Positions 1 to 64,000 of a DNA stretch of 64,000 nt are shown piece after piece. Where the stretch lies: the NCBI GenBank assembly GCA_016278265.1, contig JADQCE010000002.1, positions 744,001 through 808,000 on the forward strand. The letters run 5' to 3'. Under the pieces are notes generated by a model, which was not told the origin of the DNA, did no database searches, and saw only the letters and a list, made by a program, of their open reading frames with translations. The translations under genes were made by a program, and so were the position numbers. Within the stretch, counting starts at the first letter, position 1, and each line of letters opens with the position of its first letter. Origin of the DNA: Halothiobacillus sp. (GTDB taxonomy: Bacteria > Pseudomonadota > Gammaproteobacteria > Halothiobacillales > Halothiobacillaceae).

Positions 1-2
1 TC

Positions 3-605
3 GTGGTGATGATTCCGGACTATCGCGTCTATCCCGAGGTGCGCTACCCGGATTTCCTGTATGACTCTGCCCGTGCGGTGGCCTGGGCACGGGCGCACGC
101 CACCGATTACGGCGCCAATCCGACGCGCCTGTCACTGATGGGACACTCGGCTGGGGCCTACAACGTGGCTATGTTGGTGACCGACGATCGCTACCTTAAA
201 GCGGTCGGCGGCGACCGTGGCTGGGTTACGTCCTGGGCGGGCCTTGCCGGGCCGTATGATTTCCTGCCGCTGAATGACCCCACGCTCGAACGCATCTTCG
301 AGCCTGCCGACCCGCTCGAGTCGAGCCAGCCGATCAACTGGGTCGACGGCGAGGTGCCGCCGACGTTGCTGGTGGTCAGCGACGATGACCCGGTGGTCGA
401 CCCACGGAATACCAAGCGGATGGCCGAGCGCCTGGAACGGGTCGGCGTGCCCGTCGAGCTGTTACGGGTGGACAATCTGCGTCATGCCGGCGTGGTGGTC
501 AGCCTGTCGAACGTATTCCCATTCGACGATCAGGTTCTATCGACGGTATCCCGATTTCTCGGTCGGGTGCCGCCGACCGGGGCGTCGCAGGCAAGGACCG
601 AGTAG
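3..605 (+). CDS. alpha/beta hydrolase (carboxylesterase-like), 5' end outside window
   Basis: C-terminal 200 residues of a serine hydrolase whose start lies upstream of the window; the frame is open to the first base, and the GTG at position 3 is probably internal. The nucleophile elbow reads GHSAG (about residue 47 of the visible part). A plausible catalytic Asp lies in the DDDPVVDPRNT stretch and the His in LRHAGV near the C-terminus, so the triad appears complete. The layout (YRVYPEVRYPDFLYDSARAV before the elbow) resembles the carboxylesterase / hormone-sensitive-lipase-like group. The substrate cannot be inferred. It converges with cca, whose stop lies 22 bases downstream. Confidence 0.8.
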   Translation: MVMIPDYRVYPEVRYPDFLYDSARAVAWARAHATDYGANPTRLSLMGHSAGAYNVAMLVTDDRYLKAVGGDRGWVTSWAGLAGPYDFLPLNDPTLERIFEPADPLESSQPINWVDGEVPPTLLVVSDDDPVVDPRNTKRMAERLERVGVPVELLRVDNLRHAGVVVSLSNVFPFDDQVLSTVSRFLGRVPPTGASQARTE

Positions 606-626
606 GGCCCAGCGTCCACGACGTGC

Positions 627-1874
627 TTACTGTGGGCGTGGCAGTTCGGCGACCGCTCGGATGCGTTCGCGCCGGAGGGCTTCACCCAGCGCCTTGCCCC
701 GAATCCCCTGTTCAAGCAGGGGCTGTGGCGAGATGGCGGCCACCGTCTCACGAACCTGGCGTAACCAATCCCCCTCCGGATACTCGACCGATTCTTTGCC
801 GGGCTTGCCGCGCGAGTCAGCATGACAGACGATCAGGATCTCCTCGAAGCGCTCCGGGCGGCGCAAGGCATCGAGTTCATCGATCAGGTCGACCAACGTG
901 GAGTCGCGCATTTCCAGTGCCCGGTGAATCCGGCCGTGTTGGGCGGTGACGGTCAGGGCTAGTTCCCGGATCGCCTTGGAGGTGCGCAGGCGCTCGCAAA
1001 GTGCCCGCGTGGGCTTGACCCCGCGATGTTCGTGGCCGATGTGTTGAGGCCAGTCCTCGGGCGGCGTGAGTGCCTTGCCCAGGTCGTGGCAGACCGCGGC
1101 AAAGCGCACGCCAACCGAATCGCTCAGGCCGGCGGCGGCATCAAGCACCAGCAGGGTGTGGATGCCCGTGTCTACCTCGGGGTGGTATTCCTTCGGCTGA
1201 GGTACGCCGAACAGCGCCTCGATCTCGGGGAAGGTCTCGGCCAGGGCATCGACGTCGTGGAGTACCGCGAAATAGCGCGAGGGGCGTTCGGTGCCCAGCG
1301 CCTTGACCGTCTCTGCCCACACGCGTTCGGGGACCAGGTCGGCAAGCTCCCCGCTGGCGCTCATCTGACGCATCAGCGAGGCAGTGGCGTCGGCGACCTC
1401 GAATCCATGGGCGCCCAGCTGGGCGGCAAAACGTGCCACGCGCAACACCCGTAACGGGTCTTCGACGAAGGCGGGGCCCACATGGCGCAGTCGGCGGGCC
1501 TCGAGGTCGTCGCGACCGCCAAACGGATCGACCAGCTCGCCGTTCTCCCGCATGGCCATCGCGTTGATCGTCAGGTCACGCCGAGCCAGATCGTCTTCGA
1601 GGGTGACCGCCGGGTCGGCATGCACCGCAAAACCGTGGTAGCCGCGTCCCTGCTTGCGTTCGGTGCGGGCCAGCGCGTATTCCTCGCCGGTCTCCGGGTG
1701 GAGAAACACGGGAAAGTCCGCGCCCACCTGTCGAAAGCCGCGCGCGAGCATCTCCTCGGGCGTGGCGCCGACGACTACCCAGTCGTGGTCGACCACCTTG
1801 CGGCCGAGCAACTGGTCACGTACGGCGCCGCCAACGATGTAGCACTCGAGGTTTTCGGTGACCATGTCGGGCAT
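627..1874 (-). CDS. cca: CCA-adding enzyme (multifunctional tRNA nucleotidyltransferase)
   Basis: 415 residues, the usual size of the gammaproteobacterial multifunctional Cca. It builds or repairs the 3' CCA end of tRNAs from CTP and ATP. The nucleotidyltransferase head begins YIVGGAVRDQLLG near the N-terminus, followed by DHDWVVVG and the RRDLTINAMA motif (about residue 98). The second half carries an HD-type phosphohydrolase motif (VCHDLGKAL), which gives phosphatase/2'-phosphodiesterase activity in the E. coli enzyme. The chosen ATG has a GGAG about six bases upstream. It is divergent from the sigma-54 activator at 1983. Confidence 0.95.
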   Translation of the reverse strand: MPDMVTENLECYIVGGAVRDQLLGRKVVDHDWVVVGATPEEMLARGFRQVGADFPVFLHPETGEEYALARTERKQGRGYHGFAVHADPAVTLEDDLARRDLTINAMAMRENGELVDPFGGRDDLEARRLRHVGPAFVEDPLRVLRVARFAAQLGAHGFEVADATASLMRQMSASGELADLVPERVWAETVKALGTERPSRYFAVLHDVDALAETFPEIEALFGVPQPKEYHPEVDTGIHTLLVLDAAAGLSDSVGVRFAAVCHDLGKALTPPEDWPQHIGHEHRGVKPTRALCERLRTSKAIRELALTVTAQHGRIHRALEMRDSTLVDLIDELDALRRPERFEEILIVCHADSRGKPGKESVEYPEGDWLRQVRETVAAISPQPLLEQGIRGKALGEALRRERIRAVAELPRPQ

Positions 1875-1982
1875 CGTATCTCCGGGTGATTGAGTCGGGT
1901 TTGGGTGGCAAAAGCGTGCTTTATCATGACGCGTGGCAGCGGTAGACTGGCCGCCATCCCGTCACGTTATGGACACATCGCC

Positions 1983-2954
1983 ATGAACGCGAATCCCTAT
2001 CTTGAGGCATTGCAGAGCCAGTCGCCACGTTTCGAGTCCACGCTGCGCAGCATCGGGCTGGTGGCGGCCACCGAGGCAACGGTACTCATCATGGGCGAGA
2101 CCGGCACCGGCAAGGAACTGGCCGCCCGTGCGATCCATGCCGGCTCGCCGCGTGCCAGCGGCCCACTGGTGACGGTCAATTGCGCGACCATCCCGGACGA
2201 GCTGGCCGAATCGACGTTGTTCGGCCATCGGCGTGGGGCGTTCACCGGCGCGCTCGCCGACCAGCCGGGGCTGGTCGATCAGGCCGATGGCGGCACGCTG
2301 TTTCTCGACGAGCTCGGCGAGCTGCCGCTTGCCCTGCAGGCGAAATTGCTGCGCTTGTTGGAGAATGGCGAGACCCGTGCCGTGGGGGAGACGGGGACGC
2401 GACGCGTTGACCTACGCGTGGTGGCGGCGACCCATCGAGATCTTGCCGCCATGGTCGAGGCCGGCGAATTCCGAGCCGACCTCTATTTCCGGCTGGCCGG
2501 GGTGCCGGTCGAGCTGTTGCCGTTGCGCGATCGTCAGGGTGACGTCGACTGGTTGTTCGCCCGTTTCCTGGCCGATGACGCCGCCCGGAATGGCGTGGCA
2601 CTGCCGCGTCTGACGGCGCGGGCGGCCGGTGTGCTGCGCCGTTACCGCTGGCCGGGCAATGTTCGCGAGCTCAAGCAGCTGGCCGAGCGGCTGGTGATCT
2701 TCCACGCGGGTGGCGTCGTCGACGTCGAGGCATTGCCGCCGGCGATGCGTTCGGCGGCGCAGAGCGAATGCGGTGGTCCGATCGCGCCGGGTTTCGTGTT
2801 GCCGGAAGGGGGCGTCGATCTCGAGGCCGTCGAGAGCGATCTCCTGCGCCAGGCCCTGGCCCATACCGGCGGCAACAAATCTCACGCCGCTCGCCTGCTG
2901 CACCTCTCGCGTGACACGTTTCTCTATCGTCTGAAGAAGTTCGCCATCGAATAG
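1983..2954 (+). CDS. sigma-54-dependent AAA+ transcriptional activator without sensor domain
   Basis: 323 residues from the ATG at 1983; a longer in-frame start at 1890 would add 31 residues unlike the family. The protein is a bare AAA+ domain plus Fis-type helix-turn-helix, the PspF arrangement. Visible motifs are Walker A GETGTGKE, the GAFTGA loop that contacts sigma-54, Walker [14 protein letters not shown], the arginine-finger region and [13 protein letters not shown]. The C-terminal helix-turn-helix includes [17 protein letters not shown]. It should remodel closed RpoN complexes (rpoN is at 24231). No psp genes adjoin it, so the target is unknown. A strong terminator follows the stop. 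Confidence 0.9.
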
Positions 2955-2988
2955 CGACCGACCAACGCGCCTTGTCCCGAATGGTTTA

Positions 2989-3023
2989 GGCCCCGTATCG
3001 GTACCTTCCGATACGGGGCCTTT
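2989..3023 (+). terminator. Rho-independent terminator after the sigma-54 activator
   Basis: Perfect 13-bp stem (2989-3001 with 3008-3020) and six-base loop, followed by TTT. It lies 35 bases past the activator stop. Confidence 0.8.
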
Positions 3024-3079
3024 GCGTTGGGCGTGTGGTTGGGGAGCGTAGTGGGGGGCTTGTGCCCGTCTGGTGGCAC

Positions 3080-3105
3080 AAAAAAACGGCAGCCCGAAGC
3101 TGCCG
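3080..3105 (-). terminator. Rho-independent terminator of the TonB receptor gene
   Basis: Read on the minus strand, a CGGCAGC / GCTGCCG stem closes a TTCG tetraloop region and is followed by six or more T residues, 44 bases after the receptor stop. A second 8-bp hairpin (3110-3127) lies between the stop and this terminator. Confidence 0.85.
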
Positions 3106-3148
3106 CAAGGCCACGCCGAGGCGTGGCAGTCTGGAGAGAAGAACAGGG

Positions 3149-5209
3149 TCAGAACGTAGCGGTGAGGCGTGCCCAAACGGTGCGTCCCGGCTCGTTGATT
3201 CGCGCGGTCGCGTCACCGAACACGCTGCTGTAGGCGCGATTGACGTGCTGGGCATAAGTCCGGTCGAAGACGTTGTCGACACCGGCTTCCAGTCGCCAGT
3301 TACGGGTGATCTCGTAGCCGGCATTGAGGTCGAGCACGGCATATCCGGCCGTCTCGGTGGTGTCCAGTCCGCTCTGTTCGTCGATGGCTTCTGCGCGAGC
3401 CGCCCAGCGCAGGACCACGGCACCATCCACCGCCCCTCGCTCGGCACGTACCCCAAGATTGCCCGACAGCGGCGGGATCTGCGGCAGGTCGCGCGAGTCG
3501 CTGGTGTTGCGCCCGCGGACGTAACTGAACTGGGCTTCAGTCGTCAGCCAATCGGTCAGGGCATAGCGCAGGTCGAGCTCGCCACCATGGAGGCGGGCAT
3601 CGACATTGCGGTAGCTGGTGGTCATCGGCATCAGGCCCGCGATTTGGCGGTCCTGCAGGATGTAGCCATCGACCTGGTCGATATACACGTTGGCGCTCGT
3701 CATGAGCCGCTCGTTCTGCCACGCCAAGCCGGCCTCGATCTGGTGGTGGATTTCCGGCTCCAGATCCGGGTTGCCCACCTTCGCCAGCATGCCGTTCATC
3801 AACAAGGTGATGTACTTCTGGGTCAGATTGGGCGCGACCGCCGTTCGGCTGAGCCCAACGTGACCCGAGAGGTTGGCGTTGAATGCATGGTTGTAGCGAA
3901 GCAGGCCGCTAATCTCGGTGTCGCTCCTGGCCTCGGCCGCCGCGGCGCGGATGTCGGCTGGTACCTTCATGTGCGTGGCAATGCTCTTGTCGAGACTGGT
4001 GTCGATCTCGCTCTCGAAGCGATCGACGCGTAGCCCGGCACGCAGCGAGTCGTTGTCACCCAGGTCCCAGTCACCTTCGACGAACGCGCCGAACTGGTCG
4101 GTCTGGCCATCCGGCCACTGGCGGAATGCAAGCATGTCGGTCATCGCGTTGACCGCCTCGGCATTTTGCTCCACGCGCTGGAAGTCGAGGCCGTAGTCCA
4201 CCTCGACCCCGTTAATGTGTGATGACGCGGTCAGGCGGGCCGTGGTGGTGTGTGACTGCGCGGGTGCCTCCATCGGCATGGGGGCGGTCAGCTCGCGCAG
4301 GCTGAAGTTATCCATTAGGTGATCGACATTGGCGCGCGAGAGCTCGAGTCGCACGGCATCGAGCGGTCCTTCGAGATCACCCAGTCGACCGTCGAGGCGG
4401 TAGATGGTGGCGTTGTCGAATATTGAATCCATGCCGGTGCCCGCGTAGCGGGTGTCGAGCATGCGGTTGCGATCGATGGAGACCTCGATCCCGGTCTCGT
4501 CACTGACGCGGTAGCCGCCAATAATGGTGCCGCTGCGCTGTTTGAACGACGAGGGCACCTCGTCGCCATCACCGTCCTCGTAGTTCTCGCCGTTGGCGAT
4601 CTGGCCGATCACGCGGCCATAGGCATCACCGTTGCTCATCAGCACGTCGGCGCTGCTCTGATCGGTCAGGCCGTTGCTGCTGGTGGCGAAGCCGAAGCGA
4701 GACTGGATGCCGGACTCGGCGGCGCGCTCGAAGGTGTTGCGCGTGAGCTCGATGCTGCCGCCGCTGCCGCCCGGTCCGCGGGTCAGGGTGGTCACGCCCT
4801 TGCGCACCTCGACCTCGTCGTAGCCGGCCAGATTGCCGAAGCTGGTGGGTGGGTCCATGCGGTTCGGGCAGGCGTTGGCGATGCCCGCCCCATCGAGCAG
4901 CACGTTGAGCTGGTGTTCACGTTGCCCGCGGATAATCGGATCGAGGCCATGCCCGGACATGCGTCCGGCGTTGACGCCGCTGATCTCGCGAAGCACCTCG
5001 GCCAGGTCCGCACGGGGCGCCGTGTCCTCGGCCGTCAAGGTGATCGGTTGGTCGATCGATACCGGTTCCGGGGCGGTAATCAGGATGGTATCCAGGCCCT
5101 GAGCGACGACGGGTTGGGCGCCGGCTGTCATGGTGGCCACGTTTGCAAGGCTGGCGAGCATGGCGGTGTGCAGACGGGTGGGGCGGCGGTGTGGGCGAGC
5201 GGCAGTCAT
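3149..5209 (-). CDS. TonB-dependent outer-membrane receptor, copper (OprC/NosA) type
   Basis: 686 residues from the ATG at 5209, which has a GAGGAA nine bases upstream; a GTG at 5227 in the same frame is inside that ribosome-binding site. An N-terminal signal-like segment ends near PVVAQG. A plug domain (about 45-160) contains RGQREHQLNVLLDG, CPNRMDPPTSF and VEVRKGVTTL. The CPNRMDPPT block is the hallmark of the copper-receptor group (OprC, NosA), in which the Met helps bind copper. The rest is a 22-strand-type barrel ending in a C-terminal Phe (LTATF). It probably imports copper species across the outer membrane, powered by TonB. No TonB/ExbBD genes are nearby. The divergent intergenic region contains a perfect 17-base palindrome. 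Confidence 0.85.
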   Translation of the reverse strand: MTAARPHRRPTRLHTAMLASLANVATMTAGAQPVVAQGLDTILITAPEPVSIDQPITLTAEDTAPRADLAEVLREISGVNAGRMSGHGLDPIIRGQREHQLNVLLDGAGIANACPNRMDPPTSFGNLAGYDEVEVRKGVTTLTRGPGGSGGSIELTRNTFERAAESGIQSRFGFATSSNGLTDQSSADVLMSNGDAYGRVIGQIANGENYEDGDGDEVPSSFKQRSGTIIGGYRVSDETGIEVSIDRNRMLDTRYAGTGMDSIFDNATIYRLDGRLGDLEGPLDAVRLELSRANVDHLMDNFSLRELTAPMPMEAPAQSHTTTARLTASSHINGVEVDYGLDFQRVEQNAEAVNAMTDMLAFRQWPDGQTDQFGAFVEGDWDLGDNDSLRAGLRVDRFESEIDTSLDKSIATHMKVPADIRAAAAEARSDTEISGLLRYNHAFNANLSGHVGLSRTAVAPNLTQKYITLLMNGMLAKVGNPDLEPEIHHQIEAGLAWQNERLMTSANVYIDQVDGYILQDRQIAGLMPMTTSYRNVDARLHGGELDLRYALTDWLTTEAQFSYVRGRNTSDSRDLPQIPPLSGNLGVRAERGAVDGAVVLRWAARAEAIDEQSGLDTTETAGYAVLDLNAGYEITRNWRLEAGVDNVFDRTYAQHVNRAYSSVFGDATARINEPGRTVWARLTATF

Positions 5210-5289
5210 GCGGGAATCGTTCCTCACTGTGTGGTCGGTTGAGTGTGGCGTGTTGACGCCCTACACAGCAGGAAACGGGCCATCGGCAA

Positions 5290-5306
5290 GTCGTTGATTC
5301 AACGAC
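5290..5306. promoter_or_regulatory. 17-base perfect palindrome, candidate operator
   Basis: Half-sites GTCGTTGA and TCAACGAC flank a single T. It sits between the divergent TonB receptor (ATG at 5209) and gcvH-like gene (ATG at 5452), about 80 bases before the receptor start. Dyad and position suggest a repressor or activator site. The regulator is unknown. Confidence 0.4.
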
Positions 5307-5326
5307 GCCGAGGCGCCGGGGAATGG

Positions 5327-5357
5327 GGCAGATGCCGCAGGCACTGGGGCATCTGCC
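5327..5357. repeat. inverted repeat in the gcvH upstream region
   Basis: Ten-base arms GGCAGATGCC and GGCATCTGCC (5327-5336, 5348-5357) around an 11-base loop, about 95 bases before the gcvH-like start. The arms also form an imperfect direct repeat (13 of 15 bases). There is no T-run, so it is not a clear terminator. Confidence 0.4.
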
Positions 5358-5451
5358 GCAGTCGAACCCCCAACGGACAATCGAGAAGGTTGGCGGTTTG
5401 TGCCAAAATCGCGGGCCTGTTTACCCGCTTTACCTGACGAAGGAGTCGCCC

Positions 5452-5832
5452 ATGGAAATTCTGCAGGATCGGCGCTACGGCGAAACCCACGAGTGGTACA
5501 CGGTCGAAGACGATGTGATCACGGTGGGGGTGACCGAGCAGGGGCAGGAAATGCTGGGCGACGTGGTGTTCGCCGATCTGCCGGACGTGGGGCAGGCGGT
5601 CTCCGAGGGCGCGCCATGTGCCACGCTCGAGTCGGTCAAGGCAGCATCCGACGTGCTCTGTCCGGTGGATGGCGAAGTGCTCGAGATCAACGAGGCGCTC
5701 GAGGACAGCCCGGAACTGATCAACGACGATCCGCTCGACGAGGGCTGGATCCTGAAGATCCGCATGGAGGGCGAGCCGGCTGAATGGATGGGTCCGGACG
5801 AGTATGGCCGGATGCTCGAGTCGACCGACTGA
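5452..5832 (+). CDS. gcvH: glycine cleavage H-like lipoyl carrier protein, stand-alone
   Basis: 126 residues, the normal size for GcvH. The start at 5452 follows a GAAGGAG box. Family features include THEWYTVEDD, VGVTEQGQEMLGDVVFADLP and the lipoylation site LESVKAASDV (Lys about residue 64). GcvH shuttles the aminomethyl group between the P, T and L proteins of glycine cleavage. None of gcvP, gcvT or lpd is adjacent. A lipoate-binding protein of a sulfur-oxidation (sHdr) system is an alternative reading, but no hdr genes are near, so the conventional role is preferred. dgkA follows 69 bases later on the same strand. Confidence 0.8.
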   Translation: MEILQDRRYGETHEWYTVEDDVITVGVTEQGQEMLGDVVFADLPDVGQAVSEGAPCATLESVKAASDVLCPVDGEVLEINEALEDSPELINDDPLDEGWILKIRMEGEPAEWMGPDEYGRMLESTD

Positions 5833-5901
5833 CCGCCGTTGCCGCTGGCCCCGCGAACCGTCTTCAACGGTTTGCTCGCCCCTGAACCGGGAGACCAACC
5901 C

Positions 5902-6264
5902 ATGGCGTCCGAACACAACTATGGTCTGAGGCGCGTCGGGTACGCGCTGCGTTATTCCCTGCAGGGGATGCGCGCGGCCTGGCGAAAGGAAGAGGCATTC
6001 CGGCAGGAGGTCGTGGTCGCCATGGTGGCCGTGCCGGTGGCGTGGTTCGTCGGCGAGAGTGCCCTGGAGCGAGCCGTGCTGATTGCAGTGGTGCTTCAGG
6101 TACTGATGGTGGAATTGATCAACACCGGGATCGAGGCGGTGGTCGATCGCATTGGCCACGATCCACACAAGCTCTCGGGGCGCGCCAAGGATGTTGGATC
6201 GGCGGCGGTCCTGATGGCAATCGTGATCGCCGCGGTGGTCTGGGGATTGCTGCTGTTCGACTGA
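5902..6264 (+). CDS. dgkA: diacylglycerol kinase, membrane trimeric type
   Basis: 120 residues, the usual size. It phosphorylates diacylglycerol at the inner membrane, recycling the product of osmoregulated-glucan or LPS-modification reactions. An amphipathic N-terminus (RYSLQGMRAAWRKEEAFRQE) precedes three membrane segments. The signature VELINTGIEAVVDRIG with its catalytic Glu and metal-binding residues is intact. The start at 5902 follows GGGAGA. It is convergent with mreD, whose stop lies four bases downstream. Confidence 0.93.
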   Translation: MASEHNYGLRRVGYALRYSLQGMRAAWRKEEAFRQEVVVAMVAVPVAWFVGESALERAVLIAVVLQVLMVELINTGIEAVVDRIGHDPHKLSGRAKDVGSAAVLMAIVIAAVVWGLLLFD

Positions 6265-6268
6265 CGCG

Positions 6269-6742
6269 TCAGCGCTCCGAGATGCGTGCCAGCCGGCTGA
6301 GCAGGAAGAACACCACCGGCCAAGCCGCCAGGTTGCTGAGCGCGCGCGACAGGTAGGTGGCCATGGACACCAGGTCGGTGGCCACGCCTTCCACCCACAG
6401 GCCCACCATCAGGTAGACCAAGGTAAAGCCGGCGATCAGCAAGGCCTGGGATAGCAGGGGCGCCACCCCAAGTCGCTGTCGCAACGACAGGACGAGGAAG
6501 GCTGTCATCGTGAACAGCAGGGCGTTGAGACCCAGCAGCCCATTGGTCGCCACATCGAGCATGAGCCCGGCGATCCAGGCATAGATCAATCCCGCCTGTG
6601 CGGGGCGGTAGAGCGACCAGAAGATCATCGTGAGGAGCAGCCATTGCGGGTTGTGCACCTGCATCGTCGTGGGCAAGGGCAGCAGGGTCAGTGCCAGGGC
6701 CGCGATGCTCGTCAGAATGATGGCGAACCAACTAGTCGTCAT
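6269..6742 (-). CDS. mreD: rod-shape-determining membrane protein MreD
   Basis: 157 residues with five or six hydrophobic segments and the MreD-like stretch NPQWLLLTMIFWSLYRP. It belongs to the inner-membrane elongasome complex with MreC, RodA and PBP2. The ATG at 6742 overlaps the mreC stop by 11 bases, as expected for translational coupling; longer in-frame starts lie within mreC. Last gene of the mreBCD operon. Confidence 0.93.
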   Translation of the reverse strand: MTTSWFAIILTSIAALALTLLPLPTTMQVHNPQWLLLTMIFWSLYRPAQAGLIYAWIAGLMLDVATNGLLGLNALLFTMTAFLVLSLRQRLGVAPLLSQALLIAGFTLVYLMVGLWVEGVATDLVSMATYLSRALSNLAAWPVVFFLLSRLARISER

Positions 6743-7682
6743 CTGTCGCTCCCGTGGCATCGGGGACCGCGGACTCGTCGACCGTATTGCCATCGGTGGG
6801 TGGCGTGATGATCGGGCGCTCGAGGGTCTCATCGGATGCCGCGTCGGTGTCGGCTGCCGGCGCGTCTGGAGCCTCGGTGATCACGAGAACGTGGTCGAGA
6901 CGCTCGAGATCGGCGACCGGTTCGGCGATCAGCCGGATAAAGCCCTGTGCCTCGTCCATCTCGATGGCGATGACCCGTGCGACCGGGTAGCCGCGAGGAA
7001 AGGCGGTGTCGATACCGGAGGTGGTCAGCAGATCGCCGGGCTTGATGGCGGTGCGCTCGGGCACCCGTTCGGCAATCAACTGTCGGTTGCCGGTGCCGCG
7101 GAGCAGGGCAGTGCGGCCGGTATCGCCGAGAACGATCGAGAGAATGTGGTCGCGTGAGGTCAGTTGAATGACGGTCGCGCCGCTGCGCGTGCTGCGCAGA
7201 ATCTGACCGACCACCCCGTGCGCATCGATCACCGGATCGCCGGGACGCACGTCATCGCCGTGGCCTCGGTCGATGGTGAAGAGATTGCCTTGCAGGCTGG
7301 GTGGGTGACCGACACGCCGGGCAAGCAGCACGCTTGGGATGGCGCTGGCCTTGCCGTCAAGCATGGCGCGCAACTCGTCAACCTCGCGTTGCAAGGCGAC
7401 GAACTGCTGCATCTGGCCTCGAAGAAGGATGTTTTCCTCACGCAGGCGCTCGACGTCCGCTTGAAGTACGCGGCGCTCGACAAACCATTGGCCGACACTT
7501 CGCGCCATCACCACTGGTTGGTGAATGGCCTTGACGATGCCGTCGGTCGCGCCGCCCAGTCCCTGGTCGAGTTGACTGACCCAGCGGGTACCGATCCGGT
7601 CGAGGCTCATCAGGGCGATCGAGATCACCACCAGGACAAGGAGTAGGTTGAATCCGGGGCGGTGCGAATCGAAAAGCGCCAT
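6732..7682 (-). CDS. mreC: cell shape-determining protein MreC
   Basis: 316 residues. A short cytoplasmic N-terminus (SHRPGFN) is followed by one membrane anchor (LLLVLVVISIALM), then a coiled coil (about 75-115) and the periplasmic beta-domain (GDPVIDAHGVVGQI, TSRDHILSIVLGDTGR, LLTTSGID). The C-terminal 50 residues are acidic and low-complexity (TEAPDAPAADTDAASDET), probably a disordered tail. It links MreB filaments to PBP2 and RodA. It follows mreB by 11 bases. Confidence 0.95.
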   Translation of the reverse strand: MALFDSHRPGFNLLLVLVVISIALMSLDRIGTRWVSQLDQGLGGATDGIVKAIHQPVVMARSVGQWFVERRVLQADVERLREENILLRGQMQQFVALQREVDELRAMLDGKASAIPSVLLARRVGHPPSLQGNLFTIDRGHGDDVRPGDPVIDAHGVVGQILRSTRSGATVIQLTSRDHILSIVLGDTGRTALLRGTGNRQLIAERVPERTAIKPGDLLTTSGIDTAFPRGYPVARVIAIEMDEAQGFIRLIAEPVADLERLDHVLVITEAPDAPAADTDAASDETLERPIITPPTDGNTVDESAVPDATGATDDD

Positions 7683-7693
7683 GACCGGCGCCG

Positions 7694-9134
<1,441 letters not shown>

Positions 9135-9422
9135 ATGTCGTTGACCAATGACCAGTTGCAAACCGTGGCCCACCTCGCCCGTATTGCCGTTGAGCCAGAA
9201 TGGACCGAGGCGCTACGCTCGGATATCAACGGGATTCTCGATCAGGCCCGTCGCCTGGACGACCCAAGGCTCAACGACCTTGAGCCGATGGCCCATCCGC
9301 TCGACCAGGTCCAGAGGCTGCGCCCGGACTCGGTTACCGAGACCGACCAGCGCGAGACCCTGATGGACGGCGCGCCGGCCCACGAACAGGGCCTTTTCCT
9401 GGTGCCGAAAGTCATCGAATAA
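9135..9422 (+). CDS. gatC: Asp/Glu-tRNA amidotransferase subunit C
   Basis: 95 residues. The start MSLTNDQLQTVAHLARIAVEPEW is typical of GatC and has GAGGGG eight bases upstream. GatC stabilises GatA and wraps the GatA-GatB interface. The operon gatC-gatA-gatB is intact. It implies an indirect route to Gln-tRNA and/or Asn-tRNA, unlike E. coli. Confidence 0.93.
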   Translation: MSLTNDQLQTVAHLARIAVEPEWTEALRSDINGILDQARRLDDPRLNDLEPMAHPLDQVQRLRPDSVTETDQRETLMDGAPAHEQGLFLVPKVIE

Positions 9423-9495
9423 GTCGTATCCCGCCGGCCACCGCCCGGCGATGCCCTGATCGACGCCCACATTGCCTGCAAGGGGAACACCTTTC

Positions 9496-10986
9496 GTGTC
9501 CACGAGTGATACACAGCACCGCGGCGGGGATGCCGCCCTGATCAACGCCTCGATTGCCCGGCTGCGCGACGGACTGGTAGCCGGCGAGTACACCTCCGCC
9601 GACCTGGCGGCCGCGTTTGCCCAGCGCATCGAGACGATCGATCCGTCGCTCAACAGCTTGGTTAGTCGCGTCGAGCCGGTCGAGCCGGCATCGTCCACCG
9701 GACGGCTTGTCGGCATTCCCTATGTCCACAAGGACATCTTCTGTGCCAAGGGCACGCGCACCACTTGCGGTTCGCGGATGCTCGCCGATTGGGTCGCGCC
9801 TTACGACTCGACCGTGCACGAGCGCCTGAGTCGGAGCGGGGCGGTGCTGCTGGGCAAGTCCAACATGGATGAGTTCGCCATGGGCTCGTCCAACGAGAAC
9901 AGCTACTTCGGCGCGGTAGCCAATCCCTGGGATGTGAGCGCCGTGCCGGGTGGGTCGTCTGGCGGTTCGGCCGCGGCGGTCGGTGCGCGACTCGTGCCGT
10001 TTGCCACTGGTACCGACACGGGCGGTTCGATTCGCCAGCCGGCGGCCTTCTGCGGCGTGACCGGCATCAAGCCGACTTACGGGCGGGTGTCGCGTTACGG
10101 CATGATCGCCTATGCCTCGAGCTTCGATCAGGGTGGCGTGATTGCGAAATCGGCCGAGGATTGCGCACTGGTGCTCGGTGAGATGGCCGGCTTCGATGAA
10201 CGTGATTCCACCTCGGCCGACCGCCCCGTGCCGGATTACGTCGCCGGGCTGGACGAGTCGATCCGTGGCCTGCGGGTCGGTATTCCGAAACAGTGGTTCT
10301 CGGATGCGCTGGACCCGGCCGTGGGTGATGCCGTCTCGGCGGCGATCGACGAGTTGCGCGCCGCCGGTGCCGAAACCGTCGAGGTCGACCTGCCGGACGC
10401 CGACATCGCGCTGGCGGCCTACTACCTGCTCGCGCCGGCCGAGGCCTCCTCGAACCTGTCCCGTTTCGACGGCGTGCGCTTCGGCTACCGCTGCGAGGAC
10501 CCCAAGGACCTGCAGGATCTCTACGAGCGGACCCGCTCGGAGGGCTTCGGTTCGGAGGTCAAGCGCCGCATCCTGGTGGGCACCTATGCACTCTCGGCTG
10601 GCTACTACGACGCGTTCTACCGTCGCGCGCAGAAGGCCCGTCGTCTCGTGACCGACCACTTCCAGCGCGCCTTCGAACAGTGCGATGTGATCGCCGGTCC
10701 GGTGACGCCCACCCCGGCCTTCGACCGCGGCGCACACAGCGCCGATCCGGCCAAGATGTACCTCGAGGACATCTTCACCATCCCGGTGAACCTCGCCGGC
10801 CTGCCCGGCATGTCGGTGCCGGCCGGTTTCGTCGAGGGACGTCCGGTCGGCCTGCAGCTGATCGGCCGGCATTTCGACGAGGCGCGCCTGGTTAACGTCG
10901 CGCATCAGTATCAGCAGCGCGTGGACTGGCACGAGCGCATGCCGTCGCTCGCTGCCGACTCCGCCAACGACAACCGCGAAGGGTAA
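9496..10986 (+). CDS. gatA: Asp/Glu-tRNA amidotransferase subunit A (amidase)
   Basis: 496 residues from a GTG at 9496 preceded by AAGGGG; this start fits the family better than the upstream in-frame TTG. The amidase-signature triad is present: Lys in YVHKDIF, the cis-Ser in [11 protein letters not shown] and the nucleophilic Ser in [12 protein letters not shown]. GatA releases ammonia from glutamine and passes it to GatB. It lies 73 bases after gatC and 11 before gatB. Confidence 0.96.
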
Positions 10987-10997
10987 GGACAGCACCA

Positions 10998-12467
10998 ATG
11001 AGTCAATTCGCAATCCCTTCGGGCTGGGAAGTGGTCATCGGCCTGGAGATCCACGCCCAGCTGGCGACCCGTTCCAAGATTTTCTCCGGGGCATCCACTG
11101 CCTTCGGTGCCGAGCCGAATGCGCAGGCCTGCGCCGTGGACCTCGGCTTGCCGGGCGTGCTGCCCGTGCTCAACGAGGGCGCGGTACGCATGGCCTCGTT
11201 GTTCGGGCTCGCCATCGACGCGGAGATTTCGCGGGTCTCGAGTTTCGACCGCAAGAATTACTTCTACCCCGATCTTCCCAAGGGTTACCAGACCACGCAG
11301 TTGGCCCGACCGATCGTGGTGGGCGGCTCGGTGACGGTAACCACCGGCGAGGGCAAGAAAGCGGGTGAACACACCATCCGCGTGACCCGCGCCCATCTCG
11401 AGGAGGATGCCGGCAAGTCGCTCCACGAGGATTTTCACGGCATGACCGGCATCGATCTAAACCGAGCCGGCACGCCCCTGATCGAGATCGTTTCCGAGCC
11501 GGACATGCGCAACCCCGAGCAGGCGGTCGCCTATGCCCGCAAGGTCCACGCGATCGTTCAGTATCTGGGCATCTGCGACGGCAACATGCAGGAGGGTTCG
11601 TTCCGGGTTGACGCCAACGTCTCCGTGCGCCCCGAAGGCGACGAGAAGTTGGGTACCCGCACCGAGGTCAAGAACGTCAACTCCTTCCGCTTTTTGCAGC
11701 GGGCGATCGAGTTCGAGATCGAACGCCAGATCGACCTGCTCGAGACCGGCGGCGAGGTGGTCCAGGCCACGCGCCTGTACGACCCGGATCGCGACGAGAC
11801 CCGCCTGATGCGTACCAAGGAAGAGGCGGACGACTACCGCTACTTCCCCTGCCCGGACCTGCTGCCGGTGGTCGTCGATGACGAGACCATCGAGTCCTGG
11901 CGTGCCGAATTGCCCGAGTTGCCGGATGCCAAGGCCGAGCGCTACCAGTCCGAGTACGGGCTGAGCGCGTATGACGCCGGCGTGCTCACCTCGAGCCGCG
12001 CCACCGCGGAGTACTTCGAGGCGGTCGTCGCCCGTGAGGGTGCGGATGCCAAGCTGGCGGCGAACTGGGTGATGGGCGAGGTCGCCGCACTGCTCAATCG
12101 TCTCGAGTGCGAGATCGGCGCGTGCCCGGTCCCGGCCGACAAACTGGCCGACCTGCTCGAACGGATTGCCGATGGCACGCTGTCGAACAAGCTTGGCCGC
12201 GAGGTCTTCGAGGCGCTGGCCGAGCAGGGTGGCTCGGTCGATGAGATCATCGAGGCACGCGGCCTCAAGCAGATCTCGGACACCGGTGCGATCGAGGCGA
12301 TGGTCGACGAGGTGATCGCCGCCAACCCCGGCCAGGTCGAGGCCTATCGGGGCGGCAAGGACAAGCTGTTCGGCTTTTTCGTCGGCCAGGTGATGAAGGC
12401 GGCCAAGGGCAAGGCCAATCCGCAGGCGGTCAACGACGTGCTCAAGCGCCGCCTGGCCGGGGATTGA
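10998..12467 (+). CDS. gatB: Asp/Glu-tRNA amidotransferase subunit B
   Basis: 489 residues. It begins [22 protein letters not shown], the GatB hallmark, followed by [16 protein letters not shown] and DINRAGTPL-like ([16 protein letters not shown]). The C-terminal tRNA-binding YqeY-like tail ends with [15 protein letters not shown]. It activates mischarged tRNA with ATP and transfers ammonia from GatA. Confidence 0.97.
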
Positions 12468-12496
12468 GCCATCGTGCAGCAACCCGGGGGAACCCC

Positions 12497-13462
12497 ATGA
12501 GCGAGATGACCGGCAAGTCCGAATCCATCGACTGGCACAGCCTGCCGCAGGGCGACGAGCTGTTCCGCTTTTCCTTCGAGGATGGGCGGGTGCGCGGGGT
12601 CTCCCTACGCTTGGAGTCCACCTGGCAGGCGGCGATCGAGAACCACGACTACCCGCCGGCGGTGGCGAGCCTGCTGGGGCAGGCCGTCGCCGGGGCCGTG
12701 CTGATGGTCGCAAGCCTCAAGTTCGAGGGGCGCCTCGTGATGCAGTTCGCCGGACACGGCCCGATTAGCCTGCTGGTGGTGCAGGTCACCTCCGACCGAC
12801 GCTTTCGCTGCATGGCCAAGTGGGACGATGACCGTCTTGCCGGCACGGGCGAGCATCTCGAGGATCAGCTTGGGCGTGGTCAACTTGTGCTGACGATCGA
12901 GCCCAAGGACGGTGCGCGCTACCAGTCGCTGGTGCCGATCGCCGGTGCCGGCCTGGAAAATGCCATCGAGGGGTATTTCCAACAGTCCGAGCAATTGCCT
13001 ACGCGGCTGGTCCTGGCGGCAGACGGCGAGGTGACCGCGGGCATGCTGATCCAGCAGATGCCCGAGACCGGTGGGATCGTGCCCACGACCGGGTCGGCAG
13101 CCGTCGAATTCGAACACGTGGGTAAGCTCGTGGATACCTTGGTCGGTGAGCAGGGACGTCGCGAGATGAGGCAGGTCTCGGCGCCGGAACTGCTGCACCG
13201 GCTGTTTCACCAGGAGGCGCTGCGCATTCACGACGTCGCCGGCGTGACGTTCAATTGCAGTTGCACCCGAGAGGGTGTCGGTCAGATGCTCACCGGCCTG
13301 GGTCGCGAAGAACTGGAAGCGACCCTCGACAGTGACGAGACACCGGGGATGGTCGAGATTCGTTGCGATTTCTGCGGCAGCCTGTATCGCTTCGACCGGG
13401 TCGACGTCGAGCAATTGCTCTCCAGTGATAGCGTCGAGCCGCCCGAGTCCACCCGTCACTGA
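12497..13462 (+). CDS. hslO: redox-regulated chaperone Hsp33
   Basis: 321 residues from the ATG at 12497, preceded by a GGGGGAA box. It is a cytoplasmic holdase switched on by oxidative unfolding. The C-terminal zinc-binding thiols are intact: FNCSCTREGV (CxC) and EIRCDFCGSLY (CxxC). The N-terminal domain shows the VRGVSLRLESTW and LLGQAVAGAVLM segments. An in-frame start at 12464 overlaps gatB and is less likely. It follows gatB by 29 bases, so co-transcription is plausible. Confidence 0.95.
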   Translation: MSEMTGKSESIDWHSLPQGDELFRFSFEDGRVRGVSLRLESTWQAAIENHDYPPAVASLLGQAVAGAVLMVASLKFEGRLVMQFAGHGPISLLVVQVTSDRRFRCMAKWDDDRLAGTGEHLEDQLGRGQLVLTIEPKDGARYQSLVPIAGAGLENAIEGYFQQSEQLPTRLVLAADGEVTAGMLIQQMPETGGIVPTTGSAAVEFEHVGKLVDTLVGEQGRREMRQVSAPELLHRLFHQEALRIHDVAGVTFNCSCTREGVGQMLTGLGREELEATLDSDETPGMVEIRCDFCGSLYRFDRVDVEQLLSSDSVEPPESTRH

Positions 13463-13555
13463 ATCCGGTCATGCTGCCGTCTGGCCGGCAGTCGTGAACG
13501 CGGCCATACTGGATGTTATTCCCGGCCTGTCCCTGAAGATCACCCGGTGTATCGC

Positions 13556-16500
13556 ATGACGTCCGGTCTCGCCTCCGACACCTCCCCCCATCTTGATGCC
13601 CCCGTCGATCCGGTGATCGACGAGGTGTCGCTCGATACCCTCTTTGGCGAAGTTCGTCGCCATATCCTCGACCGCCAACACCCGATTTCGGGGCTACTGC
13701 CGGCCAGCACCGCGGTGACCGCCCATGGCGACTACACCGACGCCTGGGTGCGCGATAACGTCTACAGCATCCTGGGCCCCTGGGCGCTTGGCATCGCTTG
13801 CCGTCGCGGCGGGCAATCGGCCCAGGCCTTCGAGCTCGAACAGGCGGTGGTCCGCAACATGCGCGGGTTGCTGCTGGCCATGATGCGTCAGGCCGATCGG
13901 GTCGAGCGGTTCAAGCACAGCCTCAACCCGATCGATGCGCTGCATGCCAAGTACGACACCGCGACCGGCGAGGCCGTGGTAGGTGACGAGGAGTGGGGAC
14001 ACCTGCAACTGGACGCCACTTCGCTGTTTGTGCTGATGCTGGTGCAGATGACCGCGGGCGGCCTGACGATCGTGCAGGGTCGTGACGAGGTGGATTTCAT
14101 CCAGAACCTCATCTGGTACCTGTCTCGGGCGTACGTGATCCCCGACTACGGGATCTGGGAGCGTGGCAACAAGATCAACCACGGTGTGCGTGAACTCAAT
14201 GCCAGTTCACTCGGCCTGGTGCTGGCTGCGCTGGAGGCGGCCGACGGCTTCGATCTGTTCGGCGAACAGGGTGATGACGCCAGTCGATTGCAGGTGGTGC
14301 CCGATGATATCGCCCGGGTGCAGCAGTGTCTGGATTCCATCCTCCCCCGGGAATCGGCCTCAAAGGAAATCGATTCAGCACTGCTCGCCGTGATCGGATT
14401 TCCGGCCTTCGCCGCCGGTGACAAGGCCGAGGAGGTGGGTGAGCGCATCGAGACACGGCTGGCCGGGCGCTACGGATACAAGCGCTTTCTGCGCGACGGA
14501 CACCAGACCGCGATCGAGGATGAAACCAAGCTTCACTACGAGCCGGAGGAACTTGAGGCCTTTGCCCGCATCGAGTGCGAGTGGCCGTTGTTTTTCACCT
14601 ATCGGCTGATCAATGCCTGTTTTCGCGGGGATCGCGCGGCGGCCATGTCTATTCATCGGCAGATCCAGCAGGTGGCGGTCTGCGAATGCGGCGCACCGGT
14701 GTTGCCCGAGCTCTATTACGTGCCGGCCGAGTCGATCGAGACCGAGCGTGACGCCCCCGGCTCTGCCGATCGCCTCGCGAATGAAAACCGACCGCTGGTC
14801 TGGGCCCAGAGCCTGTGGGTGGTCGGTCGGTTGTTACTGGCGGGACGTATTCAACCGCGCGACATGGATCCCATCGGTCGTCATCGGCCTCGGGGGGAAA
14901 CCCCCAGTCCCGAGATCAACGTGGCGCTGCTGGCCCAGACGCCGTCAGTGGCCGAGCGGCTCGAGGCGGCCGGCATTGCGCCGATCTCGTGGCCGGACCG
15001 GACCCGGACGGGCACGATTCCGGCCGACGTCCTGGTCGAGCGACTGGCCTCGGTGGGTGCGAATGCGCGCCTTGCGCTGACGGGGCGTCCCAGGCGTCGC
15101 CTGCTGGGCCTGTCGGCAGGCCGGGTGATCGCCTCCGACGAGGGCGATGTCGCGGTGATCCCGGCCCTGTTCGACACGAATACCTTCCTCCTTGGACGTG
15201 ATACCGAATTACTGGTCCACGAGATTCGTACCAGCCTTTCCTACCTGGCCCGGTATGCCCGCGGTCCGGGTCGCCCGCTATGGGCGATTCCGGTCTTTGA
15301 CTGGATGCTCGACGGGCCGGGGGGCGCGACGGTGTTGGCATTTTTCGACCAGCTTTCGAGCGGCCGGGTTGACGGGGTTCGTGTCGAGCGCCTGGACGCG
15401 TTGGTTGAGGGCGCGGCGAGGTGGCAATTACCCGGCGAGCTCATTGACGCGCCCACCGAGCAACCCGTCCCTGACGGTCAATGGGATTGGGGGGGTGATG
15501 TCGATGCCATTGCCGCCGAGCTGGGCGAGACTCATTCTCTCGACGAGCTGATCGGGGCATTCGGGCGTATCACCGCGCTGGATGAACGGCTGGCGTTGCT
15601 CGAATGGCTGGGGCAGGGGGCGTTGTCTCCCGAGCAGACGTTTGCCGATGTCGACGGCGAGTTGCGCGACTGGAAAGGTCATTGCGTCGCCTTGTTACGG
15701 CTCGCACAGAGGGTGGGTGCTTGGCGGGTAATGCGCCTGGCGGCCGATCTCGCCGGCGTGGTCGACGGGTTCCTCGAGGTCGCCTTGATGGATCTGGTCG
15801 TACGGCAGAAACGGCTCGCCGTGGGTCGTTCCTACAGCCGCTCGGCCGTCATCGACGCGCCGATCTCGAACCGCGAGATCCTGCGACGGATACACGCCTA
15901 TTGCGATGACGATGCACGGGAACGGTCCCTGACCCAGGAGCTCGTGATTCACCTTGGTGCCTGGTTGCGTGCCGAGCCGGACCTGTTCTGCAACGTGATC
16001 ACTCTGCGCACCGGACCGCTGCTGCAGATCCTGGTGGCCCTGCGGGCCCGTGAGGCGGCGATCCCGCCATCGCAGGCGCTGGATGACCTTGTCGGCATGG
16101 CGCCGCACGCCTTGCGCGACCGGCTGCGCGAGGCGATCGACTGGCGCGATCAACCCGAACGGCTCGAGGCGTTGCATCGACGAGATACCGCCCGCCTGTC
16201 GAACGAGCCGATCGGGGGCGAGGTGGCCACCTCGCCGGTCGCTTCGGTTCTGGATCGACATGGGTCGGGAGACGGCGGGGCTGAGCATGATGCGGCACGC
16301 TCGGTGGACTGGTACCACCGTCGTGAGATCGGCGGGGCGATGAGTCGGTTGCCGGAACGCTTTTACGAAGGGGTCTGGGGCTTGCTCGGTCACGTTCCGG
16401 CGTTGGTGATCGGCAACCGCTTCGATCCGCGCAATGTGCTCGACAGCGCGCTTTATCGCGGCCAATCGACCGCCCGTGAGCGCAACTTCGCCCTGGCCGT

Positions 16501-16846
16501 CGAGCATCGGCTCAATCGAATCGAGGCACCCGAATACCGTGAATTGAACGTCGAGGCGATCGCGGCGCTGACCGAGGTCGTGGCGCAAGCTCCGGAGCTG
16601 TCGATCGAGGAACCGCTGGTGCTCGACGTGGTGATCGGTCACGCCGTGCGTCTGGCCTGGCTCCATGAGCACCCTGATGACGAGGGGCGCTACGACGAGT
16701 CACGGGCAGATGCCTGGCAAGCCTTCTACCATCGGTCGCCTCAGGCCGTGGCCCACTGGGTGGGCGCGGCCCTGGATTACTTGCTCATGGCCGACGTCGA
16801 ATCGGCGAGTGTGACAGAGGATGCCGGCGATGATTCTTGCGGGTGA
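13556..16846 (+). CDS. phosphorylase kinase alpha/beta-subunit homologue (GH15-like, KPBB family)
   Basis: 1096 residues, nearly as long as the eukaryotic regulatory subunits (about 1100-1240) and similar to them along the length. The N-terminal GH15-like (alpha6/alpha6) domain spans about 30-450 with GDYTDAWVRDNVYSI, WGHLQLDATSL, PDYGIWERGNKINHG, ELNASSLGLVLAALEA, RFLRDGH and ECEWPLFFTY. The C-terminal KPBB-type region (about 660-1070) has QKRLAVGR, LTQELVIHLGAWLRAEPDLF, LPERFYEGVW and VEHRLNRIEAPEYRELNVEA. The Glu of IWERG may be the GH15 general acid; I cannot place the base. In animals these subunits regulate a kinase on glycogen phosphorylase. No such kinase is here, and the bacterial role is unknown. 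It overlaps glk by 17 bases. The alternative start is GTG 13547. Confidence 0.85.
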   Translation: MTSGLASDTSPHLDAPVDPVIDEVSLDTLFGEVRRHILDRQHPISGLLPASTAVTAHGDYTDAWVRDNVYSILGPWALGIACRRGGQSAQAFELEQAVVRNMRGLLLAMMRQADRVERFKHSLNPIDALHAKYDTATGEAVVGDEEWGHLQLDATSLFVLMLVQMTAGGLTIVQGRDEVDFIQNLIWYLSRAYVIPDYGIWERGNKINHGVRELNASSLGLVLAALEAADGFDLFGEQGDDASRLQVVPDDIARVQQCLDSILPRESASKEIDSALLAVIGFPAFAAGDKAEEVGERIETRLAGRYGYKRFLRDGHQTAIEDETKLHYEPEELEAFARIECEWPLFFTYRLINACFRGDRAAAMSIHRQIQQVAVCECGAPVLPELYYVPAESIETERDAPGSADRLANENRPLVWAQSLWVVGRLLLAGRIQPRDMDPIGRHRPRGETPSPEINVALLAQTPSVAERLEAAGIAPISWPDRTRTGTIPADVLVERLASVGANARLALTGRPRRRLLGLSAGRVIASDEGDVAVIPALFDTNTFLLGRDTELLVHEIRTSLSYLARYARGPGRPLWAIPVFDWMLDGPGGATVLAFFDQLSSGRVDGVRVERLDALVEGAARWQLPGELIDAPTEQPVPDGQWDWGGDVDAIAAELGETHSLDELIGAFGRITALDERLALLEWLGQGALSPEQTFADVDGELRDWKGHCVALLRLAQRVGAWRVMRLAADLAGVVDGFLEVALMDLVVRQKRLAVGRSYSRSAVIDAPISNREILRRIHAYCDDDARERSLTQELVIHLGAWLRAEPDLFCNVITLRTGPLLQILVALRAREAAIPPSQALDDLVGMAPHALRDRLREAIDWRDQPERLEALHRRDTARLSNEPIGGEVATSPVASVLDRHGSGDGGAEHDAARSVDWYHRREIGGAMSRLPERFYEGVWGLLGHVPALVIGNRFDPRNVLDSALYRGQSTARERNFALAVEHRLNRIEAPEYRELNVEAIAALTEVVAQAPELSIEEPLVLDVVIGHAVRLAWLHEHPDDEGRYDESRADAWQAFYHRSPQAVAHWVGAALDYLLMADVESASVTEDAGDDSCG

Positions 16847-17849
16847 CATCGGCGGGACAAGTTCGCGCCTGGCACTGTTTGCCGCCGGTGAGCCAGCGGC
16901 TCGATTCAAGCAGACCCTGCCCAGTCGGGATTACGCGGATTTTTCCGCGTTGCTGTCGGCCTTCCTCGACCTAGCCGGTCGGCACGACCACGGGAAAATC
17001 GAGGCGGCGGCGTTCGGCATCGCGGGCCCGGTGCAGGGCGAGGGCGCCGATGCTCGGGTGCAGGCCACCAACCTGCCCTGGACCTTGTCGGGGGCGGCGA
17101 TTGGCCAAGCCCTCGGCGGCGCGCGGGTGCGGCTGGCCAATGACCTGATCGCCGTTGGTCTGGGCGCGCTGGCAAGCCCGCTCGACCGACGGGTCAATCT
17201 CAATCCCGAGGCCACGCCGGCCGCAGGGCACGCCGCCGTGATCGCGCCGGGCACCGGGCTGGGCGAAGCCCTGTTCTTCCATGACGGGCAATGCCACCAC
17301 CCCATGCCGAGCGAAGGCGGGCATTGCGATTTCGGACCCAACGACGAACGCGAGGCGGCGTTGCTGAGTTACCTGCGTGGGCGGTTCGGTGGTCACGTCA
17401 GTTACGAGCGCATTCTCAGTGGCGACGGCTTTTCCTCGCTCTACGCCTTTGCGCGCCACGCGGAGCTTGGGCGGCCGGCCCCGGGTGCCGATGGACAACT
17501 GTCGGCGGCATCGGACCCCAACGCCCTGATCACGCAGTGGGCGAATCGCGGCGAGGACGAATGCGCGGTGATCGCCTGTCGACTGTTCGCCCGGATTCTT
17601 GGCGCGGAGGCCGGCAACCTGGCGCTCAAGTCGCTGCCGACCGGTGGGGTCTTCCTCGCCGGTGCCATCGTCGGACATATCTTGCCGTTCCTGCGCGACC
17701 AGACGCTGGAGGGCTTTCTGGACAAGGGAAGGTTTGCGACCATGCTCGGCCGTATGCCTTTGTGGGTGGTTGCCGACGGCGGACTCGGTCTGGCCGGCGC
17801 CCGACAACTCGCCGAGCAGGAGATGGCTTCAAGCAGGGGAGAACGATGA
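16830..17849 (+). CDS. glk: glucokinase
   Basis: 339 residues from the ATG at 16830, which has AGAGG nine bases upstream; the ATG at 16821 abuts that box. It phosphorylates glucose with ATP. Visible are the phosphate motif LAGDIGGTSSRLALF, FGIAGPVQGEGAD, the active-site stretch VRLANDLIAVGLG, IAPGTGLGEALF, SEGGHCDFGP and the C-terminal PTGGVFLAGAIVGHILP. It overlaps the phosphorylase-kinase-like gene by 17 bases and thiE by four (ATGA). This coupling suggests that free glucose from storage polysaccharide is its substrate. Confidence 0.93.
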   Translation: MILAGDIGGTSSRLALFAAGEPAARFKQTLPSRDYADFSALLSAFLDLAGRHDHGKIEAAAFGIAGPVQGEGADARVQATNLPWTLSGAAIGQALGGARVRLANDLIAVGLGALASPLDRRVNLNPEATPAAGHAAVIAPGTGLGEALFFHDGQCHHPMPSEGGHCDFGPNDEREAALLSYLRGRFGGHVSYERILSGDGFSSLYAFARHAELGRPAPGADGQLSAASDPNALITQWANRGEDECAVIACRLFARILGAEAGNLALKSLPTGGVFLAGAIVGHILPFLRDQTLEGFLDKGRFATMLGRMPLWVVADGGLGLAGARQLAEQEMASSRGER

Positions 17850-18556
17850 GCCGGGGTGAGCTGAACGGACTGTACGTGATCACCGACACCACCCGGTTTC
17901 AGCGTGAGGCGTTGGTCGAGGCGGTGAGCGAGGCCATTCAGGGCGGGGCAAGGATCATCCAGTATCGGGACAAGAGCACGGATGCCGCGCGGCGACGTGA
18001 CGAGGCGGCAGCGCTCGCCGAGCTTTGCCGGCATCACGATCGTGTCTTTATCGTCAACGACGACGTGGCGTTGGCCACCGAGGTCGGTGCCGACGGCGTG
18101 CATCTCGGTCGCGAGGATGCCCCGTTGACCGATACGCGGGCCCGTTTCGAGGCCGCCGGGCTCGATGCGATCATTGGTGTGTCTTGCTATGCTGACCGGC
18201 TTCGGGCCGAACGCGCCGCGGCCGAAGGTGCCGATTACCTGGCCTTCGGGGCGATGTTTCCGTCGCCCACCAAGCCGCATGCCCCCGGCGCCCCCGCGGA
18301 CGTACTCGGCTGGGCCCGGGAGCGGCTCGGCCGCCCCGTCTGCGGCATCGGTGGTATCACGGCGGCGAACGTGGGCGATCTGATGCCGCATCGGCCCGAC
18401 ATGATCGCGGTGATCAGCGAGGTGTTCGCCGCCCCCGACATCCGGGCCGCCGCCGAGTCTCTGACGTGGGCCATGGCGGCCGGCCGGGCTCAATCCCTTG
18501 CCCAATCCCTGGCTCAACCCAATTCAAGAACCAACCACGATCCGGAGAATCCCTAG
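17846..18556 (+). CDS. thiE: thiamine-phosphate synthase
   Basis: 236 residues starting at the ATG that overlaps the glk stop. It joins hydroxymethylpyrimidine diphosphate with thiazole phosphate to make thiamine phosphate. Family motifs: LYVITD, ARIIQYRDKS, FIVNDDVALATEVGADGVHLGR, IGVSCYA, GADYLAFGAMFPSPTKPHA and VCGIGGITAANV. The last 25 or so residues (RAQSLAQSLAQPNSRT) are a low-complexity repeat tail. The stop codon directly abuts the hemL ATG. Confidence 0.94.
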   Translation: MSRGELNGLYVITDTTRFQREALVEAVSEAIQGGARIIQYRDKSTDAARRRDEAAALAELCRHHDRVFIVNDDVALATEVGADGVHLGREDAPLTDTRARFEAAGLDAIIGVSCYADRLRAERAAAEGADYLAFGAMFPSPTKPHAPGAPADVLGWARERLGRPVCGIGGITAANVGDLMPHRPDMIAVISEVFAAPDIRAAAESLTWAMAAGRAQSLAQSLAQPNSRTNHDPENP

Positions 18557-19846
18557 ATGACCGCATCTAACCACGAGCTGTTCGAACGTGCCCAGGCCCA
18601 CATCCCCGGCGGGGTGAATTCGCCGGTGCGTGCCTTTGGCTCGGTCGGCGGCGATCCCGTCTTCGTCAAGCGGGCCGAGGGCGCGCGCTTTTTCGACGAG
18701 AACGACAATGCCTACATCGATTACGTCGGCTCCTGGGGGCCGATGATCCTGGGGCACGCGCACCCCGACGTGATCGAGGCGGTCCGTGAGGCGGCAAAGA
18801 GTGGTCTGTCCTTTGGCGCGCCTACGGTCAGTGAAACCCGCATGGCCGATCTGCTTTGTGAGTTGGTGCCGTCGATGGACATGGTACGCCTGACCTCCTC
18901 GGGCACCGAGGCGACCATGAGCGCGATCCGGCTGGCCCGCGGGTTTACCCAGCGCGACCGGATCGTCAAGTTCCAGGGTAACTACCACGGCCATTCCGAT
19001 TCGCTGTTGGTCGAGGCCGGCTCGGGGGCACTGACCCATGGCGTGCCGAGTTCGCCGGGTGTGCCCAAGGCGTTTGCCGACCTGACCACCACGGTCGAGT
19101 ACAACAATCTCGAGCAGGTGCGCGAGGTGTTCGCCGAGGTCGGTGACGAGGTCGCCGCAATCATTGTCGAGCCGGTGGTCGGCAACATGAACTGCATCCC
19201 GCCGGAGCCGGGTTTCCTCGAGGGCCTGCGCCACGTCTGCGACGAGTACGGCGCGGTGCTGATCTTCGACGAAGTGATGACCGGGTTCCGCGTCGCTCTG
19301 GGCGGGGCGCAAGCGCACTACGGCATCAAGCCGGATCTCACCACCATGGGCAAGGTAATCGGCGGCGGCATGCCGGTGGGTGCCTTCGGTGGTCGACGCG
19401 AGATCATGGAAATGATCTCACCGATGGGTCCGGTTTATCACGCGGGCACGTTGTCCGGTAACCCGATGGCCATGGCGGCCGGCGTCAAGACGCTCGAATT
19501 GATCAGTGTGCCCGGTTTCTTCGACGTGCTGACCCGACGCACCCAAGCACTCTGTGATGGCTTGTCGGCCGCCGCGAAGGCGCATGGTATCTCGATGATC
19601 ACCCAGAACGTGGGCGGCATGTTCGGGCTGTTCTTCACCGACAAGGACCGGGTTGCCAACTTTAATGACGCGACCGCCTGCGACAAGGAGGCCTTCAAGG
19701 CCTTCTTTCACGGCATGCTCTACGAGGGTGTGTACTTCGCGCCGTCGTCTTTTGAGGCAGGGTTTGTCTCGATGGCGCATGGCGAGGCGGAGATCGACGA
19801 GACGATCGCCGCTGCCGAGCGTGTGCTCGCCCGCATGGCGGGTTGA
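18557..19846 (+). CDS. hemL: glutamate-1-semialdehyde 2,1-aminomutase
   Basis: 429 residues. A PLP enzyme that makes 5-aminolevulinate from glutamate-1-semialdehyde, the second step of the C5 haem pathway; hemA (first step) is at 58119. Motifs: [57 protein letters not shown] and the Schiff-base Lys in [18 protein letters not shown]. It directly follows thiE with no gap and is closed by a strong terminator. Confidence 0.96.
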
Positions 19847-19881
19847 ATACCCTGCGCCCGCTTTGCGGGGCCATGCAGTAA

Positions 19882-19916
19882 AAAAGGTCGCCGGAACGAG
19901 GTTCCGGCGACCTTTT
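19882..19916. terminator. bidirectional Rho-independent terminator
   Basis: Sixteen-base perfect stem starting AAAAGGTCGCC and ending GGCGACCTTTT, three-base loop (19898-19900). The A and T runs on both sides allow it to serve hemL (plus) and the convergent PTS operon (minus), whose last gene ends at 19970. Confidence 0.9.
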
Positions 19917-19969
19917 AACGTCTGTGGGGCCGAAGTGGACTTCGTGCCCGGTCGGCGAAGCGGTTTGCC

Positions 19970-20299
19970 TTACTGCTCGTCTTCGAGATTCGCGTCCGGA
20001 TCCCATCCGGCCTCACGGGCCTTCCTCGTCTGCTTCTCGTAGGCTTCGGCATGGCGACGGCGCAGGTCTTCGGGCAGCAGGCTCGGGATGCCACCACCAT
20101 GCTTGTCCCATTCGGCATTGACCCGGTCGGCCAGGCTCTGCAGACGCCCAAGTTCCCATCCCTCACAGGTCTCGTCTTCCGGAATCAGGCCGAAGACACG
20201 GGCATCAAGGATCAGGCGGCCGTGGAAGGTCATCCCTCCATCACCGTCATTGTCGATCCCGACGTAACCGTCTTTCGCTGAGTTGCCTCTACGCTGCAT
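19970..20299 (-). CDS. conserved small protein of unknown function at the end of the PTS operon
   Basis: 109 residues, soluble, charged. The ATG has GGAG eight bases upstream. I do not recognise a named family. The most distinctive stretch is GIDNDGDGGMTFHGRLILDA followed by RVFGLIPEDETCEGWELGRL; the DNDGDGG could bind a metal. The C-terminal half is helical and rich in Arg, Glu and Ala (AEAYEKQTRKAREAGWDP). It lies 17 bases after ptsH on the same strand, so it is probably co-transcribed with the HPr/EIIA/HprK genes. Codon use matches its neighbours. Confidence 0.7.
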   Translation of the reverse strand: MQRRGNSAKDGYVGIDNDGDGGMTFHGRLILDARVFGLIPEDETCEGWELGRLQSLADRVNAEWDKHGGGIPSLLPEDLRRRHAEAYEKQTRKAREAGWDPDANLEDEQ

Positions 20300-20316
20300 G
20301 TTGTACTCCGTATCTC

Positions 20317-20607
20317 TTATTCGGATTCGTGAAAACGGGCATCGACCAAATCGGCGATCCCCTCGATGGCCCGGGCGGCGTCGTCGCCGGTGGCGGTGAC
20401 GGCGATCGTCTTGCCACAGGCGGCGGCCAGCATCATCAGGCCCATGATCGACTTGCCGTTGACTTGGCGCTCATTGAATTCGACTTCGATCTCGCTTTCG
20501 AATTGTTCGGCCGTTGCGGCAAAACGCGCGGCCGCGCGGGCATGCAGACCGCGACGATTGCGCAGTGTCAATTCCCGCTTGACGACGGACGGGGAGTTCT
20601 CGCTCAT
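20317..20607 (-). CDS. ptsH: phosphocarrier protein HPr (NPr-like)
   Basis: 96 residues. The phospho-accepting His is in RRGLHARAAARF (about residue 22) and the HprK target Ser is in VNGKSIMGLMML (about residue 53). It relays phosphate from enzyme I to EIIA proteins; enzyme I is not in the window. The ATG overlaps the stop of the upstream EIIA gene by four bases. Confidence 0.93.
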   Translation of the reverse strand: MSENSPSVVKRELTLRNRRGLHARAAARFAATAEQFESEIEVEFNERQVNGKSIMGLMMLAAACGKTIAVTATGDDAARAIEGIADLVDARFHESE

Positions 20608-21005
20608 GACCGATCGCTCGCTCCTTCCTGGACGATGCCGTCGCGTCCCCCGCTTCGGGCCTTAGCCGTCATCTCGTCAAGCGGCAGGCGCGGATAGTTC
20701 AGGGCGCGGACCAGCATAGGGAGATTCACGCCGGACAGTACCTGCACGTCGTGCTGATCGCGCAAGCGATGGGCGATATTCGACGGGGTCGAACCGTACA
20801 TGTCGGTCATCACCAGCACCCCTTCGCCACTGTCGAGGTCCGCGACCCGCCGCCGGGCGGCGCTGAGCAGATCGATCGGATCGTCGTCCTGGCGCACGTC
20901 GAGGTGGTCGAGACGGGTGGGGAGCCGTTCGAGCATGTCGGTGGCCGTCTCGATCAACTGGCCCCCGATGTCGTTGTGACAGATCAGCAGTATTCCGACG
21001 GTCAT
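20604..21005 (-). CDS. PTS EIIA component, mannose/fructose (EIIA-Man) family
   Basis: 133 residues. The N-terminus VGILLICHNDIGGQLIETA carries the phosphorylatable His10, and VLVMTDMYGSTPSNIA is typical of the EIIA-Man fold. No EIIB, EIIC or EIID permease genes are present, so it is more likely regulatory than a sugar transporter. Between rapZ (84 bases upstream) and ptsH (4-base overlap). Confidence 0.9.
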   Translation of the reverse strand: MTVGILLICHNDIGGQLIETATDMLERLPTRLDHLDVRQDDDPIDLLSAARRRVADLDSGEGVLVMTDMYGSTPSNIAHRLRDQHDVQVLSGVNLPMLVRALNYPRLPLDEMTAKARSGGRDGIVQEGASDRS

Positions 21006-21088
21006 TGCGGGAATGCTTCCTCGATCGCGGTCGGCAAAAGAATCATCATACCGAAAAACCGGCTCGAGACAGGGGACGTCGCCACGGT

Positions 21089-21970
21089 TCAGTGGTTGCC
21101 GAGATCACGATGTCGGACCACTAGGTTGCCGAAGGTCGGTCGCAGGTCGCGGGCGAGTTGCTCGACAATGTAGACCGAGCGGTGCTTGCCACCCGTGCAG
21201 CCGATTGAACAGGTCAGGTAACTGCGATCACTGTGGCTCGCTTCGGTGAGCATGTGAGCGAGAAATTCGGCGATGCGCGTGCGGGTTTCGTGTGTGACCG
21301 GGTGCTGTTCGAGATACTCGACCACCGGTTGGTCGAGTCCGCTGTGCGAACGTAGTGCTGCCGACCAGTGCGGATTGGGCAAGAAGCGCACGTCAAAGAG
21401 AAAATCCGAGTCGAGTGGAATGCCGAACTTGAAGCCGAACGACTGAATCAGGATGCGTGGCCCGGCTTCTTTTTCACCGATCAGACGCGAACGCACGTCC
21501 TCGCGCAGCTGGTGGACGGTGGTCAGGCTGGTGTCGATGACGAGATCCGCGTAGGCGCGGATCGGCATCAGAAGCTGGCCCTCGCGAGCGATCGCCTCGA
21601 CCAGGTTCTCGATCTGGTAGGAAAGCGGGTGACGCCGCCGGGTCTCGGAAAAGCGGGTGATCAGGCGTTGACGATCGGCCTCGAGAAACAGGCTGCTGAT
21701 CTGCAGTTGTGGCAGGCGCTCCTTGAGTCGGTCGATTCGGTCGGGAAGGTTCGCCAACGATAGCTCGGGCGCACGCGCATCGATGCTGATTGCAATCCCG
21801 CGCGCGACGATGCCGCCTTCCAAGTAGCTTTCGGCGAGATGGTCTAGCAGGTCCGGCGGCAGGTTGTCGATGCAGTAGAACCCGCTGTCCTCCAGGGCCG
21901 CTAGGGCCACGGACTTCCCGGAGCCGGATTGCCCCGTGACAAGTATCAAGCGTGGTAACGGGCCGGTCAT
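21089..21970 (-). CDS. rapZ: RNase adapter / nucleotide-binding protein RapZ
   Basis: 293 residues. Walker A VTGQSGSGKSVALAALEDSGF, then YCIDNLPPDLL, the FLEADRQRLITRFSETRRRHPL segment and the C-terminal CSIGCTGGKHRSVY that binds RNA and ligand. In E. coli RapZ delivers the sRNA GlmZ to RNase E and thereby controls amino-sugar synthesis. Its ATG overlaps the hprK stop by four bases. Confidence 0.95.
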   Translation of the reverse strand: MTGPLPRLILVTGQSGSGKSVALAALEDSGFYCIDNLPPDLLDHLAESYLEGGIVARGIAISIDARAPELSLANLPDRIDRLKERLPQLQISSLFLEADRQRLITRFSETRRRHPLSYQIENLVEAIAREGQLLMPIRAYADLVIDTSLTTVHQLREDVRSRLIGEKEAGPRILIQSFGFKFGIPLDSDFLFDVRFLPNPHWSAALRSHSGLDQPVVEYLEQHPVTHETRTRIAEFLAHMLTEASHSDRSYLTCSIGCTGGKHRSVYIVEQLARDLRPTFGNLVVRHRDLGNH

Positions 21971-22932
21971 GACCAGGGTTCCGGCTTCTCGTCGGGGCGC
22001 GGGGGGATCTCGCCGTCGGCGAACAGCCGCGCGATTTGCGGGCTGGCCGGCTGGCCACCGCGTTGGCGCTCGAGGTTGCGCTGGCGCACGATCGTTTCCA
22101 GCAGGACGGCGAGGTTGCGCCCCGGTGCTACCGGCAGGCGCCAGACGGGAATCTTTTGTCCGGCGACCGGCTCGTTGCCGCGGTCGCCAAACAGGCGTTC
22201 TTCGGCACCAATAGGACGGCCCGCATCGGCGGGGTAGAGATCGACGATCAGGCGAAGGTATTTACGCGCCTTGATCGCGTTGCTGCCAAAGAGTTCGCGA
22301 ATGTCGACGATTCCGATGCCTCGGACTTCGAGCAGGCCGAACAGGCGATCGGGGCAGGACCCCGTGACTTCCTCACCGTGCGCGGTGAAGCACGGCGCGT
22401 CGTCGGCGATGAGTCGATGCCCGCGGCTGAGGAGCTCGAGTGCCACTTCGCTCTTGCCGATGCCCGCCGAGCCGCGGATCAGCACGCCTAACCCGCTGAC
22501 CTCCATGAACACACCATGGCGCCAGTCCTCGTTTGTGCTGCCACATAGCCGCCGCAACCGCCGCGCGACGGTCTCATCGTCCTCACTGGTGCTCAGGATA
22601 TGGATGTCAGCGGCCGTCCTCGGGGCGGTGGCGTGCTGATCGAGCCAGTCGGTGAGCACGTCGGCATGAGCCTGGCTGAGGATGATCACCCTGGGAGGAT
22701 TGATGGTCGCCACCGGTCCGTTCGCTCGCTCCAGACACTCTTCGCCGCACTGCAGATAGTGACGCAGTGCGGGAGAGATCAACGCGATGCGCGTGGGAAT
22801 CCAAGGATTTGCCGGTCCGACCAGGCGTTGGTCGTTGGCGACCGGCGCATCCCAGCTATCGGGAAGAGCCTGGTGCCAGTCGCTGTCGCCGGCATTGGGG
22901 GGGAGGTGTCGGTAGGTGAAGCTCGGGATCAT
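21967..22932 (-). CDS. hprK: HPr kinase/phosphorylase
   Basis: 321 residues. Phosphorylates or dephosphorylates the Ser of HPr. P-loop IRGSAGIGKSEVALELLSRGH, RLIADDA, and the family signature LLEVRGIGIVDIRELFG are all visible. The N-terminal regulatory domain (about 1-140) is more divergent than usual but has RVIILSQAHADVL and HGVFMEVSGLGVLI in the expected places. It is separated from ptsN by about 320 bases without a gene; a start with no strong ribosome-binding site. Confidence 0.92.
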   Translation of the reverse strand: MIPSFTYRHLPPNAGDSDWHQALPDSWDAPVANDQRLVGPANPWIPTRIALISPALRHYLQCGEECLERANGPVATINPPRVIILSQAHADVLTDWLDQHATAPRTAADIHILSTSEDDETVARRLRRLCGSTNEDWRHGVFMEVSGLGVLIRGSAGIGKSEVALELLSRGHRLIADDAPCFTAHGEEVTGSCPDRLFGLLEVRGIGIVDIRELFGSNAIKARKYLRLIVDLYPADAGRPIGAEERLFGDRGNEPVAGQKIPVWRLPVAPGRNLAVLLETIVRQRNLERQRGGQPASPQIARLFADGEIPPRPDEKPEPWS

Positions 22933-23252
22933 GGCTTGCCCGTTTGCCGATCAAGGCTCGATGGTCGGGCGTAAGCCCGGATTAGGGAAGGTCTGCACGG
23001 ATCGATGGCCTCTCCGCTCGCGGCTTCGTTCAATGCATGGCGCCGGACCAGCGACGGCTCTGGGGCCGTCGAGGGCCGGCGACGCCGACTGCGGATGAAC
23101 CCGCGAGCCCCATCTGGGCGGGCCGCTAAGGACCCACCTGCGGCGTTGCGCCCATTGTAAAGGGCCACGGGGGCATTTACGGCGGATCGCGCCTTGCATC
23201 TGGCCTTAGCGGTCGGCAGAGGCAGGGAAGCTATCAATTCGTGTAAACCTTC
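22933..23252. other. 320-base gap between ptsN and hprK
   Basis: No gene recognised on either strand. Near 23041-23081 nested inverted repeats (CGCCGG/CCGGCG outside, GACGGC/GCCGTC inside) could fold into a hairpin. On the minus strand a TACAAT hexamer (23154-23159) could be a -10 box for an internal hprK promoter, without a good -35. I could not match it to a known RNA family. Confidence 0.45.
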
Positions 23253-23735
23253 CTAGCTGGCAGTCGCTTCCGCGCTGTCCTTGAGCCACTCTACCACCAG
23301 GGCCTGAACGCGTTCGGCGCTCTGTGCCTCCATGATGGTTTCCCGCTCATCGGGGTCGTTGAGGTGACGAGCCAGTCGGCCGAGGATTTCCAGGTGTTGC
23401 TCCGGGCAATCCTCGGGGATGACCAGGCCGATTACCAGCGTGACCGGCGCGCCGTCGGGGGCGCCGAAATCGACACCGTCGCGCAGCCGGACCAGCGCCC
23501 CTCGCGGGGTGAGGATGTCGTCGACCCGGCCATGGGGTACGGCGATCCCATGGCCGATCGCCGTGCAACCCAGTCGTTCACGGGCGACTAGGGCCTCGAA
23601 AATGCGGGTGGCCTGCTCGCCGCCGAGTTCATCGTCGGCGAGCAGGCCGGAGAGAACTTCCAGGACCCGCTTGCGGCTCTGGTACAGCTCGTCGATCCGG
23701 ATGTGATGGATCGGAAACAGCTCAGCAGTATTCAT
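23253..23735 (-). CDS. ptsN: PTS EIIA-Ntr regulatory protein
   Basis: 160 residues from the ATG at 23735 (MNTAELFPIHHIRI); an upstream in-frame start would add 12 unlikely residues. The phosphorylated His is in AIGHGIAVPHGRVDD. EIIA-Ntr adjusts potassium transport, nitrogen and sigma-54-linked functions according to the PTS-Ntr phosphorylation state. The order rpoN-hpf-ptsN-hprK-rapZ is common in beta- and many gammaproteobacteria. Confidence 0.94.
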   Translation of the reverse strand: MNTAELFPIHHIRIDELYQSRKRVLEVLSGLLADDELGGEQATRIFEALVARERLGCTAIGHGIAVPHGRVDDILTPRGALVRLRDGVDFGAPDGAPVTLVIGLVIPEDCPEQHLEILGRLARHLNDPDERETIMEAQSAERVQALVVEWLKDSAEATAS

Positions 23736-23915
23736 TAAGCACCCTGTCGGTCGACTGGCCGCGAGGATCACTCACGGGTCGGGGCGGGAATGGTTGAATC
23801 GGCGCGCATCATAGCGTGTTGCGCCGGCTGTGCAACACCGATTCCGACGTCATGGAGGGAGGCGGTCGATCGCTTCCCTTCCGTCATCCGCCGACGAGTG
23901 GGCCGGCGGTGAGCC

Positions 23916-24209
23916 TCAGCGGTGACTGGTCAGCTTTTCCTTGTGCTTGACGATCTGCCGGTCGAGTTTGTTGATCATGGCATCGATGGAGGCGTACATG
24001 TCATCGGTGGTCGCGTCGGCGTGCATGTCTTGACCACTGACGTGTAGGTTCGCCTCGGCCTTCTGCGCCTCCTTCCGCTCCACGGTCAGGATGACGTGGA
24101 TATCCACCAGCTTGTCGAAGTGACGTTCGAGGCGAGTGAACTTCTCGTGGACGTGGGCCTTGAGGGCCTCGGTAACGTCGACGTGATGACCGGTGATGTC
24201 TATCTGCAT
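23916..24209 (-). CDS. hpf: ribosome hibernation promoting factor (short form)
   Basis: 97 residues, the short HPF/YfiA form. Starts IDITGHHVDVTEALKAHVHEK, with LERHFDKLVDIHVIL, LHVSGQDMHADA and DMYASIDAMINKLDRQI. It binds idle ribosomes and promotes 100S dimers. An AAGGAG seven bases before the ATG is one of the best ribosome-binding sites in the window. It follows rpoN by 21 bases. Confidence 0.95.
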   Translation of the reverse strand: MQIDITGHHVDVTEALKAHVHEKFTRLERHFDKLVDIHVILTVERKEAQKAEANLHVSGQDMHADATTDDMYASIDAMINKLDRQIVKHKEKLTSHR

Positions 24210-24230
24210 GAGCCGCTCCTTATAAGGTAT

Positions 24231-25715
24231 TTATATCAATCGTTTGCGGTCGGTTGATGAGGCGATTCCCATCGCCTCGCGGTACTTGGCGATCGTCCGT
24301 CTCGCAACGTCGATCCCCTCGTCTACGAGCATGGTTGCAATCTTGGCATCGCTCAAGGGCTTCTTGGGATTTTCTTCCTCGACCAGCTTCTTGATGCGTG
24401 CCCGAATGGCGGTAGCCGAGCATTCGCCGCCGTCGCTGGTGCCGACGTGGCTGGAGAAGAAGTACTTGAACTCGAATACGCCCCTTGGGGTGAGCATGTA
24501 CTTGTTGGTGGTCACGCGGCTGACTGTCGATTCGTGCAGTTCGAGCGTTTCGGCTATCTCGCGTAGCACCAGGGGCTTCATCGCGATCTCGCCTTGCTCG
24601 AAGAACTCGATCTGCCGGCGCACGATTTCGCGTGCCACGTTCAGCAGGGATTCATTCCGACTGCGCAGGCTCTTGATGAACCAGCGGGCTTCCTGGAGGT
24701 GGTTGCGGATGTAGGTGGCATCCTTGCCGCGGCTGGATCGATCGATCAGGCCGGCATAGGTTTGGTTCACTCGCAGTCGCGGTGCGATTTCCGGGTTGAG
24801 GTCGACATGCCAGCCGTCCTGGCGATGGGTGACGATCACGTCCGGCTTGATGTAGTCGGCCGTTGTGTCCCCGATGGCAAGCCCCGGGCGGGGATCGAGC
24901 ATCTGGATCAATCTCAGCGCCGCCTCGAGGCGTTCGCGACTGATGCCCAGTCCCTTGGTGACCTGCGGCAGCTCACGCCGGGCGATGGCCTCGAGCCAGT
25001 CACCCTCGAGCACGGCGCGGGCATCCGCGCCAGCCGGATCGTCGCCATGGCGTTGGTCAATCTGGATGATCAGGCATTCGGCCAGCGAGCGGGCGCCGAC
25101 ACCCACCGGATCGAGTCGCTGAATGTAGTGAAGCGTGGCTTCGACTTCTTCGGTATCGACCCCCGGTAGCTCGTCTTTCAGCAGGGTGACGAGTTCATCG
25201 AGGGATTCGTCGAGATAGCCGGACGGTTCGATCGACTCGATCAGGGCCGTGGCGATCCGGCGGTCGGTTTCCGACAGCGTGGCGAGATGGATCTGGCTCA
25301 ACAGGTGATCGCGAAGATTGTCTTCCCCGGTCGATTGCGTCGCGAAGGGGTCGTAGTCGTCGCCGGGGGCATTGGCGCTCAGGGAGGTGCTGCCGTCCGA
25401 TTCGTAATAGTCGTCCCAAGACGAGTCCACCACCAGGTCATCGTCAGCCGACTTGTCTTTGCGGTCCTCAAGCAGTTCCTCGCCCGCTTGGACGCCGGGG
25501 TCCTGCTCCTCGTTGGCGTCTTTCTCGGTGGTTTCTTCCTCGGGGTGCTCGTCTTCGGTGACTTCGAGCAACGGGTTGCTGTCGAGCGCCTGCTGGATCT
25601 CCAGGCTCAGTTCCAGGGTGGATAGCTGCAGCAGCCGAATCGACTGCTGCAGCTGTGGCGTCATGGCCAGTGACTGGCCTAGGCGAAGCTCGAGTCCTGC
25701 CTTCATGCCTGCCAT
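24231..25715 (-). CDS. rpoN: RNA polymerase sigma-54 factor
   Basis: 494 residues. Region I is Gln/Leu-rich (LSLEIQQALDSNPLLEVTEDE), followed by an acidic region II (about 50-120). The core-binding region, the helix-turn-helix (LELHESTVSRVTTNKYM) and the RpoN box ARRTIAKYREAMGI near the C-terminus are intact. The ATG has GGGAGG six bases upstream. It would serve the enhancer-binding protein at 1983. Confidence 0.97.
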   Translation of the reverse strand: MAGMKAGLELRLGQSLAMTPQLQQSIRLLQLSTLELSLEIQQALDSNPLLEVTEDEHPEEETTEKDANEEQDPGVQAGEELLEDRKDKSADDDLVVDSSWDDYYESDGSTSLSANAPGDDYDPFATQSTGEDNLRDHLLSQIHLATLSETDRRIATALIESIEPSGYLDESLDELVTLLKDELPGVDTEEVEATLHYIQRLDPVGVGARSLAECLIIQIDQRHGDDPAGADARAVLEGDWLEAIARRELPQVTKGLGISRERLEAALRLIQMLDPRPGLAIGDTTADYIKPDVIVTHRQDGWHVDLNPEIAPRLRVNQTYAGLIDRSSRGKDATYIRNHLQEARWFIKSLRSRNESLLNVAREIVRRQIEFFEQGEIAMKPLVLREIAETLELHESTVSRVTTNKYMLTPRGVFEFKYFFSSHVGTSDGGECSATAIRARIKKLVEEENPKKPLSDAKIATMLVDEGIDVARRTIAKYREAMGIASSTDRKRLI

Positions 25716-25907
25716 GTCAGGCCTCCCGAGGTGGAATTAACGCCGGGTTGGCTACGAGTCAGGTGTTTGAATGACAAGGGTGTTGTCATGCCCGGGATCA
25801 GGCAATGAAGTGGGGTTGCGCACGCAATTTGCATGAGATTGAGTTTAGCCGATCGGGGGCGCACTGTGCCAACGGTTTCGCCTCGGTCGCATGTTCGGTA
25901 GGGCGGA

Positions 25908-26684
<777 letters not shown>

Positions 26685-26691
26685 GGTTGCG

Positions 26692-27246
26692 TCAGTCCCC
26701 ACCGTTATCGTCTTTCTTGTTGCGTGGCTGCAAGGTCATCTCGACGCGCGCCTTGCCGCCTTCCTCGCCAGCTTCGATCACCTCGGTGCCGAGATCGTAG
26801 GTGATGATCTCTGAGCGGATCTCGTCCCCCGTGCGTTTGAGCCACGCCTCGCCCGTAAGGACGACCACGCCTTCGGCCGTGCGGTAGTCCGCCTCGCGCG
26901 CCTCGCCCTCGATCCAGTTGCCTTCGTCATCACGCTCGCGGAAGGTGGCGGGATGGCCCTCAAGCACGGCCCTCACCAGCTCGCCCTCCTCGAGATAAAG
27001 CGTCGCCCGGTCGCCGGTGGCATGCAGGCTGCCCTGGTCGATCACCACGCTGCCGGTGTAGACACTGGTGCCTTCCTGGTAACGAGTCACCTTCTTGTCC
27101 GCCTGGACCTTGACCGGCTGCGTCCGGTCGGCCTGCGCGGCGAGGGCGGGCTGGGCACCGAGGCCGATCATCAGTGACAGGCCGAGTGTTGCGAGCCCGG
27201 TTGCGTAGGAGCGGCTTGAGCGGATGAAATGCGTCGGAGTCTGCAT
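26692..27246 (-). CDS. lptA: LPS transport periplasmic protein LptA
   Basis: 184 residues with an N-terminal signal peptide ending near QPALAAQA. OstA-type beta-jellyroll repeats: [34 protein letters not shown] and [24 protein letters not shown]. It bridges the periplasm between LptC and LptD for LPS. It is immediately upstream of lptB. Confidence 0.93.
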
Positions 27247-27310
27247 GGTGTGTGTTCCTGCCTTCTCGCCGGCGTCGGGTAGGCGTGTCTGCCTTGCCGA
27301 GTCGGGTGGG

Positions 27311-27934
27311 TTAGTCGGTTTTACCGGTCGTGCCGGGTTGGATTTCGTCGCGGACCTGCCCGGTCTGGGTCAGGATCTTGTCGCCCCAGTCGAGGACGAG
27401 TTGCTTGGCGTTACTGTGCCAACGGGGCGTGCCGTCCGGCGCGGTCTCGCTGAAACGCCCCGGGACGTCGGTGCGCGCCTGGCGCTGTGCCGGGTAAAGC
27501 CAGAGTTGTTCGGTGGTCAGTTCCAGTAGCCCGCGCTCCTGGTGCGGCTCGCGTTGGGCGTGAACCGCGCCCGCCAGTTCAACCGTCTCGCCTCGGTCGG
27601 TCACCGTGCCGCGTTCGGCACGAAGTGTCCAAGGCGGCACGGTCGGATCGGCATCCAGCAGGGTGGCTCGCGGCGAGTCGAGTTCGTAGCGGTCTCCCGT
27701 CGGCGACTGGTCGAGCTGAATCGCCTGCGTGCTCTCCAGCCGGTAGGCAAGTTGGCCCGCGTCGTCGTATTGCCAGCTGGTGGCATTGTCCAAGCGCTGG
27801 GCATAGCCACCAGCCGAATCCGTTTGCGGGGCCAGCTCGTCGGCCAGGTTATGCCACGCCAGCCAGCTGACCAATCCCAGGCCTGCAATAGCGAGCAGAC
27901 CGCGATTGACCCGAGAGGAGAGTGGCCAGCGCAT
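27311..27934 (-). CDS. lptC: LPS export system protein LptC
   Basis: 207 residues from the ATG at 27934 (MRWPLSSRVNRGLLAIAG), three bases past the kdsC stop. A single N-terminal membrane anchor is followed by a periplasmic domain with LDNATSWQYDDAGQLAYRLES and ELTTEQLWLYPAQRQARTDVPGRF. It receives LPS from LptBFG and hands it to LptA. Similarity is weaker than for its neighbours, as usual in this family; gene order supports the call. Confidence 0.9.
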   Translation of the reverse strand: MRWPLSSRVNRGLLAIAGLGLVSWLAWHNLADELAPQTDSAGGYAQRLDNATSWQYDDAGQLAYRLESTQAIQLDQSPTGDRYELDSPRATLLDADPTVPPWTLRAERGTVTDRGETVELAGAVHAQREPHQERGLLELTTEQLWLYPAQRQARTDVPGRFSETAPDGTPRWHSNAKQLVLDWGDKILTQTGQVRDEIQPGTTGKTD

Positions 27935-27936
27935 GC

Positions 27937-28473
27937 TCAGCGATACCGTGCCAGCACATCGGCCCACTGGTCGCGCGCGTCGATCAGCGTGTCGATCAAT
28001 GCCCGTACCGCTCCGCAGCCACCGGGGACCGGGCTGATCCAGTCGACTCGGCTGCGGATCACCATGGGGGCGTCGCTGACCGTTGCCGACAGCCCGGCGC
28101 GATTGAGCATCGGCAGGTCGAGTACGTCGTCACCCATCGCCGCGATCTCATCGAGGCCGATCTTGAGCAGCTGCGCCAGCTCCTCGATCGCCTGGCCCTT
28201 GTCGGTGGCGCCGAGCACCACGTGCTGGATGCCCAGGGACTCGGCCCGTCGGCTGACCGCGGGCGACGAACGCCCGGTGATGATCGCGACATCGACGCCC
28301 AACTCCTGGATCAGCTTGATGCCGTGGCCGTCACGGCTGTGGAAGATCTTGTGTTCCTCGCCATCCTCGGTCAGGTGGAGGCGGCCGTCGGTCATCACGC
28401 CGTCGACGTCGAGCACCAGCAGTCGGACCTGGCGCGCCCGTTCGATCCATGTCGTGTCACGGCCGGTCATCAC
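27937..28473 (-). CDS. kdsC: 3-deoxy-D-manno-octulosonate 8-phosphate phosphatase
   Basis: 178 residues. HAD-family C0 type: LLVLDVDGVMTDGRLHL, the FHSRDGHGIKLI motif, IITGRSSPAV, and AMGDDVLDLPML. It releases Kdo from Kdo-8-phosphate for LPS core synthesis. Its start overlaps the kdsD stop by four bases. Confidence 0.95.
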   Translation of the reverse strand: MMTGRDTTWIERARQVRLLVLDVDGVMTDGRLHLTEDGEEHKIFHSRDGHGIKLIQELGVDVAIITGRSSPAVSRRAESLGIQHVVLGATDKGQAIEELAQLLKIGLDEIAAMGDDVLDLPMLNRAGLSATVSDAPMVIRSRVDWISPVPGGCGAVRALIDTLIDARDQWADVLARYR

Positions 28474-29456
28474 GCTACCCCCGCCCGCAGCAGGTCGTGC
28501 ATGTTCAGGGCGCCGACCAGGTGTTTTTCCTCGTCGACGACCAGCAGCCCGTTAATCTTGTCGCGCTCCATCATCGCCATCGCTTCGGCGGCGAGTACGT
28601 TGGCCGGGCAGGTGCGCGGGTCGGGGGTCATGACCCGTTCGATCGGGCAGTCGAGGTCGAAATCGCTGCGATCGAGCAGGCGACGCAGATCACCGTCGGT
28701 GAACAGTCCCAGCAAGCGATCGTCTTCGTCGACGATGGCCGCCATGCCGAGCCCGCCCGAGGACATCACGAGCAGCGCCTGCTTGACGCTGTGTCGTGGC
28801 CCCACGCGCGGCAGCTGCTCGCCGGTGTGCATGACATCACGGACGTGCAGCAGCAAGCGTCGGCCCAGCGAGCCACCCGGGTGGGAAAGGGCGAAGTCCT
28901 CGGGCTGAAAGCCGCGGGCGTCGAGCAGGGCGACGGCGAGGGCATCGCCCATGACGAGCGTGGCGGTGGTGCTTGCGGTCGGAGCGAGGTTGAGTGGGCA
29001 GGCCTCGCGATCGACGCCGACGTTCAGGTGGACGTCGGCCGCCTGGGCGAGCGTCGACTGCGGCCGACCGGTCATGGCGATGAGGCCCACGCCGAGACGT
29101 TTGATGACCGGCAGGATGGCCAGCATCTCGCCGGTTTCACCGGAGTTCGACAGGGCGATGACCACGTCGCGCTCGGTAATCATGCCCAGATCGCCGTGAC
29201 TCGCCTCGCCCGGGTGGACGAAGAAGGCCGGCGTGCCGGTGCTCGCCAGCGTGGCCGCGATCTTGCCGCCGATATGGCCCGACTTGCCCATGCCGGTGAC
29301 GATCACGCGGGCTTCGCAATCAAGCATGAGACGGCAGGCATCGACGAAGGCCTGGTCGAGTCTTGCAGGCAGTGCGTCGATGGCCTCCCGCTCGATGTCG
29401 ATTACCTCGCGGGCCATGCGCAGCAGGTTGTCGGGATGCAGGGCGTTTAGCTCCAT
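28470..29456 (-). CDS. kdsD: D-arabinose 5-phosphate isomerase
   Basis: 328 residues from the ATG at 29456 (MELNALHPDNLLRMAREV). A SIS domain (GMGKSGHIGGKIAATLAS, FFVHPGEASHGDLGM, VIALSNSGETGEM, LAPTASTTATLVMGDALAVALL) precedes two CBS domains (VRDVMHTGEQLP, DRLLGLFTDGDLRR). It converts ribulose-5-P to arabinose-5-P, the first step towards Kdo. ATG 29474 is an alternative, but it would leave only about 15 bases between the probable transcription start and the codon. First gene of kdsD-kdsC-lptC-lptA-lptB. Confidence 0.93.
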   Translation of the reverse strand: MELNALHPDNLLRMAREVIDIEREAIDALPARLDQAFVDACRLMLDCEARVIVTGMGKSGHIGGKIAATLASTGTPAFFVHPGEASHGDLGMITERDVVIALSNSGETGEMLAILPVIKRLGVGLIAMTGRPQSTLAQAADVHLNVGVDREACPLNLAPTASTTATLVMGDALAVALLDARGFQPEDFALSHPGGSLGRRLLLHVRDVMHTGEQLPRVGPRHSVKQALLVMSSGGLGMAAIVDEDDRLLGLFTDGDLRRLLDRSDFDLDCPIERVMTPDPRTCPANVLAAEAMAMMERDKINGLLVVDEEKHLVGALNMHDLLRAGVA

Positions 29457-29495
29457 GGGGTGTCCGGTTGGCATGCTAAGATTTTCGGGTTTCGG

Positions 29496-29504
29496 AGTAT
29501 ATCA
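29496..29504 (-). promoter_or_regulatory. extended -10 promoter for the kdsD operon
   Basis: On the minus strand the sequence reads TGATATACT: the TG-n extension plus a near-consensus TATACT box. It lies about 40 bases before the chosen kdsD start. No good -35, as is typical for extended -10 promoters. Confidence 0.5.
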
Positions 29505-29622
29505 GCCCGACGCGAGCGGACCGCCCGTGGCCTGTCGCACCTTTAGAACGGGTGGCGGTAAAGACAAGGTGGCGATCTGATCAGTTCTGGCGTCGGGCCG
29601 TTTCTATCCTGGAGGTAAGCGA

Positions 29623-30483
29623 ATGCAGCCGGCTGCCACGGTCATTCAGGCCGATCCTGTCGAAGCGGTGATCGAGCGACAACGCGAGACGGCTCGCCAT
29701 CGTGGTTTGGAGGTGTTCTTCCGGGATGGTCATGCCGGGGGGGAACCGGCCCCCGAGGTGGCGGTGATCCCCCCCGGCGGGTGCTGGATGGGCAGCCGGG
29801 CGAACGAGCACGGTGCGCGTGCCGTCGAACAGCCACGTCACGAGGTGCTCTTCGAGCGCGTCTTCGCCATCACCCGTGGAGCGGTACGCCGCCGCGAGTA
29901 TTTCGCTTTCCTCGAGGCGAGCGGGCATCGCCGGCCGCGTCCTTACAACTGGAATGATCCGGAATTTCCCATGTACAACGTCTCGGCCCGAGATGCCGAG
30001 GCATACGCGGATTGGCTAAGTGAGGTCACTGGGTACACCTATCGTCTGCCCACGGAAGCCGAGTGGGAATACGCGGCTCGAGCGGGCACCGACACGATGT
30101 TCTGTTTCGGTGATCGGATCCGCCGCCAGGAAGTTAATTGCGCCGGTGGCCTGCACTGTACACGGGGCCTGTTTTTCTGTGGCGTGGGCAAGCCGGTGCC
30201 CGTGGGGACCCTGCCGCCAAATGCCTGGGGGTTGTTCGAGGTGCATGGAAACCTGCAGGAATTCACCCAAGATCACTGGCGCGATGCCTATGCCGGCGGG
30301 CCGCGCCCCGGGGATCGCCCGTATCAAAGCATCGATCGGAAATACCGTTACCAGCGCGCGGTGCGCGGCGGGTCGTGGTTTGATCCACCGGGGGCATGCC
30401 GTAGCGGATCGCGGGCGCGCCGCCATCAGGACGAATTCGACCTGAATCTCGGTTTTCGCTTGGTGCGCGAGATCGAGGCCTGA
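29623..30483 (+). CDS. formylglycine-generating-enzyme (SUMF1)-like protein
   Basis: 286 residues. GGAGG lies about eight bases before the ATG. FGE-sulfatase domain: PPGGCWMGSRANE, RPYNWNDPEFPMYNVSARDAEAYADWL, YRLPTEAEWEYAARAGT, FEVHGNLQEFT and the terminal RGGSWFDPPGACRSGSR...LGFRLV. True aerobic FGEs carry two active-site Cys in the block after RGGS; here the first is an Asp and only the second aligns. It is therefore more likely a substrate-binding or otherwise diverged member of this C-type-lectin fold. It is divergent from kdsD and followed 50 bases later by the mla-linked operon. No sulfatase is nearby. Confidence 0.85.
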   Translation: MQPAATVIQADPVEAVIERQRETARHRGLEVFFRDGHAGGEPAPEVAVIPPGGCWMGSRANEHGARAVEQPRHEVLFERVFAITRGAVRRREYFAFLEASGHRRPRPYNWNDPEFPMYNVSARDAEAYADWLSEVTGYTYRLPTEAEWEYAARAGTDTMFCFGDRIRRQEVNCAGGLHCTRGLFFCGVGKPVPVGTLPPNAWGLFEVHGNLQEFTQDHWRDAYAGGPRPGDRPYQSIDRKYRYQRAVRGGSWFDPPGACRSGSRARRHQDEFDLNLGFRLVREIEA

Positions 30484-30533
30484 ACGACGTGTATCATGCT
30501 CGGCCGATTGTTTTTCCGAGGTAGCCACGAGCC

Positions 30534-31022
30534 ATGAAGGCGATACATCTTGGTTTGCGCTACCGGCGTTCGCCGGCGCTCGAATCGAGCTTTTTCGATT
30601 CCGAGATGCCTGCCGACTGGCGCGTGGCCTTCCTGCTCAACGAGCAGGATGCCTTGTGGGTGGCTGCTGATGACCCGGACGTCGAGACCGTGCTCGCCGA
30701 GTTGAAGGATTCCCCTGGCGAGGTATTCGTGGTGGTCGAAGAGCCGGTCTGGTCGCCGGCATGGCAAGCGCTGGCCGATGCCGGTCATCATGCCGTGGTC
30801 CGCATGACGGCTGACACCCCGGTTTGGCTCCCAGGCACCACCAGCGAGGGGGCGGTGGTGGGGTTGGTGCCGGCCAGTGACCAACCGGCCGATTTACATC
30901 AATGGTTGTCGGCCTTCTTGGATCAAGCGCCCGCGGAGGCCGCCTTGTTTGTCGACGGTGAGCCGCCTTCGGTCGCCACTGTCGATCGGTTGCGTACCCT
31001 GACGGAGTTGATGGGACGGTGA
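30534..31022 (+). CDS. protein of unknown function preceding mlaF
   Basis: 162 residues, soluble, no signal peptide. I do not recognise the family. It begins MKAIHLGLRYRRSPALESSF, then alternating strands (WRVAFLLNEQDALWVAADD, GEVFVVVEEPVW) and an acidic helical C-terminus. Its stop overlaps the mlaF start by four bases, so it is translationally coupled to the Mla lipid-transport operon and may be its first gene. A TATCAT hexamer at 30492 could be part of the promoter. Codon use resembles the neighbours, so it is a real gene. Confidence 0.75.
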   Translation: MKAIHLGLRYRRSPALESSFFDSEMPADWRVAFLLNEQDALWVAADDPDVETVLAELKDSPGEVFVVVEEPVWSPAWQALADAGHHAVVRMTADTPVWLPGTTSEGAVVGLVPASDQPADLHQWLSAFLDQAPAEAALFVDGEPPSVATVDRLRTLTELMGR

Positions 31023-31843
31023 GTGATGCGCGCACCACTAGCATGATCGAGCTTGACGCGGTGCATTTCGCCCGTGGTGAGCAGGTGATCTTTGATGGTG
31101 TCGACATGTGCTTCGGCCGCGGCGAGGTCACCGCAGTGCTCGGTCCTTCGGGCACCGGCAAGACGACGTTGTTGCGGCTGATTGGTGGGCAGGTGCGTCC
31201 GGCGAGTGGCCAGGTGCTCGTCGACGGCATCGAGGTGTCGCGTGCCCGGCGCAAGGCGCTGTACGCGCTGCGCCGTCGTATGGGTGTGCTGTTTCAGAAC
31301 GGCGCGCTGTTCACCGACCTGACGGTGGGTGAGAACGTGGCCTTCCCTTTGCGTGCCCATTCCCGGCTGGACGAGGCGCTGGTTCGCCGCATCGTCCTGT
31401 TCAAGCTCGAGGCGGTCGGCCTGCGCTCGGCCCGGGACAAGTACCCCGCCGAGCTTTCTGGCGGGATGGCCCGCCGTGCCGCGTTGGCGCGCGCGATGGC
31501 CCTCGACCCCGAAATCATGCTCTATGACGAGCCCTTTGCGGGTCAGGACCCGGTTAGCATGGGCGTGCTGCTGCGGTTGATCCGGCGGCTCAACGACGCC
31601 CTGGGCCTGACGAGCATCGTCGTGACCCACGATGTCAAAGAAGCGATGAGCATCGCCGATCAGGTGATCGTCATTGCCGGCGGCCGGGTCATCGGTCAGG
31701 GCACACCCGAGGCGGTGCGCGCTCAACGCGCGCAGGAACCGGCCCTGGCGCAGTTTCTCGACGGGGCGGCCGACGGTCCGCTCAACGCGGCTGAAGACGA
31801 GGCCCCGCTGTCTGCCGACCTCGGTCTGGGAGACCGGCAATGA
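31019..31843 (+). CDS. mlaF: phospholipid ABC transporter ATP-binding protein MlaF
   Basis: 274 residues from a GTG overlapping the previous stop (an ATG at 31043 is an alternative). Walker A LGPSGTGKTTLLRLIGG, Q-loop VLFQNGALFTDLTV, signature ELSGGMARRAALARAMALDP, Walker B EIMLYDEPFAGQDP, switch His VVTHDVKE. The QNGALF and SGGMARR forms are typical of MlaF. It drives MlaE-mediated phospholipid movement between the membranes. It overlaps mlaE by four bases. Confidence 0.95.
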   Translation: MSDARTTSMIELDAVHFARGEQVIFDGVDMCFGRGEVTAVLGPSGTGKTTLLRLIGGQVRPASGQVLVDGIEVSRARRKALYALRRRMGVLFQNGALFTDLTVGENVAFPLRAHSRLDEALVRRIVLFKLEAVGLRSARDKYPAELSGGMARRAALARAMALDPEIMLYDEPFAGQDPVSMGVLLRLIRRLNDALGLTSIVVTHDVKEAMSIADQVIVIAGGRVIGQGTPEAVRAQRAQEPALAQFLDGAADGPLNAAEDEAPLSADLGLGDRQ

Positions 31844-32628
31844 ATGCGGCCCTGAATTCCATCGCCCGGCTTGGTCGGATGGTCCTCGACGGGGCGCAGC
31901 ACGCCGGCTCCATGGCCCTGTTTGCGATCGAGCTGGCCTGGGTGTTGATCCCGACCTGGTCGCGCCCGCGGGATATCCTCCAACAGGTCTACGCCGCCGG
32001 CGTGCTCTCGCTGGTGATCATTCTGGTTGCCGGTGGGTTTGTCGGGCTGGTGTTGGGGCTGCAGGGCTATAACATCCTGTCGAACTTCAATGCCAGCGAG
32101 TCGCTCGGTGTGATGGTGGCCCTCTCTCTGGTGCGAGAACTGGGGCCGGTGGTGGCCGCGCTGCTGTTCGCCGGTCGGGCCGGCTCGGCGATTACCGCCG
32201 AGATCGCCCTGATGAAGACCACTGAGCAGCTTGCCGCGCTTGAGATGATGGCCGTCGACCCGATGCGGCGGGTGATTGGCCCGCGTTTTTGGGGGGCGAT
32301 GATCGCGGTGCCCCTGCTGGCAGCGATGTTTTCGCTGGTCGGTATCATCGGCGGCTACCTGATCGGGGTCGTGGTGCTGGGGGTCGACCAGGCCTCATAC
32401 TGGGGCCAGATCCGAGAGCAGATGGAGGCCTGGGACGATGTCGGCGGGGGCGCCATCAAGTCGGTGGCCTTCGGTGCGGTGATTGCCCTGATCTCGGTCT
32501 ACGAGGGTTACCGGGCCGAACCGACCGCCAGTGGCATGGCCCGCGCGACGACGCAGACCGTGGTCCTAAGCTCGCTTGCCGTGCTGGGACTGGATTTTGT
32601 AATGACGGCTTTCATGTTTGGGGCGTGA
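31840..32628 (+). CDS. mlaE: phospholipid ABC transporter permease MlaE
   Basis: 262 residues with five to six hydrophobic segments. MlaE-type motifs: GFVGLVLGLQGYNILSNF, LVRELGPVVAALLFAGRAGSAI, TTEQLAALEMMAVDPMRRV, and a C-terminal EGYRAEPTASGMARATTQTVV. Inner-membrane permease of the MlaFEDB complex. The start overlaps mlaF by four bases. Confidence 0.96.
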   Translation: MNAALNSIARLGRMVLDGAQHAGSMALFAIELAWVLIPTWSRPRDILQQVYAAGVLSLVIILVAGGFVGLVLGLQGYNILSNFNASESLGVMVALSLVRELGPVVAALLFAGRAGSAITAEIALMKTTEQLAALEMMAVDPMRRVIGPRFWGAMIAVPLLAAMFSLVGIIGGYLIGVVVLGVDQASYWGQIREQMEAWDDVGGGAIKSVAFGAVIALISVYEGYRAEPTASGMARATTQTVVLSSLAVLGLDFVMTAFMFGA

Positions 32629-32632
32629 TGGA

Positions 32633-33091
32633 ATGAATGTGCAACGCGGAGTCGAGCTGGTGGTGGGGCTGTTCGTGCTCGCCGGGATCGCCGCCCTGAT
32701 GGTGATGGCGCTGCAGTGGAGCAACTTCGGCCCCAGTCGCGTGGCGGGCTACGAGATCACGGCTCGTTTCGACAACGTCGGCGGGCTGTCGGTGCAATCG
32801 CCGGTCAAGCTGGCCGGCCTGACCATCGGCCGAGTGGATTCGATCGAGATTCATCCGGAGACGTTCCAGGCGGAGGTGCGCATGGTGATCGACGACAAGT
32901 ACGACAACCTGCCGACCGACTCCTTCGCCAACATCTACACTGCCGGGCTGCTCGGGGCACAATACGTCGAGATTTCGCCCGGTGGGGCACTGGAGTCGCT
33001 TGAGGACGGTGACCGGATCACGATGACCCAATCGGCGATCATCCTCGAAAGCGTGGTTTCCAAATTCCTGTTCGACAAGGCAAAAGAATGA
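32633..33091 (+). CDS. mlaD: MCE-domain substrate-binding protein MlaD
   Basis: 152 residues from the ATG at 32633. One N-terminal membrane anchor (VELVVGLFVLAGIAALMVMAL) and an MCE domain (about 38-115; ITARFDNVGGLSVQSPVKLAGLTIGRVD, AGLLGAQYVEISPGG). It forms the hexameric ring that funnels lipid to MlaC. Its last four bases overlap the TolC-family gene, so the operon continues without a break. Confidence 0.95.
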   Translation: MNVQRGVELVVGLFVLAGIAALMVMALQWSNFGPSRVAGYEITARFDNVGGLSVQSPVKLAGLTIGRVDSIEIHPETFQAEVRMVIDDKYDNLPTDSFANIYTAGLLGAQYVEISPGGALESLEDGDRITMTQSAIILESVVSKFLFDKAKE

Positions 33092-34506
33092 AGAAGCGAG
33101 ACGGAATCATTGAGCGCGGTGGGGCGCTGGTTGCAATGGCGGTCCTCGTGGTTCTGACCAGCCCGGTCCGGGCCGAGGTCGCCCCAAACGAACCGATCAC
33201 CCTGGAGCAGGCCACCGAGATGGCCTTGCACGCCGATCCGCGTATCGAGGAGCAGCGCGCCAATGTCGCGCGGGCCCAGGCGCTGATCGAGCGGGTGAAA
33301 GGCGAGGGCGGGCCACGCGTTTCCGCCAACCTGTTCATGGGGCTGGCGCCGAAGGCCGAGGACGGCATCTTCACCAACGGGACCAACACCTGCCCGGATT
33401 CGGGGTGCACCCTGCGCGACGATGGCAACTCGCTCGACGAGGGTTTGACCGTTACCACCGGCCTGACCGCCTCGATCATCCAGCCGCTTTACACCTTTGG
33501 TAAGTTGGAAAACTATGGTGATGCGGCTCGCCTGAACCGTGACGTGAAGGCCTCCGAGGTCGCCTTGGCGCGGGGCGAGACGTGGCTCACCGTGCGCCGC
33601 GCCTACTGGGGCTACCTGGCCGCGCGCGATACGCGGCGGATGCTCGAAGGGGTCCAGCGTCAGGTGAATCGCGCCCGTGACGACATGCGTGAGGAGGCCG
33701 ACGCCGGCGAGATATCAATGAGCCAGCTGTATGCGCTTGAAAGCGGGGTGGCGCAGCTGGAACGCTACCTCGCTGAGGCCAACAGCGTTGAGGCCATCGC
33801 GATCGACGGGCTCAAGACCGTTATCGGTGTGCCGATCGATGCGAGTATCGAGGTGGCCGACTCCCGTATCCAGCCGGTGACACTGCCTGACGGTGAACTC
33901 GCGGAACTCGCCGAACATGCGCTGGCACAACGCCCGGAAATGGCGATGGCCGAAAACGGCCAAGCGGCCATGCGCAACTACGTCGCGGCGCGTAAGAGCG
34001 AGCGTTATCCGAACCTCTACGCCGGTGTGGTTGCCGGGGCGACTTACACGCCAGGTCGTGATCGACTGAACAATCCGTATATCAATCAGCCGCTCAATCA
34101 AGCGTATGCCGCGCCGGTGATCGGCTTGCAGTGGGACTTCAATCCCGGGGTATTGCGAGCGAACGTCAGTGATGCCGAGGCCCAGCTTCAGGGCGTTGTG
34201 GCCAAGGCCAAATTTGCCCGTCAGGGCATTCCGTTCCAGGTTGCGGAGGCCTACCACCGGTCGCACGGCCTGAATCAACAGATTCAGGCGCTGGCTTCGG
34301 CCAAGGACAATACACGCAAGTGGATGGTGTCGACCTTCATGGATTACCAGGCCGGTCTATTGGGCGGCGAGGAATTGGTCGAGGCAGTCAAGGCCAACAC
34401 CGAGGCGCAGGCCGAGTATTTTCGCACCGTCAACGACTACAACATGAGTGTGGCCAAACTGGCGATTGCCACCGGTGACTACCCCCAAGTAAGGCTGGGC
34501 CGGTAA
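33088..34506 (+). CDS. TolC-family outer-membrane channel protein inside the mla operon
   Basis: 472 residues with a signal peptide ending near TSPVRAEVA. Outer-membrane-efflux repeats: ITLEQATEMALHADPRIEEQRANVARA, then SIIQPLYTFGKLE, LTVRRAYWGYLAARD and, in the second half, ALAQRPEMAMAENGQAAMRNYVAARKSERYPNLYAG. It predicts a trimeric barrel plus alpha-helical tunnel. It is coupled to mlaD by a four-base overlap and followed 68 bases later by mlaC. Known Mla systems use the MlaA lipoprotein at the outer membrane, and mlaA is not in the window. Whether this channel partners MlaFED or is a passenger gene is unknown. Confidence 0.92.
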   Translation: MKKRDGIIERGGALVAMAVLVVLTSPVRAEVAPNEPITLEQATEMALHADPRIEEQRANVARAQALIERVKGEGGPRVSANLFMGLAPKAEDGIFTNGTNTCPDSGCTLRDDGNSLDEGLTVTTGLTASIIQPLYTFGKLENYGDAARLNRDVKASEVALARGETWLTVRRAYWGYLAARDTRRMLEGVQRQVNRARDDMREEADAGEISMSQLYALESGVAQLERYLAEANSVEAIAIDGLKTVIGVPIDASIEVADSRIQPVTLPDGELAELAEHALAQRPEMAMAENGQAAMRNYVAARKSERYPNLYAGVVAGATYTPGRDRLNNPYINQPLNQAYAAPVIGLQWDFNPGVLRANVSDAEAQLQGVVAKAKFARQGIPFQVAEAYHRSHGLNQQIQALASAKDNTRKWMVSTFMDYQAGLLGGEELVEAVKANTEAQAEYFRTVNDYNMSVAKLAIATGDYPQVRLGR

Positions 34507-34574
34507 AGCCGGGCCAGCGAGTCTGACCCGTTAAACTGCGCCATCGCCTATGCCGTATAACCAGTGAGACCCCT

Positions 34575-35217
34575 ATGAGTTTTGCATCGTCCCTGTTTCC
34601 CCGCGCTCCTCGCACCTACCGCCCTGTCATGGGGCTGGTCGGCCTGTTGCTGGCCGGTCTCCTGTCCGTGACCGTGCGCGCCGCCGAGCCGACCGAAGCG
34701 GAGGCCCGGCAGCTGGTGGAGTCGACCGCCGAGGCCGTGATCGCCGAGATTCGCGACAACCAGGCCGCCGTGGAAGCCGATCCGCAGGCGCTGCTAGAAA
34801 TCGTGGATCGGCTGCTGCTGCCGCACGTGGATTCCGAGCGCATGACCCGTCTGGTGTTGGGCCGTTATTACCGGCAGGCCACTGCCGCCCAGCGCGCGGA
34901 GTTCAAACAGGAATTCCAGCGACTGCTGGTGCGCACCTACGCTGGACCGCTCTCCGAGTTGGGGAACCAGGAAATCGAAATCGTTGATACCAAGCCGGGT
35001 GGGGCGGACGATGAACTGGTGGTCGAGTCCGAAGTCTCTGGTGGCGACTTGGGCACCGTGCCGGTGGCCTACCGCATGGCCCCGGTCGACGGGGAATGGA
35101 AATCCTACGATGTCGTGGTCGACGGCATCAGCCTGGTCAACAATTACCGCGGCAGCTTCGCGCAGAAAATTCAGCGTGATGGCATCGACGGGCTGATCCG
35201 AACCCTGCGGGAGCAGA

Positions 35218-35237
<20 letters not shown>
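34575..35237 (+). CDS. mlaC: periplasmic phospholipid shuttle MlaC
   Basis: 220 residues with an N-terminal signal peptide (hydrophobic about 18-36, cleavage near VRAAEP). The Tol-toluene-tolerance/MlaC fold shows VDRLLLPHVDSERMTRLVLGRYYRQAT, EFKQEFQRLLVRTYAGPL, YDVVVDGISLVNNYRGSFAQ. It carries phospholipid between MlaFED and the outer membrane. Its 3' end overlaps mlaB by 20 bases. Confidence 0.95.
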
Positions 35238-36829
<1,592 letters not shown>

Positions 36830-36834
36830 TCGCC

Positions 36835-37476
36835 ATGTCCCAATCCGACCAGATCGTCGTCGCGCTCTCCAAGGGGCGCATCTTCAAGGAAACCCTGCCA
36901 CTGCTGGCCTCCGTGGGTATCGAACCCCTCGAGGACCCGGACAAGAGCCGCAAGCTGATTCTCGAGACCAGCGATCCGAGCGTGCGTCTGCTGATCCTGC
37001 GTGCCTCGGACGTGCCGACCTACGTGCAGCACGGAGCCGCAGACATTGGTGTCGCGGGCAAGGACGTGCTGTTCGAACACGGCGGGGACGGCCTGTTCGA
37101 ACTGGTCGATCTCAAGATCGCCCAGTGCAAGCTGATGGTGGCGGGCAAGCCGGGGGCGCTCGAGCGTGCCGGGCGCATCCGCGTGGCGACCAAGTACACC
37201 CGTGCCGCCGAATCCTACTTTGCCGACCGCGGCCGGCAAATTGAGTTGATCAAGCTGTACGGTTCGATGGAGCTGGCGCCACTGGTCGACCTTGGCGATT
37301 GCATTGTCGACGTGGTCGATACCGGCAACACGCTCCGCGCCAACGGCCTGGAACCGCTCGAGCACATTGCCGAGATCTCCTCGCGCCTGATCGTCAATCG
37401 CGCGGCACAGAAGCTCAAGCACGCGCGGGTGAGTGACTTCGTTGATCGGGTGGAGCAGTACCTGGAGGGCAAGTGA
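36835..37476 (+). CDS. hisG: ATP phosphoribosyltransferase, short form
   Basis: 213 residues, the short HisG form lacking the C-terminal regulatory domain; such enzymes need a HisZ partner, which is not in the window. First step of histidine synthesis (ATP plus PRPP). Motifs: [91 protein letters not shown]. The stop overlaps the hisD start by one base. Confidence 0.95.
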
Positions 37477-38777
37477 TGATCCGTCGCATGAATGCCCGCG
37501 CCGCGGGCTTTGAAAGCCAATTGAACGAACTCCTCGATTGGTCGGGTATGGCCGATGATCGGGTAGAGGGCATCGTTCGCGAGATCCTGGCCGACGTGCG
37601 CAAGCGCGGTGATGCCGCCGTGGTCGAGCACACCCGACGGCTTGATCGGCTCGAGGTCAACTCCGCGGCCGAACTGGAATTGTCTGCCGAGCGACTGGAT
37701 GCCGCCCTCGAGGCCATCCCGGACGATGTGCGCGAGGCCCTTGAGCTGGCCGCCGAGCGCTTGCGGGCCTACGCCGAGCGACAGAAAGGCGAGAGCTGGA
37801 CCTACACGGAGGCCAACGGCAACGTCCTGGGCCAGCAGGTCACGCCGCTCGACCGGGTGGGGCTCTACGTGCCCGGCGGCAAGGCGGCCTATCCGTCGTC
37901 GGTACTGATGAACGCGATACCGGCCAAGGTCGCCGGGGTCGAACAGGTGATCATGGTCGTGCCCACCCCCGATGGGGTGCAGAACGACACCGTGCTCGCC
38001 GCGGCGCGTATCGCCGGCGTGGATCGCGTGTTCACCGTCGGCGGCGCCCAGGCCGTCGGCGCATTGGCTTATGGCACCGAGACGATTCCGGCGGTGGACA
38101 AGATCGTCGGCCCGGGGAATATCTTCGTCGCCGCCGCGAAACGTGAGGTCTTCGGCCAGGTGGGCATCGACATGATCGCCGGCCCGTCCGAGATCCTGAT
38201 TGTCTGTGACGGTCACACCGACCCCGACTGGATCGCGATGGACCTGTTTTCCCAGGCCGAGCACGACGAGCAGGCGCAATCCATCCTGTTGGCCCACGAT
38301 CCCGATTTCCTTGACACGGTCGCCGCCTCGATCGAACGGCTGCTGCCCGACCAGCCGCGTGCCGAAATCATCGCCAAGGCACTGGAGACCCGTGGCGCAC
38401 TGATCGAGGTTGCCGACATCGATCACGCGATCGAACTGGTCAACCGCATCGCCCCCGAGCACCTGGAACTCTCGTTCGAGGGCGCCGAGAAGCGTCTGGG
38501 TGATATCCGCAACGCCGGGGCCATTTTCGTCGGTCGCTACACCGCCGAGGCCTTGGGCGATTACTGCGCCGGCCCCAACCACGTCCTGCCTACCTCGGGC
38601 ACGGCGCGCTTTTCTTCGCCGCTGGGGGTCTACGACTTCCAGAAGCGCTCGAGCATCATCCACTGTTCCCCGGCCGGTGCCGCGGAACTGGGTCGCGTTG
38701 CCGACCGGCTGGCCCGTGCCGAGGGGCTCGAGGCGCACGCCCAGTCGGCTCGCTATCGGGTCGAGGCCGAGGGCTGA
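37476..38777 (+). CDS. hisD: histidinol dehydrogenase
   Basis: 433 residues from the ATG at 37476; GGAGGG lies six bases upstream. Oxidises histidinol to histidine in two NAD steps using zinc. Features: [73 protein letters not shown], the catalytic [23 protein letters not shown] and [11 protein letters not shown]. It is part of hisGDC. Confidence 0.96.
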
Positions 38778-38780
38778 GCG

Positions 38781-39872
38781 ATGGCCGCCGACTCGCCAAA
38801 CCGTTTCTGGTCGAACGATCTGGGCAATCTGTCGCCCTATGTGCCGGGTGAGCAGCCGAAGATCGACGACCTGGTCAAGCTCAACACCAACGAAAACCCC
38901 TTCGGTCCATCGCCGCGGGTGATCGAGGCGATTCGTGCCGCGGTCGATGATGGCCTGCGACTTTACCCGGATCCCACCAGCCTGGCGTTGCGCGAGTGTC
39001 TCGCCGATTACCACGGCGTCACGGCCGAACAGGTTTTCGTCGGCAATGGCTCGGACGAGGTGTTGGGTTTCCTGTTCCGGGCGTTGTTCCAGCGGGGCCG
39101 GCCGGTGGTATTCCCAGACATCACCTACTCGTTCTACCCGGTCTACTGCCGGTTGTTCGGCATCGAGCCGCGCACCGTCGCCCTGGACGAGGAACTGGCC
39201 GTGGACGTCGAGGCGCTGTGCGCGATAGATCCGTCGAGCGTGGGCGGGGTGATCCTGCCCAACCCGAACGCGCCCACCGGCCGGCTACTGGCGATCGATC
39301 AGGTCGAACGACTGGCAGCACACTTCAGCGACTGCGCGGTCGTGATCGACGAGGCCTATGTGGACTTCGGCGGCGAGTCGGCGATCGGGCTGATCGACAG
39401 CTACCCGAACCTGCTGGTGACGCAAACGCTGTCGAAATCGCGTTCCCTTGCCGGGTTGCGCCTGGGTTTTGCTATTGGGGATGCCGGGTTGGTCGAGGGG
39501 CTTGCACGGGTTAAGGACAGCTTCAACTCCTACCCCGTCGACCGCCTGGCCAGCGCCGGCGCCATAGCCGCCTACGAGGACGAAGCCTACTTCGAACAGA
39601 CACGTCGCGCGATCATCGCCATGCGCGAGCAACTTGGTTCGGATCTGGCGGCGCGCGGCTTCGACGTGTTGCCGTCGGCGGCCAATTTCGTGCTTGTGCG
39701 CCACGCGACCCGTGCCGGGGCGACGCTTGCTGCAGGGTTGCGGGAACGACGAGTGATCGTGCGCCACTTCGATCGCGCGCGGATCGGGGATCACCTGCGG
39801 ATCACCATCGGCAACGAAGGGCAAAACGCGGCCCTTCTCGCCGCCCTCGACGAGATCCTCGTCGAGGGGTGA
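38781..39872 (+). CDS. hisC: histidinol-phosphate aminotransferase
   Basis: 363 residues. PLP aminotransferase of histidine synthesis. [10 protein letters not shown] start region, [53 protein letters not shown] and the Schiff-base Lys in [18 protein letters not shown]. It is three bases after hisD. The his cluster ends here; the other his genes are elsewhere. Confidence 0.95.
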
Positions 39873-39984
39873 TCTGCCTTGGGGTATTCGTGTAGATCTT
39901 CCCTCGCGGCCTGTTTTCAGCCCGGCCTGCGTGTTATTCTTCGCTCGCGTTCTGGCCAGCAACAGGCCGGCCACTACGCCACCC

Positions 39985-40101
<117 letters not shown>

Positions 40102-40119
40102 CCAATTGGATCCCGCGCT

Positions 40120-41955
40120 ATGAGTTATCTGGTACTGGCACGTAAGTGGCGACCCCGGCGTTTCGACGACATGGTCGGTCAGAGTCACGTGCTCCAGGCA
40201 CTCACCAACGCGCTGGATCGGGACCGTCTTCATCATGCCTACCTGTTCACCGGCACCCGCGGGGTGGGCAAGACGACGGTTGCTCGGATCTTTGCCAAGG
40301 CGCTCAACTGTGAGCAGGGCGTGTCCAGCCAGCCCTGCGGCGAGTGCGCTGCCTGCCTTGAGATCGACTCGGGGCGATTCGTCGACCTGATCGAGGTCGA
40401 CGCCGCCTCGCGCACCAAAGTCGACGACACTCGCGACCTCCTGGAAAACGTTGTCTACCTGCCGGTCAAGGGCCGCTTCAAGATCTACCTGATCGACGAA
40501 GTGCACATGTTTTCCCAGGCGAGCTTCAACGCCCTGTTGAAGACGCTCGAAGAGCCGCCTGAGCACGTAAAGTTCTTGCTGGCGACCACCGATCCGCACA
40601 AATTGCCGGTAACGGTGCTGTCCCGCTGTCTGCAGTTCAACCTGCGCGCGCTGCCCCAGGCGCATATCCAAACCTATCTCGCCGACATCCTTGGCCGTGA
40701 GGGCATCGAGGCGGACTCGGAAGCCCTGCGATTGGTCGCAGACGCCGCCGCCGGTTCGATGCGCGATGCGCTGAGCCTCGTCGATCAGGCGATCGGGTTC
40801 TGTGATGGCCGGCTTGAGACCGATGCGATTGCCGACATGCTCGGCGTGACCGATCGGCGTCTCTTGCATGGGTTGCTTGATCGGCTAGCGGCCGGTGATG
40901 CCGATGGGCTGTTCGGACTGGTGGATCAGGCGTTGGAGCGATCGGCGGATCCGGCGCGTCTGTTGGCGGAACTGGCCGAAACCGTCCACCAGGCGTCACT
41001 GGCACAATGGCTGCCGACCGATGCACCGGCGCTCAACGCGGATGCCGCCACCCTGCAGCTCTGGTATCAGATTGCCTTGTCCGGTCGCCGTGACCTCGGT
41101 TGGGCGCCTTCGCCACGCGTGGGCCTGGAGATGACCCTGCTGCGCATGCTGGCCTTCGAGCCGGGCACGGGCGGAGGAGTCGGGGCGTCTCCGGCGAGTC
41201 AGGTCGGTTCCGCGGTTTCTGGGCAAGTCCCGTCGAGCCAGGGGGCGTCCCCAGCAGTCGCTCAGCGAGCATCCAAGGCGCCGGTCGGTGTCGCCGACCG
41301 GGAGCCAGTCGGTTATCGTCCCGAGGGGGGCGTTCCAGGCAGGGCGCAATCGTCGATCGCCGCGGCTGAGGAGGGGGTGAGTGCCGTCGCCAATGCCGGT
41401 GATCTCGCGGTACCCGATGCGGAGGCGAGTTCGTCGAGTGGCGGTCGGATGATCACGCCGGAAAACTGGTGCGACATCGTCGCAGAGCTTTCCATGCCGG
41501 CTCGTAACCTCGCCGAGCGCTGTCACGCGATCAACGACGACGACGCGGTCGTGCTGGTGATTGACCCGGGATTCCTCTCCATGGCCTCGAAGGCCACGCA
41601 GGAACGTCTGGTCGCACAACTTAAACGACTGGGTGTGCAGCAGCCGGTACGATTCGAAGTGGGTGACACGTCGGCCGCCGCAACGCCGGTGCGCGCCAAG
41701 CCGGCCGAAAAGGTTGGGCCAACCGGGCCAGCCGGGCCAGCCGGGGCACCTCGCGAGTCGTTATCGCCACCGGTCGGGGCGGTGGAAACCCCGGCACAAA
41801 TCCGGGAGCGCAACGAGCAAGCGGACGCCGAGGCGCGTGAGCAATCGTTGCGCGACCATCCGGCCGCTCGCGTCATCGCTGAACGCGCCGGGGCCGAACT
41901 GATTCGAGAATCCGTGCGTCCCCTGGACGAACACGGTGCAGTCAACGAACGTTAG
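40120..41955 (+). CDS. dnaX: DNA polymerase III subunits gamma/tau
   Basis: 611 residues. Clamp-loader ATPase: [16 protein letters not shown], Walker [15 protein letters not shown], the four-Cys zinc module ([18 protein letters not shown]), [22 protein letters not shown] and sensor 1 [18 protein letters not shown]. The tail (about 365-610) is low-complexity and includes a nine-base tandem repeat coding GPAGPAGP (41716-41742). No strong A-rich slippery heptamer like that of E. coli is visible, so a short gamma form is not evident. Only about 20 bases separate it from the SRP RNA. Confidence 0.96.
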
Positions 41956-41975
41956 CCAGCAGGAGACATCGGCAA

Positions 41976-42299
41976 ATGAAAGGTGGAATGGGCAACCTGA
42001 TGAAGCAGGCGCAGGCGATGCAGGAAAACATGCAGCGCATGCAGGAAGAAGTCGCCAAGATGGAAGTCGAAGGCCAGTCCGGTGGCGGCCTGGTCAAGGT
42101 CACCATGACCGGCAAGCACGAGGCACGGCGTGTCTCGATCGACCCGAGCCTGCTGGAAGACGACAAGGACATGCTCGAGGATCTGATCGCCGCGGCAATC
42201 AACGACGCCTCGCGGCGCATCGAGCAGGAACAACAGGAAAGAATGTCGGGCATGACCTCCGGCATGAACCTGCCGCCGGGCTTCAAGATGCCGTTCTAA
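41976..42299 (+). CDS. ybaB: YbaB/EbfC nucleoid-associated protein
   Basis: 107 residues. N-terminal [21 protein letters not shown] helix, then [39 protein letters not shown] and a Met/Pro-rich tail. Homodimeric DNA-binding protein encoded between dnaX and recR in most bacteria. Confidence 0.95.
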
Positions 42300-42320
42300 A
42301 CCGGCTTTGCCTGATTTCAT

Positions 42321-42348
42321 CGCCCGATCCGTTTTGGGTCGGGCGTTT
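42321..42348 (+). terminator. hairpin between ybaB and recR, possible attenuating terminator
   Basis: Ten-base stem (CGCCCGATCC with GGGTCGGGCG, one G-T pair) and GTTTT loop, followed by TTTCTCGTTT. It is 22 bases past the ybaB stop and 22 before recR. It may reduce rather than abolish recR transcription. Confidence 0.6.
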
Positions 42349-42369
42349 CTCGTTTGGGAGACGTGAATC

Positions 42370-42972
42370 GTGCAATTCTCGCCCAGTTTCCAGCAATTGA
42401 TCGATGCCCTACGTTGCCTGCCGACCGTCGGACAGAAGACGGCCCAGCGGATGGCGCTGCACCTGCTCGAACGGGATCGTGCCGGGGCAGGGCACCTGGC
42501 CGAGGCGATCGGCGAGGCACTGGAAAAACTCGGGCATTGCCGCTTTTGTCGGGTGTTCACCGAGGGCGATATTTGTCCGATCTGCGCCGACGGTCAGCGT
42601 GATGATCGTCTGTTGTGCGTGGTTGAATCGCCGGCCGACTGGATCGCCATCGAATCCTCCGGCGCCTATCAGGGGCGTTATTTCCTGTTGCTGGGTCGCC
42701 TGTCGCCGCTGGACGGTATTGGTCCGGACGAGCTGAAACTCGACCAGTTGGCCGCACGCCTCGACCAGGCGGGGATCGAGGAGGTGATCCTTGCCACCAG
42801 TGCGACCATCGAGGGTGAGGCGACCGCCGGCTACGTCACCGAATTGGCCCGTTCACGGGGCCTGCGTGTCACGCGTCTGGCGCAGGGTGTGCCGATGGGC
42901 GGCGAACTCGAGTACATCGATGCCAGCACCTTGAGTCTGGCGCTCAAGGGCCGTCGGGAAGCCGAATCATAG
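42370..42972 (+). CDS. recR: recombination mediator RecR
   Basis: 200 residues from a GTG with GGGAG upstream. N-terminal helix-hairpin-helix ([20 protein letters not shown]), C4 zinc module [16 protein letters not shown], Toprim domain ([42 protein letters not shown]) and the C-terminal [24 protein letters not shown]. With RecF/RecO it loads RecA at gaps. Confidence 0.97.
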
Positions 42973-43568
42973 AGCGGTTAACGGCAACTACTATCAGTCT
43001 CGTCGTGTCGGATGCTCTTGCCCAAAGGGCAGAAATCGCCAGGTCTGCCTTTCGGGTTGCACGCCCTCACCATGCCTATTGCCACCGTTTCCTCTTTGCC
43101 ACGCGGGGGCTGGCTTGAAGCGTGATCACGCTGGAGCCCCTTGGGCTCCGCTCTGCACCTGCGGGATGGGAACTGACGGATCAAGTTCGATCAGGCGCAT
43201 GAACTGCGTGCGGGGTCGCTCGACCGCTGTTGTCGTGTTCTCGCGTTCCAGGCAGGCGGCCGAGTCGTTGTCGCCCGCCCGTGCTGGAGTCGGTGGCAGG
43301 AGAAACGGCGGCTCAATGGCGAGGCTCCGATAACATCGGAGACCCGGTCTGATCGGTCTACTGCTTGCCTTGCCATCGCTGCGCGACCGGGAGCGGGATT
43401 ACCCCGCGGTGCAGATTCAGCAAGAGGTGTTTCCACGCCGCAGGTCACCCAGACCGATTGCCTGGCGCTGTGCCGTCTTGAGCAGGGCACCGGAGCGAGG
43501 ATCCCTGTATTTTGGCGGACGTGGAAGGCGTCTTTTGAAGGGCGCGGCTCCACAGCCTTGGCAGAGGC
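42973..43568. other. 596-base region without a recognisable gene, between convergent recR and a diguanylate cyclase gene
   Basis: No reading frame here looks like a protein; frames on both strands are short and of random composition. Several foldable elements exist: an imperfect 13-base inverted repeat (43021-43033/43044-43056), a 14-base perfect palindrome AGCGTGATCACGCT (43119-43132) directly followed by a GGAGCCC-CTT-GGGCTCC hairpin (43133-43149), and CTCCGAT-AAC-ATCGGAG (43325-43341). None has a T-run. I cannot match it to tmRNA, RNase P RNA or 6S RNA. Confidence 0.5.
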
Positions 43569-44654
43569 TTATATGCTGGTGCTGTTCTGCTCGTCGATCA
43601 CCGTATCCGGGCCGGTGGCATTGCGGTCGGCGGGATAGTGGATTACCCGGTTCCGCCCCTTGCGTTTGGCCGCCAGCAAGGCGTCGTCGGCGCGCTGAAT
43701 GACGCCATCGGGGATGTCGTGATCGATTACGTTGGTCAGGCCGATCGATATGGTCAACTCGCCCAGCTCACGGCCGCTTTCCGCCAGTCGCAGCTTGGAC
43801 TGCGAGATGATGTTGCGCAGCTTGTTGGCGACGGCCAGCGCGCCCTCGGTCGGGGTTTCCGGTAGCACTATCGCGAATTCCTCACCCCCGTAGCGCAGCA
43901 CCTGGTCCTGGCCCTTGACGTGCTCGCGGAGGGTTCGGGCGATAAAGCGCAGAATCTTGTCGCCGACCAGATGTCCGTAGTTGTCGTTGATCTGCTTGAA
44001 GTGATCGATGTCCGCCAGCAGGAACGCGCCCGGCTCGCTAGCCGAGAGGGCGGCCGTGATCTGCTTTTGCAGCATGTCATTAAGGCCGCGTCGGTTAGGT
44101 AGCCCGGTGAGCGGATCGGTGCGGGCATCGCGGCGGGCGCTCTCGAGCTCCTTGCGCAGCTTGGCAATCTGGTCACCGGCGCTATTCATCTGGTCGGAGG
44201 ATTCCAGCGCGCTCTTCTCTACGTGGCGGGTATCTTCCATCACCTCCTCGGTCAACGTCCGTAGGGCTTCAACCGATTCGCTGCGATCGATCTGGCGCAC
44301 GAAGTCGCCCAGGGTCGAGGCGAAGTTCGAGAATTCGTTCCCGGTGTTCAGCATCTGCAGCATCATGTTGCGCATCACTCGCAGCATGACGTCCTGGGCG
44401 CGACCCATCTGCTTGAGCGCACCGTTCAGCACGTGCGTGTCGAACAGGTCCTGGGCGACGTCCTGGGTCAGGCCCTTGCTGCTGTTGATCGCGTCGTCCA
44501 TGTCCTTGGTGAGACTGGCGTCGCGCTTGAGGGCGCGCTCGTAGAACAGGGTAATGTAGACGGGGGTCGGCGGCAGCCCCAGCTCGGCGAGCTGCGAGAG
44601 CACCATCCGCATGATCTCACTGGCTTGGCTGCGGTCGTGGGTGTAATCGAACAT
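43569..44654 (-). CDS. diguanylate cyclase (GGDEF domain)
   Basis: 361 residues from the ATG at 44654, which has GGAAC six bases upstream; other in-frame starts are at 44681 and a GTG at 44717. The first 190 residues form a helical, non-membrane sensor/coiled-coil region (ending about LRKELESARRDA). The cyclase has DPLTGLPNRRGL, LLADIDHFKQINDNYGH and an intact active site RYGGEEF. The RxxD inhibitory site is absent (KGQD at that position). It probably makes c-di-GMP in the cytoplasm. A PilZ gene lies upstream on the same strand, about 90 bases away. Confidence 0.92.
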   Translation of the reverse strand: MFDYTHDRSQASEIMRMVLSQLAELGLPPTPVYITLFYERALKRDASLTKDMDDAINSSKGLTQDVAQDLFDTHVLNGALKQMGRAQDVMLRVMRNMMLQMLNTGNEFSNFASTLGDFVRQIDRSESVEALRTLTEEVMEDTRHVEKSALESSDQMNSAGDQIAKLRKELESARRDARTDPLTGLPNRRGLNDMLQKQITAALSASEPGAFLLADIDHFKQINDNYGHLVGDKILRFIARTLREHVKGQDQVLRYGGEEFAIVLPETPTEGALAVANKLRNIISQSKLRLAESGRELGELTISIGLTNVIDHDIPDGVIQRADDALLAAKRKGRNRVIHYPADRNATGPDTVIDEQNSTSI

Positions 44655-44744
44655 GTGGCGTTCCAGTTCTTTACGTCGCATCCGGCGACGTGAGTTGGTG
44701 TATCGCGTCGGGCCCACCGCAGTACGTCGACGCGATGATATTTG

Positions 44745-45116
44745 TTAGTCGTAGAGAAGTTCCGACAACTCGCGTGAGAGCTGGTGCTCTTCCACGCCAT
44801 TGGCCTGCAACAGTTCGCGCAGATGTGTCAGGGCATCGAGTTCGATGCTCGACCATGCCAAGGCGAGGGTCCGGTTCGACTCGCGGACGATGCGGGCGGT
44901 GAGCTCGACGAGCACGGTCTGGTCCGGATCGGAGAGGATCTCGATGTTGAGCGATTCGGCGACACAGTCGTCGCCGAGGCTGCCGGCGGTTTCGAGCTCG
45001 ATGAGGATGCCCTTGAGAGAGACGTCGAGAATGGTGCCCCGCAGCGTTTCTTTCGGGCAGCGAATACGCACCGGGAGTCGTATCTCGACACGGGCGAAGC
45101 GGCGTTGCGTGATCAT
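44745..45116 (-). CDS. PilZ-domain c-di-GMP-binding protein
   Basis: 123 residues, single PilZ domain. It has both ligand motifs: an RR-type RxxxR near the N-terminus (QRRFARVEIRL) and DVSLKGILIE, a D/NxSxxG box. It likely senses c-di-GMP made by the adjacent diguanylate cyclase. The C-terminal third is a helical tail (LRELLQANGVEEHQLSRELSELLYD). Confidence 0.88.
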   Translation of the reverse strand: MITQRRFARVEIRLPVRIRCPKETLRGTILDVSLKGILIELETAGSLGDDCVAESLNIEILSDPDQTVLVELTARIVRESNRTLALAWSSIELDALTHLRELLQANGVEEHQLSRELSELLYD

Positions 45117-45240
45117 TCCGTTGTATTGCTCCTGGACGACTGTGGTGCACTGAGCCGCAAGTGCACCAAAGCATACTTTCTTCCGGCGCCAAGCGCCACT
45201 GGCGGGGCTCGAGCGGAAGCCCGCTTGGTGTTTGCCGGGC

Positions 45241-45249
45241 TGATAGAAT
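45241..45249 (+). promoter_or_regulatory. extended -10 promoter close to the yjbQ start
   Basis: TGATAGAAT: TG extension plus a TAGAAT box (five of six consensus). The 3' end of the box is only seven bases before the ATG at 45257, so transcription would start at or next to the start codon, giving a leaderless mRNA. No ribosome-binding site precedes the ATG. Confidence 0.45.
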
Positions 45250-45256
45250 GGTCACC

Positions 45257-45661
45257 ATGCCAAAAGTGATCGAGATCCGCACCCCCGGACGGGGCTTTAC
45301 CAACATCACCAGCCAGGTGCAGGCCGAGTTGTCCGGCAGTGGCCTGTGTCATCTGTTCCTGCAGCACACCAGTGCCTCGCTGATCCTGACGGAAAATGCC
45401 TCACCGGAGGTGCGCACGGACCTTGAGACACTGATCGGCCGCGCGGCCCCGGATGGCGACCCCGCCTATCTCCACGACGACGAGGGGCCGGACGACATGG
45501 CCGCCCACTTTCGTACGCTGTTGGCGGGTCACGAACTCTCGTTGCCCATGAGCGATGGCCGTCTGATGCTGGGAACCTGGCAGGGCGTCTTTCTTTGGGA
45601 GCACCGGGCCCACCCGCACCGGCGGCGCATCGTGATCACCCAACTGCCCGAGCGGCAATGA
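45257..45661 (+). CDS. yjbQ: YjbQ/UPF0047 family protein
   Basis: 134 residues from the ATG at 45257 (MPKVIEIRTPGRGF); another ATG at 45248 lies inside a promoter-like -10 box. Family motifs: LCHLFLQHTSASLILTENASPEVRTDLE, DDEGPDDMAAHFRTLL and GTWQGVFLWEHRAHPHRRRIV. The E. coli member has been reported to have weak thiamine phosphate synthase-like activity; the true role is unsettled. It overlaps mnmC by four bases. Confidence 0.9.
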   Translation: MPKVIEIRTPGRGFTNITSQVQAELSGSGLCHLFLQHTSASLILTENASPEVRTDLETLIGRAAPDGDPAYLHDDEGPDDMAAHFRTLLAGHELSLPMSDGRLMLGTWQGVFLWEHRAHPHRRRIVITQLPERQ

Positions 45662-47616
45662 CCCCGCTCGCCGGTGGCTGGCCGCTGGTGCCGGCCGAGT
45701 TGTCCTGGCGTGGCGACGGCACCCCGCACGGCGAGGCGGTCGGTGATCTCGATTTTTGCCGCCGGGATGGTTTCGCCGAGAGCCACCATGTCTTTCTCGC
45801 CGGCAACGAGCTGCACGCCCGCTTCGCCCTCGGCCGGGGCAACCGCATCCTCGAGACGGGTTTCGGCACGGGGGGCAATTTCCTCGTCACCGCGTTGCGG
45901 TTCCTGGAACTGGCGCCGCCGGAGGCCACCCTCGAATTCGTCAGCCTGGAACCCCACCCGGTCGCGGCCGTCGATTTGCCGCGCCTGGCCGTTGTTCAGC
46001 AACGCGCGGCGCAGCAGTGGCTTGCCGGGCAGCCGCGGTGCTCGGCAGGGGCCGTTGAACGGTTCGTTGCCCTGCAATCTGCCCTCCACGCGCAGTGGCC
46101 CGACCCCGTGCCCGGATTTCATCGGCGTCTGCTCGCGGGTGGGCGTATTCGCCTGACGATGATCTGGGGCGACCCCAGTATCCAGTTCCCGCGCCTTGAG
46201 GGCCGATTCGATGCCTTCTATCTCGATGGGGCTGCCCCCGGCCGCCATCCCGAGTCGTGGCGGGAACCACTGGTCGCGCAACTGGGCCAGCGATCCGCAA
46301 CGGGGGCGACGGCCGCCACGGTAGCTGAGGCTCCATGGATGCGTGAGGCGCTGGCCGCGGCAGGCTTCGTTGTTCGGCATCGCCCGGGCTTCGCTCACAA
46401 GGACGACATGCTCGTCGCCCGCCGCGATGACGGGCAGGGCAATGACGTGCCCGCTCCGAGTCGGGTCGAGGGCCCCATCGCCGTTCTGGGCGCCGGGATG
46501 GCGGGCACCACGGCGGCCCGAGCGCTCACCCGACGGGGGCGCGAGGTCGTGGTGTTCGAGGCAGGGGCGGCACCCGCCGGTGGGGGGTCGGGCAACCCGG
46601 CCGGCTTGGTGGCGCCGGTGATCAGTCGTGACTGGAACCGCCTGTCGCAACTGACCGCGACCGGCATGGGCTTCATGCGCGCCGAACTGGGTGAACTGGT
46701 CGATGGGGAGACGGCCGCGTTTGACGGCGTGATCAAGCTCGCGCGTAGCGAGCGACACGTGGCGAAGCAGGTCGGGATTTTCGAGGCACTGCAGCCCGCC
46801 CCGACCTTCGCCCAGTGGTGCGAGGCTGCCTCGTTGCGTGCACTGACGGGGGTGGCCGATATCGATTCCCCGGGCTGGTACTTTCCGACGGCCGGCTGGC
46901 TGCGCCCGCGCATGGTCATTGCCCACTGGCTGGCCGCGCCCGGTATCGAAACGCGACTGGATCGGCCGGTGCAGCAACTGCTTGGTGAGGCGGGCGCCTG
47001 GCGAGTCCAGACAGCCGACGGACTGACGCACGGGCCGTTTGCCGAGGTGATCGTGGCGGCCGGCCCGTCAAGCGGGGCCCTGATCGAGACACTGGGACCG
47101 TGGATCGAGCCGTGTCGGGGGCAGGTCAGCTGGGGGACGCACGGGAGTGACAGATCCGACCATGCCCCGGTGAGTGGTCGCCCCCTGGTGCGCGAGGGCT
47201 ATGCGCTCGACCTGCCAAGTGGCGAGCGCCTGTTTGGGGCGAGCTTCCTGCCCGGCGATACCGAGCTTGTGGTCCGGGACGGCGAGCACGAGGAAAACCG
47301 GCAACGGCTCGCCGCCATCGCGCCCTCACTCGACGCGGAGTTGTCTGCCGTTGGATTGCAGGGGCGCGCCTCCTTGCGTGCCACCACGCCGGACCGCCTG
47401 CCGATCGTGGGGCGGATAGCCGACGGGCTGTGGGTATCGACCGGGCATGGCGCCCGCGGCCTCACCTGGTCGGCGTGGCTTGCCGAGTACCTCGCCGCGC
47501 AAATCGAGCAAACCCCGTCGCCGTTGCCACGGGACCTCGCCGACGGGCTGCGCCCGCAACGCTTCGACGAACGTGCCGCTCGCAAGCAGGCACGCCGCGG
47601 CGGACGGTCCGGCTAA
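45658..47616 (+). CDS. mnmC: bifunctional tRNA wobble-uridine methyltransferase/oxidoreductase MnmC
   Basis: 652 residues from the ATG that overlaps the yjbQ stop. N-terminal SAM-dependent methyltransferase (MnmD half; ILETGFGTGGNFLVTALRFLE, DAFYLDGAAPGRHPESW) and C-terminal FAD oxidoreductase (MnmC1 half, Rossmann IAVLGAGMAGTTAARALTRRG at about 275; GLRATTPDRLPIVG-type end RATTPDRLPIVG and STGHGARGL). It matures cmnm5U to mnm5U at the tRNA wobble position. The C-terminal 30 residues are Arg/Lys-rich. It converges with valS. Confidence 0.95.
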   Translation: MTPLAGGWPLVPAELSWRGDGTPHGEAVGDLDFCRRDGFAESHHVFLAGNELHARFALGRGNRILETGFGTGGNFLVTALRFLELAPPEATLEFVSLEPHPVAAVDLPRLAVVQQRAAQQWLAGQPRCSAGAVERFVALQSALHAQWPDPVPGFHRRLLAGGRIRLTMIWGDPSIQFPRLEGRFDAFYLDGAAPGRHPESWREPLVAQLGQRSATGATAATVAEAPWMREALAAAGFVVRHRPGFAHKDDMLVARRDDGQGNDVPAPSRVEGPIAVLGAGMAGTTAARALTRRGREVVVFEAGAAPAGGGSGNPAGLVAPVISRDWNRLSQLTATGMGFMRAELGELVDGETAAFDGVIKLARSERHVAKQVGIFEALQPAPTFAQWCEAASLRALTGVADIDSPGWYFPTAGWLRPRMVIAHWLAAPGIETRLDRPVQQLLGEAGAWRVQTADGLTHGPFAEVIVAAGPSSGALIETLGPWIEPCRGQVSWGTHGSDRSDHAPVSGRPLVREGYALDLPSGERLFGASFLPGDTELVVRDGEHEENRQRLAAIAPSLDAELSAVGLQGRASLRATTPDRLPIVGRIADGLWVSTGHGARGLTWSAWLAEYLAAQIEQTPSPLPRDLADGLRPQRFDERAARKQARRGGRSG

Positions 47617-47644
47617 AACCGAGCGATGGGGGGAGTCGGCCCGA

Positions 47645-50497
47645 TCAGTCGGCTAGGCGGCGAATGCGTTCGCGCTGAGCGGCCAGTTCCTCGAACTCGG
47701 CCTCGAAGCCTGCCAGTCGCTCGCGTTCCTGGTTGACCACGGCCTCCGGTGCACGCTCGACGAAGTTGGCATTCGACAACTTGCCGCGTGCCTTCTCGAT
47801 CTGCTTCTCGATGCCCTCGACCGCCTTGTTCAGGCGCTCGAGTTCCGCGGTGACGTCGATCAGGCCGGCCAGCGGGATGTGCACCTGCATCTTGCCGACC
47901 AGCGCCATCGCCGATTCCGGCAATTCGCCATCGAGTTCCTCGATCGACTCGATTCGAGCAACGGTGGTCAGCAGCGGTTCGAGTTCCGTGATGCGCGCCC
48001 GGTCGAGGTCACTGGCCTCGCTGACCAGGACCGGCAGCGGCTTGCCCGGTGGGATGTCCATCTCGGCGCGGATGCGGCGCACGCCGAGGATGAAGCCCTG
48101 CAGCCACTCGATCGCCTCGCGCGCCTCGGGGTCGCGCTGCGACTCGTCGGCGACCGGGAAGGCCGTGGTCATGATGGTGTCGTCATCCGCGCGCTTGGTG
48201 CCGGCCAGCGGCGCGACCCGCTGCCAGATGGTCTCGGTGATGAACGGGATGAACGGGTGCAGCAGGCGCAGCAGGGTCTCGAGTACCCGCACCAGCGTGC
48301 GGCGGGTGCCGCGCTTCGCTGCCTCGTCGCCGTGCTTGATCGCCGGCTTGGAAAGCTCGAGGTACCAGTCGCAGTAGGTACTCCAGGTGAAGTCGTAAAG
48401 CGCCTGGGCGGCGAGATCGAAGCGGTACGTCTCCAGGTGCTTGGTGACCGTGGCCTCGCAGGCCTGCAATTCGCCGATGATCCAGCGGTCGGCGGTGCCC
48501 AGCGTGACCGGTTCATCGCCGAGTCCCGTGTCCTCGCCCTCGCACTGCATCAGCACGAAGCGACTGGCGTTCCAGAGCTTGTTGCAGAAGTTGCGGTAGC
48601 CCTTTACGCGCTCAAGGTCGAAGCTGATGTCGCGCCCGGTAGTCGCCTGGGCGGCGAAGGTGAAACGCAGGGCGTCGGTGCCGTGCTCCTCGATACCGTC
48701 GGGGAACTCCTCGCGGGTCTGTTTCTCGATCAGCCGTGCCTTCTTCGGCTGCATCAGGCCGGTGGTGCGCTTTTCCACCAGCGCTTCCAGGTCGATGCCG
48801 TCGATGATGTCGATCGGGTCGAGCACGTTGCCCTTGGATTTGGACATCTTCTGGCCGTGGGCATCGCGCACCAGACCGTGGACATACACCTCGCGGAAAG
48901 GGACGTCCTTGCCGAAGTACTTGCCCATCATCACCATCCGGGCGACCCAGAAGAAGATGATGTCAAAACCGGTGACCAGCACGCTGGTGGGGTAGAAGCG
49001 TTCGAGCTCCGCGGTGTGCTCGGGCCAGCCCAGCGTGGAGAACGGCCACAACGCGGAGGAGAACCAGGTGTCGAGCACGTCCTCGTCCTGGGTCAGTTCC
49101 TCGTCCGCGCCGATCTCGTACTTGGCGCGCACCTCCGCCTCGTCGCGACCGACGAAGATATTGCCGTCCGAGTCGAACCACGCCGGAATGCGGTGGCCCC
49201 ACCACAGTTGCCGACTGATGCACCAGTCCTGGATGTTCTCCAGCCACTGGAAATAGGTGTTCTCCCAGTTGCCGGGCACGAAGCGGATGTCGCCAGAGCG
49301 CACGGCATCAATCGCCGGTTCGGTGATCGCCTTTTTGCCGCCGGGCTTGCCGGTGACCGTCTCGTCGCGGGTGAGATCGACGAACCACTGGTCCGTCAGC
49401 AGCGGCTCGATTACCGTGCCGCTGCGGTCGCCGCGCGGGACCATCAGCTTGTGGTCGTCGATCTGGACCAGCAGCCCCTCGGCCTCAAGATCGCCGATGA
49501 TCTGGCGGCGGGCCTCGAAACGATCCAGCCCGCGGTAGCGCTCCGGCAGGTGCGGGTCGGTGTCACGCGCCGCCTCGCCGACGCATTCGGCCGCCTCGCG
49601 GATGGTGGCGGTCTCGGTGAGCACGTTGAGCATCGGCAGGTCATGGCGCTGGCCGATGGCGTAGTCATTGAAGTCGTGCGCCGGGGTGATCTTGACGCAA
49701 CCCGAACCGAACTCGGGGTCGACGTAGTCGTCACTGATGATCGGAATGCACCGGCCGACCAGGGGCAGGGTGATGGTTTCGCCGATCAGGTGCTTGTAGC
49801 GCTCGTCTTCGGGGTGAACGGCCACCGCGGTATCGCCGAGCATGGTCTCGGGACGGGTGGTCGCGACCACCAGGTGACCCTCACCATTGGTCAGCGGGTA
49901 GCGCATGTGCCACAGGTGCCCCTTTTCCTCCTCGCTGACCACTTCGAGGTCGGAGACGGCGGTGCGCAGTACCGGATCCCAATTGACCAGGCGCTTGCCG
50001 CGGTAGATCAGGCCGTCCTCGTACAGGCGAACGAAGACCTCGCGGACCGCCTCGGACAGTCCGTCGTCCATGGTGAATCGCTCGCGTGACCAGTCGCAGG
50101 AGGCACCGAGGCGCTTCATCTGCTCGGTGATGAAGCCGCCGGATTGCTCCTTCCATTCCCAGACCTTGTCCAGGAATTGCTCGCGGCCAATGTCGTGACG
50201 TGAGACCCCTTCGGATTCCAGCCGGCGCTCGACCACCATCTGCGTGGCGATGCCGGCATGGTCGGTGCCCGGTTGCCACAGCGTGGCCTCACCGCGCATC
50301 CGGTGCCAGCGGGTCAGCGTGTCCATCAGGGTGTCCTGAAAGGCATGACCCATGTGCAGCCGGCCGGTGACGTTTGGCGGCGGCAGCATGATGCAGTAGG
50401 CACCCTCGGCCTGCATGTCCGGCTTGAACTGGTCGCCTTCCATCCAGCGCTGGTAGCAGTCCTGCTCGATCTGTCGGGGGTCGTAAGTCTTGTCCAT
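47645..50497 (-). CDS. valS: valyl-tRNA synthetase
   Basis: 950 residues, normal for the enzyme. HIGH motif is [19 protein letters not shown] is [14 protein letters not shown]. The editing domain has [21 protein letters not shown]. The C-terminal coiled-coil arm runs about 880-950 ([25 protein letters not shown]). The gene order holC-valS is standard. Confidence 0.98.
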
Positions 50498-50566
50498 GCC
50501 GTTATTCAGGTTCGCTTGTCGTCGGGTCGGGAGGCCGGGGCGGGGCCGCCGGGGATGATTTCGGGT

Positions 50567-51010
50567 CTACTCGTCGCGGGGTCGGACCGATTCAACGCGA
50601 TGGTGGTCGATGGTCGCACCGGCACTTTTGTATTGCCGCCAACGAGCACGGGCGTCCGCGCGAGGTTGCTCGCCGGCGGGAATGACCTCGTCGATATGCT
50701 CGCGCTCGGTCGGTCGCGGGATCGTCGCACCGGTGAGATTGATCACGCGGGCAAAGCCGCCGGCCTCCGGGTCGCAACCGATGAAGATCGGGGCGTGGTC
50801 GGCGTCTTCCGGGTCGGCGGTGTGAGGCACGAAGCGGTCGTCACGGTATGACCAGAGGTAGTCGTCAAAGCCTTCCACGTGGGCGAGACTGGCGCAGACC
50901 ACGTAGGTGGGGCGCTGTGCCTCGGCCTGTCCGGCGCAGAGTTCGGCGGCGAAGTACCAGAAGGCATCCTCGGCCGGGTCGTCGATCAGGTGGAATACAA
51001 TCTCGCTCAT
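50567..51010 (-). CDS. holC: DNA polymerase III subunit chi
   Basis: 147 residues from the ATG at 51010 (MSEIVFHLIDDPAEDAFWYFAAELC). Chi of the clamp-loader complex links it to SSB. VCASLAHVEGFDDYLWSYRDDRFVPHT and GFARVINLTGATIP are family features. It lies 69 bases upstream of valS. A longer in-frame ORF to 51223 has no family resemblance. Confidence 0.92.
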   Translation of the reverse strand: MSEIVFHLIDDPAEDAFWYFAAELCAGQAEAQRPTYVVCASLAHVEGFDDYLWSYRDDRFVPHTADPEDADHAPIFIGCDPEAGGFARVINLTGATIPRPTEREHIDEVIPAGEQPRADARARWRQYKSAGATIDHHRVESVRPRDE

Positions 51011-51139
51011 CTGGGCCTTCGGGCGTGGTCGATGTCCGGGTTGGGGTGTGCTGCGACGCTGGCGCTCAGTCGGTATGCTGCCCGTCGGATACTGGAAACC
51101 GGGGCCGCCAACGCCCACGCCACGGAGCAAACGAGCATT

Positions 51140-51253
51140 ATGCCCAATTACCCCATGTCGCCCAAGGCGACCGGTCCAGAAATCGGCCCGGTGATGGTCT
51201 GCCCGAGCGTTATCGCGTCCCAATATTTCAATGGCTTCGCGAGGGAATCGTGA
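51140..51253 (+). CDS. possible 37-residue leader ORF coupled to the downstream membrane protein
   Basis: ATG at 51140, stop TGA at 51251-51253 overlapping the GTG at 51250 of the next gene (GTGA). Encodes MPNYPMSPKATGPEIGPV followed by MVCPSVIASQYFNGF. GGAG lies about 12 bases upstream, farther than ideal. The composition is unremarkable and I recognise no family. It could be a translational coupler or chance. Confidence 0.3.
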   Translation: MPNYPMSPKATGPEIGPVMVCPSVIASQYFNGFARES

Positions 51254-52170
51254 GATCGCTTAAGCCAGGTCTGTTGGCCATTTTTAGTTGGATGGCCGTG
51301 CTGCTGGTGCTGGGGGTGGCGGTTGTCTGGGTGGGACCCGAGCGTCTGATCGCGCCCTGGCTTTCGATCGACCCATTGGCTCTTCTGGTGGCGCTTGCGC
51401 TGATGATGGCCAGTTACCTCATCCGCACCCTGCGCATCACCCGCTATTTCCCGGACCGTCTGGCCGGGCATTTCTGGTCGGCGTTTCGTCTGTCGAGCTG
51501 GCACAACCTGATGAATAATCTGCTGCCGATGCGTTCCGGTGAGCTGGCGTTTCCGGTGTTGATGCAGCGCTACTATCGACTGGCTCCGCTGGAGAGCATG
51601 CCGGTGCTGTTCTGGTTCCGTCTGCTCGACCTGCAGGTGGTGTTGCTGATCGGCCTGGCTGCCGGCGGGCATCTGCTCGGTCTTTCCGCCGGGCTTTTGG
51701 GCCTGTTGTTCGTCTTGCTGCTGTTGGCCCCGGTGGTTGCCTACGGTCTGCGCCACTGGTTGCACGGGGTGCTCGCCCGGCGGGATGGCCGGCTTGCGCA
51801 AAAGGGCGTGACGATGCTTGCGAGCCTGCCCGATCGGCCGACACGATTGCTCGGCACGCTGTTCTGGACCTGGGCGAACTGGTTGGTCAAGTTGGCCGCG
51901 CTGGGCTGGGTCTTGGCCGCCCTGGCCCCGGTCGGTTTCGTCGCCGGGGTGCTCGGGGCGATCGGCGGGGATCTGACCACGGTGTTGCCCGTGCATGCGC
52001 CGGGCGGGTTTGGCACCTACGAGGCCGGCGTGGCGCTGTTGCTAGCGCCCCTGGTCGACGAGCCACGCACCGTGTTGGCGGCGGCGGTCAACCTTCACCT
52101 GTTCGTGCTGGGCACCGCGCTGCTGGCCGCGGCGCTGGCGCTGTTTATTCGTCGTCCGTCTTCGCGTTGA
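51250..52170 (+). CDS. flippase-like integral membrane protein (UPF0104 / LPG synthase TM domain family)
   Basis: 306 residues from the GTG at 51250, with GAGGGA just upstream. About seven or eight hydrophobic segments. Diagnostic segments: LMMASYLIRTLRITRYFPD, WHNLMNNLLPMRSGELAFPVLMQR and LTTVLPVHAPGGFGTYEAGVALLL. The latter matches the TM half of lysylphosphatidylglycerol synthases, but there is no synthase domain. It may translocate a lipid or lipid-linked sugar. It is divergent from holC and its 3' end overlaps the EAL gene by 26 bases (convergent). Confidence 0.88.
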   Translation: MRSLKPGLLAIFSWMAVLLVLGVAVVWVGPERLIAPWLSIDPLALLVALALMMASYLIRTLRITRYFPDRLAGHFWSAFRLSSWHNLMNNLLPMRSGELAFPVLMQRYYRLAPLESMPVLFWFRLLDLQVVLLIGLAAGGHLLGLSAGLLGLLFVLLLLAPVVAYGLRHWLHGVLARRDGRLAQKGVTMLASLPDRPTRLLGTLFWTWANWLVKLAALGWVLAALAPVGFVAGVLGAIGGDLTTVLPVHAPGGFGTYEAGVALLLAPLVDEPRTVLAAAVNLHLFVLGTALLAAALALFIRRPSSR

Positions 52171-55100
52171 GCTCATCGGCCGCCGCGTGGCGAATCAACT
52201 GATCGAGCGAGGCCATGTAACCCTGAAGCCGTGCCTCGAAGGCCACGCCCGGCACGGCCCCGTCGTGAAATTCCTGCAGCAGCGACAGGATGCCAGTGGC
52301 CAGATGGCGATGGCGGTCAAGGTTTTCGGTCGCCCACCAGGACGCCGCGGCACGCAGTTGGTGGTGGCGCTCGGATTGCTCCAGGTGGGCCCGACCCAGT
52401 GAACGCAACCCCCAGAGGGCGGCCATGGCGCCAAGTGCCGTGCGCGGCCGGGCGGGGTTGGTCGCGAAATCGAACCGTGTCATCCAGCCAGCGAGGGCGT
52501 TGCGGCGCATCGGTTGGGCGATCGCGTAGCCCTGGCCGAGCTGGCCGCCGAGCAGGGCGGTGGCCTCGATCAGGTCGGGCGTTTCCAGGCCTTCGACCAC
52601 GGTGCGCAACTCCAGGGCCTGGGCCATCTGGATCATCGAGGCGATGAAGGTCAGAACCCGACCGGGTTCGTGCTGGGCCGCGCGCACCATGCCCTGGTCG
52701 ATCTTGACCGTGTTAAACGGCAGGCTGCGCAGCCGCAACAGGTTGTTGTAGCCCGAACCGAGGTCGTCCATGGCGAGACTGACCCCCAGCTCGCCGATGC
52801 GCTGCATGGGGCCGGCCAGATCGCCCGGTTCGAAGCCGGTGTCACCCTGTTCGAGCAGCTCGAGCGTGATCCGGTGTGGACTCACCGCGTGGCGGTCGAG
52901 CGCGGCACGCACGTGTCCTGGTGTGGCCGGGTCCATCAGCACGCTCACCGGCAGGTTGATGGCGACCGACAGTGACGGGCCGTGGCGTGCCTCGATGTCG
53001 CGCAGGCAGATCAGCGCCTGATCCAGGCCCAGTTCGAACAGGCGCATGACCTGGCCGTCATTGAGCCACGGGATGAACATGTTCGGCAGGATCACCTCGC
53101 CATCCGGCAGATACAGGCGGGCCAAGGCCTCCAGCGTGGTCAGGCGGCCCGTCTGCACGTCGATGACCGGCTGGAAGATCATCTCCAGTCCGCCGTCATA
53201 GAAGGCCTGTCGCCAGCGGTCATAATCGCCCTTGGCGTAGAGTAGGGCCGCCGGACTGCGGATCTGTCGCCAGGCCTGGCTGACCAGCGCCATCAACTGG
53301 CCGGCAAAGCCCTGCAGCCTCGCATTCGCGAACATGCCGGGGATGCGACCGTGCAGGCAAATGACCGCGATCGGCTGGTCGCGGTTGTCGAGGATCGGGA
53401 TTGCCACCGAGCTGCGCACCCCCAGTACCCCGGCCGGCTTGGCCCAGGGGACGCCCGCGGGATCGTCGAGGGTGTTGTCCATCCTCACCACGCGAGCCTG
53501 TCGATAGGCGACCGAAACCGGATGATCCGACTCCGGGCGCTTGAGATCCAGCGTGGGATACCGGTCGCTTCGCTCGTCCGGGCAGCTGAAGAGGTCGACG
53601 CCTTCGGCATAGTTGGCAACGAAGCGGCCGTCCGCGTTGGGTGAGAGGATCGCTACGCCATCGATGCCGGGCAGACCGGACAGGGTGTCGAGCAGGTGCT
53701 CGTTGAAGTCCGGCCAGTTGCGCTCGTCGCGGCGACGCTGGTCGATCTCGACCAGGCCGGCATGGAACTCGTCGTCCACCGCCTGGCCGGCGGTGAGCTG
53801 GTGGGAGAGTTCCATGCTGAGTCGTTCGGTGAAGACTCGCTCGAGCCGGTTCTGGTGACGCTGGTTGAGGTGGGCGCGATTGAAGGTGTCGTTGAACTCG
53901 TGCATGTAGACCGTGATCGCACGGACCAGGTCGCTGGGCGAGACACCCGCCAGGGCATGCACGTGGCCGATCTGACGGGCGCGATTGATGTGCGCCTCTT
54001 CGCTCAGATTGGGGTCGAGCAGGAAGGCCAGATGCTCTGCCTGCTGGGTCTGCAGCGTTGCGTATTCCGCGGTCGACAGGTGGCCGAGTACGGTACGGAT
54101 CGATTCCTGCTTGGACAGCTCGGCGTAGAACCGGTCGATGAAATCGTCGCTGAGACGATCCACCTCCGGCTGAATTCGCTCGAGAAGCATCTTCGCGGCA
54201 GGGCCATATGCCGGAACAGCATCGGCCACCTCGGGAAGATCCAGGCCTCGTTGTGTGGTCTCCCGCTCCCAGATCACCCAGTCCTGTCGGCGGGCCGATT
54301 TGTTGTTCTTGGCGGCGTACAGCGCGGCGTCCGCATTGCGGATCAGCTGTTGCGGTGCGCTGTCGTCGAGTGGATAGCGCGTGACCCCGATCGAGCCGTT
54401 GGCGTGGACCTCGACACCGTCTTCCAGGGAAATCGGTCGACGGATGGTGGTGGCCACGCGATCGAGTACCCGCGCCAGTCCCTCGTCACCCTCGATGTCT
54501 TCCAGGATCAGCAGGAACTCGTCCCCGCCAAGCCGGGCGGCGGTGTCGGTATCCCGGATCGCGTTTTTCAGGCGCGCGGCGAGCGTCATCAGCATCTCGT
54601 CGCCGGCGGCATGACCGAAGCGGTCGTTGATCGGTTTGAAATCGTCCAGATCGAGTAGCGCGACCGCGAGCATCTGATGGTGCCGGTCTGCCCGCGCCAG
54701 TGCCTTGGGCAGTTCGGCGTCGACGGCGCGGCGATTGGCCAGGTTGGTCAATGGGTCGTGATAGGCAAGATAGGTGTTGCGCCGCTGTTCCTCGTCGAGC
54801 CGATCGCGCAGGTCGAGCTGTTCGAGGCTGCGATTGACCAGTTCGCCAAGGTGCAACAGTACCTCGGTCACCTGCTGGTCGAGATCGGACTCGGCCGCGG
54901 CGATTACCACCAGGAACGCCCAGAGCCGACCGCCCCGCGAAAGCGGAACGAGGGCCGCACGCGGCGGGGTGTCGAACCAGTTCAGCTGCGCGAAGGGCTC
55001 GGCAATACGCTCGTCGATCACCAGGCGTCGGCCGGCATCGACCAGCGCATGGGCGCGTCGAATCCCGTCTTCGAGCGTGCGTTGCACCTCCGCACTGGGC

Positions 55101-55792
55101 TGGTCGATGATCTCGCTGTCACCCCCGGTGGCAATCGGGGTGATGCCGTGGTCGGCCGGTGCGACCCAGGCCCCCAGGAACAAACCGGTCTCCACGAGTT
55201 GTGTACAGACCACCTCCAGCATGCGTTGCTCGTCCTCGGCGAGGATCAGGGTGTCGATCTGCGCGAGCAGCGACTGCATCAACGCCTGGTCGCGTTCCAG
55301 CCGTTCGATCCGCTGGCACTGGCGGTCATTGAGTAGGGCGGCATCCGGCTGCGTGCTGGCAAATACGTGGTCAATGCTCGTGCGCAGACGGGCGAGCGTC
55401 GACTCGTCGGGGAGGGTTTCAACGATCTCGATGGCCCAGTAGCCGGGCGTACCGTCTGTGGGACCAAGTGCCTGCAACAGAAGACGTTCCTCGATGTCCT
55501 CCATTGCGGTGGCCGGCTCTGATGCCGCATCCGGGTGCGGCAGTAGGGCTCGGTCGAAGTCGTTGCTCGCCGCCAGCAGGCGGCCTTCCTCGCTCAGGAA
55601 TACCGCACTGCGCGATAGGGCGGGATAACAGACGGCAATCGTATCGAGCAGGGTCGCGATCGCCTCGTCACGAGGCAGTCGATTGCCCAGCAAACGGGCG
55701 ATTGCCTCGAGTCGCTCGGGTGTCATCGGAGAGTCTGCCGGTGGCGATTGGTCGCGGCTTGTAGGCAGCTTGAGTGCCGGTGGGATTGCCAT
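52145..55792 (-). CDS. c-di-GMP synthase/phosphodiesterase with haem-globin-like sensor: GAF-GGDEF-globin-GAF-EAL
   Basis: 1215 residues, no membrane segments. GAF about 185-320. GGDEF about 340-505 with DPLTNLANRRAV, intact LGGDEF (421-426) and inhibitory RxxD (RDTD, 413-416). A globin-coupled-sensor-like domain about 530-690, including IGHVHALAGVSPSDL with a candidate proximal His612. A second GAF about 695-840. EAL about 855-1105: LEAL (Glu888), AINLP, ITLELLEQG, AMDDLGSGY, VKIDQGM, VVEGLE. Both enzyme sites look active. The last 110 residues are helical and unassigned. Start chosen is ATG 55792; ATG 55726 is also possible, neither with a good ribosome-binding site. Confidence 0.9.
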   Translation of the reverse strand: MAIPPALKLPTSRDQSPPADSPMTPERLEAIARLLGNRLPRDEAIATLLDTIAVCYPALSRSAVFLSEEGRLLAASNDFDRALLPHPDAASEPATAMEDIEERLLLQALGPTDGTPGYWAIEIVETLPDESTLARLRTSIDHVFASTQPDAALLNDRQCQRIERLERDQALMQSLLAQIDTLILAEDEQRMLEVVCTQLVETGLFLGAWVAPADHGITPIATGGDSEIIDQPSAEVQRTLEDGIRRAHALVDAGRRLVIDERIAEPFAQLNWFDTPPRAALVPLSRGGRLWAFLVVIAAAESDLDQQVTEVLLHLGELVNRSLEQLDLRDRLDEEQRRNTYLAYHDPLTNLANRRAVDAELPKALARADRHHQMLAVALLDLDDFKPINDRFGHAAGDEMLMTLAARLKNAIRDTDTAARLGGDEFLLILEDIEGDEGLARVLDRVATTIRRPISLEDGVEVHANGSIGVTRYPLDDSAPQQLIRNADAALYAAKNNKSARRQDWVIWERETTQRGLDLPEVADAVPAYGPAAKMLLERIQPEVDRLSDDFIDRFYAELSKQESIRTVLGHLSTAEYATLQTQQAEHLAFLLDPNLSEEAHINRARQIGHVHALAGVSPSDLVRAITVYMHEFNDTFNRAHLNQRHQNRLERVFTERLSMELSHQLTAGQAVDDEFHAGLVEIDQRRRDERNWPDFNEHLLDTLSGLPGIDGVAILSPNADGRFVANYAEGVDLFSCPDERSDRYPTLDLKRPESDHPVSVAYRQARVVRMDNTLDDPAGVPWAKPAGVLGVRSSVAIPILDNRDQPIAVICLHGRIPGMFANARLQGFAGQLMALVSQAWRQIRSPAALLYAKGDYDRWRQAFYDGGLEMIFQPVIDVQTGRLTTLEALARLYLPDGEVILPNMFIPWLNDGQVMRLFELGLDQALICLRDIEARHGPSLSVAINLPVSVLMDPATPGHVRAALDRHAVSPHRITLELLEQGDTGFEPGDLAGPMQRIGELGVSLAMDDLGSGYNNLLRLRSLPFNTVKIDQGMVRAAQHEPGRVLTFIASMIQMAQALELRTVVEGLETPDLIEATALLGGQLGQGYAIAQPMRRNALAGWMTRFDFATNPARPRTALGAMAALWGLRSLGRAHLEQSERHHQLRAAASWWATENLDRHRHLATGILSLLQEFHDGAVPGVAFEARLQGYMASLDQLIRHAAADELNAKTDDE

Positions 55793-56169
55793 GTCGACGG
55801 CAAGACCGGCAGGCGGGGAGGTGCCGTTGGAGGGCTGGGTTGGTGGTGGCTCATGTCGGATAGAGGATCAAGCCGTCGGGGGTTGGGGTCAAGTCGGTGG
55901 TTGCTGCGCATCGACGTTTGGCAGCACCCTTTGTTGGTCAGACTGGCAACAGATGTGGCCGGGAAAGGCTTCGCTACGTGGTGGCGGTCGCTGGCGTTCC
56001 TGCCGTACACTGCCCGCGTTTTGTCCATACCGGATTCTCATTGTTGATCCGATGACCGCCGGCTGCCGTCCTTGCCGGATTTCGGGTCGATCGCGTATCC
56101 GGGTCCATGACGCGCTCAACATTCCGCGCGTTTCAAACCGTCACGCGCTACCACGGGGTGCCCCACGCC
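55793..56169. other. 377-base divergent intergenic region
   Basis: Separates the minus-strand GGDEF-EAL gene from the plus-strand glycosyltransferase. No gene, RNA or clear hairpin recognised. It should hold both promoters, but I see no confident -35/-10 pair. Confidence 0.4.
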
Positions 56170-57222
56170 ATGACAACCCATCTCGCCGCGCCACTTTCCA
56201 TCGTCGTGCCGATGTTCAATGAACAGGAGAACGTCTCGCCGTTGGTTGAGCGGGTCCACGAGGCGTTGGCCGATTACACCGGGGCCTGGGAGCTGTTGCT
56301 GGTCGACGACGGGTCGTCGGACGCCACGGTCGCCCGGATCCGCGAGGCGCGCGAGGCCTTCGGTTCGCACGTCCGGCCGGTGCCGCTCACGCGCAACTTC
56401 GGCCAGACCGCCGCCATGCAGGCCGGCATTGATCTGGCCCGTGGCGAGGTGATCGTCACCATGGACGGTGATCTGCAGAACGACCCGATTGACATTCCGC
56501 GCATGGTCGACCGATTGTTGCGCGAGGATCTCGACCTGGTTGCCGGTTGGCGGCGGGATCGCAAGGACAACTGGGTGCGCAAGGTGCCCTCTTGGCTGGC
56601 CAACCGGCTGATCCGCCGCCTGACTGGGGTGAATCTGCACGATTACGGCTGCAGCCTGAAGGTCTTCCGTGCCGACGTGATCAAGGGTGTGCGTCTTTAC
56701 GGCGAGATGCACCGGTTCATCCCGGCCTGGCTCGCTACGCAGACGGCCCCCAGCCAGATCGCCGAGGAAGTGGTCACGCATCATCCGCGTACCGCGGGCA
56801 CCTCCAAGTACGGGTTGTCGCGCACCTTCCGCGTGATCATCGACTTGATCAGCGTCTACTTCTTCATGCGCTTCTCGGCGCGGCCGGCGCACTTCTTCGG
56901 GCTGCTGGGCACGGGCTTTGGTCTGCTGGGTGGGCTGGGGATGTTCTACCTGCTGGTCGAGAAGATACTGGGACACGACATCGGTGACCGGCCACTGCTG
57001 CTGGTCTCGATCCTGTTCATCCTCATCGGCGTACAGATGCTGACCACCGGCGTGCTCTCCGAGATGCTTTCCCGGACCTACTACGAATCTCGCGACGTGC
57101 GCACCTACCATCTACCGGCACGTTTTGACCTGGCTGGTGAGAACGACGCGTTCCGCATGCCGTCGACCGGGCGTCATAGAGGAGCCGACGGCGATGTTCC
57201 GGCCGAGGGGGATCAGGCATGA
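56170..57222 (+). CDS. GT2 family glycosyltransferase (DPM/ArnC/GtrB-like)
   Basis: 350 residues from the ATG at 56170 (MTTHLAAPLSIVVPMFNEQENV); an upstream start at 56107 would add 21 atypical residues. GT-A core: LSIVVPMFNEQENV, LLVDDGSSDAT, RNFGQTAAMQAGIDLA, the DxD in TMDGDLQNDP, and LHDYGCSLKVFRADV. Two C-terminal membrane segments (about 225-300). It likely transfers a sugar to undecaprenyl phosphate (ArnC, GtrB type). Its stop overlaps the PAP2 gene by four bases, suggesting a joint role in lipid-linked sugar metabolism. Confidence 0.9.
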   Translation: MTTHLAAPLSIVVPMFNEQENVSPLVERVHEALADYTGAWELLLVDDGSSDATVARIREAREAFGSHVRPVPLTRNFGQTAAMQAGIDLARGEVIVTMDGDLQNDPIDIPRMVDRLLREDLDLVAGWRRDRKDNWVRKVPSWLANRLIRRLTGVNLHDYGCSLKVFRADVIKGVRLYGEMHRFIPAWLATQTAPSQIAEEVVTHHPRTAGTSKYGLSRTFRVIIDLISVYFFMRFSARPAHFFGLLGTGFGLLGGLGMFYLLVEKILGHDIGDRPLLLVSILFILIGVQMLTTGVLSEMLSRTYYESRDVRTYHLPARFDLAGENDAFRMPSTGRHRGADGDVPAEGDQA

Positions 57223-58067
57223 CCACCCAGACCGCATTTCGTCGTGATCCGGCCCCCGCCAGCCAGTTGGTATTGGCCTACGTGCTGACCGCGGCCGTGC
57301 TGCTGGTGGGCGTGTTCGCCTGGCCGGGCGCCCGTGAGTCCCTGTTTCATGTCTTCAACGCACTGGGGGGCATCGAGTCGACCCAGCCGTTCTGGGCCGG
57401 GGTGAACGCCCTGGCCGACTCCTGGCTGACGCTGGGGTTGTTGTTGCCGTTCGTGCTCTGGCGGCCCCGGTTGGCGATCCTGCTGCTGTTCGCCGCGATC
57501 GTCGCTACCGCGATCACGCACAGTCTCAAGCCGTTACTCGACGTGCTCCGTCCCCCGGGCGTGCTCGACGCCGATGCATTCAACCTGATCGGTCACTCGA
57601 TCCGCTCCGAGGCCTTTCCCTCCGGGCATACCGTGACCGCGTTTACCTTCGCCGGCTTGTTGATCCTGGGCTTGCGTCCACGCTGGCCGTGGGTCGCGCT
57701 GTTGCTCGCGGTTGCCTCGGTAATGGGTATCTCGCGGATGGTGGCCGGTGTCCACTGGCCGACCGACGTGCTGGCCGGGGCGATCGTCGGATTGCTGTCG
57801 GTAGTGGTGGCCGTCTGGCTGGTCGGTCGCTGGCCGGCGGCCCGCCATGCCCGCTGGCCGGTGCCGGTAGCGGTGTTCGTCTGCGCGGTATGCGCCCTGG
57901 GGGCACCCTGGGTCGATGTCGGTTATCCGCAGGGTGTCTGGGCCAACTGGATGGTCGCGTTTATCGGCGTTGTCGCCCTGTTTGTTGGCACGCTGCGGTA
58001 CTGGCCGGGGCGGATGAGCCGGTCACTGGATCGTCGATTGGGTCGTCTAGGGTCACGGTGGCGTTGA
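57219..58067 (+). CDS. PAP2-family membrane phosphatase
   Basis: 282 residues with multiple membrane segments. All three acid-phosphatase motifs are present: KPLLDVLRPPG (motif 1), FPSGHT (motif 2), SRMVAGVHWPTD (motif 3). PAP2 enzymes release phosphate from lipid phosphates such as undecaprenyl pyrophosphate or lipid A. It overlaps the GT2 gene by four bases. Confidence 0.92.
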   Translation: MTTQTAFRRDPAPASQLVLAYVLTAAVLLVGVFAWPGARESLFHVFNALGGIESTQPFWAGVNALADSWLTLGLLLPFVLWRPRLAILLLFAAIVATAITHSLKPLLDVLRPPGVLDADAFNLIGHSIRSEAFPSGHTVTAFTFAGLLILGLRPRWPWVALLLAVASVMGISRMVAGVHWPTDVLAGAIVGLLSVVVAVWLVGRWPAARHARWPVPVAVFVCAVCALGAPWVDVGYPQGVWANWMVAFIGVVALFVGTLRYWPGRMSRSLDRRLGRLGSRWR

Positions 58068-58082
58068 TGAACGTCGCGAGGA

Positions 58083-58112
58083 TCGTCAAAACGGGGTGTG
58101 CGAGGCTATAAT
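58083..58112 (+). promoter_or_regulatory. promoter with consensus TATAAT directly before hemA
   Basis: A perfect TATAAT at 58107-58112 with a four-of-six -35 (TCGTCA, 58083-58088, 18-base spacer). The box ends six bases before the hemA ATG, so the predicted start site coincides with the start codon. Confidence 0.55.
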
Positions 58113-58118
58113 TCCACC

Positions 58119-59447
58119 ATGTCACTGATCGCCTTCGGGGTTAACCACAAGACCGCACCGGTAGATGTGCGCGAGCGCATCGCGTTCGGCCCCGATCGCG
58201 TGCACAACGCCCTCAAGGAACTGCTCGGTGATGGCGGGGCGCGGGAGGCGGCGATCGTCTCGACCTGCAACCGCACCGAGATCTACACCCACGCCGAATG
58301 CGTCACCGACGAGCTGGTCGAGTGGCTGGCGACGTTTCATCAGATGTCGCCGGAGGCACTAAAACCCTACATCTACGCGCACACCGACGAGTCGGCGATC
58401 CGTCACCTGATGCGGGTGGCTTGCGGGCTCGACTCGATGGTGCTGGGCGAGCCGCAGATACTCGGCCAGATCAAGGACGCCTTCACGCTGGCGCAGGACG
58501 CCAACGCGTTGGGCCCGATTCTTGGCCGCCTGTTCCAGAACACCTTCGCGGTGGCCAAGCAGGTGCGCACCGACACGCAGATCGGCGCCTCGCCAGTTTC
58601 TGTGGCGTTTGCCGCGGTCAGCTTGGCCCGGCAAATCTTCGGCTCGCTCGAGGAAAAGACGGCACTGTTGATCGGGGCCGGGGAAACCATCGAGTTGTGC
58701 GCACGCCATCTGCAGTCGGCCGGGTTAACCCGGGTGATTGTCGCCAATCGTTCGATTGAGCGGGCTCACATGCTGGCCGAACAGTACGATGGCAGCGCGA
58801 TCGGGCTGGGCGACATCCCCGCGCACCTGCATCGTGCCGACATCGTCATCTCCTCGACCGCCAGTTCCCTGCCGGTGCTCGGCAAGGGCGCGGTCGAGCA
58901 GGCGATTCGCGAGCGCAAGCGCCGCCCGATCTTCATGGTCGACATCGCCGTGCCGCGCGATATCGAGCCGCAGGTCGGGCAAATGCAGGATGTGTATCTC
59001 TACACGGTCGACGACCTCAAGACAGTCATCGATGAAGGCCAGCGCAGCCGTCGCGAGGCGGCCGAGCAGGCCGAGGAGATCATCGACGTCCAGGTCGAGC
59101 ATTTCCTGCAGTGGGTGCAGTTGCAGACCGGCGCGGAGCTGATCCGCAATTACCGACGGCGCGCCGAGGACATGCGTGATGAGACGCTCGTCCGCGCGCG
59201 CTCGATGATCGAATCCGGCCGCGATCCGCAAGAGGCGCTCGATTACCTCGCGCGCACGCTGACCAATCGCTTGATCCACCAGCCGACCGTGGTGCTGCGC
59301 CAGGCCTGCGTCAGTGGCGATCTCGCCACGGTACAGAGCGTCTCCCACGTGGTGGGTCTCGACGAGGACGCCGAAATGCTCGCCCAGCGTGCCCTGCCGG
59401 TCGGCCAGTGGGGCAACCGCAACCCGAACGACGACCGCGAGCGCTAG
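58119..59447 (+). CDS. hemA: glutamyl-tRNA reductase
   Basis: 442 residues from the ATG at 58119; MSLIAFGVNHKTAPVDVRERI is the canonical N-terminus, so a later start is unlikely. First enzyme of the C5 5-aminolevulinate pathway. The catalytic Cys is in ILVSTCNRTEIY-like IVSTCNRTEIY; CGLDSMVLGEPQILGQIK and the NADPH site LLIGAGETIELCARHL follow. No ribosome-binding site lies at normal distance; GAGG is 13 bases up. Head of hemA-prfA-prmC. Confidence 0.96.
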   Translation: MSLIAFGVNHKTAPVDVRERIAFGPDRVHNALKELLGDGGAREAAIVSTCNRTEIYTHAECVTDELVEWLATFHQMSPEALKPYIYAHTDESAIRHLMRVACGLDSMVLGEPQILGQIKDAFTLAQDANALGPILGRLFQNTFAVAKQVRTDTQIGASPVSVAFAAVSLARQIFGSLEEKTALLIGAGETIELCARHLQSAGLTRVIVANRSIERAHMLAEQYDGSAIGLGDIPAHLHRADIVISSTASSLPVLGKGAVEQAIRERKRRPIFMVDIAVPRDIEPQVGQMQDVYLYTVDDLKTVIDEGQRSRREAAEQAEEIIDVQVEHFLQWVQLQTGAELIRNYRRRAEDMRDETLVRARSMIESGRDPQEALDYLARTLTNRLIHQPTVVLRQACVSGDLATVQSVSHVVGLDEDAEMLAQRALPVGQWGNRNPNDDRER

Positions 59448-59528
59448 CTGATTCCCGTCGCCCGCTATCCGGCCGGGCCGCGCTCCATCCCCTGATCGTT
59501 CCCCTCACTTTTCGTACCGAAGCCTTTT

Positions 59529-60620
59529 ATGCATAACGCCCTGGTCTCCCGGCTCGACAGCCTGGTCGAACGTTTCGAGGAAATCACCGCACTGCTCGCC
59601 GACCCCGACGTGATCGCCGACCAGGCGCGCTTTCAGCGCCTCTCGCGCGAATACGCCCGTCTTGAGGCGCTGGTGAAGAACGTTGAGACCTTTCGCCGCA
59701 CCGAGCGTGAGCTCGAGGAGGCGCGCACCCTGGTCGAAGGCGATGACTCCGACATGGCCGAGATGGCCCGCGAGGAATTGGCCGAGCTGGAGGCCCGGCA
59801 CGCCGATCTGGACGCCGAGATCGAGCGCCAGTTGCTGCCCGAAGATCCGAACGACGAGGGCGACGTGTTTCTCGAGATCCGGGCCGGCGCGGGGGGCGAC
59901 GAGGCGGCGATATTCGCCGGCGACCTGTTTCGCATGTACGGCCGGTTTGCCGAGACGCGCGGTTGGAAGGTCGAGGTGCTGTCGGCCTCCGAAGGCGAGC
60001 ACGGCGGCTACCGTGAACTGATTTCCCGGGTTAGCGGCGATGGCGTATACGCCTGGCTCAAGTTCGAGTCCGGCGCCCACCGCGTCCAACGTGTGCCGGT
60101 CACCGAGACCCAGGGGCGCATCCACACCTCGGCGGCGACGGTGGCCGTGATGCCGGTCATCCCCGCGGCCGACGCACCGGAGATCAACGCCAACGACCTG
60201 CGGGTCGATACCTTCCGTGCCTCCGGGGCCGGCGGCCAGCACGTCAACAAGACGGATTCCGCGATCCGCATCACCCACCTGCCCAGCGGCACGGTGGTCG
60301 AATGTCAGGAAGAACGCTCCCAGCATAAGAACCGCGCCCGGGCCATGGACCTGCTGGCCGCGAAACTCGCCGACGAGGCCCGTCGCGAGCAGGCCGAGGC
60401 GACGGCGGCCAACCGCAAGGCGCTGGTCGGCAGTGGCGATCGCTCTGATCGTATCCGTACCTACAACTTCCCGCAGGGGCGCGTGACCGACCACCGCATC
60501 AACCTCACGGTCCATCAGCTCGACAAGATCCTCGCCGGGGATCTCGCCCAGGTAGTGGTGCCGTTGCGCCAGGCCGACCAGGCGGCACAGCTCGAAGCGC
60601 TGGCTCAGGAAGGCGCGTGA
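59529..60620 (+). CDS. prfA: peptide chain release factor 1
   Basis: 363 residues. Recognises UAA/UAG. GGQ catalytic motif in [21 protein letters not shown]; the anticodon-like PxT region [21 protein letters not shown]-terminal [17 protein letters not shown]. Followed by prmC, which methylates its GGQ glutamine. Confidence 0.97.
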
Positions 60621-61513
60621 CACCAGCAGAAAACCCGGCATCCCCCGACGAGTGCCTCGATGCCGTGCTGCGACGCTGCGGTGAACGGATCATGGCGGGG
60701 CGGGGCTGTGACCGGGCGGAGGCGCTGTTCGAGGCCCGTCTGCTGGCCGGTTTCGTTACCGGCCTGGATACCACCGCGCTGATGCTGCGGGGCGATCGCC
60801 CCCCCACACCCAGCGAGCAAGACCGGCTTGAGTCACTCTGTGAGCGGCGCGCGGCGGGTGAGCCGGTTGCCTACCTCATCGGTGAGCGGGGATTTTGGCG
60901 ATACCGCTTTCGGGCCGCGCCGGGCGTGCTGATACCGCGACCGGATACCGAGGTCTTGGTCGAATGGGCCCTCGAAATGCTGCCCCGGACGGCGCCCGTT
61001 CGGGTGCTGGATCTGGGCACGGGCAGCGGGGCGATCGCGCTGTCGATCGCCGCCGAGCGGACCGACGCCGAGGTGCATGCCGTCGATCGCAGCGAGGTGG
61101 CGATCCAACTGACGGCCCGCAATCGCGAGTTCCTGGCCGAGCAGGGCGCCTCCGTGACAGTGGGCTTGTGGCAGGGCGACTGGCTCGAGGCGGTCGCCCC
61201 CGCCACGGTCGACCTGATCGTCAGCAACCCGCCGTACATTGCCGCCGACGATCCGCATCTCGCCGAAGGCGACCTGCGCCACGAACCGGTCGAAGCCTTG
61301 GTGGCCGACGAGGCGGGGCTGGCCGACTACCGGCGGATCATCACCCAGGCCCGTCCGGTGCTGCGTCCGGGGGGATGGTTGTTGCTCGAGCATGGATTCG
61401 AGCAGGCCCGGGCGGTCAGCGGGCTGCTCGAACAGGCTGGGTTCGAGGCGATCGACTCGCGTCGGGACGTCGCGGGACACGCCCGCGTGACCGCTGGGCG
61501 GCGCCCGGACTGA
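60617..61513 (+). CDS. prmC: release factor glutamine methyltransferase
   Basis: 298 residues from a GTG overlapping the prfA stop by four bases. SAM motif [18 protein letters not shown] and the NPPY substrate motif ([13 protein letters not shown]). Methylates the GGQ Gln of release factors. Confidence 0.95.
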
Positions 61514-61602
61514 TGCCCGTCGTCGGGCGGAACGTGGTTCTTGGTTCGCCCTGCCAACTGCGCTAGTCTTGAAGCGTACAGGGCGGAAGGCAAGGCGCCG
61601 GC

Positions 61603-62019
61603 ATGGAAGACAAGCAACTGATCAAGATGCACGAAATCTGGTTTCGTGGCCCGCACCAGGAAGGTGAGCCGGCCCGAGCCGCGGAATCGTTCGCGCGGTG
61701 GTTGCCGGGGGTGATTGCCGCCAAGCGCCGGGGGCCGCTGTGTCTGGAGGTTGAGTACGAGCTCTCCGTCATTTGCCTGAAGGTGATTCGGCAGGCGCTG
61801 CAGGCAGCTGGTTTTCACTTGGACGCCGCCTTGCTGGAAAAGCTCAAGTGCGCGCTGGTCGACTACACCGAGCAGAATCAGCGCGAGGCCCTGGGACTGG
61901 ACGGCTGCAACCTGCCACCGCAAAAATATCGGCCCACCGGCGAGGCGAGCCTCGTGCGTGATCGCCCCGCAGAGGATCAAGGCGACCGATCCGATGATCC
62001 TTGGCGACACTACCTCTAA
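61603..62019 (+). CDS. protein of unknown function
   Basis: 138 residues, soluble, no signal peptide, not recognised. Helix-rich N-terminal half (MHEIWFRGPHQEGEPARAAESF) with ARWLPGVIAAKRRGPLCLEVEYELSVICLKVIRQALQAA in between; then YTEQNQREALGLDGCNLPP and a polar tail that looks disordered. A TTGGTT-17-TAGTCT pair (61541-61546, 61564-61569) could be its own promoter. A strong terminator follows about 50 bases later, so it is likely a single-gene unit. Codon use fits the genome. Confidence 0.65.
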   Translation: MEDKQLIKMHEIWFRGPHQEGEPARAAESFARWLPGVIAAKRRGPLCLEVEYELSVICLKVIRQALQAAGFHLDAALLEKLKCALVDYTEQNQREALGLDGCNLPPQKYRPTGEASLVRDRPAEDQGDRSDDPWRHYL

Positions 62020-62067
62020 GCAGTTTGTTAGCGATTGAGCCGAAGGCGGGCGTCACCCCTCGGCACC

Positions 62068-62093
62068 AATGCCCGGCCACAGGCCGGGCATTT
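62068..62093 (+). terminator. Rho-independent terminator
   Basis: Eleven-base perfect stem AATGCCCGGCC / GGCCGGGCATT with a three-base loop and a T-rich end. Confidence 0.8.
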
Positions 62094-62126
62094 GCGTTAC
62101 CGGCATTTTCCGAAGACTAGGGCACC

Positions 62127-62900
62127 ATGAAAGACGAACAACTGCTGCGCTACGGGCGCCACATCATGCTTGACGGACTGGATTACGACGGTCAGCAGCG
62201 CCTGCTGGATGCCCGGGTGCTGATCGTCGGGCTGGGTGGCCTCGGCTCCCCGGTCGCGTTGTACCTTGCCGCAAGCGGGGTGGGCGAGCTGCATCTCGCC
62301 GACTTCGATCACGTCGATCTGTCCAATCTCCAACGCCAGATCATCCATGACCAGGCGCGGGTGGGGCAGAGCAAGGTGGCCTCGGCCAGCGCACGCCTTG
62401 GCGAGATCAATCCCGACGTCCGGTTGCTCCCGATCGAGGCCCGGCTGGAGGGCCAGCAGCTGCAGGAGGCGGTAGCGAAGGTCGACCTGGTGGTCGACTG
62501 CTCGGACAACTTCGACTTGCGCTTTGCCCTGAATGCCGCCTGTGCCGAGCGCCGCGTGCCGCTGGTATCCGGTGCGGCGATCCAGTGGGCGGGGCAGGTG
62601 ACGGTGTTCGACCATCGCGAGGTGGAAACGCCCTGTTACCGCTGCCTGTACCGCGAGGAAGGCCAGGACGAATTGCGCTGCGCGGAGACCGGCGTGCTCT
62701 CGCCACTGGTGGGCATGATCGGCAGCCTGCAGGCCGCCGAGGCGATCAAGGTGCTCGCCGGATCTGGACGCCCGCTGATCGGGCGGCTGGCATTGTTCGA
62801 TTTGCGGGATGCCGAGTGGCGCACCGTGAAATATCGCCAAGACCCCGACTGCCCCGTCTGCGCCTCCCGCCGTGCGGCAGGCAACGTCAATGACGAGTGA
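62127..62900 (+). CDS. moeB: HesA/MoeB/ThiF family sulfur-carrier adenylyltransferase
   Basis: 257 residues. E1-like enzyme that adenylates the C-terminus of a ubiquitin-like carrier (MoaD or ThiS). ATP site LIVGLGGLGSPVALYLAASGVG, then DFDHVDLSNLQRQ, VVDCSDNFDLRFALN. Zinc Cys pairs are CYRCLY and CPVCASRR near the C-terminus. MoeB and ThiF cannot be separated safely here; the symbol is tentative. It lies 34 bases after a terminator, so it has its own promoter. Confidence 0.88.
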   Translation: MKDEQLLRYGRHIMLDGLDYDGQQRLLDARVLIVGLGGLGSPVALYLAASGVGELHLADFDHVDLSNLQRQIIHDQARVGQSKVASASARLGEINPDVRLLPIEARLEGQQLQEAVAKVDLVVDCSDNFDLRFALNAACAERRVPLVSGAAIQWAGQVTVFDHREVETPCYRCLYREEGQDELRCAETGVLSPLVGMIGSLQAAEAIKVLAGSGRPLIGRLALFDLRDAEWRTVKYRQDPDCPVCASRRAAGNVNDE

Positions 62901-62944
62901 ATCCCGCCTTGGCGGTGTGTTCCCCCCTCGAGCCGCGGGCGCCC

Positions 62945-64000
62945 TCACACCGTCACGTTCAGTTCGATCGGGCCTTTTCGCCGCTCGATATTGACCGCGA
63001 TGTCGTTGCCATGCCGACGAATGATCAAATCGAGTTCTCCCCCCCGGTGCCGAATACGCCTTATGCGCAGCCAGTTGATGTAATCGGGTAAACGCGGGTG
63101 ATCCAGTGAAACGCGGGCCGCGTCCGGATCAAAGCGCAAACCGAGTATCGCTTCCAGGAGCATGAACACGGAGCCAGCCGCCCAGGCCTGCGGTGAGCAG
63201 GCCACCGGGTAATGCGTCGGTGCCTGCCCCGTTATCCGCCCGAATCCGCAGAACAGCTCCGGCAGGCGATGTAGGTCGAAGTGAATGGCGGCGTTGAAGA
63301 GCCCCTCGAGCAGTACGAGGGCCTCGTCCTTGTGACCGTAGGAGGCCATGCCCGCTGCCGCCAGGGCCGTGTCGTGCGGCCAGACCGAACCGTTGTGATA
63401 GGACATCGGGTTGTAGCGGCACTCCTTTTCGAAGATGGTGCGCACGCCCCAGCCGTTGAACGCGGCCGGTGAAATCAGCCCGGCACTTACCCGGGCCGCC
63501 CGGTCGCGAGAGACGATGCCGGAATAGAGGAGATGCCCGGGGTTGGAGCTGCGCACCGTGCAGGGTCGGTCGTCACCGTCGATCGCCAGGGCGTAGGTGT
63601 CGATCTCCTCAAGCCAGAAGCGCTGCTCGAAATGCGCCTGCAGATCATCAGCCTTTCGGCGCCAGTCGCTCGCCTGGGAATCGTGGCTGAGGACTTCGGC
63701 CAGTTCGGCGCCCCGGCGCAGGGCATCGAAGGCATACCCCTGTACCTCGCACACGGCGACCGGTGGACGGGGTGGTTGTCCGTCGGCGTGAAAGACGGCG
63801 TCGTCCGAATCCTTCCAGCCCTGCTGGACCAGGCCCTGACCTTCATGACGCGCGTAGACGAGAAAGCCGTGTTGTGCCAACTGTCCCGTGACCCATGCCA
63901 GGGCTCGCGTGATGTTGGGCCAGATCTGCGTGATGAATTCGCGATCGCCGGTGCGACGGTAGTAGCGATACGCCAACATCACGAACAGGGGCGTGGCGTC
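62945..64000 (-). CDS. glycogen-debranching-enzyme-like glycoside hydrolase, C-terminal part
   Basis: 351 codons visible; the N-terminus lies beyond the window, and the frame stays open to the edge (DATPLFVMLAYRYYRRTGD). It matches the C-terminal (alpha/alpha)6 domain of amylo-alpha-1,6-glucosidase-type proteins: GQGLVQQGWKDSDDAVFHADG, PPVAVCEVQGYAFDALRRGAEL, FNGWGVRTIFEKECRYNPMSYHNGSVWPHDTALAAAG, ACSPQAWAAGSVFMLLEAI. It probably acts on alpha-glucans; the substrate cannot be fixed from this part. It is interesting given the glucokinase and phosphorylase-kinase-like genes at 13-18 kb. Confidence 0.88.
   Translation of the reverse strand, partial: DATPLFVMLAYRYYRRTGDREFITQIWPNITRALAWVTGQLAQHGFLVYARHEGQGLVQQGWKDSDDAVFHADGQPPRPPVAVCEVQGYAFDALRRGAELAEVLSHDSQASDWRRKADDLQAHFEQRFWLEEIDTYALAIDGDDRPCTVRSSNPGHLLYSGIVSRDRAARVSAGLISPAAFNGWGVRTIFEKECRYNPMSYHNGSVWPHDTALAAAGMASYGHKDEALVLLEGLFNAAIHFDLHRLPELFCGFGRITGQAPTHYPVACSPQAWAAGSVFMLLEAILGLRFDPDAARVSLDHPRLPDYINWLRIRRIRHRGGELDLIIRRHGNDIAVNIERRKGPIELNVTV

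Follow-up and report, generated by a model that had tools for sequence, protein, structure and literature searches.

What does a full-length relative of the regulatory alpha and beta subunits of animal phosphorylase kinase (PhK) do in a bacterium, next to a glucokinase gene? We addressed this question in a stretch of 64,000 nucleotides of Halothiobacillus sp. DNA (here called the window), whose source genus is probably Guyparkeria and in which the gene and its domains are placed as follows:

13556..16846, + strand: gene of the PhK alpha/beta-like GH15 protein, ATG start, 1096 aa
13625..14875, + strand: GH15 (alpha/alpha)6-barrel domain D1, approximately residues 24-440, from the Pfam GH15 match and VIA-align rows
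16052..16795, + strand: KPBB_C domain (PF19292), residues 833-1080, E 3.4e-73, 246.2 bits against a cut-off of 27 (Pfam)

The reading frame is also opened by an alternative GTG start, 9 bases upstream of the ATG at 13556. On inspection of the sequence by eye, the N terminus showed no hydrophobic signal stretch. The Pfam profile Glyco_hydro_15 (PF00723) matches residues 24-820 (E 1.7e-61, 208.8 bits against a cut-off of 22) and KPBB_C follows it, which is the domain order of the PhK alpha/beta (KPBB) family, while an NCBIfam profile search of the protein gave zero models above cut-off. VIA-align rows against single-domain GH15 enzymes cover approximately residues 16-433; the borders of D1 (about 24-440) and of the later domains D2-D5 were set by us. 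A phmmer search of the PDB (E up to 1) matched only two distinct sequences, human PhK alpha (E 3.9e-170) and beta (E 4.1e-142); in both cases the match consists of three segments distributed over the length of the protein. In the predicted model, residues 22-869 superpose on human PHKA1 (8jfk) with Z 47.2 over 747 residues, and residues 916-1082 on residues 1051-1218 of human alpha with Z 17.6, such that the protein matches PHKA1 and PHKB along its full length in sequence and predicted fold. The model also displays the (alpha/alpha)6-barrel fold, matching GH15 structures at Z 21-28, with pLDDT below 50 at residues 52-61, 199-211 and 304-342, where active-site loops lie. By Z, the closest GH15 structures are the 5Z3 series (about 28 over 329-338 residues), of which 5Z3A is the isomaltose glucohydrolase KfIG of Kribbella flavida (PMC12446779).

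The original prediction had claimed homology to PhK alpha/beta over the full length, with a GH15-like and a KPBB C-terminal part, and had proposed superposing a predicted structure on human PhK and on GH15 enzymes; both profiles match, KPBB_C strongly, and sequence search and superposition bear the homology out. A chance or GH15-only resemblance was ruled out by the KPBB_C profile and by the sequence match to PhK alpha/beta along the length. Nor is the C-terminal half absent in relatives, which the same prediction had named, together with the lack of a KPBB_C region, as a reason to abandon the claim: each of the best 80 of 588 relatives has a frame of 1055-1143 aa, a set from which shorter relatives could be missing, and domain searches of genomes found open frames of at least 993 aa, one of them (G717) with an internal TAA. 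Relatives are patchy in Pseudomonadota and recurrent in cyanobacteria.

The GH15 domain carries the following positions of interest:

13733..13735, + strand: Tyr60, position of the GH15 Tyr that hydrogen-bonds the base; in 118/118 bacterial rows, missing in human alpha and beta
13754..13756, + strand: Asp67, the subsite -1 Asp of GH15, by alignment (PMC12446779)
14159..14161, + strand: Glu202, general acid (human alpha Glu185), by alignment (PMC10978961)
14708..14710, + strand: Glu385, general base (human alpha Glu371; Lys in human beta), by alignment (PMC10978961)

The catalytic Glu residues were assigned by mapping through human Glu185 and Glu371, and the equivalence of Tyr60 to the GH15 Tyr comes from spacing in the sequence rather than from structure. 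In solved GH15 hydrolases, the Tyr that hydrogen-bonds the catalytic base is Tyr326 in AgGD, Tyr337 in TtGA and Tyr48 in KfIG, and the subsite -1 Asp is Asp333, Asp344 and Asp56, respectively (PMC12446779). E202, E385, D67, Y60, W64, R66, E340 and E342 are identical in all 118 bacterial rows, which comprise 117 distinct sequences (L025 and L029 are identical). Invariant positions make up 91/415 of D1, compared with 3/200, 2/120, 2/120 and 8/167 in the later domains.

Two further genes of the window bear on the function of the protein:

16830..17849, + strand: glucokinase (PF02685, E 7.1e-81), the next gene, overlapping the PhK-like gene by 17 bases
62945..63982, - strand: GDE_N_bis/MGH1-like glycosidase gene, truncated by the window end (345 of 719 aa inside), context only

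The overlap of 17 bases, as originally predicted, follows from the likely glucokinase start, ATG 16830, which has a GAGG 9 bases upstream, and from the PhK-like stop at 16844-16846; the in-frame ATG 16821 would make it 26 bases. At the window end a debranching-type enzyme does exist, with 719 aa in the genome, but it does not belong with the PhK-glucokinase unit: it adjoins a glycosyltransferase-like gene about 45 kb from the PhK-like gene, a distance that rules out the link.

The neighborhoods of relatives show that the association is not confined to the window. At 26/37 Pseudomonadota loci, the PhK-like gene has a glucokinase or glycogen/maltodextrin gene (Glk, GlgB or MalQ) within 1 kb. These 26 loci are not independent, since 10 come from one genus and 3 from the window's own genus; no such genes were found in 20 arbitrary control stretches from 12 of the same genomes. 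With the window included, a hand tally gives linkage in 27/38 genomes and 12/22 genera, and 11 of the 37 loci (10/22 genera) have no such neighbor. Among the best 80 of 588 relatives, 12 of the 13 Pseudomonadota loci, mostly close kin of the window, are linked, L068 being the exception. The order GatA-GatB-Hsp33-PhK-Glk-HemL is common to Guyparkeria, Halothiobacillus and L039, and the PhK-Glk pair recurs in G249, where the two genes overlap by ATGA, and in G192, where 51 bases separate them. In the window's genome and in G158, G269, G192 and G249, the single PF02685 glucokinase match of the genome is the neighbor of the PhK-like gene. Other arrangements are PhK-GlgB-GlgX (10 genomes of one genus), GlgB-GlgX-MalQ-PhK (G634), Glk-KDPG aldolase-PhK-MalQ (L155) and, in G303, a PhK-like gene beside GlgB, GlgX and GlgC; in L156, a 6-phosphogluconate dehydratase gene adjoins Glk. 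The predicted coupling to glucokinase is thus supported by the overlap here and by PhK-Glk neighbors in relatives. In cyanobacteria, linkage to glucokinase or glycogen genes is nearly absent: with the query set used for Pseudomonadota, GlgB was found in the fetched flank of 2/67 loci and Glk in 0/67, 38 of the 67 loci being at least 20 kb long.

The window's genome holds GlgA, GlgB, GlgC, MalQ, a GH57 protein and a DUF3417-type phosphorylase; it has no GlgX, as the search for GH13 ORFs turned up GlgB alone. This gene set and the neighbors in relatives support the glycogen role that had been suggested. GT5 glycogen synthase was found in 14/14 carrier genomes versus 9/17 non-carriers, and PF00343 phosphorylase in 13/14 versus 9/17, a contrast to which we give little weight, given that the non-carriers are simply G001-G020 minus G005, G008 and G018. 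Phosphorylase does not accompany the PhK-like gene in every genome, as the PF00343 search gave no match in the carrier G303 (98% complete). No kinase was found at the PhK-like locus, in line with the original prediction for the window, and the only PF00069 match of the genome, a 571-aa frame, sits on another contig. In G249, a divergent Ser/Thr kinase-AAA gene adjoins the PhK-like gene; it is probably no partner of the PhK-like protein, because eight other kinase matches occur in the same genome.

Judging from its sequence, the intact active site together with the partner genes suggests that the bacterial protein is catalytically active and releases glucose from stored glycogen. We consider it probable that it is a cytoplasmic GH15 exo-alpha-glucosidase that supplies glucokinase with glucose freed from glycogen or maltodextrin, rather than a kinase regulator. 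According to this model, the N-terminal (alpha/alpha)6 barrel would remove the terminal glucose, at alpha-1,4 and/or alpha-1,6 ends, from glycogen itself or from what phosphorylase and MalQ leave behind, namely maltodextrins and branch stubs; the predicted acid in hydrolysis is Glu202 and the predicted base Glu385. The overlapping glucokinase would then convert the released glucose to glucose-6-phosphate, and the C-terminal domains D2-D5 may assemble or position the enzyme. If so, the host would gain a route from stored glycogen through free glucose to glucose-6-phosphate, beside phosphorylase. A Sulfolobus mutant provides a precedent for intracellular glycogen breakdown by a GH15 enzyme (PMC11046441). 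Animal PhK alpha and beta are members of the same family; on this reading they would be forms whose catalytic function disappeared and which were co-opted as holders of a kinase.

The protein could instead catalyze another GH15 reaction, as a maltodextrin transglucosidase or as a hydrolase of isomaltose, trehalose or an osmolyte alpha-glucoside, which we regard as unlikely. The residue following Glu385 is Leu (Val or Ile in 6/118 rows), whereas Gln occupies this position in the hydrolytic GH15 enzymes set side by side in PMC12446779, a paper that also warns that the catalytic Glu residues alone are insufficient to fix a GH15 mechanism, and that lists a retaining GH15-like transglucosidase, dextran dextrinase, as well as trehalases within GH15; the closest GH15 fold is, moreover, that of an isomaltose glucohydrolase. 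Against this, an alpha-glucan substrate is favored because the neighbors are glycogen and maltodextrin genes, and the adjoining glucokinase fits the production of free glucose, though a transglucosidase could release glucose too.

A non-catalytic glucan sensor, in which D1 binds glycogen ends uncut and control of a partner (phosphorylase, glucokinase or GlgB) falls to the C-terminal domains, as in animal PhK, seems to us quite unlikely. It draws on the human alpha subunit, a component of a regulated kinase, which has both Glu residues and yet is reported as inactive on maltose, isomaltose and glycogen, and whose kinase-contacting domain D5 has a counterpart in the bacterial protein, and on acarbose, a glucoamylase inhibitor cited as binding and activating human PhK (PMC10978961). 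However, the strictly conserved bacterial catalytic set includes Y60, D2-D5 are conserved far more weakly than D1, and a kinase is lacking at the locus. The original prediction had left the mechanism unknown; because the GH15 catalytic positions are kept, glucose- and glycogen-enzyme genes are neighbors in several lineages, and G303 carries the gene among glycogen genes without a phosphorylase match, an animal-like regulatory role is less likely than an enzymatic one.

Returning to the glucose-releasing enzyme, we tentatively propose as quite possible that bacteria keep the working form of PhK alpha/beta, a glucohydrolase that acts on glycogen inside the cell and is coupled to glucokinase, and that the animal subunits descend from such an enzyme. 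The intact-looking but silent site of human alpha would, on a glucohydrolase ancestor, be explained by deletion of the loop with the base-supporting Tyr, both catalytic Glu residues staying. In a tree of the D1-D2 region (44 rows), human sequences lie on long branches and 16/41 inner branches are open, and the origin of the animal protein is not placed. The physiological significance of the PhK glucoamylase-like domains needs further study, according to a 2024 structure paper (PMC10978961); a bacterial relative in which the catalytic set is complete, encoded beside glucokinase and glycogen enzymes, offers a testable start.

A bacterial PhK-like protein is already in print: E. coli pkgA is tabled as "phosphorylase kinase and glucoamylase" (PMC3977695), so that the family is known and the member described here is new. 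Among the matches listed in our literature search, no title concerned the bacterial proteins studied here. Two E. coli records, putative pkgA, match the query with about 25% identity over 30% of its length, far more distant from the window's protein than its Guyparkeria and cyanobacterial relatives. Compared with the bacterial protein, human PHKA1 likewise keeps both catalytic Glu residues and the subsite Asp, but has lost the loop with Y60 through a 6-residue deletion, and acts in a complex with kinase and calmodulin, whereas no kinase was found at the bacterial locus. Human PHKB matches in sequence along the length, but Lys replaces both the base and W64, Gln replaces R66, and the Tyr of Y60 is missing. 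KfIG, a single chain of 371 residues with 18% identity to the bacterial protein, has Gln where Leu follows the base here, and shares the fold of D1 (Z 28.0, rmsd 3.3 over 332 residues).

The relation to eukaryotic phosphorylase kinase (PhK) alpha/beta that had been proposed for the following gene was borne out, as Pfam matches to both of its domains are far above cut-off.

13556-16846, plus strand: PhK-like gene, 1096 aa, Pfam Glyco_hydro_15 (residues 24-820) and KPBB_C (833-1080)

No NCBIfam model scored above its own cut-off for this protein, and PDB searches (phmmer, E up to 1; 38-row profile, E up to 5) had just two distinct sequences as hits, human PhK alpha and human PhK beta. The same kinship emerged from an AlphaFold2 model built with 38 rows, taken from the window and the loci of the named-relative scan (mean pLDDT 77.7, pTM 0.77): the top eight Foldseek matches of this predicted structure are PhK alpha/beta chains (E 1.5e-53 to 6.7e-48). 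In VIA-align, the model superposes on PhK alpha with Z 47.2 (rmsd 3.1, 747 residues), and its last domain (916-1082) on human alpha 1051-1218 with Z 17.6. GH15 enzymes rank after PhK, with the 5Z3 series foremost (Z about 28; 5Z3A is described as the Kribbella flavida isomaltose glucohydrolase, KfIG, in PMC12446779) and fungal glucoamylases at Z 21-23.5. Since loops 52-61, 199-211 and 304-342 have pLDDT <50, the active-site geometry cannot be read from the model.

The family is not new, because E. coli pkgA is in print (“phosphorylase kinase and glucoamylase” in a listing of PMC3977695) and the domain is in Pfam. Among the papers listed in a literature search, most of them judged by title and abstract opening, none was on the bacterial proteins studied here. 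The E. coli record NZ_OL790696.1 (4.8 Mb) is filed as a plasmid and, judged by its length, is apparently a chromosome.

We surveyed the KPBB_C profile PF19292, which matched in 14 of 369 genomes from the window's class, 8 of 398 drawn from the phylum (the window's genome among the 8), 18 of 244 from the order of G494 and 3 of 289 from the class of G634, amounting to 38 distinct carriers, as some genomes recur between surveys. Among 14 named control genomes only Synechococcus elongatus matched. A scan of named genomes gave at least 588 relatives among 592 stretches; the best 80 of these 588 comprise 67 cyanobacterial and 13 Pseudomonadota sequences, each with a frame of 1055-1143 aa. In G717:C60 (L127, L133), the KPBB_C match carries one internal TAA, yet the chosen ORF has 1028 aa. 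The protein of G158, a genome of the window's genus, is identical to that of Guyparkeria sp. SCN-R1, which makes Guyparkeria the most probable genus of the window; Guyparkeria are halophilic sulfur oxidisers.

The predicted coupling to glucokinase also held, with glucokinase directly downstream and overlapping by 17 bases. We read the loci of the 37 other carriers, using neighbour queries at E 1e-12 (Glk, GlgA, GlgB, GlgC, GlgX, MalQ, two phosphorylase types and GH57). A match was present in 26 of 37 loci versus 0 of 20 arbitrary 20-kb stretches, taken from twelve of these genomes (Fisher p 8.7e-8, a value that ignores kinship, ten linked loci being of one genus and three of the window's). Each of the 26 has its nearest match less than 1 kb away (maximum 788 bases), and by hand tally 12 of 22 genera are linked, counting the window's. 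No match was found at this threshold in L017, L018, L019, L020, L024, L130, L133, L134, L135, L165 and L168, L024 being a locus whose contig stops 341 bases beyond the PhK-like gene. The linked arrangements vary by lineage.

Arrangements around the PhK-like gene (G, genomes surveyed; L, loci read)
G249: glucokinase directly downstream, ATGA overlap
G192: glucokinase directly downstream, 51 bases on
Halothiobacillus group: glucokinase directly downstream
G154: divergent glucokinase
Ten genomes: GlgB-GlgX downstream
G303 (L027): divergent GlgB, GlgX, GlgC
G634: GlgB-GlgX-MalQ upstream
G1203, G1115: divergent MalQ
L155: glucokinase, KDPG aldolase, PhK-like gene, MalQ (Pfam)
L156: 6-phosphogluconate dehydratase beside glucokinase (Pfam)
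L158: MalK-type ABC ATPase added (Pfam)

L155 and L156 thus combine Entner-Doudoroff genes with glucokinase and the PhK-like gene, and near both there is a DUF4032 protein that includes a Kdo-kinase-like region. In G249, which has nine kinase matches, one of these is a 1099-aa Ser/Thr kinase-AAA_16 gene (L016:12514-15810, plus strand) divergent from the PhK-like gene. In cyanobacteria the linkage argument is weakened, because the fetched flanks contain GlgB in 2 of 67 loci, at a distance of 7 to 8 kb, and glucokinase in none.

In the window's genome (2.73 Mb, 23 contigs), where the PhK-like gene is the only GH15 match, GlgA (PF08323), GlgB (GH13), GlgC, MalQ and a GH57 protein cluster about 120 kb from it, GlgC and MalQ being assigned from translations that match Pfam-confirmed kin; a DUF3417-type GT35 phosphorylase is on a separate contig. 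GlgB is the sole GH13 ORF found, and therefore this genome has no GlgX. The debranching-type enzyme proposed for the window end was confirmed: a GDE_N_bis/MGH1-like glycosidase is there (719 aa in the genome, truncated in the window), and it is a further debranching candidate. Together with a glycosyltransferase-like gene upstream, it may form a separate alpha-glucoside unit (L117:6945-10105).

One of 14 carriers examined, G303, in which GlgB, GlgX and GlgC adjoin the PhK-like gene, yielded no PF00343 phosphorylase; thus, unless that gene was missed, phosphorylase control cannot be the shared role. On the best reading, the protein would be a cytoplasmic exo-glucosidase releasing glucose from glycogen or maltodextrin, which the glucokinase of the overlapping gene would capture. 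Sulfolobus offers a mutant-based precedent for a GH15 glucoamylase in glycogen breakdown (PMC11046441). Alpha-1,6 activity is possible, given the likeness to KfIG and the missing GlgX.

The catalytic pair of human alpha, Glu185 and Glu371 according to PMC10978961, aligns with E202 and E385, which together with Y60, W64, R66, D67, E340 and E342 are invariant in 101 and then 118 bacterial rows (117 distinct). With domain borders of our own, invariant positions are concentrated in the GH15 barrel D1 (91 of 415); the four domains after it have 15 of 607, and linker 881-915 has 0 of 35. This pattern fits an enzyme whose barrel bears the strongest constraint. In GH15 enzymes described in PMC12446779, a tyrosine of the alpha1-alpha2 loop hydrogen-bonds the catalytic base; it precedes the subsite Asp by 7 residues in two bacterial enzymes (Tyr326, Tyr337) and by 8 in KfIG (Tyr48). 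Y60 lies 7 residues ahead of D67. Human alpha has a 6-residue deletion at this loop, with Gln at -7 and the nearest Tyr at -9. Human beta is likewise without the Tyr, and its base position is occupied by Lys. Judging from a single human alpha and a single human beta sequence, the missing loop may account for the silent human active site. Directly after the base, hydrolytic GH15 enzymes have Gln, whereas 112 of 118 bacterial rows have Leu, as does human alpha.
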